Part shown: positions 1 to 64,000 of the stretch, one piece after another
How positions within the stretch are numbered: position 1 is the stretch's first letter
Layout of the letters: every line of letters begins with the position of its first letter
Assembly (NCBI RefSeq): GCF_000003815.2
Contig: NC_049988.1
Location: 12,400,372 to 12,464,371 of the forward strand
Length of the DNA stretch: 64,000 nucleotides
Source: Branchiostoma floridae
Lineage: Eukaryota > Chordata > Leptocardii > Amphioxiformes > Branchiostomatidae
Direction of reading: 5' to 3'
The notes under the pieces: generated by a model
Database searches by the model: none
What the model was told of the DNA's origin: nothing
What the model saw: the letters and a program-made list of their open reading frames with translations, nothing else
Made by a program: the position numbers and the translations under genes

Positions 1-1269
1 TGCAGCCATTAGTGTGCAGTATATCTCTCTCTTGTAGATAATCTTGCATCACACGACATGATGAATGCAGCAGTATGTATACTACCTGCAGCAGAAATTA
101 CCTCAAAAGTGGTTTATCATAACTCATCTATAAACTTCTGAGAGATAAAATGTGTCATGCAAAATGTATGCAAATTACAGTCATCTACAATGATCCTGGA
201 CAACGTAATCTACAATCACGTAAGATGAAAGATGCTATTTTTGATGGAGGTGTTCGAAATTGAACCATGATTGAACAGGGAGTGGTGATTCGGGATCGGT
301 CCATTCTTACTGGCCAAAGACCAAGCCAAGCTCACCTGTAAATATACTAACTTAAAGGTGTAATATATAATATAAATACAGTAAGTTGTAAAATGCAGAA
401 ATGTTTGTGGTGATTTTTTGTACATGGTTTTGTGCTGACTGCTCCACCATTTTTTTCTTCTGTCTTCTCCCCACCTACCCCTTGTCTAAGTCAATGACGT
501 ATTGGAAGCACCTATTCCAGTAAAGCGCATCACATTAAATACTTACAATTGAAAGCACAAATTAAAAATAGACTCGATCTTTGACACAAATTAAAGATAT
601 AACAGTCTTAGCACAGGGGCTAGTCAGGTTGCATCACAGTAACACTGTAGCAGCACGGTGTACTTGAGGACAATTTATTTGTAACTTTACTTATGGAACA
701 TGTAGTCTCAATAATATGTTATTGGTCTTTCATTAGTGAACTATTACAAATCACCTGATGGTTTGATCCAGTTAAAAGGTGTTTTTGTAAACCTATGTGA
801 AATTGGATCCATCCAGTTGAAAGTGAAACATTCATGTCATTGCTGTGGAATGTCTGAGTCTGTGCCAACATAAACAGTCTGATGATGTCATGTGTAAAGT
901 TTTTGCAAGCGGAATGTTGAAAGTGAATCATGTAGTTCAAGTGACTTATGTATCAGGAGGGGTGATTCTAAACAAATGTGAGAAAGGGTAAAAAGGAAAG
1001 GATTGTGCAACACTGGGTTTGTGACACATGAAAACTGTACTTGTATCGGGTGGCAACACACCTGACCACTCCCTGACCTATTGGAATGGAATAGTCTGAG
1101 CTGTTTATGGTTGGATCATATGATCGTCACACAAGTTCCGCAATTCGGGGTTCAACAGGTGCAAGGTACAGTGAGGTACGGAGTCTCTACTGCAGTTTTT
1201 CACTTACAGGTGGGTCTAGATCTCTCTTCAAGTGTAGACCCAGCACAAATAGTAGTTATTGCAGTTTAG
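1..1269. other. non-coding stretch, no gene seen
   Basis: No ORF here has splice sites or recognisable protein similarity. The segment near 1081-1190 has a diverged, partly matching copy near 1655-1780 (both contain variants of an 'aatggaa.agtct' block and a 'cgtcac...gttc' block about 580 bp apart), which suggests an old tandem duplication. Confidence 0.5.
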
Positions 1270-1278
1270 CTGTGGTTG

Positions 1279-1436
1279 ATCTTATCCCTCTCCAGTGTTA
1301 ATGACTGTAGAGTGTCCTCTACCATGGATAACTTAGAGGCCAGGTTAAAGTGCTGTCCTTCTAACTCATCACATGTGTCTCTGTACCCTTCTTTGTGGCT
1401 CTGGAGACTGCTGATTTTCTCTTCTAACATTGAAGA
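1279..1436 (-). pseudogene. relic copy of a coiled-coil exon of the RING gene
   Basis: On the minus strand this segment encodes a near-identical version of the coiled-coil exon at 11634-11837: EEKISSLQSHKEGYRDTCDE, then ELEGQHFNLASKLSMVE, ending in ERDK. Over about 150 bp only around a dozen bases differ. Homology stops abruptly at the EEK codons, so the first third of the exon is missing. At the 3' end the strong donor of the other copy (AAG|gtaagg) is replaced by AAGATCAAC, so the GT is gone and the frame stops after a few codons. I see no acceptor of good quality. This is best read as a truncated duplicate that can no longer splice normally. The alternative is a terminal exon of a short isoform, which would need transcript evidence. 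Confidence 0.6.
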
Positions 1437-2392
1437 GGCATATTTAACATTGCACTGCATATCCATAAAATCTCTGAATCAGCCATAATAAATTGTACCA
1501 TGACAAAGAATTACAATGTTCATAATTTGCAATGTTGTCAATCAATGCAATGTTGACTTTCCATATAGGAGTAATTCTAAACAAAGTAAGAAAATGATTG
1601 AATGTAATACATACATAATTATATAAAATGCCAATTCTGCTAATGCCTATTAGAATGGAACAGTCTAGGAATTGTTGACCTGTTTACACAATGGCAACAA
1701 TCCTTAGTTGAAGTGCTTATCACACGATTGTCACGGGTTGTGCACTTCAAAGTTCAGGTGTAGTGCATGGTGAGGTAAGGAGAACTTTGCCATTGCTATT
1801 GCTGTCTTCCTGTTATCATTTTGAGCTATCTTGTCATGCTTGTAAGCACTAACTGCATACATTAAGTCACATATCATAATCACTTGAAATTTGATGATGT
1901 GATCTTCATGTAGTACTAGAAGACATATGTCATAAGTAACTGCACAGAAAACTCCTTAGACTACTAAGTAATTACCATGATTGTGCATATAAGTCTAAGA
2001 GTGCCTTCCAGTCAGCTCTCATAAATGATAATGTTATGTGATAAGCACAAAAATTGGTAATGGTATGTGTTTCCTTTAGTATATTTTATGTAGGATAAGT
2101 TGCATTACTCAGTATATGCTGTTTGTGAATCACAATGTATTTGGGCATTTGTAATTGAACATTGGTCAAGTTACTTTAGTAGATGACCTTTGGGTTTAAC
2201 CTGGCAGACTGATGCAACAATATTTCCCATTGAGCCCCCAATTCCTGCCATGTGTCCAAACTGACTGAGGCTTGTCAAAAATGACAAAGTGACCCCAATG
2301 CTACATCAGCTGAGATTGTCCTCATCAAATTGACGACAGATTGAAGTACAATTCAACTTTTATTCCAGACAGCACCCTGACCTTGATTAAAA
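1437..2392. other. intergenic / 5' region of the IRG-like gene
   Basis: No coding exon was recognised. A good acceptor-like tract ('cttttattccag', ending at 2368) lies 25 bp before the ATG at 2393, so the first coding exon is probably preceded by a spliced 5' UTR exon somewhere in this stretch. Confidence 0.4.
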
Positions 2393-5326
2393 ATGGGAAA
2401 CGAGAAGAGCAAAAATACCCAAGAAGAAGTGGGTGCCACAGATGACTTCTCTGGTGTCCTCAAGTAATGGATGATGATGAGTAAGTTTTACTTTAATTTG
2501 TTCTTTGTGTACTTCCCTCAGCAAAAGTTCATCATAGTTAGTTTTGAAATGGCTTGAATCTATAAATGCTCCCCATTAATCATGCATATGCCTAACTCAG
2601 ACTTTATCTAAGTGGTAAATGAAGTGTGTAAAAAGAGGCTGTCGCAGCACTTACTTAGTTTGAAACTTCATATCATATTTGAATGACTTTTTCCCTGAAT
2701 TGGAGTTTGCAACAGCACTGTTGTCCGTTGAATTTCATCAAATGTAAATGTAAGCACAAATACTTTTTGCATGTGAGTCTGTTCTTGCCTATAGTGTTAG
2801 GGCTAGTTAATTCCATGAACAATTGAGGTATAGTTTTTGGTGTGTGTGCGAGTGTGTGTGTGCGTAAATGTTTTTTTTTTAAATATTAATTGTACTAGTA
2901 GGCAGTATAACAGTTGGATGAATTGTAATGATACACAAATATATTTGGTATATGTGTGGATAGGGGTCCAGGGAAGACATGGTCAACTTTGGACCCCCTA
3001 GTGTGTGACCTTCGTACTGCAGCAGAGCTTCTTTTTATCCTGGATGCGCTATGGTCTTGACATTTTTGCAGACATCTTTTAGTGTAAGGAAGAAGTTGTG
3101 TAGGTTTGGGCCCTCTGCTCTGAAATTGTGGGAATATTCTTGACGTTTGGTATGCTGGTAGAAGTAAAGATGGAAATGTACACAATGACAGACAGATTAT
3201 GCAAGTTAGAACTTAATAGGCACAATTAATGTGGAAAATCTGTAATTCCAGTGTTTTCCATATTAGGACTTATATACATGTAAAAATATATGACTCATGG
3301 CAGGTGAAACATTAACAGATAATGATTAAGCAAATTAGTCTAAGTTGCATAATTAATGTGAATATGCAAGAATTCCAGTGTGGTAATTGTTGTGAATTAC
3401 ATACTAACTTGTCTTGTGACCTGTGCAAGTTAATTAAAGGTGTACACCATGATGCATAGATTATGTAAGTTTGCAAGTCATTTGCACAATTTATTACAGG
3501 ATGCAAATATGGAGGTTTGCACAGGACTTCTATACAATCATCCAATACAATGTATATACATTTTGGTTAATAAGAAGACCATCATAGATAAAATAGATTA
3601 TGCTAATTACAACCTTACTTGACAATGCATACTCAAGGAGACAAATTGAATATGAAACAATAAATCTACAAAGGCTCTAAATATTTCATGAAGGTATGAG
3701 GTTTCCAAACTCTTGTTTCATTTTAGTCTTGATTTATATGTTATATGTTTAGGGTAAATTAGTGCATGTAACACCCCATCTTTTGTCAATTGCTTCACAG
3801 AGAGGCACCTCCACTAGATGTTGGTCTTCTTGAGATAAGTGAAGATGATTTGTCCCCACAACAAAGGAAGATGTTACATGAAAGAGCTGCAGATGGGGGA
3901 GGAAACATAACTGCTCAAGAAGCTCTAGACATCGCAGCTGCTAGTGAGTCAGAACCTGACAAGGTCAAGATTGGAATTGTTGGGGATGCAGGGGCAGGGA
4001 AGAGCACGTTTATCAACTCATTCCGTGGGTTGTCACCAGATGATGTGGGAGCTGCTAAAGTGTCTGCATTTGGACATGCCACAACTGAGTCAGAATCTTA
4101 TGATGTCCCTGGGAAAGCAGTAGTTCTTACTGACTTTCCTGGTGTCTTATTCAAGCCTAAGATGGAAGCCAGTAGTACAGATATCGATGGGACTGAAAAG
4201 GTTATCTTCAACACATCAAGTTACCTTGATCCCAATAAAGCAAAGATGCAAGAGTGTGACTTTTTCCTTATTTTTATGCCAAATCGGCCAGGCAACAATG
4301 TAGTCTGGATTGCAAAAGAAGTGCGCAAGATGGGGAAAAGACTTCTGTTTGTCAGATCACAAGCAGATGAAGACATTGAAAGGGCAAGGCATGACAACCC
4401 CAAAGACTTCCAACGAACATTGNNNNNNNNNNNNNNNNNNNNNNNNNNNNNNNNNNNNNNNNNNNNNNNNNNNNNNNNNNNNNNNNNNNNNNNNNNNNNN
4501 NNNNNNNNNNNNNNNNNNNNNNGTAAGGTGGATGAAGATGACATCTTCGTCCTTTGAAGACTGAAAGAACCTGTAGCCCGTGGTGACTATGACATGGGTG
4601 CCCTCCGTATAGCAATGCTCAACAGCCTTTCAACCTACAAGCAGGGTGTTCTGATAAAGAACATCCAAGACTTTTCCATGGCTACACTGATGAAGAAAGG
4701 GGAGGTGATGAGGAAAATAGTGTGGGGAGTAGCAGCTGGTGCTGCGGCAATCAGTGCTGTACCTCTTCCTGGCATAGGTGTGGCTATGGATATGGGTAAG
4801 TGGTTGTGCATTTATACCTACATGCTTGATGAAGTTATGCTGTCCAGCAAATTATCTACATAAACTTTCTATATATATTATGTCATGTAATCTATCAATA
4901 TTGACTTTGAAATTGGTGTGTTTTTTTTTTTAAACAGTGGCGGTGACTACAGCATATGTCAAAGTCCGCAAAGCTTTCAACATCGACGATGAATCTCTTG
5001 AGCAGTTGGCAAGTATTTGTAACAAATCAGCTCTGGCCTTGAAGAGGTTTCGTAACCGGAATTCAACACTATGGAGTGCTATAAAGAACAGCAGGGGTAA
5101 ACTGGCACTACGAAATCTTGCTGCTGTTGCATCATCTTCTGTCACAGTTGCTACCCTGGCCATAACAAGTGCTACAGCAAAGATAGCACTTCCAATCATC
5201 GGTGGAGTCATAGCTGCTCCAGCCTCCTTTGCCCTGATAGTGTTCCTTGTGAGAAAGTTCATTGATGAGATGGAGAAGTGTGCAACCAAACTGTTCAAGT
5301 TTGCTTTCAGCAATAATATGCTGTAA
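2393..5326 (+). CDS. IRG-like (immunity-related) GTPase, GKS type, with an in-frame TGA
   Basis: Exons: 2393-2463, 3801-4795 (interrupted by the N run 4423-4522) and 4938-5326. Splice phases agree (2, then 1). Seen: an N-terminus MGNEKSKN that fits an N-myristoylation signal; P-loop GDAGAGKS at about residues 85-92; switch-II motif DFPG at about 135-138; FLIFMPNRPGNNVVWIAKEV; a G4 position reading VRSQADED where IRGs usually have a T/NKxD motif; and a helical C-terminus with a hydrophobic Ala/Gly-rich segment (GVAAGAAAISAVPLPGIGVA). IRG proteins are dynamin-like GTPases of cell-autonomous immunity that act on membranes; membership is inferred from motif order and architecture. A TGA codon at 4555-4557 interrupts the frame between DDIFVL and RLKEPVARGD, so the copy is a nonsense allele, a pseudogene or a base error. 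A second, better donor (gtaagt at 2481) would give a different start (see findings). It precedes a related gene on the same strand. Confidence 0.75.
2839..2865. repeat. (TG)n microsatellite
   Basis: Interrupted TG dinucleotide array (tgtgtgtgcgagtgtgtgtg) in the first intron of the IRG-like gene. Confidence 0.8.
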
Positions 5327-5494
5327 GATATCTGCCTTATATAGTTTTGCACCCTAATAAGTAAAGGTGCACTCTCTCTGCACTTGCGTCAAGCNNNNNN
5401 NNNNNNNNNNNNNNNNNNNNNNNNNNNNNNNNNNNNNNNNNNNNNNNNNNNNNNNNNNNNNNNNNNNNNNNNNNNNNNNNNNNNNNNNNNNNNN
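5327..5494. other. spacer plus assembly gap hiding the 5' half of the next GTPase
   Basis: Only 68 readable bases follow the stop codon of the first IRG-like gene before 100 N (5395-5494). Sequence after the gap is already mid G-domain, so the promoter, start codon and P-loop of the next copy lie in the gap, which must be longer than its nominal 100 bases. Confidence 0.6.
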
Positions 5495-8400
5495 GATGAA
5501 GAGGCATACTTCAAGAGCTTTGGTGATGACATAAACGCATGCAGTGTGCTCTTGGTGTTCATTGCAAAGACAAGAAGCGAAGGACTTCTCACAATTGCAA
5601 GGAAGGCTAAAGAGATGGAGCTGAAAGTCTTGTTCATAAGGTACATATTGCACTTCCATGGACAAACTTTTGAATCAAAGTGTTTTTGCATTTATTTGGC
5701 CAGATTGGTCGATTGCAGATTTACATCAAAGTGATTGCATTACAAGAAAACAAAAGCTGAAGACTTGACATTTCACCTGAGTGTTATTTTGTGCAGGACA
5801 TGTCAGGATGAAGATGAACTCCAGCATACTGACAGCATCCGAAGGGTAGGACATATCTTGGAATTCTATAATGATTAAAAGGACACTTAGTCAAAAACAT
5901 TTTGCATCCATAGGTCATGCAATAGACCAAGAAATCCTGAGTTACATAATTATGAATTGTGCGTGTGTGTGTTTGATTTTTTCGTAGGAAGTCCACGAGG
6001 ACCTCAAGGCACACATTGATGATATTGACGTGACTGATATCTTCATTGTGAACACTCTGGACGACAAAATGGTTCAAGACAAATGGCACTTGGGCTCTCT
6101 CAGGGCAGCCATCCTCCATGCCATGGACCAGTTTGACATGACTGACAGGTAACATTATATGATGATATAATGATATACGCACAAAGCTATGTTTGTGAAG
6201 ATTAGTCATCCAGGATAATACAATAATTGGAGTTGAATCAGTCGATGCTACTGGATATATATAAGATTTTCATCAGATGTTTCAAACAACGTCTGCTGTT
6301 CTTCATGAGTGAATTGAAAATAAAAGTATGATTAAAATCTTATATATCGAGTAGTGTCGCCTGATTCAACTCCAATTATGCACCAAGCTGTTCACATTAC
6401 ATTTCGCCTGCTCTAAAGAATTTGCTACTCTCTGATCGATAGACAAATTCTACTACATTCTGGGAGACGATAACCCTTACTGTGTACAAGTAGGCAAATA
6501 TATCCATGAATGCTTATACTGTAGAACCAATAGTGTAAATGACAAGCTAGACCCAATATGTTGATTTATTCATAACTGTAGAAATCCATATATGCCTGTT
6601 TAGTTGTACTGTAAGTACATGTAGTTGTTATAGACCTTATGAAAGTCGCTGTACTTTTGTCGTGTCCATAAAGATTTCACAACATATCAGAATGAAAACT
6701 AAGGTAAATATTTCCATGACCTAAGTCCACATATTGATGATAACAGTAATGTGATGACAGCATTGGGCATTAGTGCTACTTCCTATTTTTTTTGTTCTTC
6801 TCAATTAACTTGTTCTCAATGTTTTGCATTCTCCCAAGTCGTCTAACGATTGCAATATACAAGCAAACTTGACAGCTGAGAAATCTTCTTTCAGAAACTT
6901 GATGCAAATGCAGATGGAAGGGATTATTGCACTGAACGAAGGCAAGAGCAGCAAACCAAGTGACCATATACTGAGGGCACTGTATGGCTGTCCAAGGACT
7001 ATCAAACCACTCTTACCAGACTGGAAGGCAGCGATCACCCCGGGTGCCAAATCATGTTCTACTTCTAATTTCAGCTCTGGGGGTTGTGTCATTGCGACAT
7101 TGAGCAAATACTAGTATATTTGCATTACTCAAGTCCAATTTCTATATATTATTAAACTTGGTCCATAAAGGCACATAATTCCATGCATCAGTTACCATGG
7201 AGTATCAAATTGGTGATACCACAAAATGTGGGCAAATTTAGTACTAGCAACAGTGTCTTGTTTATTATGGATATTGTTTTTACTCCACAAATCAACATCA
7301 AACAGCATTTTGGGGACTGAGATAAATGATTTGTTGATTAGACTGACAATCCTCAAGTTAAAAGACAAGATGATTTGATATTGCAAGACTTTAAGTGCAA
7401 TGGACAAAGTTATGGTCATACTGGAACATTATTTCTTGATGATGTGCTAAGTATATCATTCTGTAGTGTTACAGCAGCTTTGATATTCCTCATGATAATA
7501 CAAGTGGTGATAACACTTTTATACAGGGGTGATTGGCAAACCAGAAGCTGACATCAGAACATTCATCTGCTCCCTTCTTGGTCTTGATAACAACCTGCCT
7601 GAACAGACCAAGGACCCTGCCAAAGCAACAGTGTACCACAGCCCAGACCACCCCTGCAACATCTCTGTTGTACAGTTTCCCTCAGCCTCACTTACTCCTG
7701 GTAGTAAATTCTGATATACAATGTATAAGTAACACATTTACTAAACTTATATCATGGTTTTACTAACTTGCTTAGAATATGTATAATGTGTTCACACAAA
7801 AAATGTACAATGTTGAGTAATAAATGATTGTAAATCAATCAATATTCACAAGTGATTGTTGATTTAAACATTGTACATGTACTTATTTCAGTGATAGTGC
7901 AACATAAATATTTCNNNNNNNNNNNNNNNNNNNNNNNNNNNNNNNNNNNNNNNNNNNNNNNNNNNNNNNNNNNNNNNNNNNNNNNNNNNNNNNNNNNNNN
8001 NNNNNNNNNNNNNNTTTTCACTTTTTTTCTACCATAACCCAGACTGTCATGTGTAACAGTTAGTATTTGTTTGCACAATTCAGGACAACATGGATTTGTT
8101 TCCCGGTACATGGATTTCCACGGAGACAAGATGCAGGACTGTGATCTGTTCTTGGTCTTCTGCCAGGACAAAGTGACTGACGAGGCAGCTTGGGTGGCCA
8201 ACAAGGCTATGGAAATGAAGAAGAAGGTAAGTGCCTTGCTATACACATGTATTCTAAGTTGACAATCATGTACATTGCTAATCTTTGAGAATATGATTGT
8301 TAATTGTTTATTGGAACAGTAACCTAAAGACCAGCATAACAACAATTAAGAAGATAAAGTGGGCAACCTCAGACTGATGATAAATCATGATACTTTTGTT

Positions 8401-10328
8401 AGCTACACTGTAATAGTAGAGTAATTATTAGGGCTTTATTATATTTGCTTGGTATGATTTACACCAAGCACACCGGGTCATTGCTACTTTCTTGATAAAG
8501 TGTGTTGGGTCCTTTTATGTGTGGAAGTATAATTGATGCCATACACTTCCTCATACATGGGGCTACTCAGGCTTCATGTCCCCATCTGAAAGGACAATGC
8601 AACTCTTTTCCAGCCATGTCCAGTCTCGAGCAAAAACCCGGGCTTCTGTCTCCATGGAATTGGAACCAGATGTTCCGAGCATCTGTGCCAACATCTACAA
8701 AAAATGTATGCCATGGAGACACAATTACCAATTGGACTGCAATAACTAATATATGTGACAATCATCTTGTTTTCTATAGGTGCTCCTGATTGGATCAAAA
8801 TGTGACCAAACTGCTACTTTAGGGGCTGCTGCCAAGCTTCCAACTGAGGACACAGAAGACAGGGAACTCTGCAACAGGCTAACAGAGGAATTCAAAGTCT
8901 GAAACTAAACACTTCTATTTTTTTATATTTGACACATGTATGACATTTGGTGAAAAGGTTCATAACGTATTAATCTATTGACATCTGCTACCATGCTGAC
9001 ATCTTCTATTGACAGCAGTGCTATTTCACATAGATTTGGAAAAAATGTCACCAAAAAAAAAATGGTATTTGGATAATCCGAATTCAGAGAAACATGATGT
9101 CTGCACAATCATATCAGTTCTATAGTCATTTTCATACTTTCTTTCTTTAACTATCTTTCCTCCTTGTTTACAGGAACATCTGCACAAAGCAGGCAGTGAG
9201 GAGGTGATGGCTGCAAACAGCACCTTCATCATCAGTGATCAAGCTGATGATTTGCTGATGGGAAAGTTTGATGCAGCCAGGCTGAAGATAGCAATCCTGT
9301 CTCAGTTCAATGACTTGCAACAGCAGGTACAACACTTAGATTTTGCATAGTAATAGACTGTTTTTTCAGAGCTCACTGCAAGTTACGTATGATGTGGAAT
9401 AATATGTATACAGGGGTATACATAAATTTTGTAGTAGTGAGTTCATTATACATTTATTGATCATCCTAATTTCAGACTTTCTACACTTGTAGGCCTTTGT
9501 GATTTGCTGTCCGGACATGTCACCAGACTTTGTGATTGAAAAGTCAAGAGTGCTGAAGAAGATGGCATGGGTCCAGGCTGTCGATGCCATGGATGTCAAC
9601 CAGGGACCTTGCCTGTTGGTTGAAACACCAGTGAAGATAGGTGTGTGTACAAAAACTTGCTGAAATCTCTCTTACAAAGCAAAGCACAAAAATTGCAAAT
9701 TGTTGTAACCATAGGCAACCATGGCATAAAATGTATCTTCTGAGGCTTGTTCAAAAATCATAAGTGGTCACACTTAAAATCAATTTTTCACACTGGTCTG
9801 ATTATTACTATAGATGTGGATCGAAGAATCTCAGATGTAGTCATACTTGACACAAAAGACCCTTGTTGACCCTTATCTCAACATTTATGACAGTAAATGG
9901 GGCACATTTCATTCTATTAATCAAAATATCTTTCCTTTCCAGCAATGGCCAGGGAACTCTGCAAGCGGGCCCAGAAGTGTTTTGGACTTGACGAGGATTC
10001 CCTCACCAAGCTAGCAGCAATATCTGGTACAGACGTACAAGATCTGAAGATCTTTGTGCAAAGAAATCTTCCCATGTGCACAAAGTTGTTGTCAGATGAC
10101 ACAGACTGTGCCCCTCCAGATAACATCCGTACCTTAGCAAGCCTGCTGTCAAAAAACAGCAGCACTCTTCTGACCCTTGGGCTGGCAAACTGGTCATTCA
10201 CAACAACCATTCCTGTCATGGGATTTGGTGGGAAGGCACTGAATATTGTTGTCTACTTCTTGTGTAGGATGATTGACGAACAAGCAGAGTGTGCAAAGGA
10301 CCTGCACAACTTTGCATTCAACAAGTAA
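5495..10328 (+). CDS. tandem IRG-like protein: GTPase domain joined to a quasi-GTPase domain (5' partial)
   Basis: Exons: (gap) 5495-5640, 5797-5845, 5988-6148, 6895-7043, 7527-7700, 8084-8226, 8780-8896, 9174-9326, 9493-9640, 9943-10328; all junction phases agree. The first G-domain half (VLLVFIAKTRSEGLLTIARK, FIRTCQDED, then TDIFIVNTLDD) aligns with the upstream IRG-like gene, but its helical C-terminus is missing. After a linker, a second G-domain starts with VIGKPEADIRTFICSLLGL, where the P-loop GxxGxGKS has become GKPEADIR and the DxPG motif reads QFPS; yet it keeps an SKCD sequence at the G4 position. It ends in an IRG-like helical domain and TAA at 10326. Loss of P-loop residues recalls the vertebrate quasi-GTPase IRGQ. 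Donors at 7044 (gtgcca) and 8897 (gtctga) are weak. Without splicing at 7044 the frame stops at TAG 7112-7114, giving two separate genes instead. The second 100-N gap (7915-8014) could hide an exon. Confidence 0.65.
6224..6379. mobile_element. palindromic MITE in an IRG intron
   Basis: The ends are inverted repeats of about 50 bp with few mismatches: the left end begins ATTGGAGTTGAATCAG and the right end is CTGATTCAACTCCAAT. Both arms continue into a related 'ATATATAAGATTTT' block. Flanking TA dinucleotides are compatible with a Tc1/mariner-type target. There is no coding capacity. Confidence 0.7.
8440..8715 (-). mobile_element. SINE-like relic in an intron of the tandem IRG gene
   Basis: Read on the minus strand, the segment has the order 'gtcctttcagatggggac', 'gtatggcatc', 'acataaaaggaccc', 'actttatcaagaaagtagc', 'gacccggtgtgctt'. 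It resembles the conserved 3' body of tRNA-derived SINEs widespread in aquatic invertebrates. No intact box A/B head is visible, so it is probably 5'-truncated. The assignment rests on remembered consensus-like phrases, not on a search. Confidence 0.45.
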
Positions 10329-11633
10329 TTACAAACTTTAAGACTTTGTAAGGACTTACTAAGAAGAATGTGCTATGTTGATCGTTGAGTTTTACATGCT
10401 CTATAGCACATATGCCAGCTTCAATTTCTAGGGAAAAGCAATGGCATAACTCTTTCGAAATGTAACTTACTGAGCTACTGAGTAACGTAAAATGCAAGAT
10501 GAAGTCAGCTGACCTGACCAAGCAGCCAGAACATATCAGGTTTATGTTATCATATCATATTTCTAAGAACTAAGCTGTCAAAGCACTGTGGTATCTCTTG
10601 AAAACTTTTAATCTGCTGCACTTGTAATTGAATAGCAGCACACTAAGATTATCAAATATACACTGTCACAGTGAGTGAACATGCACAGAATCTTTGAAGT
10701 ATTGTAGTTTTAGTTGTGTTTTTAAAATCATTGGTTCATTATCAAAGAGCATATTACTATGGTGACATTTTGTTTATTAAGAACATCTTGCTGTAATTTG
10801 TAACACATCTTTGGTAAGTAGGCAGTAAGTCATATTTTCACATGAAATTGCACAAGACAATTGACAGACAAGGTGTGATTAAAAAACACAAAAATGTACA
10901 GATGGTTGGCTACTTAATGTTAGCACTAATTCATGTTTGTTACTATGAAAAAATTCATAAAATGATCATGTATGATACACATTAGTGTTATAGGTTAATA
11001 CATGTAATTGGAAAACTGGAAATGTGCACCTTTAAGTCATCTGTTATTTAACCTATTGCTTGCTGTTCCCCAGTTTGTCAGTGATGTTGAATCAGTCATC
11101 TTCTATGTTAATGGATGGATCAAAGTTGTGAGCCAGGATCCTCACCTACAGAACAGTTAAATACATTTTAGTGTGCTTGTCTTATTAGTCCAAGTATTAA
11201 ATATACTAAGCAATGTTTAAAGACTAACAGGTTATTGAATATACATCATTTAACTGAAATAAATGAATAATGATTCTATTGGTTTAAGGGGAGTTTGAGT
11301 TGAATCAATTCAAGCTATAATTTGGACATTTCAAGGTACTAGTATTTGGCTGCAATATTCAGATACAGATATTATTCTCCAAACATGACAAAATCTACAT
11401 TCCTAATGTATTAGTGATTATTACTACGATGTATATAATTGTATATTGGAAAAATGAACTACACATATACGGAATGTCATATTCAAGTTCAGTAATTTAG
11501 TAATTCAGATTTTGACATATATTTAAACCAGAATCTTATGATACCTGCAAAAACTGAAATCACAGCAAAAATGTAGCATACAAAGTAATGATAAAGCTCA
11601 ACGGTATACAAAAATAAAGATGTTGGGCCTTAC
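10329..11633. other. non-coding stretch between IRG and RING genes
   Basis: AT-rich with no splice-compatible ORF. It should contain the 3' UTR of the IRG-like gene. The last exon or exons of the minus-strand RING gene were looked for here and not found. Confidence 0.5.
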
Positions 11634-14600
11634 CTTATCCCTCTCGACTGTTAATGACTGTAGAGTTACTTCCACCATAGATAACTTAGAGGCCAGGTTA
11701 AAGTGTTGTCCTTCTAACTCATCGCATGTGTCTCTGTAACCTTCTTTGTGGCTCTGGAGACTGCTGATTTTCTCTTCTATCATCCTGATCTGTTCTCTAA
11801 GGCTCTCTTCTTGTTTTTCTATAGCAGCAACTTGTTTCTAAGATGATGACAACGTAAGATATAGAGATGAATAAAAATGAGTCTTCAATAGCGTTCCTTA
11901 ACAGCCTTCATAGAAACATTGACAATTCCAGGAGTAAGGGTATATATAGGGTGATATGGGAGCATCAGCATATGGGTTTCTCCAAGCAGGCATAAGTTAG
12001 TACTAAACTTGCAAAGGAGTGTAGTCAGCCAAGAGGTGATACTATCTTATGCTACTGTAGGATCTGCTTGGAGATTATAAAGGATAAATTTGATAATGAA
12101 TGAGTACTAGTATATTGAACACTCAAAACTTAAAATGTGTATCTACCAAGAATATATATAAAAATTCCCTCAAGGGAACATGCATCTATTTTATATATGC
12201 ACTAGCTATAGACATTGTAGAAAACAATGCCCACCTGTTCCCTCTCTAGTTGCTTAGCAACCGCCTCCATTTTGTCCCTGATCCCATCAGCCTCTGTCTC
12301 CAGCACCTCACACCTCACAGTCAGGGTGTGGTACTTCTCCACATAGTCCTCACCTCGGTTACCATGGAAACCCTTATGTTTACCATCACCATGGGAACCA
12401 GGGTCTCTCCTTTTTACACTGCTGGGTACTGTCTTCCTTTCTTCACCCAAGGAATCAAATCTGCTGGTGCCGCCTGAGTACTTTTGTGGAGCATACGTGT
12501 GATTGGCACTGCTTATGTGGAGGTTTGAATGGTCTCTTGTTTTAGGTTTTCTCTTGCTTTTGTATTCCATGATTATTTGCTGAAGCATGATGTTGCAAGT
12601 GAGGGATGACACTGAAATAAAAGTACAAACAAATTTTTGAAGATGCATCTCTGACATTTTATTATAGCTAGGGTATAGACAGTCTTAGATATGCAAGATA
12701 CAGCAAACTTACAGAAACACACTGTAACTGCTGTAAGATATTTGAAGAATAAAGCACATCCATTGACAGTAAGTCTTTGATATAGAAAATTACAGAAACA
12801 CACTGTAACTGCTATAAGATAATTTTGAAGAATAATACACCATACAGCCTACCTACCTTCCTGTCCACACCCTGGGCATGTGTCTGTATGTCTGACACAG
12901 GCACTACAGAAGGTGTGGCCACAGGGGATAACCAACATAGGCCGATGGTCAGGGGGAACCTGCAACAACAAAAAAGACAAAATCCTAAATTCTTTCCTCT
13001 AATACTACATTGCAATTTTACAAGGTATCTGTTTATCTAAAAATGTACCAAATAAATGGGAACAATTTCCCAACAACTTCTGCTGCTGAAAGTACATTGT
13101 ATGTATGACATTGCTAAACTATATCAAGAAATAGTCTGGAAAACTGGCATGTTGTGCTCTTTTATATTGGAACTAATAATGTACAATGCAACACTTGAAG
13201 ACACCCATATTTTGTACTACTACTAGCACACGACTGTGCATTTCAAGTCAAACTCAGTCATAGGTACTGAGAAAAACAGACTTACCATAAGAGAAGAGCA
13301 GACCTGACACTTGTGTGTATCAATACTGGTTTCCTGCGAGACTTGCCCACCTCCTCCTGTGTCTTCTCTGCTGGCAGGTTTATCCATTCTCACCTTCAGT
13401 CTGTTGGCTATCTGATCTGCCAACGCATCGAACATGTCTGGGGACAACATCGCTCTAGCCCTGGCACTTCTCGATCCTGATTGGTCAGCCTGAACTTCTG
13501 TTGCTTTTACACCATTTTCCACATCATTTCCTGCCTTGTTGGGTTTTAAATTGTGTTTGTGCAAAGGTTCTCTAGCAGAAGAGATATTGTCCTGCTTAGG
13601 GAATTCCTGATTACTGGAATGTGTACTGTCTTCAGAGTCAGACTGTGTGGAAGGTACCATATCCTCCTCATCTTGTGTTCCATCCTCTGACTCTATCTGT
13701 CTAGCATTCTGATTACTACCATTACTGGTAGGTCGTACGTCGTCAGCCAATGCATTGCCGTTCAGTTGATCAAAAGATCCTTTTGTATACGTCTTTGGCC
13801 TCTCCAGTGTTCTGCTGGCACTTTTTGGCCTCTGTGTTAGTACTTTTCTTTCATTGTGATTGTGGACTGTTGTTGTTTTGGTAAGTGTTTCAGGTTTTCT
13901 TGACTTCCCTGTTGGCGCACTTGAAGGTTTGGGAGGCTGGGATCTTGTGGACTTTTGTTGGAATTGCTTGTCGATGTCATTCTTGGAAATCCAGGGTATA
14001 TATGCTGAATCTAAAGATAATGGGTAAAATAAAGTTTTAATTATTTTTCATTTCTTGGGAGCACAACAGCAATGAGTTACAAGGTGTCACAAGATAAAAA
14101 AGTCAAAGTTGCCCGTACATCTGTAACAGATGCTTACTAGTAGGGGTGGCACCCATCTTCATTTCTTGGGCCACACATTTGTGCAAGCCACTACAGCAGG
14201 GGGCTAGTCCTCTGGTAGTGATGTGCATTTAACTTCCATTCTTTTCCTCCACTAATGGACCTACCGAATGCAAGGTGAATACTCTACCCACTCGGCCATT
14301 GCACCGGCAGGTATAATACTAGCCCACAAAATACTAGTACATATTGATTTTGACAGTAACACAGCCCTGTACAACATACTTGTAGACTGTGCAGCAGGTT
14401 TCTTGTCCCTCCTGTTGGCCGCCCCCCTCTGTCCTGCAGTACCCCCTGTCTGGGTGTGCTGCCTCCCCCCTCCTCGGTCCAGCTGCTCCTTCCTCTCCTG
14501 CATCCATCTTGCTTGTTTACTCTGGATCTGTTTCACCTGTCATAACAACAATTCATAATTGTAATAATCATTGTGGCCTTTGTGGGCTTATTTTAGTTTC

Positions 14601-15331
14601 CTATTTGGTAACATTTTCTTTATCATACTCAAAATTGACTTGGTTTTTGCATTCTAGATGTATATGACTGTCACAACTCATATGATGGGGAATAATGTTC
14701 ATCTGTTTCACCTAACAATAGTATCATAACATTTTATCACCATCAACCACATATTTATCAATCATCATTATCATTTCCAGCTGTGTGTTTTCTTTAAAGT
14801 TTGAATCTATTTCATCTGTCATAACATTTTGTCATCACCATCATCATCACTATCATCATCATTATCACCATCAGCATCGCATGTTTACTTTGACTATGTT
14901 TCACCAGTTTTATCATTCACTCAAATAATTTTTGGTCCTAGTCTAATCATTCAAGTGTTAGCAGTGCACAATTCAACTTTCAAAAATTTCTTACAACAAA
15001 TATCAATCATATTGAATTACTTTGTTCTAAGGAAATCAGGCCAGCAACAGGTTGTTTGTTCAACTTCATGTTATATTTACTGTGAGAAAGAAGCAAAATT
15101 ATAGAGGAAGGACAGAAACAACACATCAAGCTGTAATGCTGGGGCCTAGCGATCTGATAAAATCCTTTGCTGAGACTTTGAGACAGATGCTGCATCTACG
15201 ATCAATACATCCTCAGATATATTTTTTGCAGAAAGAATTTTGTCACACGCCCCCCTCCCCACACAAATAGTCACACAAACCTTGTCGGCGATCGCCTGTT
15301 TAGTCGCTTCATCGTCCCGTTTCTTTGGCAT
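11634..15331 (-). CDS. RING-finger / coiled-coil protein, probable E3 ubiquitin ligase (3' partial)
   Basis: Six minus-strand exons with matching phases: 15281-15331 (ATG at 15329-15331, MPKKRDDEATKQAIADK), 14380-14536, 13286-14010, 12857-12959, 12235-12611 and 11634-11837. About 539 residues were assembled, still open at the 3' end. The N-terminal ~310 residues are low-complexity, Ser/Gln/Lys rich and likely disordered. A C3HC4 RING follows, split by introns: CQVC, then CGHTFCSAC, then CPGC. Its frame in exon 4 is fixed by phase and by these cysteines. Next come SSLTCNIMLQQIIMEYKSK and coiled-coil segments (DKMEAVAKQLEREQ; EEKISSLQSHKEGYRD). RING domains of this spacing bind two zinc ions and usually recruit an E2 enzyme; the substrate is unknown and I do not recognise the orthologue. 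It is transcribed divergently from HROB. A relic of its last visible exon lies at 1279-1436, so the IRG genes may sit inside its next intron. Confidence 0.75.
12709..12833. repeat. intronic tandem duplication, period about 81 bp
   Basis: The block 'ttacagaaacacactgtaac' occurs at about 12709 and again 81 bp further on. Both copies continue with 'tgct.taagata' and 'ttgaagaataa'. It lies in an intron of the RING gene and has two copies only. Confidence 0.7.
14125..14312 (-). mobile_element. tRNA-derived SINE relic (Leu/Ser-like box A)
   Basis: On the minus strand, 'TGGCCGAGTGGGTAGAG' near 14285-14301 is a good Pol III box A of the tRNA-Leu/Ser type. The expected box B position is degenerate ('cattcggtaggtcc'). 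A roughly 150 bp body follows ending near 'gatgggtgccacccc'. It sits in the intron between exons 2 and 3 of the RING gene. Confidence 0.4.
14832..14878. repeat. (ATC)n microsatellite
   Basis: Imperfect trinucleotide array of ATC/ACC/ATT units, with a weaker extension near 14736-14775. Confidence 0.85.
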
Positions 15332-16233
15332 CTTCAAGGCATGTGTTGCCTTACGAGAAATCTAAGGTATCTAAATAGTTAGGAATGTCTTAAAAATTAA
15401 CTTAGATAGAATTCAAAGAGGTTTACTCTTCTGCTACCTTGGCAACATTTTCATTTGGACCGCGGTATTTTGGCTCACACCATTCATAAATGGGGGATGG
15501 TTGACTGTAAAAGATTACATTGAAATTGATATTTTGGATATTTTGAAAGCAACTATTACATTCAAACACACCAAAAATAAAATGCAAAAAGAATTACTTA
15601 TAAAACTGTGTATTACAGCTTTTGACGCTATCTCTAGGATTCAATTTACACCCCATTTTGGAGAATGCAATCTTCTTAATTCTGCGAAATCTCGCGATGC
15701 AGCGAGATTCTCCGAGATGACAGGAAAAGCGGCCATTTTAAAATCGTGAAAGTTTCCGCGGGCAGCAAAATCACTTTCAGTTTTAGCACAAGTTCTGTTT
15801 TTCCGGTCCTGACTCCGGTGACAATTGATGCAACTATCCTAAGAATAATATGACAAACGCAGGGAAGTCTTTGACGTCTCTGAGGCAACGCTGAATACTC
15901 GCAACTCGATCTGAGGAGGTAAGTTGTGGGAACTTTTGCTTTGATGGTTTGGGGAGGGGGGCTAGCTCAGTCCGAAGAAATTTTGATTTTGAATTCCAAT
16001 CAGTTTCTAATACTTGAATTTGCGTGATGTATTGAACAAACCCTCCAATGATCATCAAATACTAGTATCTTAGGACATGTGGCGTCCTAAGCAAACTAAC
16101 ATTCGATGAAATCTTCTTGATTGTTATTCAAAATCAAATGTCATTTGCATATTTTGATTTTCTACAAACAAAGCTTTGACTCAGTTAGTGAGAACGAGTA
16201 CTACATTTGCATATTCCAGTTGTTAGTGGCAAG
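15332..16233. promoter_or_regulatory. putative bidirectional promoter, RING gene / HROB
   Basis: The two start codons face away from each other across 0.9 kb. The middle (about 15680-15960) is clearly richer in CpG than its surroundings and contains TCTCGCGA at 15690-15697, followed by CGAGATTCTCCGAGA. TCTCGCGAGA-type motifs are known as core elements of CpG-island and often bidirectional promoters in animals. Transcription start sites cannot be placed from sequence alone. Confidence 0.45.
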
Positions 16234-19200
16234 ATGGCTGGGCAAGGCAGTTTGTTCAGCATTGGTGATGATGACTTGGATCTTGGAGATGAGGTAAGTT
16301 ATCTTATTGAGTCCTCAACTTTCATTTGAATTAGAAATATTAATATACATCTAAATCATGAACACATTTTGATCAATATCCGACACATGTATTGTAATTT
16401 CAGGACTTCCTACTAGCAGAGGCAGCTAGTATGGCTCCTACCACAGCCCCAGCCAACTCTACCAACTCCAGACCTTCACTTCAGCAGAACAACAACACAA
16501 AAACTACAATCAATAAGAAGAGTCCAACTTCAGACCAACTTCCCCTGACTAACTCCTCTGTCAACTCATCCTTCCTTGGGTCCTTTGATGATGACTTTGG
16601 TGATGACAATATCGGATCGTTTTTGACCAAAAGACGATCAAGTGACTCCCCTGTGCTTGGAGTTCAGCCGCCAAAAAAACAGACAAAAACCTCAAATAGT
16701 CCCTCAGAAAACAATGCTGCCAAAGTCAGCAGTACACTGCAAGGTAGGGAACAAAAGATAGGAGGCATTACATTCAACAATGTAGATGGACCTTCCGTGC
16801 AAGGGAGATCCCAGCTGCAGGCTATTCTGAACAAAATACAAGGACTCAGTTCTTCAAGCAATCAAACCCAGCTGCAGAGTGGCAGTGGTCTGAGAATGCC
16901 TGTTGCAGACTCCACACAGTCACCAGCAGGCAAGACATCCAAGCCAGGAAAATTTGTCTTCAAACCTGTCAATAAAACTTCACCCAACAGTCCTTCTGTA
17001 CCTAGTGGAGCTGGGTTTACTCTGAGGCCAAACAATGTTTTCAATGCAAATGGTGGAAGGGTTAGTGCAGTATCTCCCAATATGGGAGGTAGTCCTCTGT
17101 TAACAAGCGGTGTACAGAAGAGCCCTACGGATAACCACAATGGAGAGAGTCCTGGAGCTACAGGGCGACTTTCACGTCTGCTTGGAGGAACCTCTAACAA
17201 CAGTAATAGTACAAAGGATGGGTTTGGGCAAGGTGGCAATGATATGGCGGAACTAAGCAAGGGAAACTCACTTTCTAAAGTAGGCAGTACATACAGTGTG
17301 AGTACTCAACTTCGAACACCTACAGTGAGCGATGCAGGAGACACCTCCAGCTCCTCTCAGTTGAGAAACTCTGCATCTTTGCAAAATAGACCTGCAAGTA
17401 AAGGACACGTGTTTGGGAGCAAAGTTAACAATAGCCAGCAACTTAGAGTTCCAGAGGCAAACAATGACAGTCTTCCTTCAACTGTGAGCTCAGGGTTAAT
17501 GCAGTGTAACCCAGGAATACAGACTACCAGAGGGTTGAGGAACCCAGCGGATACCCAGTTTAACTCAAGTGGAATAAGGAATACTATGGGTAGTACTGAA
17601 GGAATACAGAATGCTATGGGCAGCAAGGGAACTTTAGGTACAAGTCAATCTATGCAACCAAGATTTACCCAAGCCAGGCCAAGGTTGCCACAAAGAGGAG
17701 GCCACAGCTTTGCCCCACGCACAGGGAACATTTCCTCTACTCCGCGGCACACAGGACAGTACAGCACACCAAGGGTTCCACAGCCTGCTGGGATGGTGGC
17801 TCCCAGAATGCAGCAGACACCAAGATTTCAGCAGACTCCCAGGATGCAGTATACTCCCACAATGCACCAGACTCCCAGAATGCCCCAGGGCAGAGGAGGA
17901 CCCATCAGACAGAGGTCGCCCAACGGTCCCAGTTCTGGGCTCTACAACTCTAGCTTTGGGCAGAACACTCTGTCAGAGCAGCAAGGAGTAAGTGCCTTTA
18001 TACCTCTCAGTCTGTATAGCTAAAGTGGTATTTTTCTGTGTTTTGTCATGCTAGGACAAGTTCTAGCCACTGAGTTTAGATTCATTAATATGAATAAATG
18101 ACAAAGTACATGACTGTTTTATCAGACTGGCGTGGGCTACAGTTAGTTGTGCATGGACTAACCCATCCCCTAGGGGTTGACAGATGATGATAATGATGAA
18201 GTGTTGTGTTTGAAACAAGTGGTATTGTATGTTGTATGCTGTTTCGTCATTAGATAGTCATTTTGTTGGTTTCTAGAAACATGAATCACATCTTTGCCCA
18301 TTAGTGGTGACAATGCCTTCAAATTGATGGCAAAAAATCACAGATACTTTCTCAAGGGATGTGAAAACTTTCTGCAATCCTTTAATGATTTTTCCACCTT
18401 GTTTCCTAGCAGACAGGTTCTCCAGGCAGTTTCCTGTCCCCCCAGACCCCAGTGTGTACCTCCAGACTGCTGAAGCTGTGTAACGCCTCCAAACCTAAGG
18501 ACCTCACACCCAGGGTCAAGAAGAGAAAGTTTCCAGGGCCTGCTGGAATTCTGCCTAAACTGGTGTGTGATTTAACATTGGATTAGATGTCTTGTTTTGA
18601 AAAAAGGCATGAAAGGTCAAATAGGCTACAACTTTTTGGAAAGATGTAACATTGTCTTTCCTCTTTCAAGTTACAAGTATTGTTAAATTTGTGGCATTTT
18701 GACATATTTTTAAAACACTGTATAATAAAATCTTATTCAGACATTTCATCTATGCACAAAGTCATTTTGGGTTTTGAGTGTTGACATTTTGAGATGTTTC
18801 AATCACTATTATTCCTTTTTCTTTAGTCTGAAGATAAACAGTTGGATGATGTTGCCGTAGCAACTCCACAGACCCCATCTCACAGTGCCATGGCCAGGAA
18901 GCCTAAAGATGAGGTAAGCAACAGCACCGACCCTGTCACAATACCACAGTTTATTACACTTCATTGAATATTCTGCATTGTTGTGGAATAGAACATATCA
19001 AATTCTTTGTGAATGTATTTCTTTTAAGGCCAGTGGTGTTTCAGTTTGATGGTTGGGGAAAGACTGATAATTTCTATTTTATTTATGGTCCAGGACCTTT
19101 CAAGCTCTCAACTGTCCCAGGAAGATCCCAGGAGAGGATCATGGGATACCATGAAGAAGGAACTGGGTCTCCATGAGGACAACTCCAGTTGCATCCTGGG

Positions 19201-21404
19201 TAAAAACAACATTGCCCTGGTTCTACGGAGGGTGAGTGTTCCATATTTTACAATTTCATTCAAAATGGATTGAGCTTCTATCTGATGTGTGATTTTAATG
19301 TATTTTTCTTTCATACAGATTTTATCATAGTGGAATGGTGGTGATCCTTTCAGGACAGTCACACATTGAGAATATTAAAAAACCCACCACACTTACTGAA
19401 AAGAGCAGGGCTTTATCCCAGTGTGAGTGGATCAAATGAAACAATCTCCAAGTATAACTTCTACTAAGTACAGTACAAACCAAGGCCCGGTGTGCTATGT
19501 CATGAGGCAGATTAATGGGTATGCAATGCAAATAATAGCTTGTCTCCATATTTGACCATCTTAAACTGCTTTCCTTCTGTATGTTTGATACAGGCCAGCT
19601 TAAAGCTTTTGCCACAAGGGAAGGTGCCACAGCTCTGTGTTTGGGTGAAGCTGCTGTCATTGGATGGGAGGAATGGAAGTGTTGTCTTCAGAGATCACAC
19701 AGGTAAGTACTGTCTTCTGATGTATTTAAAAGGACTATATAGGTTTTCTATTTTTCATACATAATGTAATTATATTCATAGACGATCTGGAAGATTTGGC
19801 ACAGTCTTAAAACTTCTGGAATTTAGTGTAATAAGGAATAGATAGTGTGAACTACTAGTAAGTGCCCATTACATCAAGAAGTCAACCCTTGCAATAGCCT
19901 CTAGAATGACAGCCATGATATCTAAAATAGAATGTTAATACAATGTATTCTATTACGTAAGTGAGTTGAGTTTTCCATGACCAGGTATGATATATTTTCC
20001 CAGGTGAGATGCAGGGTACCATACACCAGAAGGTGCTGGAGGAGTACCCCTCAGACATCAAGGTTGGGACAACTCTGGTGCTCAGACAGGTACAAGACTT
20101 TGATATACAAGACTATGTTTCATAGACTAGCCTCTACCAGGCTCCATGGATCCCAGGTCAAATAGTAGAAATTGGACAAATAGAGGGAACAGTGTGCTAG
20201 GGGAGTTGGTATGCGATCCTTGGATCTTTCTACTATTTGTCCAGCGATCTGCGGAGCCTGGTAGAGGCTATTATACACAGCAACAGCCACTATTTCTAAG
20301 TAAAATGCATGTAATATCTTATGTTTTATCTTATGAAGAAATAAATACAAAGGTTAATATGGTGTAGGTAATTGGGGAAGCGGTGTTTCAACTGCAAATA
20401 AAAGGTTGCACACTGCCCTACCTGGGTTTAAATCAAGTTGCGCCAAGCAAAATGTGGTTGCACATGCCAGTGTACAAGTTGGTATTTCGAGCACTGTGAT
20501 CAATTTTTTGTATCTAGTTTCCAGGCCACCAATGTGTTACTAATTTCTACCATTATCGTCCAATCCTCAGGTTGGAGTCTTCAGTCCATCTGCCAGAAAC
20601 CACTACCTGAACATCACCCTTAACAACATCGTCCAGGTCTACCCCCCTGGGACCAAATCTGGTATAACCTCCACCCCCTCCAGCCAGGACTCACCCGAGC
20701 TGAACCTGTCCCCGGCCCCCTCCTGGCTCAAGTTTCAGGACACAAGCCCGACCTGTACAAGGGGTGTGGTTTCTCAACGAACTTCAACAACTAGGGGGGA
20801 CACACAGAACACAAGACAACATGTGCAACAAGTACCATTGAGCAGTGCAGTGGTACAGAATACAACTACTGTGGGGATCGGTGACACACAGAAGACAAGA
20901 CAACATGTGCAACAGTCACTGTTGAGTAGTGCATTGGGACAGAATACAGCACAGGTATCCAACGTGGTGGCTTCTGGAGCTACTGGCAATCCTACAAACA
21001 CTGGATCTGATGGCGGCAAGCAGCAGCAAAATGTGGATGAGCTTTGGGGTGAAGGTGAGTATAGATAGCTGTGGCTACCTCGATATCTCATTTTGTTTAG
21101 GTTTTGTATAACAAAGGCCTCCTTGGTATAACAAACGAGAGCTGAAGTTTTATATAAGCTTGGTTATTTGTGTATTTAGATACCAGACTACTATAAATGG
21201 TACTATCTCTGCAACCCTACCTCTGCTTGGAGAATAAATGCTGCTAATATTTTAACCTTGCATGAAGTGGTACATTTGTACATGTAATAAAGGGTGTTGA
21301 ATCTCATCTTAGGATGTAAGTTAAAATGTGTTTTTTTTTCTATTTCAGACAATCTGGATGAGCTTCTAGAGGACATAGGAGAGGAAATGTTTGGAGACTT
21401 CTGA
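16234..21404 (+). CDS. hrob: HROB (C17orf53/MCM8IP) homologue, homologous-recombination OB-fold protein
   Basis: Nine exons with agreeing phases: 16234-16293, 16404-17987, 18413-18562, 18827-18913, 19094-19231, 19594-19702, 20004-20089, 20571-21054, 21349-21404; about 917 aa. The start AAGATGG has a good context. Exon 1 encodes MAGQGSLFSIGDDDLDLGDE, an acidic N-terminus like that of HROB. Exon 2 (528 codons) is Ser/Asn/Thr/Gln-rich, probably disordered, with an acidic patch (FLGSFDDDFGDDN) and a run of QTPR-type repeats near its end. The conserved part follows: KKRKFPGPAGILPKL at about 584-598, then an OB-fold at about 660-775 (LCVWVKLLSLDGRNGSVVFR; VGVFSPSARNHYLNITLNNI). A C-terminal acidic tail reads LDELLEDIGEEMFGDF. 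HROB promotes recombination by recruiting the MCM8-MCM9 helicase, and MCM8IP also contacts RPA; these functions are family knowledge. The protein is longer than the human one (about 650 aa), mostly in exon 2. Confidence 0.9.
20128..20270. mobile_element. palindromic MITE, 'TAGCCTCTACCAGGC' family, copy 1
   Basis: Terminal inverted repeats TAGCCTCTACCAGGCTCC and GGAGCCTGGTAGAGGCTA match over 18 bp. A second inner inverted pair contains 'aaatagtagaaa'. It lies in HROB intron 7. Related copies are at 39936-40113 and 41097-42225. Confidence 0.85.
20788..20960 (+). repeat. coding tandem duplication in HROB exon 8
   Basis: Two copies of a roughly 30-residue unit GDTQ(N/K)TRQHVQQ..LSSA..QNT lie back to back just before the acidic C-terminus. 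Conservation at DNA level (for example 'caagacaacatgtgcaacaa' and 'caagacaacatgtgcaacag') indicates a recent duplication. Confidence 0.8.
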
Positions 21405-22718
21405 AGACAAAGTTGTGGAATGTGATGCTATTTCACAACACTGTGTACTGCGTAGTCTTGATACATGTACTGCCTTGCATTAAATCAGCAGAAATTTACT
21501 TACTTGTGATAATGAAATGCAAGTAGCTTGAAATGAAAAGCTTCGAAGAGAATGACCATAATTTGAGTAAATGTCAGAACAAAACATTATAAATACAAGA
21601 ATGTTTCAACATTGATTTTGGGATGACTGTATTTACAACAGACGATTTTTAGAAGGCTGGTGATACGTTGAAGATGTTATAAAGTCTGATTGCATTCAAA
21701 GAGACAAGAAAATTGGAGGCCATGTGCAACTTAAATTAGAAGTAGGAAATGTATATATGGATGAACATGACATCATTGTCACCCAAATGTACCTTGTACA
21801 ATGTAATAATTTGTGTCGGTGGCTCAACCCTATGTAAGAAAGGATGACTAGATGCATGCTTTCTTTAGATCAATGTTGTTTTCTTTCTTTGATCTTTCAC
21901 AGATACTACATGTAACAGCAAACTAATAGATGTATAAAAGTATATACTATTAGCTATTATGTACTATGTGAGTATGAAAAATACAATATACAAAACAAGG
22001 AAAGAAATCCTGCTTAGCAGCTTCCTTTATTCCCATTGAATCCATGTCAGTCAACCACTACAACTTGTACTGTTGTAACATAACTCTCAAAATACTGTGC
22101 TAAAAGTAGAAGTGGTTCAATTTTCATTCATACAAACAAAAAGATATTCATGGCCCTTAATACCAAACAAATCACCAAAGCTGTACCTAAGTAGCTGCTT
22201 GAAGGAAAAATACACTTCTATTTTGGAAACTTTTAAAGGATTTCTATCATCTGCTGATGGCTTCATCTCTTCCATTGTATCAAGAATTGGTAGTTTGATA
22301 CATCTATAAAAACAAAAGCTGTTCATATGAGGATACTGTGACTTTTCTTACATAAAGCATCTATAGGGGTTATGCACCAAGAAGCCCAAACTATATTAGT
22401 ATAACATAAGACTGTCATACATTTCCAAATATACATACAAATGTTCAAACTAACCAGCACTGGAATGCTTAAGTTTGCTGTGGTCAAAAGAAAGCGTATC
22501 ATCTAACAGTTGGCATGCAAATAAAAAGTAAAGACAGGAAGATAACATCTTTGGTGACACCTAGCTAATGTCCACAAATGAAAAGGGAAAATTTCAATGA
22601 AATTTAAAAGATCAATTTTTAACTGAAATTCCAAAATGTCTGACTCAAAGCCTGCACACCTCATATTGCAACATGTTCACCAGTACTGTGTCTGCTACTG
22701 TCAGCTAAATAGTAGCTT
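21405..22718. other. 3' UTRs of the convergent HROB and PDIA4 genes
   Basis: HROB ends at 21404 (+) and PDIA4 at 22719 (-), so this 1.3 kb holds both 3' ends. ATTAAA at 21479-21484 is a candidate HROB poly(A) signal. TTTATT near 22027 (AATAAA on the minus strand) is a candidate for PDIA4. Neither is proven. Confidence 0.45.
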
Positions 22719-25700
22719 CTACAACTCTTCTTTTGCCATTCCTAGAGAAACGGTCGCATGTTCCTCTAGGAATTTCACGAACCCATCTAAATCTCTATTC
22801 CCATCAAACTTCATTGGATTCTTTTTATCGTTTTTCTTTGCAAAGTAAATGGTAGGGAACCCCTGTACTTCAAAGGCATCGACCGGTACGTCATTTGCCG
22901 TGGCGTCCATCTTTGCAATGACCAGATCTTTTGAGTTTTTGTATTTCTTTCCGAGTTCCTTGTAAGCGGGCTCGAGTTTCTTGCAGTGGCCGCACCAAGG
23001 AGCGTAAAACTCGATCAGGACATCTTTGGACTTGTCCATGACGACTTTTTCGAAGTTCTTGCCGACCACAGTGGTGACGGCACCTTGCTTCTTGGGGACG
23101 GGTTGAGATTTGATTACAGGTTTCACCTCACCTAAAAAAAAGAAGACACTTTTTAATAGAATAAAAAGCATTAAAGACAGCAGAGAGGGGAATAGATAAG
23201 CAACAAAGATATTGGTGGAGGTTCAATCACTAAATGGAGTCTCCTAGCCATTAGTAAAGCTTTGCTCAAGGAAAAGTAGAAGCTGGAAAATATAGATCTA
23301 ATTCACAATTCCTTGTAAAAGTGGCATTCAAAACCTCTACATAGAAAAAGAGACACTGCACCATACAGGGTTCTAGCCTGCATCTGTCCTTTGACAGGAT
23401 TTTGATGTTGGGGACGGACATGTTGATTAAACCAAGCTGAGTCTACCAGCAAAATTTGCCCCACAAAATAAAGGAAATAGCGTTCCAGAGAGTCTAGAGT
23501 TCAAAATTTTCCTGAGGGAGCATGCCCCAGACCCCTTTGGACAGTCATACCCCTTGACTTTTTTTTTGCCATTCAAAATCCAGGGACAAAAAAAATTCAG
23601 GCTGGCTACAACACTGGCACTACATACGCTTTACTTATCTATTTCTGTCATTACACATTTTTACACTGACCATTTTTGAAAGCCTCCACAAACTCCCTCA
23701 GCACATCTTCACTGAACTCGTCCGGCTCCATGCGGTACTTCTTGTTCTTGTCGTAGATCCCGACATTGACCTCCTCTCCGCTGTCGTCCAGCTCCAGCTC
23801 CTTCAGCTTGCTCTGGTGATGGTCCTCCTTAGCGATGGCGAAGGTCAGGTCACGGTGGTCCTTAGCAACCTCCAGGACCTTCCGCCTCCAGATCTGAGTA
23901 GCTGGGGTGGAGGATAACACTTGTGTCAAATCTCTCACTAGCTTGGTAATAAATAAATCAGGTCTGTGTATAAAGAAAAAAAGTTCCTGGTATCACAGGC
24001 ACAATAGCTTGCATTAGGGGTGGGTACCGGTATGGTGTACCATTACAAAACTGTTTTTTCTTGATGGAGTGGTCCAGAAAAATGGAAAATGAATAGATTA
24101 TACTGGCAGGTGTTTACGTGTTTTGGGGCTTACAGGTCCAAGAAAATAAGAGTGAAGTAGAGGAGAGTTGATAGTCATTCTTATCAAGTTACTACAGTCA
24201 AACTTGATCTAAAACAGAGGCAGTTATTAGTGTTGTATACAGTCACACGTGTTCACAGACCTGGACCTGATCTTCTGGACCTAGATCTAGACCGTACCTG
24301 AATTTTCTGTATCGGTACCCACCCCAACTGTGCATGTATCAAATCTATTAACTAATTTGACAACTAAATCAAGACTTACCTTCTTTGTACTCAAAGCTGA
24401 AGTCCACATCGTAGAAAACCACCACCAGTGGCCGAGCCTCCCCGTACCGCCTGTTCTCATTCAGAGTGGTCAGTTCTCCCACCAGTGGCCGGATGTTGTC
24501 CTTGTACCAGTCCTGGAGATCCTGAACTGTGGCATCAGCCTGAGATGTACATAGATAATACAGTGTGAAAAATATTACATCTCTTACACTGGACTACTCT
24601 ATTCGATTTCAAAAGAATGAAAGGATTTAACCTAGTACATATATCAGACCACTGTCACGGTACATATATTTTCTACAATCAACAGAAGATACAAAAGCAT
24701 GGCCCTTACCAAAGTCATCTCAAGCATGTCAAGAACATTTTTTCAGGGAGAAACCAGATACTGTAAATGTTCAAAAATTTGCAATTGCTTAATGTTCGCT
24801 GTTTTAGCGATAACTTCTTAAGAGCGAATGTCTGTAAGGGTCAAACAATGGTGGCAGGGGTCAAAAAATAGATTTGGCTCGTAATTTGCACAGTGATAGT
24901 ACTTGGTACACAACCCCTCAAAATAGCTTTCTTTCTGCTCAGAACCTCTCGTTGCCATGGCAACAGGCCAAAGAAGTTTATGGGCCATTGTTCCAGATTT
25001 TGGCATGTAAAAAACATGAAAATTGGCCAACTTTAGGGAACTAATACTGATCAATGCTTTAACTTACAAACAAAAGCAGAATGTCCTGATTAGAGCAATG
25101 CCTGAACTTGCATTAAATAGCAGTAGAGTTAATATTCTGTAAAATCTATGGTCACGGGCAACCTGAATGCAATACACTGTTTTCACGTTATGAAAAAACT
25201 GAAATTTTGCCCAAATTTGAAGCACTGAAAGTCCGTAAGTGTAAAGATTTTTCGCTTGCAATTCACACCAAATAATAACCCACTAAAGAGCTATTAGATG
25301 AATGCTTGCAAAGTTTGGGTTCTTGTTTTGTTGCTACGCTGTTGTTGTTGGCATCCGTCTGTCTCGGAAGACAATGGTAGGCGGACGGGTTTAAGGCGAC
25401 CCGTCTGCCTGGCCTGCACTTGGGTTTTTAAGGTGAAGGAGGGGTGTGCACATCCTTCTCCACCCTCTCGTCCACTGGCGCACTAGTCCTACAGGGGCAA
25501 CTGTATGCAACGTGTAAGACGGCCCCAGCAGATGCAGGTTTGTTATTTGGAGTTTCCGTCTCCTAGGAGGATTTCCGACCAAGGATGCAAGGGGTTCCTC
25601 CTACCCCTGACTCATGTGTCATGGCGGGTGCGTCATGCCCGAACATGCCCCTATGGCCTGTCGCCACCACAAAGGCCTGTCACTGCCACTAGCCGCAGCT

Positions 25701-28700
25701 ATGTACTCATTTACACCTGAGTTAGGTGAGGAAAGTCGTGTAAAGTGCCTTTCCCAAGGGCACAAGATCGGTGACACGGCAAGCGGATTTGAACCCCGGA
25801 CCTCTCGGGCCTGAGACCAACGCGCTCCCGATCGTGCCACGCGGTCCCACACGGGGACGCAATTATCCTTTAAAGTGGGTCAATTTTCATGATTTTGAGA
25901 AAATGTCATTTTTTGCTATCTTTGAACTACTGTAAGTTCTAAACCAAACTTGTTCTGTTATTGGAATTTATTTGGAAGATAAACCAATATATTGTCTATC
26001 AAATGCATGCTTGTAAAGTTTGTGTTCATGTTTTGTTGCTACGCAACTGTCCTTTAAAGTGGGTCAATTTTCATGATTTTGATAATATGTAATTTTTGCC
26101 ATTTTTGCACAATCATAACTTCCAAACCAAATTTGTTCTGTTATTGAAACTTACATCAAATATGAACCAATATATTGTCTATGAAAGTCATGCTTATTAA
26201 AGTTGTCTTCTTATTTCGTTGCTCCGTAATTGTCCTTTAAAGTAGGTCAATTTTTATAATTTTGACAAAATGTCATTTTGTGCCATCTTTGAACTATTGT
26301 AAGTTCTAAACCAAACTTGTTCTGTTATTGGAATTTATTTTAAGAATAAACCAATATATTGTCTATTAAATGCATACTTGTAAAGTTTGCGTTCTTGATT
26401 TGTTGCTATGCAATTGTCCTTTAAAGTCAGTTTTCATGATTCTGATAATATGTCATTTTGTGCCATTTTTGCGCAATCATAACTTCCAAACCAAACTTGT
26501 TATGTTATTGGAATTTACTTGGAATGTAAAGCAATATATTGTTTATCAAAGGCACGCATGTAAAGTTTGGGTACTTGTTTTGTTGGTACACATTTTCCCT
26601 TTGAAGTGGGCTGATTTTCATGACTTTGATGATATGTCATTTTTGCTTTATTTGAACTATCATAAAGTCTAAACCAAAATTGTTGTGTAATTGAAATAAC
26701 CAATATATTGTTTATCAGATATATGCTTATATTTGAGTTCTTGTTTTGTTGATACACAATTGTCCTTTAAACTAGTTCAATTTTCGTGACTTTGATAGTT
26801 ATTTTGTGCTATATTTGCACAGTGATAAATTCCAAACCAAACTTGTTCTGTAACGGAAATTTGCTTGAAATATAAACCAATACATTGTCTATCAAATGCA
26901 TGACTATGCACAGTTGGGGTTCTTGTATTCTAGCAGAATACGTACATGTCCCCATAAGTAGGTCGTTTTTCGCACTTATCCTAAAACTTGTTTTTGACAT
27001 TGGCGATACACCAGACATGGTAGTCTTCATTTTTATAGAATTAATGTAACACTAACAATGTGTAACCACACTAAAGAAAAACAAACATTTAAAGGGATTC
27101 TACACAGTCATGCTCGTTGTTAAAGTCAGATGCATCTACTCTGAACTTCTGAACATTCTACTAGATTTGCAGTTGAACCTCCTTGTCTACAGTGACTTAA
27201 GTTAAACATGCTTGCGTCCCCACAAATATTGACTCCCGAAGACTTAACTTGTGTTTTTCATCAAACTCTGTGCATCTTTCCACTTACAGTGCCATGTTCA
27301 TGTGAACAATATGTACACCCTCTGCTATTTCTGTGTACTTATTTTGACCATGGACAGGAACTTATAGGTAATCTTGAAGATTGAACTGTGAGCCCTGAAA
27401 TGTGAACACTTTTATGTAGATGTGTCGTCAATAATCACTGCCGGTGTATAGTCAGCATTTGTGGAAAAACCTTAAGATTATCCAAGTTCCTGCCATTGTT
27501 CAAAATGAATACTGGCCACAGACATTGCAGAAGTTGACCAAACGCATGTTTGTCTTATATGTATGCTACTGTGAATAGAAAGACACACTGATATTGGTGA
27601 TATTTGTTCAAAGTAGAAACAAGTTAAGTCTTTGAGAGTCAATATTGTGGGAAGCAAACATAAGACTGTAGACTGTAGTCATCATACACGAGTATACATA
27701 GCGTGAGTAGCTGCAGAGATATCAGAATGTTTGGAAGTTCTGAGTGGATGCATCTGACACACCCTCCTATGTAGGGCTAATCCCGCGGCATACGCAAAAG
27801 CCTTACGGTATCAGTGAGACATTTGTTTGTGCCACTGGATTATGATTTATCCCTGCATGAAAGAGGGGATGAGGGACATTGAAGACGAGTATTACTTTGT
27901 GTAGAATCTCTGCAACTTTTTTTTCTTTATGGCGATAGCGTGTTTGTTACATTGTTTCTATAAAAAAACAAAGACTGTGACATGTGTATTACAGTAACTG
28001 TTTTTTTTTCAACAACAAGATTAGTGGAATACGACCTACTTCAGATATGTGCATACTCTGCTAGAATACAAGAACCTGAAATGTGCAAGCATGCGTCTGA
28101 TGGACAATATATTGGTTTATATTCCATGTGAATTTCAATTACAGAACAAGTTTGGTTTGGAAGTTATGATTGTGCAAAGATGGCACAAAATGACATATTA
28201 TCAAAATCATGAACATTGACCCACTTTAAAGGACAATTGCGTAGCAACAAAACAAGAACACAAACTTTACAAGCATGCATTTGATAGACAATATATTGGT
28301 TTATCTTTCAAATAAATTCCAATAACAGAACAAGTTTGGTTTGGAACGTACAATAGTTCAAAGATAGCAAAAAATGACATTTTCTCAAAATCATGAAAAT
28401 TGACCTACTTTAAAGGACAATTGCGTAGCAACAAAACATGAACGCAAACTTTACAAGCATGCATTTGATAGACAATATATTGGTTTATCTTTCAAATAAA
28501 TTCCAATAACAGAACAAGTTTGGTTTAGAACTTACAGTAGTTCAAAGATAGCAAAAAATGACATTTTCTCAAAATCATGAAAATTGACCCACTTTAAAGG
28601 ATAATTGCGTAGCAACAAAATAAGAACCCAAACTTTGCAAGCATTCATCTAATAGCTCTTTAGTGGGTTATTATTTGGTGTGAATTGCAAGCGAAAAATC

Positions 28701-31700
28701 TTTACACTTACGGACTTTCAGTGCTTCAAATTTGGGCAAAATTTCAGTTTTTTCACAACGTGAAAACAGTGTATTGCATTCAGGTTGCCCGTGACCATAG
28801 ATTTTACAGAATATTAACTCTACTGCTATTTAATGCAAGTTCAGGCATTGCTCTAATCAGGACATTCTGCTTTTGTTTGTAAGTTAAAGCATTGATCAGT
28901 ATTAGTGCCCTAAAGTTGGCCAATTTTCATGTTTTTTACATGCCAAAATCTGGAAAAATGGCCCATAAACTTCTTTGGCCTGCTACCATAGCAACGAGAG
29001 GTTCTGAGCAGAAAGAAAGCTATTTTGAGGGGTTGTGTACCAAGTACTATCACTGTGCAAAATATGAGCCAAATCTATTTTTTGACCCCTGCCACCATTG
29101 TTTGACCCTTACAGACATTCGCTCTTAAAGTTAAACCACAGCAAAGATGCTGGTCCCCTTGTTTCAAATAAAAATTCAAAACCCTCCCTTCTGCAAAATT
29201 AAATGCAAACAAACTTAAAGGTACCTACAGTAGTTAACTGTCATCTAAAAGAAGACAGCCGTTCTCCACACACCTTGTCAAAGATCCTGATTTTAGGCTC
29301 GTACTTGGACTGGAACTTCTCTGGCTGTATGATGGCGACTGATCCAGGGTTGACCTTGTAGAAGGCTCGGGTCTCTGCGTCAAACGTGTGGCCAAACTCG
29401 TAGGCTTCTCGCAAATCATTACCTGTTAGAAGGGTAGATATTAGTATTTAAAGCAGCATTGGTAAGTGCCAAGTGCTGGCAAGTGGTAAGTGCCAAGTGC
29501 TGACCATGATGCTCTGTATGTCATGTACATGGACACTACAGTCATAGATAATGGTAACAGGTCACTACCAGAAATTTTCTAATGCCAGTAGATCATTCAA
29601 AGCTGTTTCTTGAAGAAATATCAATTATGAGATGACAATATGAACTCAGCTTTCTGATGGAAAGACACAGCATTGACATCAGGGCTGTCTCCGGTACCAC
29701 CCAATGTTTGGGAGCCAACTGAATGTTGTTGATTTTCCTGGTTAAATATGTCATTTCAAGCTTATGAAAGTACATTTTCAACAGTTTCATGTTACTTTTG
29801 GGACAGATTGGTTAAAATTATTTTCCATCCCAACAAGAAAATCTCAGGATGGAAGGATGGGTCCTGAAGACAGTCCTTATTAAGACATTAACTTGTACCT
29901 GAGTCCAGGTAGGTTTTGAAGAGTGGATCCTGGTCGTTTTCAAAGAAGCCCACGATGACAGCATCAGTCGTGACAAAGTTTTTCAGTGCCTTTAGATTCT
30001 TGTACTCTTCTGAACTGGGCCCTGATTGGTCGATCATGTGAGAGATGATACCTGGAACATGAAGATATGGATATCAATCATCCATTCATTATTCAAACTT
30101 GTGATTTGTTAAGATACATCTATCAGACTATCACTTTGAACTGGACAATTGTGCTCCAGAGTTGATAAACCAGATAGTGAGTTGGTGTGTCTGAAATGAT
30201 ATTTTCAGTTCAAATATATGTTCGCCAATAGTGAAGGCTCCAATGAAACAGGATTCATTTCATTTCAGTAACTATAGCTAATTGCAATGCAGAAGGAATT
30301 ACATTCAAGGCCGGGCCTTACAACTTCTATGTAATTTATATGATATACATTGATACAAAATGCACTCTGTATTTGAACACTTCAGTTCCTACCTCTCTCC
30401 TCTCTAGGCCCCTTGTAATCATATGCCTGCCCCTTCCTGAAGATTTTAAGGGTGGGGTATCCTGACACGTCAAACCGTTTCCCCAAATCAGTCTCTTGGG
30501 TTGCGTCCACCTTGCCAAGGAGGATGGGAGGGTCTTGGTCCTTCAGAAACTGGGCAGCTTTCTCAAACTCGGGTGCCAGCTTCTTACAGTGGCCACACCT
30601 GTAGTTGAGACATCAGGTACAGTTAAGACTTGCATGTCTTTTAATGCGTCACAAAGGATCTTATAGGTACATAAATAAAGCTATAGACTCAACAGGCATC
30701 CTTGACATATTTCATTCAGGAAAAAGGTATATAAACTATGATCATATCTTGTTGTCAGTCTGTAAGACTTGTCAAAATACCCCAACAATACCATCATCAG
30801 ATACAAGTACAACAAATAAATTGATGCATGTTTAAGAAATAGTATGCCCAACACAAAACAAATATCCCTATGCAATTACATGCAGTCTTTGTGTTTGACA
30901 TGTACAACAAACACAATGTATTGTTGAACATTCTGTCCATAGCAGCATAACTACCAGAATTATAATTCAAGAAATCTCTTACAATTTGGTTTCTATTGTA
31001 CTTACCATGGTGCATAGAACTCCACCAAAGTGATGGCATTTTCATTAACAAACTCATCAAAGTTCTCCTCTGTCAGAGTGACCACAGCTTCAGGTGGAGG
31101 TTCCCAGTTAGGGTCAGACTGTTCCTTCATGTAGTCTACAATACCTGGTGGGGTACAGTTGATTATAAGTACAATGTATCATGGTGTCACGGTTGAATAA
31201 ATTTTATTTCACTGTCATTTTTCCTAAACAAAAAGTACCCGACCAAGAACTACAAGTTATTTAAGTCTATATACATAATTTTTTTTGGCGGTTTGGTAAA
31301 TGACTTGATACCACATCACAGATCACAACAAAAAAAACAATGACCCTACTAAGTATACAGATACTGAACAGGGCTGAGTCCTATCACGTTCACCAAGTAA
31401 GTTGCTATATCCATTCAAAGTCTAGCTGTCATGAGGCAAGTGTTATGAGTAGGCATAGCCATGATGTTTCAAATAGCAATGATAAAAACACAAAAATTGC
31501 CTCAAATTATAGAATAAATCTTTTAAAATCAATTCATAAAGGACAAATGATAGTTGTATAGTTTAAACATTGATATACAACTGTAAGTACCTTTTTCTTG
31601 CCTGGGCCCATCATAGTCGAATGCTTCCCCTTTCCTGAAAATCTTGAGTGTGGGGTAGCCAGAGATAGAGAACCGACTGCCCAGTCCTGTATGTACTGTA

Positions 31701-33579
31701 GCATCCACCTTAGCCAGAGGCACCGGGGGGTCAGCTGCCTTCAGGGTCTGAGCTGCTTTCTCATACTCAGGGGCGAGACTCTTACAGTGACCACACCTAG
31801 GGATCGAAAGAACATGATTAAAGGATCAGCTCATGAAAAAATTGATATACATGTATATGTACATGTATGTACAAATCCTAGGACATCCTAGGTTGCTGTG
31901 ATAAAGTTGTGACACTCATAAGACATGCAACTTCGTCTATAATAACATTTACTGATTTTAGTTCCGAGAAAGAGAAAAAAAAGCATTTCACTACATGAAA
32001 TTTTGGATCCCAATGAAATCCCTATGGTTGGTATTCAATGAAGCACTTAAACCCCAAATTTCAAATGCAGGTAACATGTTTTTTGCCCAAATATGTCTAA
32101 TATCTTCTATTTTCAAGCTAAGATAAGTGTTGAACATTGGAGGAACACTCTGTGTATGACTTTTTCAAATATGCAACAATCTACTCACCAGGGTGCATAG
32201 AACTCCACCAAGATGATGTCTTTGTCAGGCACGACATCGTCAAAGTTTTCATCTGTCAGAACCAGAACCCCATTGTCTTCTTCCACGTCAACATCATCAT
32301 CTTCATCATCAACCTCCTCTCCATCATACTCCACTCCCTCATCCTCTGTCTCTTCTGGTACTTCAGCTTTCTCCTCTGTAATAAAGGATAGAAGTGCAGC
32401 ATAAAACATACTGTCTGAGTGTTTCTATGACTGTGTGTGAATGAAACAAATGACCTACGATAGGGAGGTAAGTAATGTATCGTCTTTGTCAACTGCTAAG
32501 TACAATGTAACACCACCATCCCCTTTCACCTACCATTTAAGAGGTTAGTTTGATTACATTGTATTAGTACTAGTACATACAGAATTTTTAAAGACCTAAT
32601 TTCGTACTATGTAACATAGTACAAAATAAGGTCTTTGAAAATTACGGGAAGAATACTACCTTACAAGGAGGTCAAGAAATAGAAGTCCTCTAGTACTAGT
32701 AGATTTGTAGAAAAGAAAAGAAGAATGACTGCATACTAAACCAGTATTTCATCAAAAGTGTGTAAAACATTATAACCCTATGATTAACTTCATTAAGTTG
32801 GTTTTCATGATACAAAATGGAATTATTTCCAAAGCGTTGAACCATTTTTAACAATCAAATGGGAATGAATTATACTGAAATGTTGACATCAAAATCGGCT
32901 GATATAACTTCAATGTCATTCAGAATCCTGGACATGGTGCTCACAAAAGGCACCTCCCAGAAATGGTTACATGGAGTGCTCTGATTGGTCCAACTCAGCA
33001 ACACATTCTTAGGGTTTGTTTTGCTATCAAACTCTGGTATCCGACTATCCACATGCTCTAACTGATCACCCCAAACTACGTTGTCTTTCTTCGATTTATG
33101 CACATGAAAATGTTCAAAATGAGCGTTTATGATATAAATATGCCCACTGCTTAACACAAAATGTAAGATAAATTTGACATGTATACTTGTTGCCCCTCCC
33201 CTTTTGGCCTTACCTCTAAAAGCCCAGTGGTAGTTTTGCCCTTCATTGTGCGTATCACTTTATATCATGGGCATAATTTTACAGTCCTAGACTATTGATA
33301 CAATAAATCCTGGTACTCGATAGTAATTTTGGAAACAATAAAAAAGCGTATTCGTTCTGTCCTTGGTTCTGACTCTAGCATGTTGCACACACGATTTAAG
33401 GTATCAAGATAGTTTTTAAACACATTCTACTGAACGGTTTCCAATAAAATTTACTACGTATACGCATGATATCATTGCCTACCTTGTGCCTCGTCTTCTG
33501 CTCTAACATGTACCCCATTTAGGAGTAATAAGACGAAAATCAGGCCGAAGACACGGGGAAACTTGAACGTTACCGCCAT
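22719..33579 (-). CDS. pdia4: ERp72 / protein disulfide-isomerase A4
   Basis: Ten exons, all phases consistent: 33483-33579, 32189-32375, 31591-31796, 31006-31144, 30393-30598, 29899-30051, 29274-29422, 24380-24539, 23671-23901, 22719-23131. They give 646 aa, about the length of human ERp72. Order: signal peptide ([20 protein letters not shown], cleavage likely after VRA); an acidic Glu/Asp segment (residues ~35-70); thioredoxin domains a0 (WCGHC, cysteines 96 and 99) and a (211 and 214); redox-inactive b and b' domains; and a' (556 and 559). It ends in KEEL, an ER-retrieval signal. The protein forms, breaks and rearranges disulfides in the ER lumen with three CxxC active sites. The start CAAGATGGCGG has a strong context. 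Exon 9 uses a less common donor (gtcagt). An ER-stress-type element lies upstream. Confidence 0.95.
23366..23616. mobile_element. hAT-like MITE, copy A
   Basis: Left end CAGGGTTCTAGCCTGCATC, right end GGCTGGCTACAACACTG; these form imperfect inverted repeats with hAT-style CAG...CTG termini. The flanking octamers (gcaccata / gcactaca) agree only partly. The interior closely matches the copy at 44834-45137. It lies in the PDIA4 intron between exons 9 and 10. Confidence 0.65.
25340..25856 (-). mobile_element. tRNA-derived SINE inserted in the left arm of the palindrome
   Basis: On the minus strand, box A (TGGCACGATCGGGAGC, 25824-25839) and box B (GGTTCAAATCC, 25785-25795) have tRNA spacing. A body of about 400 bp and a 3' tail of CAACAACAACAG follow. 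The flanking ACGC (25336-25339 and 25857-25860) may be a short target duplication. The right arm of the palindrome is uninterrupted at the same place, so the insertion postdates formation of the arms. Confidence 0.85.
25861..26965. repeat. left-arm tandem repeats, period about 180 bp
   Basis: Units marked by variants of 'cctttaaagtgggtcaattt' recur at about 25868, 26051, 26231, 26416, 26589, 26763 and 26945. Each unit also carries 'aaccaaacttgttctgt' and 'accaatatattgtctat'. Divergence rises toward the centre of the element. Confidence 0.85.
28028..28640. repeat. right-arm tandem repeats, inverted, period about 183 bp
   Basis: The complementary unit ('acctactttaaaggacaatt') recurs at about 28220, 28405 and 28588, with a degenerate start near 28030. 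There are roughly half as many units as in the left arm. Confidence 0.85.
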
Positions 33580-33900
33580 CTTGGAGGGTACCCTAATCCG
33601 GATCACTGATTTAAATCTCGTACGGTTCATGCGCTGACTAAAAGTAGTTCCAAACAATGCATTTTGAATTTTAAGAAAGATGATATTTGAAACGATGAAA
33701 CGTGACTGAAATAACTTAATCAATGATTCATAATATTTCTGTGTTTCTTATTGAAAATTTCTACAGGAATTTGGTAGTTGCGGATTGATTCTAAAGAATC
33801 AGAAAAGTTAAAAGTTCTGACCAATCACAGGTTGCCATGTTCCACACACCACTCCAGCTGATACTTCCGGGTTCCCCGGGAACACGTGGCCTTGCGTGAC
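33580..33900 (-). promoter_or_regulatory. PDIA4 promoter region with ERSE-like element
   Basis: About 240 bp upstream of the ATG, CCAAT (33821-33825), nine bases and CCATG (33835-33839) form a one-mismatch ER-stress response element (consensus CCAAT-N9-CCACG, bound by NF-Y plus ATF6). A CACGTGG at 33883-33889 adds a CCACG core on the other strand. Such elements drive chaperone induction by the unfolded-protein response in animals; function here is inferred. Confidence 0.5.
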
Positions 33901-35532
33901 AGTGAGGACGACTAGCGATCCATTTCATTTTTGCAGCGTACTTGTGAATGGTTGCTGCAGTAATAAATTTTGATCGCTAGTCGGTGCTTTTGATCCATCA
34001 AGAAATCGTAATAAGCTATGTCGTATGACAGCAAATGCTTCCTTCCGTGTGACGGGGACACACGGACCCATGAAAAACTTAAATCACCTGTCCCTTGGCC
34101 CCTTTTCTTTTCATTCGTAAAGCCAAAAAGATATTTCCCGGCAATTTTTCTATCCAACACAATATTTGATCAACTCAAACGTTGTTTTATTCAATTTTCT
34201 TACTAATTCAACATTCATACAACGTTATGTCAGTATTTTGTAATGTTATCGATAAGCAGCGTTTACATAGTTCACAGCCTCCTATACGTTGCTAAAATGA
34301 CAATCTGCATGGTGTAATGAATCAAACAGTACATTGTGTGCAATTAATCAGCAAAATTGTTAGCTTTTGTCAGCCAAATTGGTCTAAAATGCCGTCCCTA
34401 ATGTAATAGAGGAAGCACCAGAAATCAAATTCGGCGTCACCGTCAAGTTTAACTACCTTTCTGTTCCCTTAGGAGGATACATGTAAGTCATGACTATAAC
34501 CCAGGGACAGGATTTAGGACAGCAAAAACTAAATGATCACTGTCATTAACTGGAGTTGGAATAAACGCATTCCGAAAGTCAAGCAAGAGCTTGAAGGGTT
34601 GGTAGCACTAACTTTGGTTCTGTTCGAGTGCGGATCTCTGCTACTTAATGTTAGATATTGGGACACCAATTTCTTTATTTTACATAAATATTTGAGGATC
34701 ACTGATAGGTACAAAGATATAACCTGCTTGATAGGTATTGCATCTCAAACACCTGTTTATGTGCCTCATAAATTGATTAACTTTCCCACTAAGTTGATCA
34801 TTTTTTTACAATTGTTGGCTCTTTTTGTTTTACTTAATTTATCGTATTGTCGTGCAATTTCGATTCTCCATAAAAGATCATATCATGAAATGCAAAAGTT
34901 GTCCAAAGTATGAGTCATCCAAATATTTCGTTTGCCAGCGCAGTGCAACTTTTACCACCTGTAGCTAGTCGTATTTTGAAGGGAAAAAACGATGAATAAT
35001 TCCGCAAACAGCCCCTTCGCGTTGTTTACAACCATCCACCACAAAGAAACCCTTCTAATCAGCATAATTTGTTTGGGCAGTTGGCCAACTACTCCAAGAA
35101 TAGTCCTCAATGACTTCACCCACGCGCGCATTGTGAGGAGAGCGTCACTTCCTGGGACCACCTCCTTATATGGGCATGGAGTCAATTTCCAACATCTGTC
35201 CAAGCGCGGATTTCAAAAACACAGAGCTATTTTACTTTCATTCGCTACACGACCCAATGCCTTATAATCCAATTAACGTGAAAACATTATCATTGTATCC
35301 AGAAACTGGATGATATTTGAACATTTCCTCATGCTAAGCGTTGTCATGGTAACGAGGGCACCCGTCAATGTTGCCCTATGACCTATGATGTCATTTTTCG
35401 CTCATTTGCATATGCAGCTGTGAGTCAACTTGTGGGCTTTTTCCAAGCAGACTCAGGCCACAACTTACTCATCGGACTTGTAAGGCGATGGTACAGGGTT
35501 AGATCGGTCCCTCGCCTTCCAGAGACTGCAAC
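33901..35532. other. intergenic, no gene seen
   Basis: No splice-supported ORF. It contains a perfect 12-bp inverted repeat (33909-33920 and 33972-33983). The 126-codon plus-strand ORF at 34533-34913 has no recognisable domain and lies in AT-rich sequence. Confidence 0.4.
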
Positions 35533-35550
35533 ATGGAAGTTTTGAAACCT
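35533..35550 (+). CDS. candidate first coding exon (MEVLKP), distal
   Basis: ATG in the context GCAACATGG, six codons, then a strong donor (CCT|gtgagt) in phase 0. The preceding 150 bp are GC-richer than average. The next phase-0 acceptor with a convincing exon is at 50394. If used, this gives an alternative N-terminus for the gene whose exon lies there. The exon is too short to identify on its own. Confidence 0.35.
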
Positions 35551-38500
35551 GTGAGTACAACAATTTCCTATTATTCGCCTAGTTTAACCACAGCGTGGGA
35601 AAGTGTCGGCATGCTGCATGCAAGTCGAGTTCTTCCGGTTTTTGTCCAGCCGAAGTTTTTGTCCTGTTCTTGACCATGACTTGTCTTACAACCGGAAGAA
35701 GGAAGTATGATTTTTACATGAATGGATGCCATACCTTAGATACATGAGACTATGCCCTGCAAATCGAAAGTCTGTCGTGAATTTAGTGCAATTCTTTCGA
35801 GAGTATGATTTCGTGTAGACTGTTTTGTTGTGGTGTGGTGTTTGGTGTAATTAACGTTCTTTCTCGGCGTGCGTGAGAAACTATCCATGCCTCCAGGCAG
35901 TGTTCCTTGTGTGGTATTCTCACTTCTCTGACCTCTCGACATAATGTGGACTAGATCTAGCTGTGGCTGTGAAAAGGAGGGAATATTGTTACCAGCATTT
36001 CACAGTGGCCGTTACTGAACTTCAAGTCGCGCCGTTTTCGGTCGATACACTATGTCAACATTTGCTTTGTCTCGCGCGGAGTTCAAATTTTTCTTGGCAG
36101 AAAATGTGCCTATTTTACTCCGCAATCTTTGTGATTAGGCATTAAGAGTGTCTGAATTTGGGATTTATTTCGGAATTTGCCGTAAGAATGTTTCACAGAC
36201 TATGAAAGACGGGTTGAAAGGTAGTCTTACAACTTTTCATGGGGAGGGGGGCAAGGGTGTAGGATTTCTTCCATGTAGGTTTTGAATGAGAAAGCATCTT
36301 CGCACCTTTTGGGATTAATTACATGCAGCATAATTTTCATGGTGGATTTAGAAGCATTCCAACAATGTAGCAAAAAAAGAATGCAAACAGGACTCCTGTT
36401 GAATGGAGGTGTGAGAAACAGAACACAGACAATCATTGTAATTGTTGTGTTTAACACATAACTTTTATTATGTTGATTTACAATCTTTTGTTCGGAGAGG
36501 GGTTTTGCAAGTATTGATTAAGTTTTCAAATGCTGATGCACACTTACTAGGACAGAATTGATACATGTAACATGCTTCATGTAGAATGTATTTGGTTACT
36601 AGTTACCTACGTGTACTTTGTCAATGTAACTGTAACTTTATAACGTTATCTGCAGTGATAGCAATGTAGTGTGTAGTTAAAGAACCAACGTTATATAAAT
36701 CTGAAAATACTTACTAAAAACATATATGGTACAACCAATCATGGAAATAGACAAGCCTTTATGGTCCCCTATTTGGACATCACACTAAAATGCAATGCTG
36801 TCAAGTATCATAGCTTATTCTTCATACAGGAAGGCACCAAAAGAGCTGGTGGACTTTGTGTGCTAAGACTGTAACATTTAACAGACATAAGAAACTGCTG
36901 TCAGTGTCAAAGTTAAACAGTGATATCACATTCACATTGGGACAAGTCAATTTCTATCTGCTGCACTGGTTGCTTTATAATTATTCTCTGCTTGCACACC
37001 ATCCTTCTTAGTTTACATAAAACGTGATAGTCGCTGCCATCGGATCAGCCTTAACCAAGCAAGTTGTGTACATAGAAAATATTTGCATTTGCTGGAACCT
37101 GATGAGCTATCGCTATTAGACACCTCACACTGCATGAAACTTCTCATGGAGCAATTTCACTTAAGTCATTGCATGAGACTTCTTGTGCCTGTCTTCATAC
37201 TACTTAGATTACACAAACAATTTATGGAGCAATACTTGTTATTTCTTTGTACACGTAAGTTGTATACTAGTATTTTGTATCTTAAAGTCTAAAAATTACT
37301 TTTGCTTCTGACACTGATATCATAGCATGAATTGATATGTCATCTTTTAACTTCAAGTGTAACATGCATTGGCATAATACCGGTAGTAAGACTTATACCG
37401 GTAGATTCAAAATACTGGAACTTAAAGAGATCTACACATGCAACAATAGTTATTTCTGAGCTGTGCACACTTCAGACATCTAGGTGTCCAATACATCATT
37501 TACAAAGCATCGATAACAATGCATTCGAAGACAACAAGGCCAAAAGTTTTCAGTATCTTTTTCGGGGTAGGCAGCTCGTCGTGGGACGAACACACTGTCA
37601 CATTCATTGCCAAATTTATAGATCATAATTACACATGCTCACGGCACAAGACAAACATGATTCAACAACAATCTTGAATTTATGTTGGTGACCAACAACT
37701 CATGTAAAAGTGTGAAGAACCGTTGCATAATAGCCCGGATCTATGACTGAATGGGCAAAATTGAACGTACGCAGCCATTTTCCCGCCATTTTTATATCTA
37801 CGCTAGCAGTGAAGTGTTACGTCATAGCGGTTGTGACGGACAGAAGTTAAATGAAAATTCTTGACAGTATACGTCCGTTTTCTCATGACATTTTGTATGC
37901 TCATGCAGGTTTATGTTTTATGCATTTACTGACAGAAAAGGAAGGAACATCAGAGGATGTATAAATGTACATAGCGGCAGTTAATTGTGCCGTGTTTCTT
38001 CCTACCGGTATTTTTTACCCCCTCCCAACCACGCGCCCGTTCGCCGTGTAATTTCGCGGCGTGTTACAATTACAATATTACGCTTTTAGCAGGACAAGAG
38101 TGGCAGAAAAGTTACACAGAAGAAGTGGCAAGGGTAACCTATAACAGCAACATGTAACTGGAGAAAATGATGCGTTGACAATGTGTCAAATCAGTATGGC
38201 TAGAGAAATCGTCGTAAACGTACCGGTATTATGATAATAGATGTTAAATCTTCTATCACAGTTGCATAACTAACAAAACATAAACTGTTTCATCTGCAAA
38301 TTTTGCATTTCTGAAATGCATGCACAGTGTAGCAAACTTCCTTAGAAAACACAAAACATTCTACATAATTGCTCTCCTGCATTTTTGTCAGGTGAGGTAC
38401 CTGTACCCTATCGGAAAGATATTGTCTAACAGCAATGAGATCATGGTATTTAGCTGATCACCCCCCTAAGGGCCATAACCTTCTACCTAAACAGGTGAAA

Positions 38501-39935
38501 AGATAAATTGTTTTTCAACAGGTAGCTGTGTTTGTATAATGTATCATGATCACATCGACTTGTTATCTGAGTTGGGTAATCGGGGTTATGTTGTGGGGTG
38601 ACAAAGGTCAAGTCAGTGACATGTTTGGAAGGTGAGAATGTTTTTCACCTGGTATTTACACACCTGTGCTGCACAGGTGATGTCATGCGTCTATTTCGAG
38701 GTAGCGTCAGGTTCCACAACAATTACGGTTGGTAGTTGTATGTACTTAGTTGTGTCATTGTCAACAAGGTTTGTCAATAAATGATGTCATGCTGTTTTTG
38801 TAGAGTAAGCAACTTTGTTACAATTTGGCCATACAGTGACTGAGTGTCCTTATACCATGTCCTTTTAGTAAACCAAAGAACATATTGAAACATCTAAATC
38901 TAAAAAATATGTTCTTTCCAAGAAAAAAATGTTCCCAGTGTTATCAAGCAACAGAAACCTGTAATGATACCAATAGATAGCATTTTAATTGATGTGCATA
39001 CTCAAGGAGCTTTTATAAGGCTCCTTGTTATACTGAAACATTTTGTGGGTGTGGTTTAGATATGTCAGACAAGACATTCCACTCCTTTGATGTTTGATAC
39101 AAATTGTTTATTTCACTTAACATCAGATCTATGTGTGTGTTTCTCTTTCCTTGATAGTTTATCACTATGACAGTGTTTTAACAAGATAAGGATGACCATG
39201 AGAAGTTGCTGTGAGATAGAAGTGACAGAAACAGGCCAGCATGACAGGATCAGGCTGTATCACACACATCAGCTGGACTGTGTCCACTTTGAAGTTGTTT
39301 CCTTTACTTTGTTGAACGATTACAGCTTGTTTTTCCAAAACAGACTCCTTCAAAGCTATTAGTATACATTTGTATAAACCCTTCATATTCATTCAAACAC
39401 AATAGCCACCAGGTCTGTTTTTGTATAATGATGCACCAGGTAACGTTATAGATTTCTGCCAGTATAATACTACTGCTGGTATAGACTGGTTGTATAAACT
39501 CCTGACCACAGTTACAGTATACCTTGGGTATATGCCTCACTATGTTCTGGTCTGTTACACTGGTTCTTACACTTTTATGTATGTAGCACTAGATCAGCCA
39601 TAGCCCAGCAGGCATGACTTCCTGTAGTACAGGTTGACTGATGACAATGTGTAGTATGTGTTTGGTTTGGTAGGAAGTACGGCTTCCCTGGCTTGTCTCA
39701 GTAGCCCATGTGTTTCTGTTGTAGCAACAACTTTGATCCTAGTTTTAACCCTCTACCAGCTAAGGTGGCCTGTTGACCTCAAATTAGTACAGGGTATGGC
39801 AACAGGGAGAAGGTCAAAGATTTTCTTTGAATTGAAATTTGAAGCTTGTCTCATGTGATAGTGTCCACACATGTGAATTTCACATTGTGAAAAGGTATTT
39901 TTACAATGTTTGTGTAATTTTAAAGGTAATGATAG
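35551..39935. other. probable intron or intergenic, no gene seen
   Basis: AT-rich with scattered short ORFs, none flanked by good splice sites or resembling a known protein. Confidence 0.35.
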
Positions 39936-40113
39936 TAGCCTCTACCAGGCTGCACAAGTCGCTGGAAAATAGTAGAAATTGGCCCAATGAGACAGAAAAC
40001 ATGCCAGAGCAGGTCACAAACTGTACTACTCGGCCATGCTCTGGTTTGTTTTCTGTCTAATGTGGCCAATTTCTACTATTAGTCCTAGGACCTGTGGAGC
40101 CTGGTAGAGGCTA
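39936..40113. mobile_element. palindromic MITE, 'TAGCCTCTACCAGGC' family, copy 2
   Basis: Ends TAGCCTCTACCAGGCTGCA and GGAGCCTGGTAGAGGCTA, with inner arms containing 'aatagtagaaattgg' and 'ccaatttctactatt' plus a 'gagacagaaaacatgccaga' block mirrored as 'tctggtttgttttctgtct'. Almost the whole 178 bp is self-complementary. Confidence 0.85.
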
Positions 40114-41096
40114 GTAATTGGGCAATTGTAATTCCAAAACTGCCGAAAATAATTTCATCAGGTTGGTAGAATATAGGATATATGAGAATTCTTATGCACA
40201 ACCATCAATTCCAAAACTGGTCCAGAATTGAGACATATTCCAACTTGTAAACTGAGTCTTAAGGAAAGTATAGCATCCTAATTGACCCAACCTCCTTCTA
40301 GCAAGGGGAGTATTACCACTTATGATGACAGTGTTCCACTGCTTCAACATTATCAAATTACAACACAGGTCATATATCATCCTGCCATTATTTATTCATC
40401 CATCTTATCAGCTGCAGCTCTATAATGGAAAAACTAATATCGACTGTGCACTCTAAAACAATTGATCTTGTATCAATGACGCCTATCTTGTTTTCTGTCA
40501 AATATTTTGTATTGTATGGTTGGAAATTCATACCCGTCAAAATTGTTTACTTTTCTTTCTTGAACATTTTTTTATGAACAAAAAATATGTAGGCCATATA
40601 ATTTCTAGACATTTTCGTGATCCATTTTTCTGAACTGGTCATGTTTTAAGGTTACTGTATTGTTTGTATCATGCCAGGTCCTATACTGTAAAATATGATA
40701 TGTACCTGTTCTTATGCATGATGCACTCGTAAGGGTAATATCAGGTTCAGAAAGGATCTGATATGAAATAACAAAATAAAGTTTTCTACTTCTGTGGACA
40801 AAAAAAAAGCACAAAAACCTTGATAGACACAAAATCTTGTGAAGATTTAACTTGGAAGCACCGCCCAAAAAATTACTGAGAATAACAAAGCCCAACACTC
40901 TCACAGTGATATACTAAGGATCTTTTGTCTAATGAAAAATGAAATCACAAAAGCCAGTTTTGATTACTCTCTCCTTTCCACCTGTTGTTGGAAACAGTAA
41001 ACCACAGGGACAGTCCACATTCAATCAGCTGCAGCTGTGGCAGTCTCACTGAAACCTGAGCATCAAAGTCTGGCCATCAGGGTAATGAGGTACCGG

Positions 41097-42225
41097 TAGC
41101 CTCCACCAGGCCCTCCTAGGGGGGTGTGGGATTGTAGAATATTTCACAAAAAAACTCGGGAAATTGGCTAGGGGAGTCAGTGTGCACGCTTAGATGCATG
41201 TTTCGCCTTTGGCTGACCAACACCTCTGGTAGCAAAACTTCCCTGGAAAATCATTCTCCCTATGGTACGAGGGTGAGTCAGAAAGTAATGCAAGTGGTTT
41301 CATAACAGACTCGTTTTATTATCAATTGAGTTGAAATTTGGCACAAAAGTAGCGATATATGTCCTGTTGAGATTGAATGTTTTAAATCTGGTCTTTATTA
41401 TTTTATGAGAAACTGAGTTGATTTCAAGATGAACACACCCTTAGTACCTTGTCAGACTAGCGATTCCTCTAAATCTGACCCACTAAAAATCACTGTAGGA
41501 AGTTGAAATTACCCATGTATGATACCAAATGTCTCTATAGATTGCGTGCCAATTTTCATCTCTAAACTCGTAATGGTGCTTTATTTACAGCTGCTAGGAT
41601 GCAGTAAGTTGTGTTATAGAGCTGTTGGATTTATACACGAATTCGTGAGTTGTTGGTTAAAAGACTACTTTTCCATTAACCAAAAGAAACGAAACTTTAC
41701 ACAGTTATTAACTGTTTAAAGGCCAAAAAGGGCGCTGAGTTTCATTTCTCTTTGTTAATGGAAAAGAAGGCTACGGAAAGTTTTAATAATAACACCGCAG
41801 ATCTCATGAGCCTGAAGACCACGTATACCTCACTCTACACCAGCAACGAAAAAAGAAAAACTGCTCAGATTTCAGAGTTAAAATTAAGCATCTGGCTTAT
41901 AGAGCAATGCAGCTTATTACATGTGCAGGCTTAGTCTCCTACAATGGCAAACATTGGTTTAGGGATATTCTTGATTGTACGTTAATTGGACCTCTCTTTT
42001 CTTCTGACGGGATACCAAGGGTGTGGTCACCTTGAAAGCAGCTCAGTCACTCATAAAATAATGAGCAACAAATTTTGATATTTCAATCTCAAGAGAAGAT
42101 ATGTCTTAACCTTTGTGCCAAATTTCAACTCATTCGATCAAAGAACGACTCTGTTATGAAACCACTTGCATTACTTTCTGACTCACCCTCGTATATTGGC
42201 CAGCCTTGTCAGTCAGGTAGAGACT
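41097..42225. mobile_element. MITE copy 3 of the same family, interrupted by a mariner-like element
   Basis: The left end TAGCCTCCACCAGGC and the right end GTCAGGTAGAGACTA are degenerate versions of the family termini. Between them lies the complete mariner-like element 41268-42191. Part of the internal 'gggaaattggctag' block is also recognisable. Confidence 0.5.
41268..42191. mobile_element. non-autonomous mariner-like element
   Basis: The termini CGAGGGTGAGTCAGAAAGTA and the mirror TACTTTCTGACTCACCCTCG are perfect. The inverted repeat runs about 42 bp without mismatch and more weakly to about 130 bp. The element is flanked by TA on both sides, the mariner target. The 924 bp interior has no transposase; the 60-codon ORF at 41752 shows no DDE/D motif. 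Confidence 0.85.
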
Positions 42226-42435
42226 AGTGGTACTACTGAGGACATAGCCTCGGGCCTCTGTTCCAACCCCAAGAGCCTCTCCAGGAGGCCTGATCAAGGC
42301 TTGGACAGGAACATGGGCCACCAGGGATCTGTGTTTTAGGGATTTCATTTAAAGGTCATTAAAAGGGGGTTGATAGATGCTCTACAGTGTTTTAGATATA
42401 TAGAAAAAGTGACCTTGCCAAGGTGTCAAGTATTA

Positions 42436-42525
42436 GCCTAGAGTCCAGACTTGTTAGCTTCAGTGTACTCCTGATGGTTGCTACTTTACTGGCTATCAAG
42501 CTAACAAGGCTGGACTCTAAACTAG
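42436..42525. mobile_element. 90-bp palindromic MITE with 10-bp target duplication
   Basis: The arms 'tagagtccagacttgttagc' and 'gctaacaaggctggactcta' pair with about one mismatch. TCAAGTATTA is present immediately on both sides (42426-42435 and 42526-42535), an exact direct repeat. Confidence 0.85.
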
Positions 42526-44780
42526 TCAAGTATTACAGGTGATATCTGTAGTATGAGTGTTGGTCAAATTCATTGCAATTTTCAATAAAATAAATAAAAA
42601 ACTAAGAAGATACTGTCTACAACTGCCTCGTCAATGTTTTCCAGATTACCTATTCAAGATAAGGTTGGTGTGGAAGTTGGAACCATGTGATAACATTGTA
42701 CAGAAATCTGCATGTGTGGACTGACAGACTGCAGTAGAGTCTGGTACTTTGCTCCCTTCAGCACAAAGACTAGGCAGAGGCTTGTATAGTTGTAGACTGT
42801 CTGGCACTGACAACTTCCTCAGCTTTCCTACCTGGAAACAGTTCAACATAAAAACCTGTCAATCACTGTATCAGTAGATGTTCTTTCATCATGTTGTACA
42901 TGTAGCATGAACAATAGTTCTGTTTGATATGTTCTCTGGACAGAACTTGAAGAGTTTTCATTGGTAAATTAAAATATGATGTGTCCAGTCCAGCTTTTTT
43001 TACTGTAGCTCATTCAAGTTCTCAATTGTAATTCAGATATATAGAGGGTATCATGCATTTAAACAATGTCATTTGGTACAGAGTATCATTTATACACTGA
43101 ACATTAACTTGATCAAGGATATAAACATAAACAACATCAATATTTCAGTTTCTTGCATCACATATTCATGGTCCATCAGCTCCCAATCCCATAATCCCTT
43201 AGTGCCAGTCCCATGATCCCTTGAGACCATCTGTTCCCTGTCAGGACATCTAGATTACAAATTGGTGCAGTCATCTGGAGGGAGGGGCCAGATAATTAGC
43301 ACCATCACTCCCTCCTCCAGACCTGTTTGTTTTCTGTTCTAGCTTCTGGTCTTCATAGACATAGGGGTTATTTTGTCTTTTCTCTGTTTCTATCTTCCAA
43401 TTTACACTTATATAAAGTATCAAAAGTTCAAGTAAAAGGAGTGGCATGTAGACCTGTTTGTTACAAATCAAAATATTAGATCAAACAAGTCATTGGAATA
43501 TCAAAAAAATATAAGTAGTGTGAAAATTATGCAGATCCTTTTACTTATTAGGTCATGCATTTTGGATAGATTGCCTTCATTTTGGCTTTCCATAATGTCC
43601 TCTACCAGAAAAACAGACTATGTTAGGCTTAATTTAGTATGTCAATAAGTTGTTGTATACTATGATATGCTTACAAGTGTTTATGGCATCCATGGATTCC
43701 ATGCATATATATGCATTGGTTATGTGTGGCAGTTTATGACTTGCGGGGGTGGCAATGCTTGCCACTAGAAACACAAATCAATGAAAATCAGCTTTCCTTA
43801 AGTAGTTACTTTGTTAGTATTGGCCAGATGCTTGAATATTTCATACCTTCTTGGAAGCAGTGGTCGTAAATGTTGGCACCCCCGTAAGAGCCACAAATGT
43901 ACTGTAAGAAATCAAGAAGTAAAAGGTTTATGCCGTAAATATTCTAGGAATAGAAAGAAAAAGTCATGTTTCAAATATCTCATATGTAGTAATAGAGTAA
44001 AGTTTACAGTTAATTCTTGATATCATACAATATTATCTTTTTCGAATATCTGTACACTACGCACGTATCGAAGCTAGGATCTGACATTATTGATAAGACT
44101 GCAACTGAGTAACTCTATAATCTTGAGAGATATTTATAGTAACAATATGTTGACACCTTATAGTGATAAGGTCACATTGATACAATTTTAGTACTAGTAT
44201 TCACATTCTTACACATGTACAAAGTTTTCTTTGATATGATTATGGCTGTCGTTTTATGGTAGGGTTAAATAATGCATGTAATAGACACACAGTTTTGCCA
44301 AAATTTCCAAATGAAAACTGTTGTTATTTTGTTCATGCTGCTTGGATACAGCAGAATCTGATGAGTGACCACTGACTGGTAAGTTTAACATTACATAATA
44401 TACTGGTAGTTGTGCTGTGTGTTGTGTGAACAGTCATCATAAATGAAAATCTTGCTTGATGATGTTATCACAATAACAAGTTATTGCAGAGAGTCTGCAT
44501 ATCTGCATGTGTGTCTTTATTTTGGGCATAGAATGCTTTTAGTGGCATATTTCATAATGAGTTTTTCATGAAAATTCTGTATAATGTCTATTCTAAAACC
44601 CCTGTGTACCCTCAAACCCCATTCAGACCCCCATAATCGCCTGTAATTGAACCTCATTGAAAAGTTCACCTGCCTTGATGAGATCCTTGGTCCTTGGTTA
44701 CAATCAAAGGTCACAGTCAAATCATTTCTTGATCTTTTGCCAAAACATCAGCTTGCATTTGTCATGATGCCAGGCAGTTG
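42526..44780. other. probable intron, no gene seen
   Basis: AT-rich, with no splice-supported ORF and no clear repeat recognised. Confidence 0.35.
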
Positions 44781-45177
44781 CTAGCCTGGATTCCAGACCC
44801 CAGCCTGATCTCAAAAAATATCTAGCGATTTTTCAGAGTTCTAGCCAGCATCCGTCCTTCCGTCCTTTGATGGAATTTTGCTGCTGGGGATGGACAAAAA
44901 TTTTGCCCATTCCATCCATTGCATTGGCTTGTAAAAATTCTAATTGAACAAAGATGAGTCTACCAGCAAAACTTCCCCTCAAAATAAAGGAATTAGCTTT
45001 TCAGAGGGTCTAGATTTTAAAATTTTCCCTTATAGCATACCCCTGGACCCCCTAGGATCATCGAGCTCTCAACATTAACAGGATTTCCATTCAAAATCCA
45101 GGAAATGGAGAAAAAATTCAAACTGGCTGGAACACTGATATTTTTGAGATCGGGCTGGGGTCTGGTATCCAGGCTAG
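44781..45177. mobile_element. hairpin MITE carrying a nested hAT-like insertion
   Basis: Outer inverted repeats of about 43 bp with two mismatches: CTAGCCTGGATTCCAGACCC at the left, and the mirror GGGTCTGGTATCCAGGCTAG at the right. The loop is occupied by the hAT-like MITE 44834-45137. Confidence 0.8.
44834..45137. mobile_element. hAT-like MITE, copy B
   Basis: Ends CAGAGTTCTAGCCAGCATCC and GGCTGGAACACTG. The flanking octamers cgattttt / atattttt match at six of eight positions. The body shares long blocks with copy A at 23366-23616, such as 'gagtctaccagcaaaa.tt' and 'ccattcaaaatccagg'. Confidence 0.7.
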
Positions 45178-45481
45178 GCTGTTCCATATGACAACCCAAC
45201 TGGAAAAGTCGTGACTGGAGATTTATAGCTGACTTATACAATTGTCTGGGTCAGCTGTCTCTTGAGTCATCCTCTTCCTGGGAACAAAGCCAAACTGTAA
45301 GCAAGTAAAGTGGCAATGTCAATGGTGATGTACTCACAGGAACACATGAATCCCACAAACCCCAAACATATAGGATAACATCTGTAAGACCTACCAAATG
45401 TTAAAATTGGCATTGGAAAGAGGTAGACCAATGATGTAGACTTGTTCATAAAGGTTAGACATCCAGGTAAACAATATTCAA

Positions 45482-45565
45482 ATACAATTCAATCTCTACA
45501 ACTGGACAAAAACATCCGGAAGTATATCTCCGTTTTTGTCCAGTGTTGTAGAGATTAAATTGTAT
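45482..45565. repeat. short hairpin (MITE-like)
   Basis: The arms 'aatctctacaactggacaaa' and 'tttgtccagtgttgtagaga' are complementary with two mismatches, extended by 'atacaatt' / 'aattgtat'. Confidence 0.75.
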
Positions 45566-45612
45566 CGGAACAATGATATAGATATAAAGCTGCTTTGTTT
45601 TAATCCACAATC

Positions 45613-45654
45613 TATATCTCTATTAATCCACAAAAGAGGATTAATAGGGATATA
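45613..45654. repeat. short hairpin
   Basis: TATATCTCTATTAATCC and GGATTAATAGGGATATA are 17-bp arms with one mismatch around an 8-base loop. Confidence 0.75.
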
Positions 45655-47063
45655 GTAAGTAGCTTTTCTGCTAAATGTTTTATTATTAGTCTAGTCTGAA
45701 ATATCCAAATTCATAAATCATATGTAGAAGAAATAGATATTTCATGTCTTCTCCCTGACTTTGCTGGAATCTGAATACTAGATGACTGTGATTCAGCCCT
45801 TACTCTTCAACAGGTGTGTGATTTTCTGACAGTGGACTGTTGTCCCCTTATCTGTGTCATTTCCTGTCATTATGCACAATCCCCCCACAATTCCGGACTA
45901 ATCTACCAAAACATTTCCAATTTCCCCTCTCCCCAGGGCCCTCCTGTTATAGAATGGGTACCTTGAGAATTGCTCAACGATGTCAATATTTTCCTATCAG
46001 TAGTTCTGATATTGCATATATTGCTGTTTATCTTAATGCATCCCTGCCTGTTTTTTTCAAAATGGTTTTTGCCACATTTTGTTAATTTTGCATAAGTGTC
46101 TAAATATACAACATGTATTGTAAGATGGGCAGATTGCTTTTGAAACAGAAGTGTGGGGATGGCAGTTGACATTAGGTCATAACGGTTTGCAGTTTGAATT
46201 GATTTTTATGTGGGTACACAAATGACTCATTCCATTTTGCTCCACAGTCCAGCACAGGAAATGATAATGTCACAGAAAACCACCTGTAGAAATAGGCTGA
46301 GTGATGATACCTGTAATTTTCAGTGAAAAAAATGATCAGGATGACTCAAGTTATGTTATTTTGTTATGGTATTCATTTTGAGAAAGAGAAAGAAGGAAAA
46401 GAACAACTGTACAGCCAAATGTTTTTGAATCCCTGGCAGTCAGACTCTTGAAAATACTGTATTATGTCATTTTTTGATTAACGAATGAGATCAGGTCTTT
46501 CTTACTTCCTTTACTCTTTATCTCACTTAACATACTCTGAAATAGACCTGTCCTTTGTGGAATAGCCAAGGTAAACATTGCTGGCAAAGACAATAGACAA
46601 ACAATGAATGGTATCTGTGACCCTGAATCAACCCGCTGCAGGAAGTGCCTACCATGATTTTGGTAGCTGTTTTCATAGCATTTCGGTTTGTACAGGGCAA
46701 GAAAATCTTTGTGTTTCCTGTTGCAACAAATATAATCTACTACATCATCCTTTCAATGAAACTACACATACTACAGTATTTACCAAATAGGAACTGAATA
46801 TAGAGAGATCAGAAACAGTGCAGTGATGTTAATCAGACCATCACCTTGGTGGTTTTCTTGGGGGGAAATTCCTGAGCCCATTCCCAAGGTGTGTCCAGTG
46901 AATCACTACTTCCCCCAGAACACTGTCAGGAAGACCCCCAGACAACCTCGCCTCTCCTCACATATCCCTGTAGGAAGTTAAACTCTCACATCAAAAGAGA
47001 GGACCGTACAATACTGTGGTGCAAGGTCCTTTTGGGACAGCCTAGGTCAAGTCTGCAATCCAC
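45655..47063. other. probable intron, no gene seen
   Basis: No splice-supported ORF or clear repeat recognised. Confidence 0.35.
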
Positions 47064-47084
47064 ATGGCGGCACAGAGTATTATG
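47064..47084 (+). CDS. candidate first coding exon (MAAQSIM), proximal
   Basis: CACATGGCGGCACAG is a strong start context. Seven codons are followed by a consensus donor (ATG|gtaagt) in phase 0, joinable to the exon at 50394. It would be an alternative to the distal start at 35533. Confidence 0.45.
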
Positions 47085-49832
47085 GTAAGTCGAGGACATG
47101 GAACTCGGCTCAGCCAAGTTCAAGAAATGTTTTAGAAGTTTTGCAATCAGGTGTGAGTCTTGTGTAGACGTGTTTAATGTGAGAGGTCACTTTCCTTTTG
47201 TTGTAGGATTAAAGTCTGTGGGGTTGCCACAAATTGAGTAAACATCATGTGGGATTTGTATAATAGGGCAGTTTGGGGCTATTCACATTTACTAAATAGG
47301 GACATACATATATATGGGAGCCCTCGTTTCCAGCAGATTGCTACCGGTAAATTGTACCTCTGTTAAACCGAAAACGTTTGGCATATCTTATGGTACCTCA
47401 ACAGTTCCGTCTTGTACATATACATATAGCTCATAAAACATAATTACAAAGTCATCAGTATAAGTAAAGTGTATCTATTTTGACTATCTTACCCTAAAGC
47501 ATCAGTCATGCCAAAAATCTTTTTTAGATAAAGCATTCCAAACATTTTGGCCTGTGACTTGTTGCCTTAATCCATCAGCACTGGTGAAATCAAACTTTTA
47601 CCTTAGAACTCTGCTTTGTAAGTAAGATGAATAGCATTTTATCATATTCTAACTTGTAATACCTTTTCTTGAACTACAATAAGGTCGTTATAGTTATACA
47701 AAGATAAGGAAGTTTGATACAATTTACTATAGTGTAGTTATTATGATAATGGTACCAGTATTCTACAGAAACCTATAATTCTTACTGTTATATGTCTACT
47801 GTGGAAGAAAAAAATTATTCCCACAAATGCAGATATCATATCTGGTTCCCATGACAACACAAACACAAATCCAGCTGATGGCTCTTCCAGACATCAGCCA
47901 AATGTCTAACATCCCACACAGCTGGGGTCGTCGACCTTTGCATGTGATGTCTCTCCCAGTATGGAATATCAGGCCTGGGTAAGGAGTGACTGAAGGGACA
48001 AGTGGCCAGTTATGTTTTGAAAATGTATACTAGTATTCCCTTGACACAAAGAGCTTTTGGAATGGGACCTACCATTCTCTCTTTGAATGACACAGAGTGA
48101 CAACTCTAGAGATGGATTTGATATTCTTCTTGATTTTATGGTACATCCCAATTGTATTTATAAACTGTGTTGAACATTCAAAACCTTGCATGTGTTTTGC
48201 TGTTTATATTTTGGTTACTTGAATGATAATTGGGATATCCCACACCGGCCACCCTAAGAAACAGAATGGTATGACCCTCTGGTAATTAGGTTTTATTGGG
48301 TTTGGTCCAAGGCTAGCTTGTTCCACTGGCCCTAGTGGTCTGCAAGATAGTCCCAGCAAGCTCTGTTTGAGATTAGTGTCAAAGGCAGCGAAAGGTATCT
48401 GGTGAGTGCTTGGACTGGTTTTTTTTATTTCGGAGAGCAGAAATATTCGTTTGTGAGAAATGTATCAGTTTTGCTTGGTCTGTATATATGGTATTTGGGT
48501 GTGGTAGCAAAGCTGGTTGGTTTGTCATATATCAATAGACAGACTCCAACTGAAGAAAAGTGATAGGCATCTGAGTTATGTATCTATATCTTGAGTGGCA
48601 TCAATATGGATTTTTATTTGCTGTCTTTTCCCCCTGATATTACAGTTTATTTTCATCGCTGTATTGAAAAAAAAGGATATACATGTATATAGCAAAGGAG
48701 AAAGAACTTGCTAGATTTCTATGCCAAGGCAATTCGAAGTACTATTCAGGAAATTTTAATCTACTTTGTAGACCAATATTGAGCTTGTTTTGTCTTGCCA
48801 TGATCTGTTTTGATACTGTCACCTGGTACCCATATTGGTTCAGTAGTATTATCAAAACAGAAAATTACTTTCTGTGTGCTTTTGTAATATTTTGACATAG
48901 CCTGGGGCAAAAGTGAATTTGTCATGATATTCATACACAGTAAGGTTAGCTGGCAAGTAGTGCCTGTGCCACCCATGTTGAAATATGTTACCAATCAAAA
49001 TTTTAAGGCAATTAAATTTTTAGGTTAAATGGCATGTTATGACGAACAAGACTCAAGTACATGTTGGTTTATCCTACCTGGTTTTAGCATAACTTAAACG
49101 TTATGTTAAAACAAATGTTAGACAATATGTTATGTCTTACTATACTTATACTTAGTAGTTTATTATGTGAGAAACTGTTGCAGCCTGTCAGCGTAATCCT
49201 TTGAAATACTGAAAGAGGAAGATGTTTGAGAGCTGAACATATGGGAACTTTTAGGCTGTAATGCTTTATAGGCTTTTGTGGTGCCGCCACTCTTAATTGC
49301 TTGTTTTCAGAGCAAAACATTGAGCTAGGTTTACCAAGCATTTATTTTCTGATATCAGGTTTTGAAAGACCCCATTCAGACAAGGCCTGATCAAAGGGGT
49401 ATAGAGGGGTTTTCTTAATTTAAAAGCTTGATTCTTGGAAGACTGTGAGTAAACTTAAAGGGTTAACATTGGTTTGTTACTTGTTTCTTGAAGATGTATA
49501 GATTCAGTTGTGGTCCAGACCATTTCTGTAGTGAGAAACCAGGTTATCTGTATGGTATAGATGCATCTTCAGGGTCTTGGTTATTTGCCAAGATGTTTTG
49601 GGTGCAGTCAAAATCAGGTTATATAGCTCCCACAACCCTAATTCAAATTAACCAATTAGTCCTAATTGGAATGGAGTCAAAATGTTAACAACTTTAATTT
49701 GCATTCAACAAGTCCAAATCATCAATAGTTTGTTTCCTGTTTCAGTTCCTAATATTTAATGTTGTCTTCTGTAAAAGAAATATTGTTTTAACTTTTATCC
49801 TAGTTTATCATTGTACCCCTTTCTCACTGAGC
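47085..49832. other. probable intron, no gene seen
   Basis: AT-rich, with no exon recognised. Confidence 0.35.
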
Positions 49833-50169
49833 CAGGGTTGGACAAGTTTTCTAAAATTGACTTGTCCTATCGGGCAAGTACTTAAAAACTTTACTTGCCC
49901 GAACCAACTTTTCACTTGCCCGAAATCTAAATGACATTTTTGTAATATGTATATTCATGGCCTTCAATGGAATTTTTGTTATTGGCTCTATTTTCTGTGT
50001 TAATCAATGCTTGATGTCATGACTTTGAAAAGTAGCAAGTACATCAAAATCTCACTCAATGGAGAAAAGCTAACTTGTCCGATCGGGCAAGTGGGGAAGG
50101 ACATGCACTTGCCCGATTGGCATTTTCACTTGCCCGGGACTATAGGGCTAGTGGACTTGTTTGTCCCTG
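49833..50169. mobile_element. hAT-like MITE with repeated CTTGCCCGA motifs
   Basis: Ends CAGGGTTGGACAAG and CTTGTTTGTCCCTG, typical of hAT termini. The flanking octamers agree partly (both contain tgagc). The interior contains CTTGCCCGA or its complement TCGGGCAAG at least six times in both orientations. Confidence 0.65.
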
Positions 50170-50393
50170 TATGAGCCCAATCTGCTATCCCAAACCCCCT
50201 CTACTTTCCAAGAACTACCTTTAAGCTACTCTTCAAGGTGGGGAGACTGACAAAAAATACAGCATATAAGGAAAAGGTCATGATTTCCCCCACCAACCTC
50301 TGCTTGTAGAGTACCTTTAAACCATCATCAGCACCTCACAGCAATATCCTGTTGACGTTCTGTTTGACCAGAGTTTGTATTTTGTCCACACAG

Positions 50394-50492
50394 GGCTGCA
50401 GGGTGCAGCTGTGGCACCAGGGCCAGTGGCAACCTGCTTCAGTCGACACAGAACAAGATGACCACGTGACTTACACTACAGATGCTGGACAG
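50394..50492 (+). CDS. internal coding exon, weakly like the myosin X N-terminal domain
   Basis: Acceptor 'ttttgtccacacag|GGC', 33 codons in phase 0, donor CAG|gtaaga. It encodes GCRVQLWHQGQWQPASV and ends HVTYTTDAGQ. Spacing of the R-V-x-L, G-Q, P, V and T-D-x-G-Q positions resembles the small SH3-like segment before the motor domain of myosin X. This is one exon compared from memory, so the identification is tentative. The following exon was not found in the window. It is likely joined to a first exon at 47064 and/or 35533. Confidence 0.5.
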
Positions 50493-53400
50493 GTAAGAGG
50501 ACATGTCTTTTTATATCATCATTAGCTGAATAGGCTAGGGAATTTTCCCAAGCAGCCTTGTAATTCCTGCTTCACCTATTGAGTCAGTCGAACTTGTCGA
50601 AGCTTGATGTTTCTGATTTAGGGAGGGGAGTTGCTGCTATAGTGAGCGTAGTTTACTGCCTAGAAGTGGTCAGTGGCCTTGCACTAAGCAAATTTCTTTA
50701 AAAAAATTAGCAGGTGACAGTATGTTAGATCACAGGTTGTTAGCTTAATGAATCTTTAAACTAAAAGAAGTTTTTTTTCTACCTTCCATTCCTTTTTGTT
50801 CCAATGCACTATGAATTCAGTGTGCCAATGTATCATCATTTGCACATTGAGTTCCACCAGAACCGTAAGTCTTTATTTGTTCTAGCAGTTCCATATTTCC
50901 AAAGATTTCTACATTGTACCCCTATGATACTTCTAGCCATTTTTACTCAGCTTTCTCCCTGCTTGAGCATGGGCATTATCTACAGGTTCTCTAAAAGCCA
51001 GGCATCCAAAAATATTTAGGAGATAACCCTCAGTTTTGACCTTGTGACCCCACTTTAGCTGGCTCCTCACCCCCACTTCACAAATGCCCTACATCCCCTC
51101 TGATAAAGTATCTCTGCATCTTATCATTACCATTCAAAGTGTCTGCTTTGTTTCTGTGGACACTTTTAGCCTGAAACCTAGCCTTGTTGTGAGGTAGGCT
51201 ATCCCTGTTGAAAAGGTGGAGATGGTTGGAGTAGATTCGTACTATACCAGGCTGGATCTGAGGCTAGCATTTGGCTTTTGTAAACCAGAAGGTACTTGTC
51301 AGTAAGGAGTTTACTCAAGTTTCTGGGTCATTGATAGAAGGGAACAGAAACACTAACAAACAGCTCAAACAATGTCAACACACAACCTGTGAAACTGAAA
51401 CCCAGTAATGTTAAATATGACAGTTTCTCAGAAAGAAACAAAACAGAAGGTTTATCAAAGTAGATTTGACTTAACTTGCTCATCGTATTGTCATGATTGT
51501 TACAACCATTTGATTGGCATTCAGTGCAAATTTGAATATATCAATCACATTAGGCTAGATATATCCCCCATTTTCTTGAGTACAACTGTTCATATTAAAT
51601 ATAATTGTTTTGGTTGTGATAATATGAATGCAAATATGGTAAAAACCTAAATAAGAGTGCTACCATAAATAGACTACTCTAATGTACAAGAAGATAATGT
51701 CTTCCATTCCCTTTCCTGCTTGAGTTCGTTACGGTATTGTATGCTATTGGTTTGTATCCCATAACAGCTAATACAGGCATGTACTGATGTTGGCAACACT
51801 TTATACCACCCAAGTAGCATAATCTAATCTGAATGGACCATACTACAGACAGAAACGCTGTGTTGACAGAATATGGTTTATGCTAACATTAGTTAAACAA
51901 AGGGTCTCCTATTCATAAAACATACAAAGCAAAATGGTGTAACAAAAGTTTTTCTTGTTTTGCCATGTGGTCAGTATCTTGTATGCTTTAAGTCTTAATT
52001 GGTGTCCTTGTCTACTGTGAAAAGTTGGTACTAGCATGATCCAATGTGTAGACAAAGTGTTTCCTTTTTCAGTGACAATGTTACATTTGTTTAAAGTTAA
52101 GCTGACTCCCAGCAAAGCGTTGAAAATATCTATTTCGAAGCCAAACATTTGTAAAGAAATAAAGTTACCCTTATAACAATTAAACAATATGATCAAAATT
52201 TTCAATCTTCTATTTTGTACCTATTGTTTTACTCATAAAGGATCCAACACTTGCACTAACAAGGTTCCATTTTCTTACCAATTTCGAAGGGACTAAATAA
52301 ATGCCAACATCTGTCTGGATGTCCAAATCTTTAGAAAAAAAGTTAAACAAGAAGCTCTTATGTTTGTTGACCAACAAGGACTAATTAGTTTGATATTTGC
52401 CTCTAGAGCAATTTTTTCCTGAATATCTCTATCACTATGGTAACTACCGGTATCATATAACCTCCCCATCTGGCCAGTTCTGTTTATCAGTTTCCGTGCT
52501 CATTGCCTTAATAAGAAGACCGTGCAAAGTCTCCCCTGTATGTAAGAAAATATTGTGTTAAAACTCTCACTTAGAGTCAAGACTTGTTACTTTCTGTCTG
52601 TTTTGGTATAAAAGATTGGGTTCCAGATATAGTTTTGCCAGTGGCGGCTCTGTTTTAGAAAGTGAGATCAGTGTGAAGTAATGCTCAGCCCATCACATGG
52701 GGGTGTCACTCCACTGTAGCCTGGTATGGTAATGACATGGGAGTGAGACAGGCATGTACTAGGTAATGTGAGGGTGAAAAGTGTGCCAATAGGGTAGGTG
52801 TGAATTCATTGTTTTGATGAATGCAGAACCTGCCCATAGTAGCAATTACATTAGTTCAAGTGCTTGCATGATCCATTTTAAGGGCAGAGCTAAAGTCTAA
52901 AGAATGTGCAACATCCATTTCCAAGATGTATAGGAAAAACATTCATGGATTTATACGATAGAGAGAGTTGCAATATCAGCAGTAAACGAGGAACAGACTT
53001 TCAACATTCAACAATAGACATAGTGATCTGACTTCTGGCCTGGATGATATAGCTATCAAAAACTTACAGGAAACAGCTGATGGCATGCATAATTTTTAGT
53101 TATTGACTGGTCATCCGTTGGTCATCTGAGCTGTTGCTATGATATGGGGATGATATGATATTTCATCAGCTTTATTGCATATCGCTGACTCTCAGCCAAG
53201 ATGAAAATGATTGTCTAATGATGAATCCTGTGACACACATAACTCAAATTCGTTAATACCAGATATATTGTACTCTAGGACAAAGAAAGGGTTCTACAAT
53301 TCTGTAGATTGAGTGGTCTTCAATGTTTTGCCTTTCCTTGACTCCGAACTGGCCTTCTCATAATATCCGGAGTCAATATAGAAAATGAACTCCAGCCTTG

Positions 53401-54350
53401 ATGTTGTAAATATGAGAAGTGCTTTCTGGTGGTGACATTGCATTTTCATGGCTGTGTCAGTCATATAGGGCTTTGAAGTGTTCTCACTTTTAAAGCCTTT
53501 AGATTCAACTTTACAATCTGTTACGATTACAACAATGCATGCATTGTAGTCCGTACTAGTTCAAATCTCTACTTTTCCAGCTGTACAATCTCTTGGCTTG
53601 TGAAAGGGTACTGGGGACAAAGTTTACATTAATGTTAGATAGATGGAGTCAAGATCATTGTTCAAAATACACGAGTTTCAGTAGAATATAGCATTGTATT
53701 CTTTTTGTCATATAGGGTAAAAACCATACACCTCTCATTGTGGTTCTGAAATTTTGTGTCTTTGTTCCATTTAAACCCTGACATCACAAAAGAGTACCCT
53801 CTGCAGACAGATGACATATCCTTTTGGTATTGAACGTGCCCACCAGTAGGATTACAAGTACAAAACTGCAGCCAAGAAGGTTATCCTACACAAAGCATGC
53901 TTTTGTGGTTATGCATCTAAATCTGACCCAGAGGGATAGAATGTGGGCATGGGACATTATAGGACACACCCTGGATCTGAGGTCATGTTTCAGATCTGTA
54001 GTTTGATCATGACATTGACTGGAAGGAGGAACACTAGGGATAAACCACTAAGTTGTGGTAAGGGTAAAGTCTACTACTAAAGAGGATAACTACTTGGCTG
54101 TGATTTGCCCCTCATCCACTTGAAACAAGTACCATAGTTTGCATAATTATGTATTCATCTTGACTCAAGGAAGTCAATACTGTCCCTACAATGACTATGT
54201 ATCTAAAAATGTACTTTTGTATTATATGGTGAGAGTTCTATACCCGAGCTAAGCTTTGCCATAGGGTAAGATAGGATACACTGGTAAGTCATAACAGCCA
54301 AATCTAAAGTCACTATGATAATTGTTTTTATAAAGACTATGAATATTACC
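50493..54350. other. probable intron, no gene seen
   Basis: AT-rich, without a supported exon. Confidence 0.35.
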
Positions 54351-54486
54351 ACTTATACCTCACTGACTCGACCTTGTTCAGGGAGAGTACAATATGCAGT
54401 ATTCCTGGGAATCGCTAGATGGTGCACAACATACAAAGAAAAGAAAAGCAAAGCATGATGGGACCTCACGTGATGACGCCCCTTCC

Positions 54487-55500
54487 CAATCATCATTTCC
54501 TTTTGTGCTTCGCGCAAGGTGCACGCATCGAGTTTGCTCCGGTACGATCCGGTAGTGACTCAGTTTTTTGTTGTTGGAAAATTATCAAGTGGTGGAACTA
54601 CGAGAAGAACCACTTTCGGCGCACCATGCCGCCGATAGGGTAAGCCCCTATCGGTCGGCTACTATCGTCGCAGCAGGCCGTAAGACCGGGAAGGGTGAAA
54701 AGCCCCTATCGGCGGGCTACTATCGGTACTGGCGGTCGAGCTTAGCGCTCAAGGCTTGCCAGGCGCTGGGAAGGACCAATAGGCCCTTTCGGCGCAACAT
54801 GCACGGGAAGAATTCGGGCCAAGCATGCCGTAGAACCTGGAGGTTATCGGCGAGGCTACGTATACAGACGGCCGTCATACCTTGTGCCTTACACGGAGCT
54901 GGCATTATCGGCGCACCAGGCCGAAAAACCTGGAGGATAGCGCAGCCACAGACGGCCGCTATGGCCATGGTGCCCGAGGTTGAGGCACTGGCCCTTTCGG
55001 AGAATTGAGGTAATACCCCACGTTCTTTGCGCCAGGTGACGCTAAAGATTCGAGAACGGTGGAAGACTGTTCTCGTGGCTCCATCCATATTCAGAAGGAG
55101 CGGCAGCCGCCGTGCCACGTGGGCCGGTCGGGGTAATCGACATCTCAATGGAACTGTAAGTAGATTACGGGCTCCGGTCGCTCCGTTATGGTTGCTCGGA
55201 TAAGCTTCCATGTTGAACACGCTGTTAGGCATGTTGCCGTTGCATTCTACGCTCGTCTAGGAGGAGCGTCCAGCAGTTTAACCCATAATTTAAAGTCGTT
55301 TTATGAGCGGTTGACTTAGGAAAGACGTCAATCGGCACAGAAAGGGGCCTCCCCTTCTTCTTCTGCTGACTATGATACGTCGCAGTTGTCTGACAAGAGA
55401 AGCTCCAGGTGAATAAAATATTGGGAGCTTATGTTAAAGCTTGTCCCGGAGGGAAGCTTTTTTATGGCAATAAAGTTATCAATTACTTAGCCATACTAGA
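54487..55500. other. GC-rich segment with recurring TATCGGCG motifs and a hairpin plus AATAAA
   Basis: Variants of T(A/T)TCGGCGC/G recur at about 54615, 54706, 54787, 54845 and 54906. A tight hairpin CCGATAGGG-taag-CCCCTATCGG lies at 54632-54654. At 55436-55460, AAAGCTT...AAGCTTT forms a bulged hairpin followed by Ts, and AATAAA is at 55469-55474. Long ORFs on both strands (54568-55008 +; 54720-55232 -) look like products of high GC and have no recognisable domain. It could be a CpG-island promoter or the terminal part of an LTR-type element. Confidence 0.4.
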
Positions 55501-55882
55501 AATGTGTGTCCGTAATTAGCATTATCATGAAGAATGCTCCACAAAGACAATTGACGAAATTGAGACGTCTGTGCCTTCTTTCTATCTAATGGNNNNNNNN
55601 NNNNNNNNNNNNNNNNNNNNNNNNNNNNNNNNNNNNNNNNNNNNNNNNNNNNNNNNNNNNNNNNNNNNNNNNNNNNNNNNNNNNNNNNNNNNNNNNNNNN
55701 NNNNNNNNNNNNNNNNNNNNNNNNNNNNNNNNNNNNNNNNNNNNNNNNNNNNNNNNNNNNNNNNNNNNNNNNNNNNNNNNNNNNNNNNNNNNNNNNNNNN
55801 NNNNNNNNNNNNNNNNNNNNNNNNNNNNNNNNNNNNNNNNNNNNNNNNNNNNNNNNNNNNNNNNNNNNNNNNNNNNNNNNNN

Positions 55883-55941
55883 CCTGGTAAGTATGTCCCA
55901 GAAGATGGGAAGAAGGAGCTCTGTGTGCTTCACGGAACTTC
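55883..55941 (+). other. possible exon fragment after an assembly gap
   Basis: The open frame PGKYVPEDGKKELCVLHGTS ends at a plausible donor (TTCAG|gtaaca). Its upstream part is lost in the N run 55593-55882. The composition looks coding, but nothing identifies it. Confidence 0.25.
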
Positions 55942-57236
55942 AGGTAACATTGTTGTGTTTACCTACTTACTACGGTTAAAACGATTGTTTACCTTTTTGC
56001 TGTTCGGCGCGGCCTTTATATATCACAAGAGCCGACAATGGAGTTTTGTTGTGTTCATTATAGTGCAAACAGACAATATAGTCTGAACATGGCGGACACT
56101 TGTCAGTTATACACTGTTTAGCCTTGCGTCCACATCGCTCGGCTTGGAAGTATCCTCATCATTCTTAGCATGTTGGTGTTTGACACCGGAACGTTGTCTT
56201 CTTCCTGTTGTTTTAGGATGAAGAAAATATTAACCACGTTCTTTAACTGGTTGATTAACTATTATATGCCGACCATCTGAGCATTGTATACAGTTGCTCG
56301 CCACGTGCTCGTCCTGGACTGGCGGGGATTCCCAGTCACCAGAGCAGGGGCTATTGAGGTAGCCAATCAGGTAACTTATCCTTGATCCAATCAAGGACAC
56401 TACCGTTCGAATATTGTAGACGTTCAATACCTCGTATGCAGGTGTGAAACCTGCTATTCTTGCCAGTAGACTTACCGAATCCACAAGCACTTAGTCGGAT
56501 GTTTTTAAATACCGATGGCTAATGTTGTATCAGAAGTGCGATTCTTGTTTAAATCGCTAGAGGACCCCATTAAAGGGTCAAAAGGTCATTGGAACGTGCT
56601 GGTAACATTTTGGCCGCCATAATTTACGTTCCAGGCTCAGCTATAGACCTGTTTTTTACACGTTATACGTTATCGGGAACATCACATTGGTTGAATCCGA
56701 CTGAAAGTCCATTATCAGCGTAACGTTCAGTGGTGTCATGGGTATTAAAAGCAACCCGCTTTTTATGTTGTAGGCATGAACGCCCCCCGATGTTCCATTC
56801 ATAATTTTCGGGAAATCGGTGGCCCTGTTTTTGAGGAGGGGCCTCGAGCACGCAATTCTGCCGCCTTACATTAACTTAGCTACCTTTCTGGCTGCTAATT
56901 TTACACCAGTAGTTACTTGGTTACGTGTACAGCGGTAATCTGAAGTCAAGGGGCAAAACGCCTTGGCTACATGTACCAATATGAACGTGAACTTCAAGTT
57001 TCGGAACTCTTGTTCTGAATTGGCGCCGCTGCCCGAGCTTGATACGTCTCCACAACTATCGCTAATATGGTTGAGTTGTGCGGAGAAATTGTGCAGACTA
57101 TTTTTGCTTACAATTACATTATGTTTTGTACATGTTTTGTGGCTTATTATTAGCGTTAAGCTACTGCTGGCGCTTCTACGGACGGAAAAGTCCGTCGCCC
57201 TTCTTCTTCACATGGTGTTGAAGTAGCGCAATATGT
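55942..57236. other. CpG-rich stretch, no gene recognised
   Basis: Contains ATGGCGG and GGCCGCCAT motifs and many CpGs but no convincing splice-supported ORF. It resembles promoter or CpG-island sequence. Confidence 0.3.
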
Positions 57237-58733
57237 NNNNNNNNNNNNNNNNNNNNNNNNNNNNNNNNNNNNNNNNNNNNNNNNNNNNNNNNNNNNNNNN
57301 NNNNNNNNNNNNNNNNNNNNNNNNNNNNNNNNNNNNNNNNNNNNNNNNNNNNNNNNNNNNNNNNNNNNNNNNNNNNNNNNNNNNNNNNNNNNNNNNNNNN
57401 NNNNNNNNNNNNNNNNNNNNNNNNNNNNNNNNNNNNNNNNNNNNNNNNNNNNNNNNNNNNNNNNNNNNNNNNNNNNNNNNNNNNNNNNNNNNNNNNNNNN
57501 NNNNNNNNNNNNNNNNNNNNNNNNNNNNNNNNNNNNNNNNNNNNNNNNNNNNNNNNNNNNNNNNNNNNNNNNNNNNNNNNNNNNNNNNNNNNNNNNNNNN
57601 NNNNNNNNNNNNNNNNNNNNNNNNNNNNNNNNNNNNNNNNNNNNNNNNNNNNNNNNNNNNNNNNNNNNNNNNNNNNNNNNNNNNNNNNNNNNNNNNNNNN
57701 NNNNNNNNNNNNNNNNNNNNNNNNNNNNNNNNNNNNNNNNNNNNNNNNNNNNNNNNNNNNNNNNNNNNNNNNNNNNNNNNNNNNNNNNNNNNNNNNNNNN
57801 NNNNNNNNNNNNNNNNNNNNNNNNNNNNNNNNNNNNNNNNNNNNNNNNNNNNNNNNNNNNNNNNNNNNNNNNNNNNNNNNNNNNNNNNNNNNNNNNNNNN
57901 NNNNNNNNNNNNNNNNNNNNNNNNNNNNNNNNNNNNNNNNNNNNNNNNNNNNNNNNNNNNNNNNNNNNNNNNNNNNNNNNNNNNNNNNNNNNNNNNNNNN
58001 NNNNNNNNNNNNNNNNNNNNNNNNNNNNNNNNNNNNNNNNNNNNNNNNNNNNNNNNNNNNNNAGGTGTTGGGGAACAATGCAAGTTACCAGACACCTTTC
58101 TGAACGTCACTATTCCGAGCTTCCGGTAGGTGATGGGTGACAAGTGAGCCATGCAATTTAGGCTCACAAGGCTGGCATCTGGCAGCCTGCAATCCACTTG
58201 ACTGGAAACATTAAAATGTGATGTTGAGTTACCAAAATTGGTACTCACTTCGATTGTATTTGTAAAGATTGCCTTTGCCACAGATGAGGCTTCTACTTGT
58301 TACAAGTTCAGTATGTTTGTTACACACGTTATGGGGATTCCGGAGGAATCTAACACAGTTGACTTCATGTTTTGCATGAACCACACCAATTCAAATGTAT
58401 TATTGGTATGTTGGTACTCTTTGGTTTATTTAGAGCCACAGTTAGCTTGAATTTCAGCTATTGTTTCCTGTGGTCGATAGATGGCTTGGGCGCTCTTATA
58501 TTAGCCCAGTCGTTCAACACATGCATGCTATACATTGCCTTACCTTACATGTACATTGTACCCGTTACAATTGTTGTGCAATAAACATTGATTTATTTTA
58601 TTGTTATAGGCTGTTCTTTCACGAGGATCAGCCACTTCATCTAATGGGTTTCTCCCCTCTATGAAGGGAAACAAGAGGTTTGTGTTTTTCTCCTCAAAGG
58701 TCACTTGAGGATGGCTCCTTCCCCTTGGGAAAA

Positions 58734-58746
58734 GGGGGGGGGGGGG
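58734..58746. repeat. poly(G) run
   Basis: Thirteen consecutive G preceded by 'gggaaaa'. Confidence 0.9.
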
Positions 58747-59844
58747 CAAGTTGATGGGACTGGACAATGTGTACCAAGTCCTAAGGATTAATGCTTTTTC
58801 AGTGTTTGGTCATCAGGCACTCAGTGTTATCTAACAGTTATACTGGTAGGACATTAGGTCACGAGAACTGACCTTCTTAGACTATAACTGATACTTCAGT
58901 TGATACCTGTGCTGTCCAGATACAGCTTTGGAGTCTGCATATTGTACTCTCCCTGAACAAGGTCGAGTCAGTGAGGTATAATTGGGGGTTATGCTAAGAT
59001 GTACTTACCATCTACAGTATAATCTGAATTATACCTCATACGAGACCTTGTTCAGGTATATCTTCCCACCCTCAGTAACTTATGTTCAGCTGCAGGGATT
59101 TAGTGAACATTACCCACCCATGGACAGCACAGACTTATTTATCTGCTCTCGCACTCAGTCAATGATGATTGGGAAGGGGCGTCATCAGGTCACATCATGC
59201 TTTGCTTTTCTTTTCTTTGTATGTTGTGCACCATCTAGCGATTCCCAGGAATACTGCATATTGTACTCTCCCTGAACAAGGTCTCGTATGAGGTATAATT
59301 CAGATTATACTGTAGATGGTAAGTACATCTTAGCATAACCCCCAATTATATATAATTTTTGTGATTCTGAAATATATTCCATGTTAAGTTTTTAGTTGCT
59401 GCTCTATGTGCATGACAGTTGTACAATGATAATGTGCACTCTAAATGTCTCGCTATGATTTCCTATGTCTGGGAGGATGTCTTGGTCTAGCCTGATGGAA
59501 AAATCAGGACTGGTGGCGAATTCAGTCTTACCAGCTGTGTGAAATTTGTCTCCTTCTTACAAGCATCCCTGCAATGTTAACGACAATTTGGTAGCATGTT
59601 GGTGAGTGCACAGCCATAACTCAGGTCTGAGAGGGTAGTGACAGCTAGACATGAAATTCTTCAAAATTACTACTGCAGAAATCTTTAGATGTATGTAAAA
59701 TGCAAGATGAATACGGTGGGTAGTGTTGTGTTGTACTCTTATAATTAACAAACCTCACTTTGAGTGTAGCTGTTTTGTATGATATTTGCTATACATTTGT
59801 ATGGTATAAAATATTTATGAATACATAGATAATGGTACATTGTA

Positions 59845-60554
59845 ATGTATCTTTGTCCCTCAGGTTGCTATCATATTGTATACTATCAACACAGCCAACA
59901 CGACACTATGGAAGGAAGACAAAGTTCTAAATATAGGCTAAATCCATTTGTCTGTGAAATTGAAATTGGTCATGGTTCCAGTCCAGTTCCACCAGGCCAG
60001 ACCACCCCAAAGATAGAGTTTCCTGGAGTAATGTCTCTTGAAGAATGGTGTACACATAATCATAGGCATGTCCACTTCAATAGTTACCACAGATATATTG
60101 GAATGGTTCTGTATCTGTAATGTCAGTTGCCAAAATATATTACTTCTGCAGGGATGTGGTCAGGACTCAATTGTGTAAGGTAACTGATGACTTTGTTTGC
60201 CCGGAAAAGATTAATAGAGCAAATGATTGTCCTTACGTCATGTTTTGTATAAAAAGAAGGATATCTGGTTATGGTTTCACCCTTGAAAATAGGCTTTTGT
60301 GTCTGGAAGCATCAGTAGACACATATAGAGTGTACATATTGGCAGAGCAGTTGTCTGGATTATTAGACAAGAGTCACTTTTGGATGTTTGTGAAAGCTTT
60401 CCTGTTGTTGGTTTTCTGTGAATCATTCCGGAAAAAAAGTTTTTTTTTTCCAGCAGCCCCAAAAAGTCCACACAGTAGTGGGTGTGTAACTGTTAAGATA
60501 AAGCATGAAAAATGCCAATGTCAGGGACATTGCTGTACTGTGATAAGATCTTGA
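59845..60554 (+). other. two adjoining ORFs of unknown status
   Basis: A 91-codon frame (59845-60120, containing VCEIEIGHGSSPVPPGQ) ends at TAA within the base where a 144-codon frame in another phase begins (60120-60554). 'ccctcag' at 59857-59863 could be a splice acceptor in the first. No domain is recognised, and there is no splice donor of note. Chance ORFs are the simplest explanation; a retained or lineage-specific gene cannot be excluded. Confidence 0.2.
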
Positions 60555-63500
60555 AAGAGCAGAGGGAATATACGAGGTGACAGCTTCCTCCCAAATGTGG
60601 TAATTAGCTTAGCAAGATCATGGCCTCTACAGAGAGTCAAGGCTCGTACATGTAACTCTCAATGTCAGTGTTCATCTCAGTTGTACCCAGCCAGATCAGA
60701 TGGGATCTACCCTCCTGTGGAGAGGGATAATGTCATCTAGGATCTCTCCTTGTCATATCGATCCCCACACATCCTCAGTACAGTACAGATACCAGGATTT
60801 GTATAAATTGCACCCAGGGTAGTAACATTAGATTGGTGGATAAATCAGCTTACAACTTAGGATTTCTCTGTACAAGGCTGATAGAGTGCATTGGAAAGAT
60901 CTGCTCAACATGAAAGCTGGCTGGATTCCTACGAGTGCTTTTGAGAGAAATTTAAGAGACAATTGAAGTCCTGGATTCTTTCTTGAAGTGCACCATCATA
61001 TAAATGGTATTTTTTGCTGTATAATAGCAGAAAGATTCTATTTGGTGAGCTGCATCAGAAGTGTTATAAGGAATTCAATATCATTTTAGTCTTTGCAATA
61101 AATTGTAGCCTTCAAATTGGTTTGCTGGAGGTTTGACATGCCATTAAAGAATTTCTTACATAAATAATGCATTTTAACCACCATAATCATCAGAATGTCT
61201 ACCATAGCATAGCAGATAATGATATGTTTTATATTCTTCAAGTGGGTATGAACCACAATGGACTGTCCCTACCATGTTCATTATTCTTCCATTGTTGCTA
61301 TGTTTTTCTAGAGGTCAATGCCCCAAGATGTGTTATTTTCCAGTAGCCATTGTCTAGACATCACCGCATGAATAGTAGAGTAGCAGCCATCAAACAAGCT
61401 TGTGTTGATCTACGACGACACATGACATTTGACTGACTGAACTAGGAAGGACATTCCTTACTGCCTACATTTGGCCTTGTTGAGTCATTATGTCAACAAA
61501 GAAATCTATTGTTATTTATAGGGTATCATTGACACTCATTCCATTGTGATGAAATGAACATACAGCATCAATCTTGCCATAAAAAATTTTAAAGGCAGTT
61601 ATCATCCAAGATACAGCATTGTCATCTTAGCCTATTTTCTTGGCTTTGACCCAAATGTAATACATACAGAGTCTGTCAGAATGGATCCTAATTGACCCAT
61701 CCAGACCACAACTGACAGGCCCTTTAGCCACACCCACAATTTCCTATGTACCCTTTCAGTTCACCATTGTCCTTATACACAGGAGGACTATGCCATACCT
61801 ATCATGTGTCATCACTTGGCAATGTCCCAAATGTGGGACCCAATTTGTATGATGTACCCAAAGTGCAAAATCATGTCTTTCACCTCCAGTTTCTTTGTCT
61901 TGGTTCTTTGTAGGATTTAATTTTGACACATTTGCCCTGTTGCAGATGCTACTTGATAATGTCATTTTGATGGATTGAATAGATTGTATCAACATCAGAT
62001 CAAGTTTTTGCTCAGCAAAAGTCTCTAGCCAAATGTTCCCCCTTAAGTTTCAAAAGTTATTATCTGATCTTATAAAAACAGAACTACATGTATCTGCCTC
62101 CTACTTTTGCTGTCCATGTGCTGTCATGTGATAGTCTGAAACCAGAAGTAAGACAAGTCTAGTGATTTTAACCTCCTTGATTTAACAGATGATTTATCTT
62201 ATCCTCTGCTACTGTGGAGCTTTGTCAACTTAATTGAGAGCTGTCAAAGCAAACAAGTTTGTTGACAATTAATGTACAAGTAAATCCCTTCCCTTTGTTT
62301 GTATAATAAGATAAATGACAGAGGTCGTAAAACAACTTCCTCTCAGACTGCCCACATCATTTCTGACCCAGCAGGTGTCAATTCTCATTGGGTTTTGAGA
62401 TGTAAATACTGGTCCTCTTTCTTTCATTGATTCCTTTGTACAAACGGGTGGTAGCCTGCTGGAAGACAACTGCATGTTTTCCTTTGTATTTCCCCCTCCC
62501 ACGTAGATACAAGTCATGCTTATTTTCCTATGACCAAGATTTTCCTGTTGTAATGCATACAAGAGAATGCAAACTTTTGTAAGGGAATTCCAACTGACTT
62601 GTAATTTTCAGAGGCAAAGGACTAAAAAGAAATCACCATTTCATAAACTCAAGAAGGTTCAATAAAATCAAGGAGGTAACCTCCTTGATCAAATCTGAAT
62701 AGAATATCCTGGGTAAACTTGATGAAATGCCCTTGGAAACCTTTTCTTGGCATACAACTTCCTGTGCATAGCTAAGTCACTGTTTTCGTGTTTACGGACA
62801 CTGAAACCAGTGTGTACACATTGATCTGTAATGTTGACAAGTCTGTGCAGTATGGACAAATACAATGATAGTGTATGCAAAGCTAACAGTTTGAATCAAA
62901 ATCCCTCAAAACACAAAGTAGAAAAAGTCTTTCACACTCATAATCTTCAACAATTCTTTTTGATACCCCAGTCCTTTTCAGGGGAATAAGGTGGATGAAT
63001 TTTAACTGATACATGAGAAAATCTTTTTGCATTATTATGTGGGTTCCTTTGTTTACTTTTCCTGTTTGCCTTGCAATAGACTCTTGACTCACTGTGGTGT
63101 AGGTTCAGGAAGTTGCCTCGTTCAGGAAAATACTCGTCATACTTCCCTAGTCTCTTGTCTTCCTGTCTTTGTTAGAAAGAGTTACCTCAAATTCTCTCAG
63201 CTTCTGATGAAAAGTTTTACATTAGTATCATGTATCTCCACCATATACTGTAAATAGTTGTGGCATGTTTGTTTAGTTCACACGTCTTTCTTCCTTTGTT
63301 GCTGGAAATCTATTGGATTTTCTCCTTTGTAAGTACAAATGTACTTTAACTTGTCTCCGAATGCCCTAGCATCATCCCAGTTAGTATACACATAGAGATC
63401 TGAGAAAAGTCATGGTTGGTAATGTTATGACAATGTTAGTATTTTTTAGTGTTTTGCTATGTGTAAGTTGATTTTGGCTTAAGGGCAAATAATGTCTGCA

Positions 63501-64000
63501 ATAGTGCACCATTGTTTACATATTTTGTGGACACTTGAAGGAAATGCCCAAAATAGCTTTGAAACAGGATGAAGCATAATACAAATTCTCGCAAAGATAT
63601 GCATTGCTGTGCCTGCTTTTTGTTCAGTACCCAAATGCTCTCAAGACTTGTGTTTGACGGAAAATGTTTGATACAGACATTGTTATCAGTGGATTAGTAA
63701 TGATTTGACCTCAAAATAAGGTCATCAGACTCATGACCTTTCTGTTCTGAAAAGAAATTATTTGATAAAATGTTGTGTGTTATATGTCACAGTAAAGATC
63801 TGTCAGGATTGCTTTTTTCTATATAAGTTATAACTGCTCTGCTTTTTATTTTGATATCGATACAAAATTAGGTAAAATTGTAATTATCAAATTCAAACAA
63901 AGCAAATCCATAGGGACAGTTGTCATATCTGCTTTTATCAATGAAGTCCAATAAATGATACATTACAGTAATTGTACCTGAGTGTTCATAGGGAAAACTG
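60555..64000. other. non-coding, no gene seen
   Basis: AT-rich. It contains a 23-bp palindrome with 11-bp arms (ATCAAGGAGGT / ACCTCCTTGAT) at 62667-62689. No exon was recognised. Confidence 0.4.

Follow-up and report, generated by a model that had tools for sequence, protein, structure and literature searches.

The question raised by positions 5495-10328 of the window (the whole analysed stretch of Branchiostoma floridae DNA, 64,000 nucleotides) is whether its exons encode a single protein in which an IRG-type GTPase is fused to a pseudo-GTPase. Judging from the sequence, this region is probably not a whole gene but only the 3' part, about half, of a larger three-unit one. The complete gene very probably encodes a canonical IRG consisting of G-domain and helical tail, followed by a quasi-GTPase unit without a tail (unit 1, or Q1), a linker, another quasi-GTPase unit (unit 2, or Q2) and a further helical tail, in all some 1100 amino acids. 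The predicted features of the window copy are as follows.

2393..2463, + strand: first exon of the whole gene, opening the canonical IRG unit (MGNEKSK...); in-phase GT-AG join to 3801
3801..4795, + strand: exon 2, canonical IRG G-domain and first part of the helical tail; contains the N gap 4423-4522
4555..4557, + strand: in-frame TGA in exon 2, beginning 33 bases beyond the end of that gap
4938..5322, + strand: exon 3, remainder of the IRG helical tail; phase 2 end at the donor CT/gtaaga
5395..5494, + strand: N gap, where comparison with the paralogous copies A and B places the P-loop half of Q1
5495..5640, + strand: Q1 exon, second part (the rest in the gap); 51% identical to its copy A counterpart over residues 1-49
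5797..5845, + strand: Q1 exon with the G4 place; fused with the next exon into one in copies A and B
5988..6148, + strand: Q1 exon, end of the G-domain; one exon with the preceding one in copies A and B
6895..7043, + strand: linker exon between Q1 and Q2; position and phases shared with copies A and B
7527..7700, + strand: Q2 exon with the degenerate P-loop and the DxPG place
8084..8226, + strand: Q2 exon
8780..8896, + strand: Q2 exon; SKCD kept at the G4 place; weak donor (41.2% of window GTs score as high)
9174..9326, + strand: Q2 exon, end of the G-domain; 153 bp in all three copies
9493..9640, + strand: helical tail exon; 148 bp in all three copies
9943..10328, + strand: last exon, helical tail, stop codon TAA

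Units of the window copy

By its motifs, the upstream IRG (2393-5322) is the one unit of the gene that is of GTPase type. It contains GDAGAGKS and DFPG, but SQAD at the G4 place, and positions 3772-4422 match Pfam IIGP (5.8e-20). We take the beginning of exon 1 to be N-myristoylation-like. The TGA in exon 2 is either a nonsense change or an assembly error. The donor at 5322 (score 4.74, with 8.7% of the 3972 window GTs as high) overlaps the apparent stop codon of the IRG, TAA 5324-5326. Exon 3 is 385 bp long and ends in phase 2 in all three copies, the window donor being at the matching place. As far as the sequence goes, this seemingly separate IRG can end at the in-phase donor rather than at the TAA.

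The sequence-only reading had joined ten consecutive exons of 5495-10328 that agree in phase. Their GT-AG borders, their phases and one open frame of 554 amino acids are upheld. However, one donor (7082, instead of 7043) was misplaced, and exons are missing from the set, since comparison with copies A and B assigns the upstream IRG to the same gene.

Only the second half of the Q1 G-domain, from after G3, is visible in the window, and the G4 place reads TCQD, not TKxD. An inverted-repeat element ends directly before the gap at 5395-5494. Unit 1 together with the linker has no match to Pfam IIGP and none among solved structures up to E 10; Q1 alone matches no Pfam family. A Q1 profile gave three weak matches in PDB, two of them to an IRG at 0.27-0.31, and nothing clear. 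The kinship of Q1 to IRGs rests on comparison within the Branchiostoma floridae genome.

The linker exon is placed in the window by order, phase and alignment only. Its end had been set at donor 7082, which scores -0.31 (46.7% of the 3972 window GTs are as high) and was rejected: the paralogues put the junction at 7043 (LPDWKAAITP/G against LPKWEQATIRI/G, the slash marking the junction), leaving 13 residues fewer. The codon score of the longer version, 6896-7081, is below those of the eight other exons tested, but only 3.1% of the 1827 overlapping, stop-free null windows exceed it. A reading of the linker as a diverged IRG part was rejected, none of the units in the window resembling it.

Unit 2 carries a helical tail and unit 1 does not, as had been proposed. 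A search for remnants of a helical domain between Q1 and Q2 (6149-7526) found none above the shuffled control (best score 31, mean shuffled best 34.3), and such remnants were rejected. As had been noted, unit 2 has GKPEADIR in place of the P-loop and QFPS in place of DxPG. The joined window protein matches Pfam IIGP at 7.4e-13 (residues 245-465) and mouse IRGB10 at 5.9e-10 (residues 183-466), both inside unit 2; the G-domain of unit 2 without the tail reaches only 0.035 against IIGP, below Pfam's cut-off. Exon 7527-7700 alone scores above shuffles against IRGB10 (0 of 1000 as high), but not against the window IRG (103 of 1000). No RNA family matched at the gathering threshold in the whole window.

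Two paralogues with the whole design

Two paralogues in the same genome, copies A and B, show the whole design. Copy A has 12 exons, with GT-AG borders at all 11 introns, and one unbroken frame of 1097 amino acids through IRG, Q1, linker and Q2; the unit order in the window is the same, with the tail last. Copy B has 11 exons with one GC donor and one frame of 1069 amino acids. The copy A linker finds that of copy B at the matching place.

The IRG unit of copies A and B has all three motifs, the GxxxxGKS P-loop, DxPG and a TKxD-type G4: GEAGAGKS, DFPG and SKID, followed by a helical tail, in copy A, and GKS, DFPG and SKID in copy B. In Q1 the P-loop place reads GKECSGRR in copy A and GKECSNRT in copy B, the G3 place EFPS and GFPS, respectively; neither copy has a G4 motif, and Q1 of copy A has no helical tail. 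In Q2 of copy A, DNGAGTNT and RFPA are followed by the second helical tail; GKS and DxPG are absent from Q2 in all three copies, whereas SKxD is kept. The nucleotide-binding site is thus radically modified, as in quasi-IRGs, in Q1 of copies A and B and in Q2 of A, B and the window.

Homology to the IRG family, defined by a G-domain and a helical tail, is seen in the IIGP matches of the IRG units and of Q2 with its tail (in copy A 1e-34 and 4.3e-22, respectively). In hhalign comparisons with canonical IRG G-domains, Q1 aligned at 99.7% over 180 columns and Q2 at 99.9% over 195 columns.

Both Q1 and Q2 are, by this measure, under purifying selection: dN/dS between copies A and B is 0.14 for the IRG G-domain, 0.16 for Q1 and 0.27 for the Q2 G-domain, with dS near saturation for IRG and Q1. 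In the tree, the Q1 units of A, B and the window group together (99/98), as do the Q2 units (100/99), and omitting Q1_W or Q2_W leaves both groupings intact. The three IRG units do not form a resolved group (67/89 in one tree, 52-57% bootstrap in another). What can be read directly from the sequences is the order of the units, the phases of their splice sites, the loss of G1 and G3 from Q2 in all three copies and from Q1 in A and B, the selection between A and B and the grouping across copies.

The proposed fusion of G-domains including a pseudo-GTPase is supported, and the unit 1-unit 2 join is matched in both paralogues. However, the label of GTPase for unit 1 is most likely wrong, since its paralogues have a broken P-loop, EFPS or GFPS and no G4, the first half of the window unit lying in the N gap. 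Both units of 5495-10328 look like quasi-GTPases, unit 1 being most likely one more besides unit 2.

Integrity of the window copy and of the gene

One possibility, which we consider unlikely but not negligible, is that the window copy is a decaying pseudogene, in which case the protein of 5495-10328 would not be produced, however functional copies A and B may be. The in-frame TGA of its IRG unit is suggestive of decay, but lies 33 bases from a gap, where a sequence error is likely. The P-loop of Q2 is wholly different, some donors are weak, the Q1_W and Q2_W branches of the tree are long, and a decayed relic resembling the last exon of this copy was found on C276. On the other hand, the 554 codons from 5495 are stop-free, and dN/dS between copy A and the window is 0.33 for Q1, 0.23 for the Q2 G-domain and 0.25 for its tail (0.75 for the linker), although at dS of 1.3-2.7, near saturation.

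Less likely still, the locus consists of two or three adjoining genes, with retention of intron 3 stopping translation after the IRG and a separate promoter driving Q1-Q2 or just Q2; alternative ends could also yield both an IRG-only and a fused product. Unspliced intron 3 indeed leads to an immediate stop in the window and, by eye, to a stop after few codons in copy A. Copy A has in-frame ATGs upstream of the first exons of Q1 and Q2, but B lacks both, and the window has none before Q2. The sequence-only reading had named as its rival an end at TAG 7112-7114 with a separate start before 7527. The window does contain, after unit 1, this TAG, an ATTAAA at 7151 and an ATG at 7197 in good context with an in-phase donor at 7227; an equally good one is present in 5.9% of 2000 simulated introns. 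However, this start was rejected, as copy A has no start exon before Q2, and copy B has at a different place three ATGs of poorer context sharing one donor; the rival is thereby weakened. The 385-bp exon 3 and the joins in matching phase have persisted although copy A and the window share only 24-47% identity by domain, which also argues for one gene. The window's join between IRG and Q1 leads into the N gap 5395-5494.

Possible roles and known systems

Taken as a whole, the locus is, on balance, best explained as a three-unit gene whose dead G-domains are built-in partners of one IRG. The single nucleotide-binding G-domain might perform the GTP-driven membrane assembly known for IRGs, and the two dead G-domains, tethered in a fixed ratio, might occupy its dimer faces and set the timing of oligomerisation; these two steps are proposed together and tentatively. 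The role is modelled on that proposed for separate or fused quasi-IRGs in vertebrates.

Two other roles seem improbable, to a similar degree. The dead G-domains might be decoys whose IRG-like surface is offered to effectors with which pathogens bind or phosphorylate the G-domains of IRGs, thereby shielding the active unit. We know of no lancelet parasite with IRG-targeting effectors of this kind. Dead domains kept under constraint would fit a bait role, and the mouse tandem Irgb2-b1 binds Toxoplasma ROP5B and protects Irga6 (PMC6420625); however, the whole-domain dN/dS of Q1 and Q2 gives no sign of positive selection such as reported for Irgb2. By analogy with IRGQ, Q1-Q2, joined to an IRG that acts on membranes, might instead be where Atg8-family proteins or other cargo dock: the N-terminal G-domain of human IRGQ (construct 1-189) binds GABARAPL2 via a LIR and the switch region (PMC13172515), and about 420 residues of IRGQ are colinear with IRGs (PMC1297648), which combined suggest the Q1-Q2 order of a G-domain followed by an IRG-like part, but the N-terminal extension of about 100 residues given in PMC1297648 fits this order poorly, the window protein as spliced in the sequence-only reading has no LIR-like motif [DEST][WFY]xx[LIV], and profiles of Q1 and Q2 matched no IRGQ chain in PDB at E up to 10, a result whose weight depends on IRGQ being in the set.

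With one GTPase-type G-domain and two dead ones, retained in three diverged copies, the gene makes the idea of regulation by quasi-IRGs testable. It is conceivable, though unlikely, that an IRG effector with two tethered dead G-domains arose before or outside vertebrates, that IRGC, IRGQ and irgg-irgq1 are its split remnants, and that quasi-IRGs began as covalent regulators. IRGC and IRGQ are neighbouring genes in vertebrates.

IFN-inducible GTPases reportedly occur in cephalochordates, to go by the title of Li et al. 2009, Mol Biol Evol 26:1619. Among the literature matches listed, by their titles and the starts of their abstracts, no lancelet IRG fused to quasi units was found, most subscription papers being outside the search. 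Quasi-GTPase IRGs were named in a 2005 survey, which proposed them as regulators of true IRGs and reports no unambiguous IRG outside vertebrates (PMC1297648). The lancelet gene would place quasi-IRGs, and built-in dead partners, there.

Zebrafish irgg-irgq1 likewise joins an IRG and a quasi-GTPase with a modified GTP-binding site in one transcript, for which a regulatory role was proposed (Bekpen et al. 2005, PMC1297648); the lancelet join is predicted from the gene sequences. The zebrafish protein consists of a C-terminally truncated GTPase and one similarly truncated quasi unit, whereas the lancelet gene has a full IRG, two quasi G-domains and a second tail. Mouse Irgb2-b1 and Irgb5-b4 also have several IRG units per polypeptide (PMC1297648, PMC6420625). 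However, mouse-type tandems comprise two full-length units with a short linker under one promoter, whereas here a tail-less quasi unit lies between a full unit and a tailed quasi unit. IRGQ of human and mouse and zebrafish irgq1-3 are, like Q1 and Q2, IRG-derived and have lost the GTP-binding motifs, but human and mouse IRGQ is a separate, unfused gene closely linked to IRGC. Thus the fusion of an IRG with a quasi-GTPase is already known as a kind, and within the literature searched its three-domain form outside vertebrates looks new.

Two paralogous arrays

The upstream IRG and the exons following it in the window have counterparts elsewhere in the genome. The assembly searched (513,431,437 bases, 431 contigs, with the window at C10:12400372-12464371) contains 12 matches to the Pfam family IIGP. 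The same array is present at two of the loci fetched:

Copy A: contig C10 (loci L010-L011), starting approximately 13.2 kb and ending approximately 5.7 kb before the first base of the window
Copy B: unplaced contig C276 (loci L015 and L019)

In copy A, a full canonical IRG is followed by a first quasi-G-domain (Q1), a linker exon, a second quasi-G-domain (Q2) and a second helical tail. Its 12 exons encode 1097 amino acids without stops, and all 11 introns are GT-AG and in phase. Copy B has 11 exons in a single frame (1069 amino acids, one GC donor), the first exon not being among them. The last IRG exon of both copies is 385 bp long, ends in phase 2 and is spliced to Q1. The latter opens with PAYIGILGKECSGRREF in copy A and PAYIGILGKECSNRTEF in copy B, and thus has no working-type P-loop. 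At its G3 place, EFPS or GFPS stands instead of DxPG, and TKxD is absent. The Q2 domains of these copies have DNGAGTNT or DHGAGTNT at the P-loop place, together with RFPA.

In the interval from copy A to the window there is an N run of approximately 5.5 kb (L011:4530-10000). As a guess, contig C276, with copy B, may belong near it. Close to the end of this contig, a portion of the last helical exon occurs once more in reverse orientation (L019:6190-6393, minus strand), 75% identical to copy A; it may represent a fourth array.

The probable array in the window

The sequence-only reading had joined ten exons at 5495-10328 into one IRG-like transcript with a GTPase (unit 1) and a degenerate G-domain with a helical tail (unit 2). 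The exons can indeed be joined into one reading frame, with GT-AG borders, agreeing phases and 554 open codons, and the motif loss in unit 2 is confirmed (GKPEADIR at the P-loop place, QFPS at the G3 place). However, the label "GTPase" for unit 1 has no basis in the window, since its P-loop and G3 would fall in the N gap 5395-5494; its G4 place is TCQD. The joined 554-aa protein matches IIGP (E 7.4e-13) and mouse IRGB10 (E 5.9e-10), both matches being confined to unit 2, whose G-domain minus the tail yields E 0.035 only against IIGP. In the Pfam search, unit 1 with the linker had no IIGP match.

Exon 3 of the upstream IRG (exons 2393-5322) is likewise 385 bp long with phase 2, given an end at 5322 (CT|gtaaga). 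This donor scores 4.74, and 8.7% of 3972 window GTs score as high. The TAA seemingly ending this IRG overlaps the donor. Thus the window most likely holds a third copy of the array, with the first half of Q1 in the gap. On C276, an inverted-repeat element has ends that match the 34 bases preceding gap 5395. The window IRG unit contains an in-frame TGA (4555-4557), beginning 33 bases past another gap.

The linker exon (6895-7043) is the weakest element of the ten-exon set. The donor initially assigned to it, 7082, has a score typical of a random GT (as high a score is reached by 46.7% of the 3972 window GTs). It is outscored by in-phase donors at 6959 and 7043, as good a one occurring in 41% of 2000 simulated sequences. 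As the linker exon of copy A ends in LPKWEQATIRI|G, the window junction is placed at 7043. Codon use in the linker, scored over the longer form 6896-7081, yields 0.013 bits per codon. All 8 further exons scored lie higher (0.07-0.43), but among 1827 overlapping, stop-free windows of equal size only 3.1% match or beat the linker.

Several other features were observed. The G4 place of the canonical IRG in the window (4357-4368) is SQAD, and SKID in copies A and B. An inverted repeat with 39-nt arms (6223-6379), which looks like a short transposable element, lies in the intron that separates Q1 from the linker exon. A decayed relic resembling the last exon of the window (L019:3989-4451; 90% identity over 50 columns, 81% over 187 columns) is interrupted by an element whose inverted ends are 49 nt long, and the same end sequence occurs just before gap 5395. 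Outside the array, 20544-21065 (plus strand) matches HROB (E 3.4e-8), and 22722-31825 (minus strand) contains thioredoxin-domain exons of a gene ending in KEEL, presumably PDIA4-like.

Transcription, constraint and descent

One possibility is that Q2 is made from its own start, as a separate gene. A candidate start exon exists in the window (ATG 7197, donor 7227; 5.9% of 2000 simulations were as good), and copy A has in-frame ATGs 5' of the first exons of both Q1 and Q2. However, the counterpart of the ATG 7197 exon is absent in copy A, only poorer ones at another place exist in copy B, and copy B has no in-frame ATG 5' of either first exon. Thus, judging from sequence comparison, a single transcript is favoured over separate genes.

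Pairwise dN/dS between copies was calculated per domain by the Nei-Gojobori method. For the A-B pair, it is 0.14 in the G-domain and 0.17 in the tail of the IRG, 0.16 in Q1, 0.41 in the linker, and 0.27 and 0.31 in the G-domain and tail of Q2; dS is approximately 1.4, near saturation, for IRG and Q1 and approximately 0.6 for Q2, as though gene conversion had homogenised the latter. For A against the window, the values are 0.33 (Q1), 0.75 (linker), 0.23 (Q2) and 0.25 (tail) with dS of 1.3-2.7, the comparison being saturated for IRG.

Profile comparison with canonical lancelet G-domains, using profiles built from few, related sequences, aligned Q1 (A, B and the window half, against five such domains) over 180 columns at 99.7% and Q2 over 195 columns at 99.9%. 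A tree built from 14 G-domains places the Q1 domains of all three copies together (99/98), likewise those of Q2 (100/99), and groups the IRG units weakly (67/89); the program flagged the window Q1 and Q2 and IRGB10 as long branches. The Q groups survive omission of the window Q1 or Q2, the IRG group then having 52-57% bootstrap. Around the IRGs on C1, C4, C13 and C5, exons of Q1, the linker or Q2 are absent from the fetched stretches, whose downstream flanks are as short as 2.7 kb, apart from matches to these IRGs' own G-domains and tails (tblastn, E <=0.01); the weak matches on C9 and C14 lie outside this set. The simplest reading of the tree is that the three-unit order predates the three copies.

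Possible function and known IRG fusions

At the sequence level, the anatomy, motif loss and constraint are established for the array. Its dead units would regulate the single GTPase of the array in cis; a decoy role and an adaptor role are also possible. IFN-inducible GTPases of cephalochordates were reportedly the subject of a 2009 paper, to go by its title.

According to PMC1297648, IRGs gather and assemble in a GTP-dependent manner at parasite vacuoles, and a quasi unit, fused or separate, is proposed as a regulator. The tandem protein Irgb2-b1 binds a parasite effector (PMC6420625), and human IRGQ is an autophagy receptor with an N-terminal G-domain (PMC13172515). Fusion of an IRG with a quasi-GTPase is already known as a kind, because it was described in zebrafish in 2005. 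There, a truncated IRG is fused with a quasi-GTPase, whereas the lancelet array has a three-domain form; as far as the literature searches reach, this form and its occurrence in a lancelet are new.
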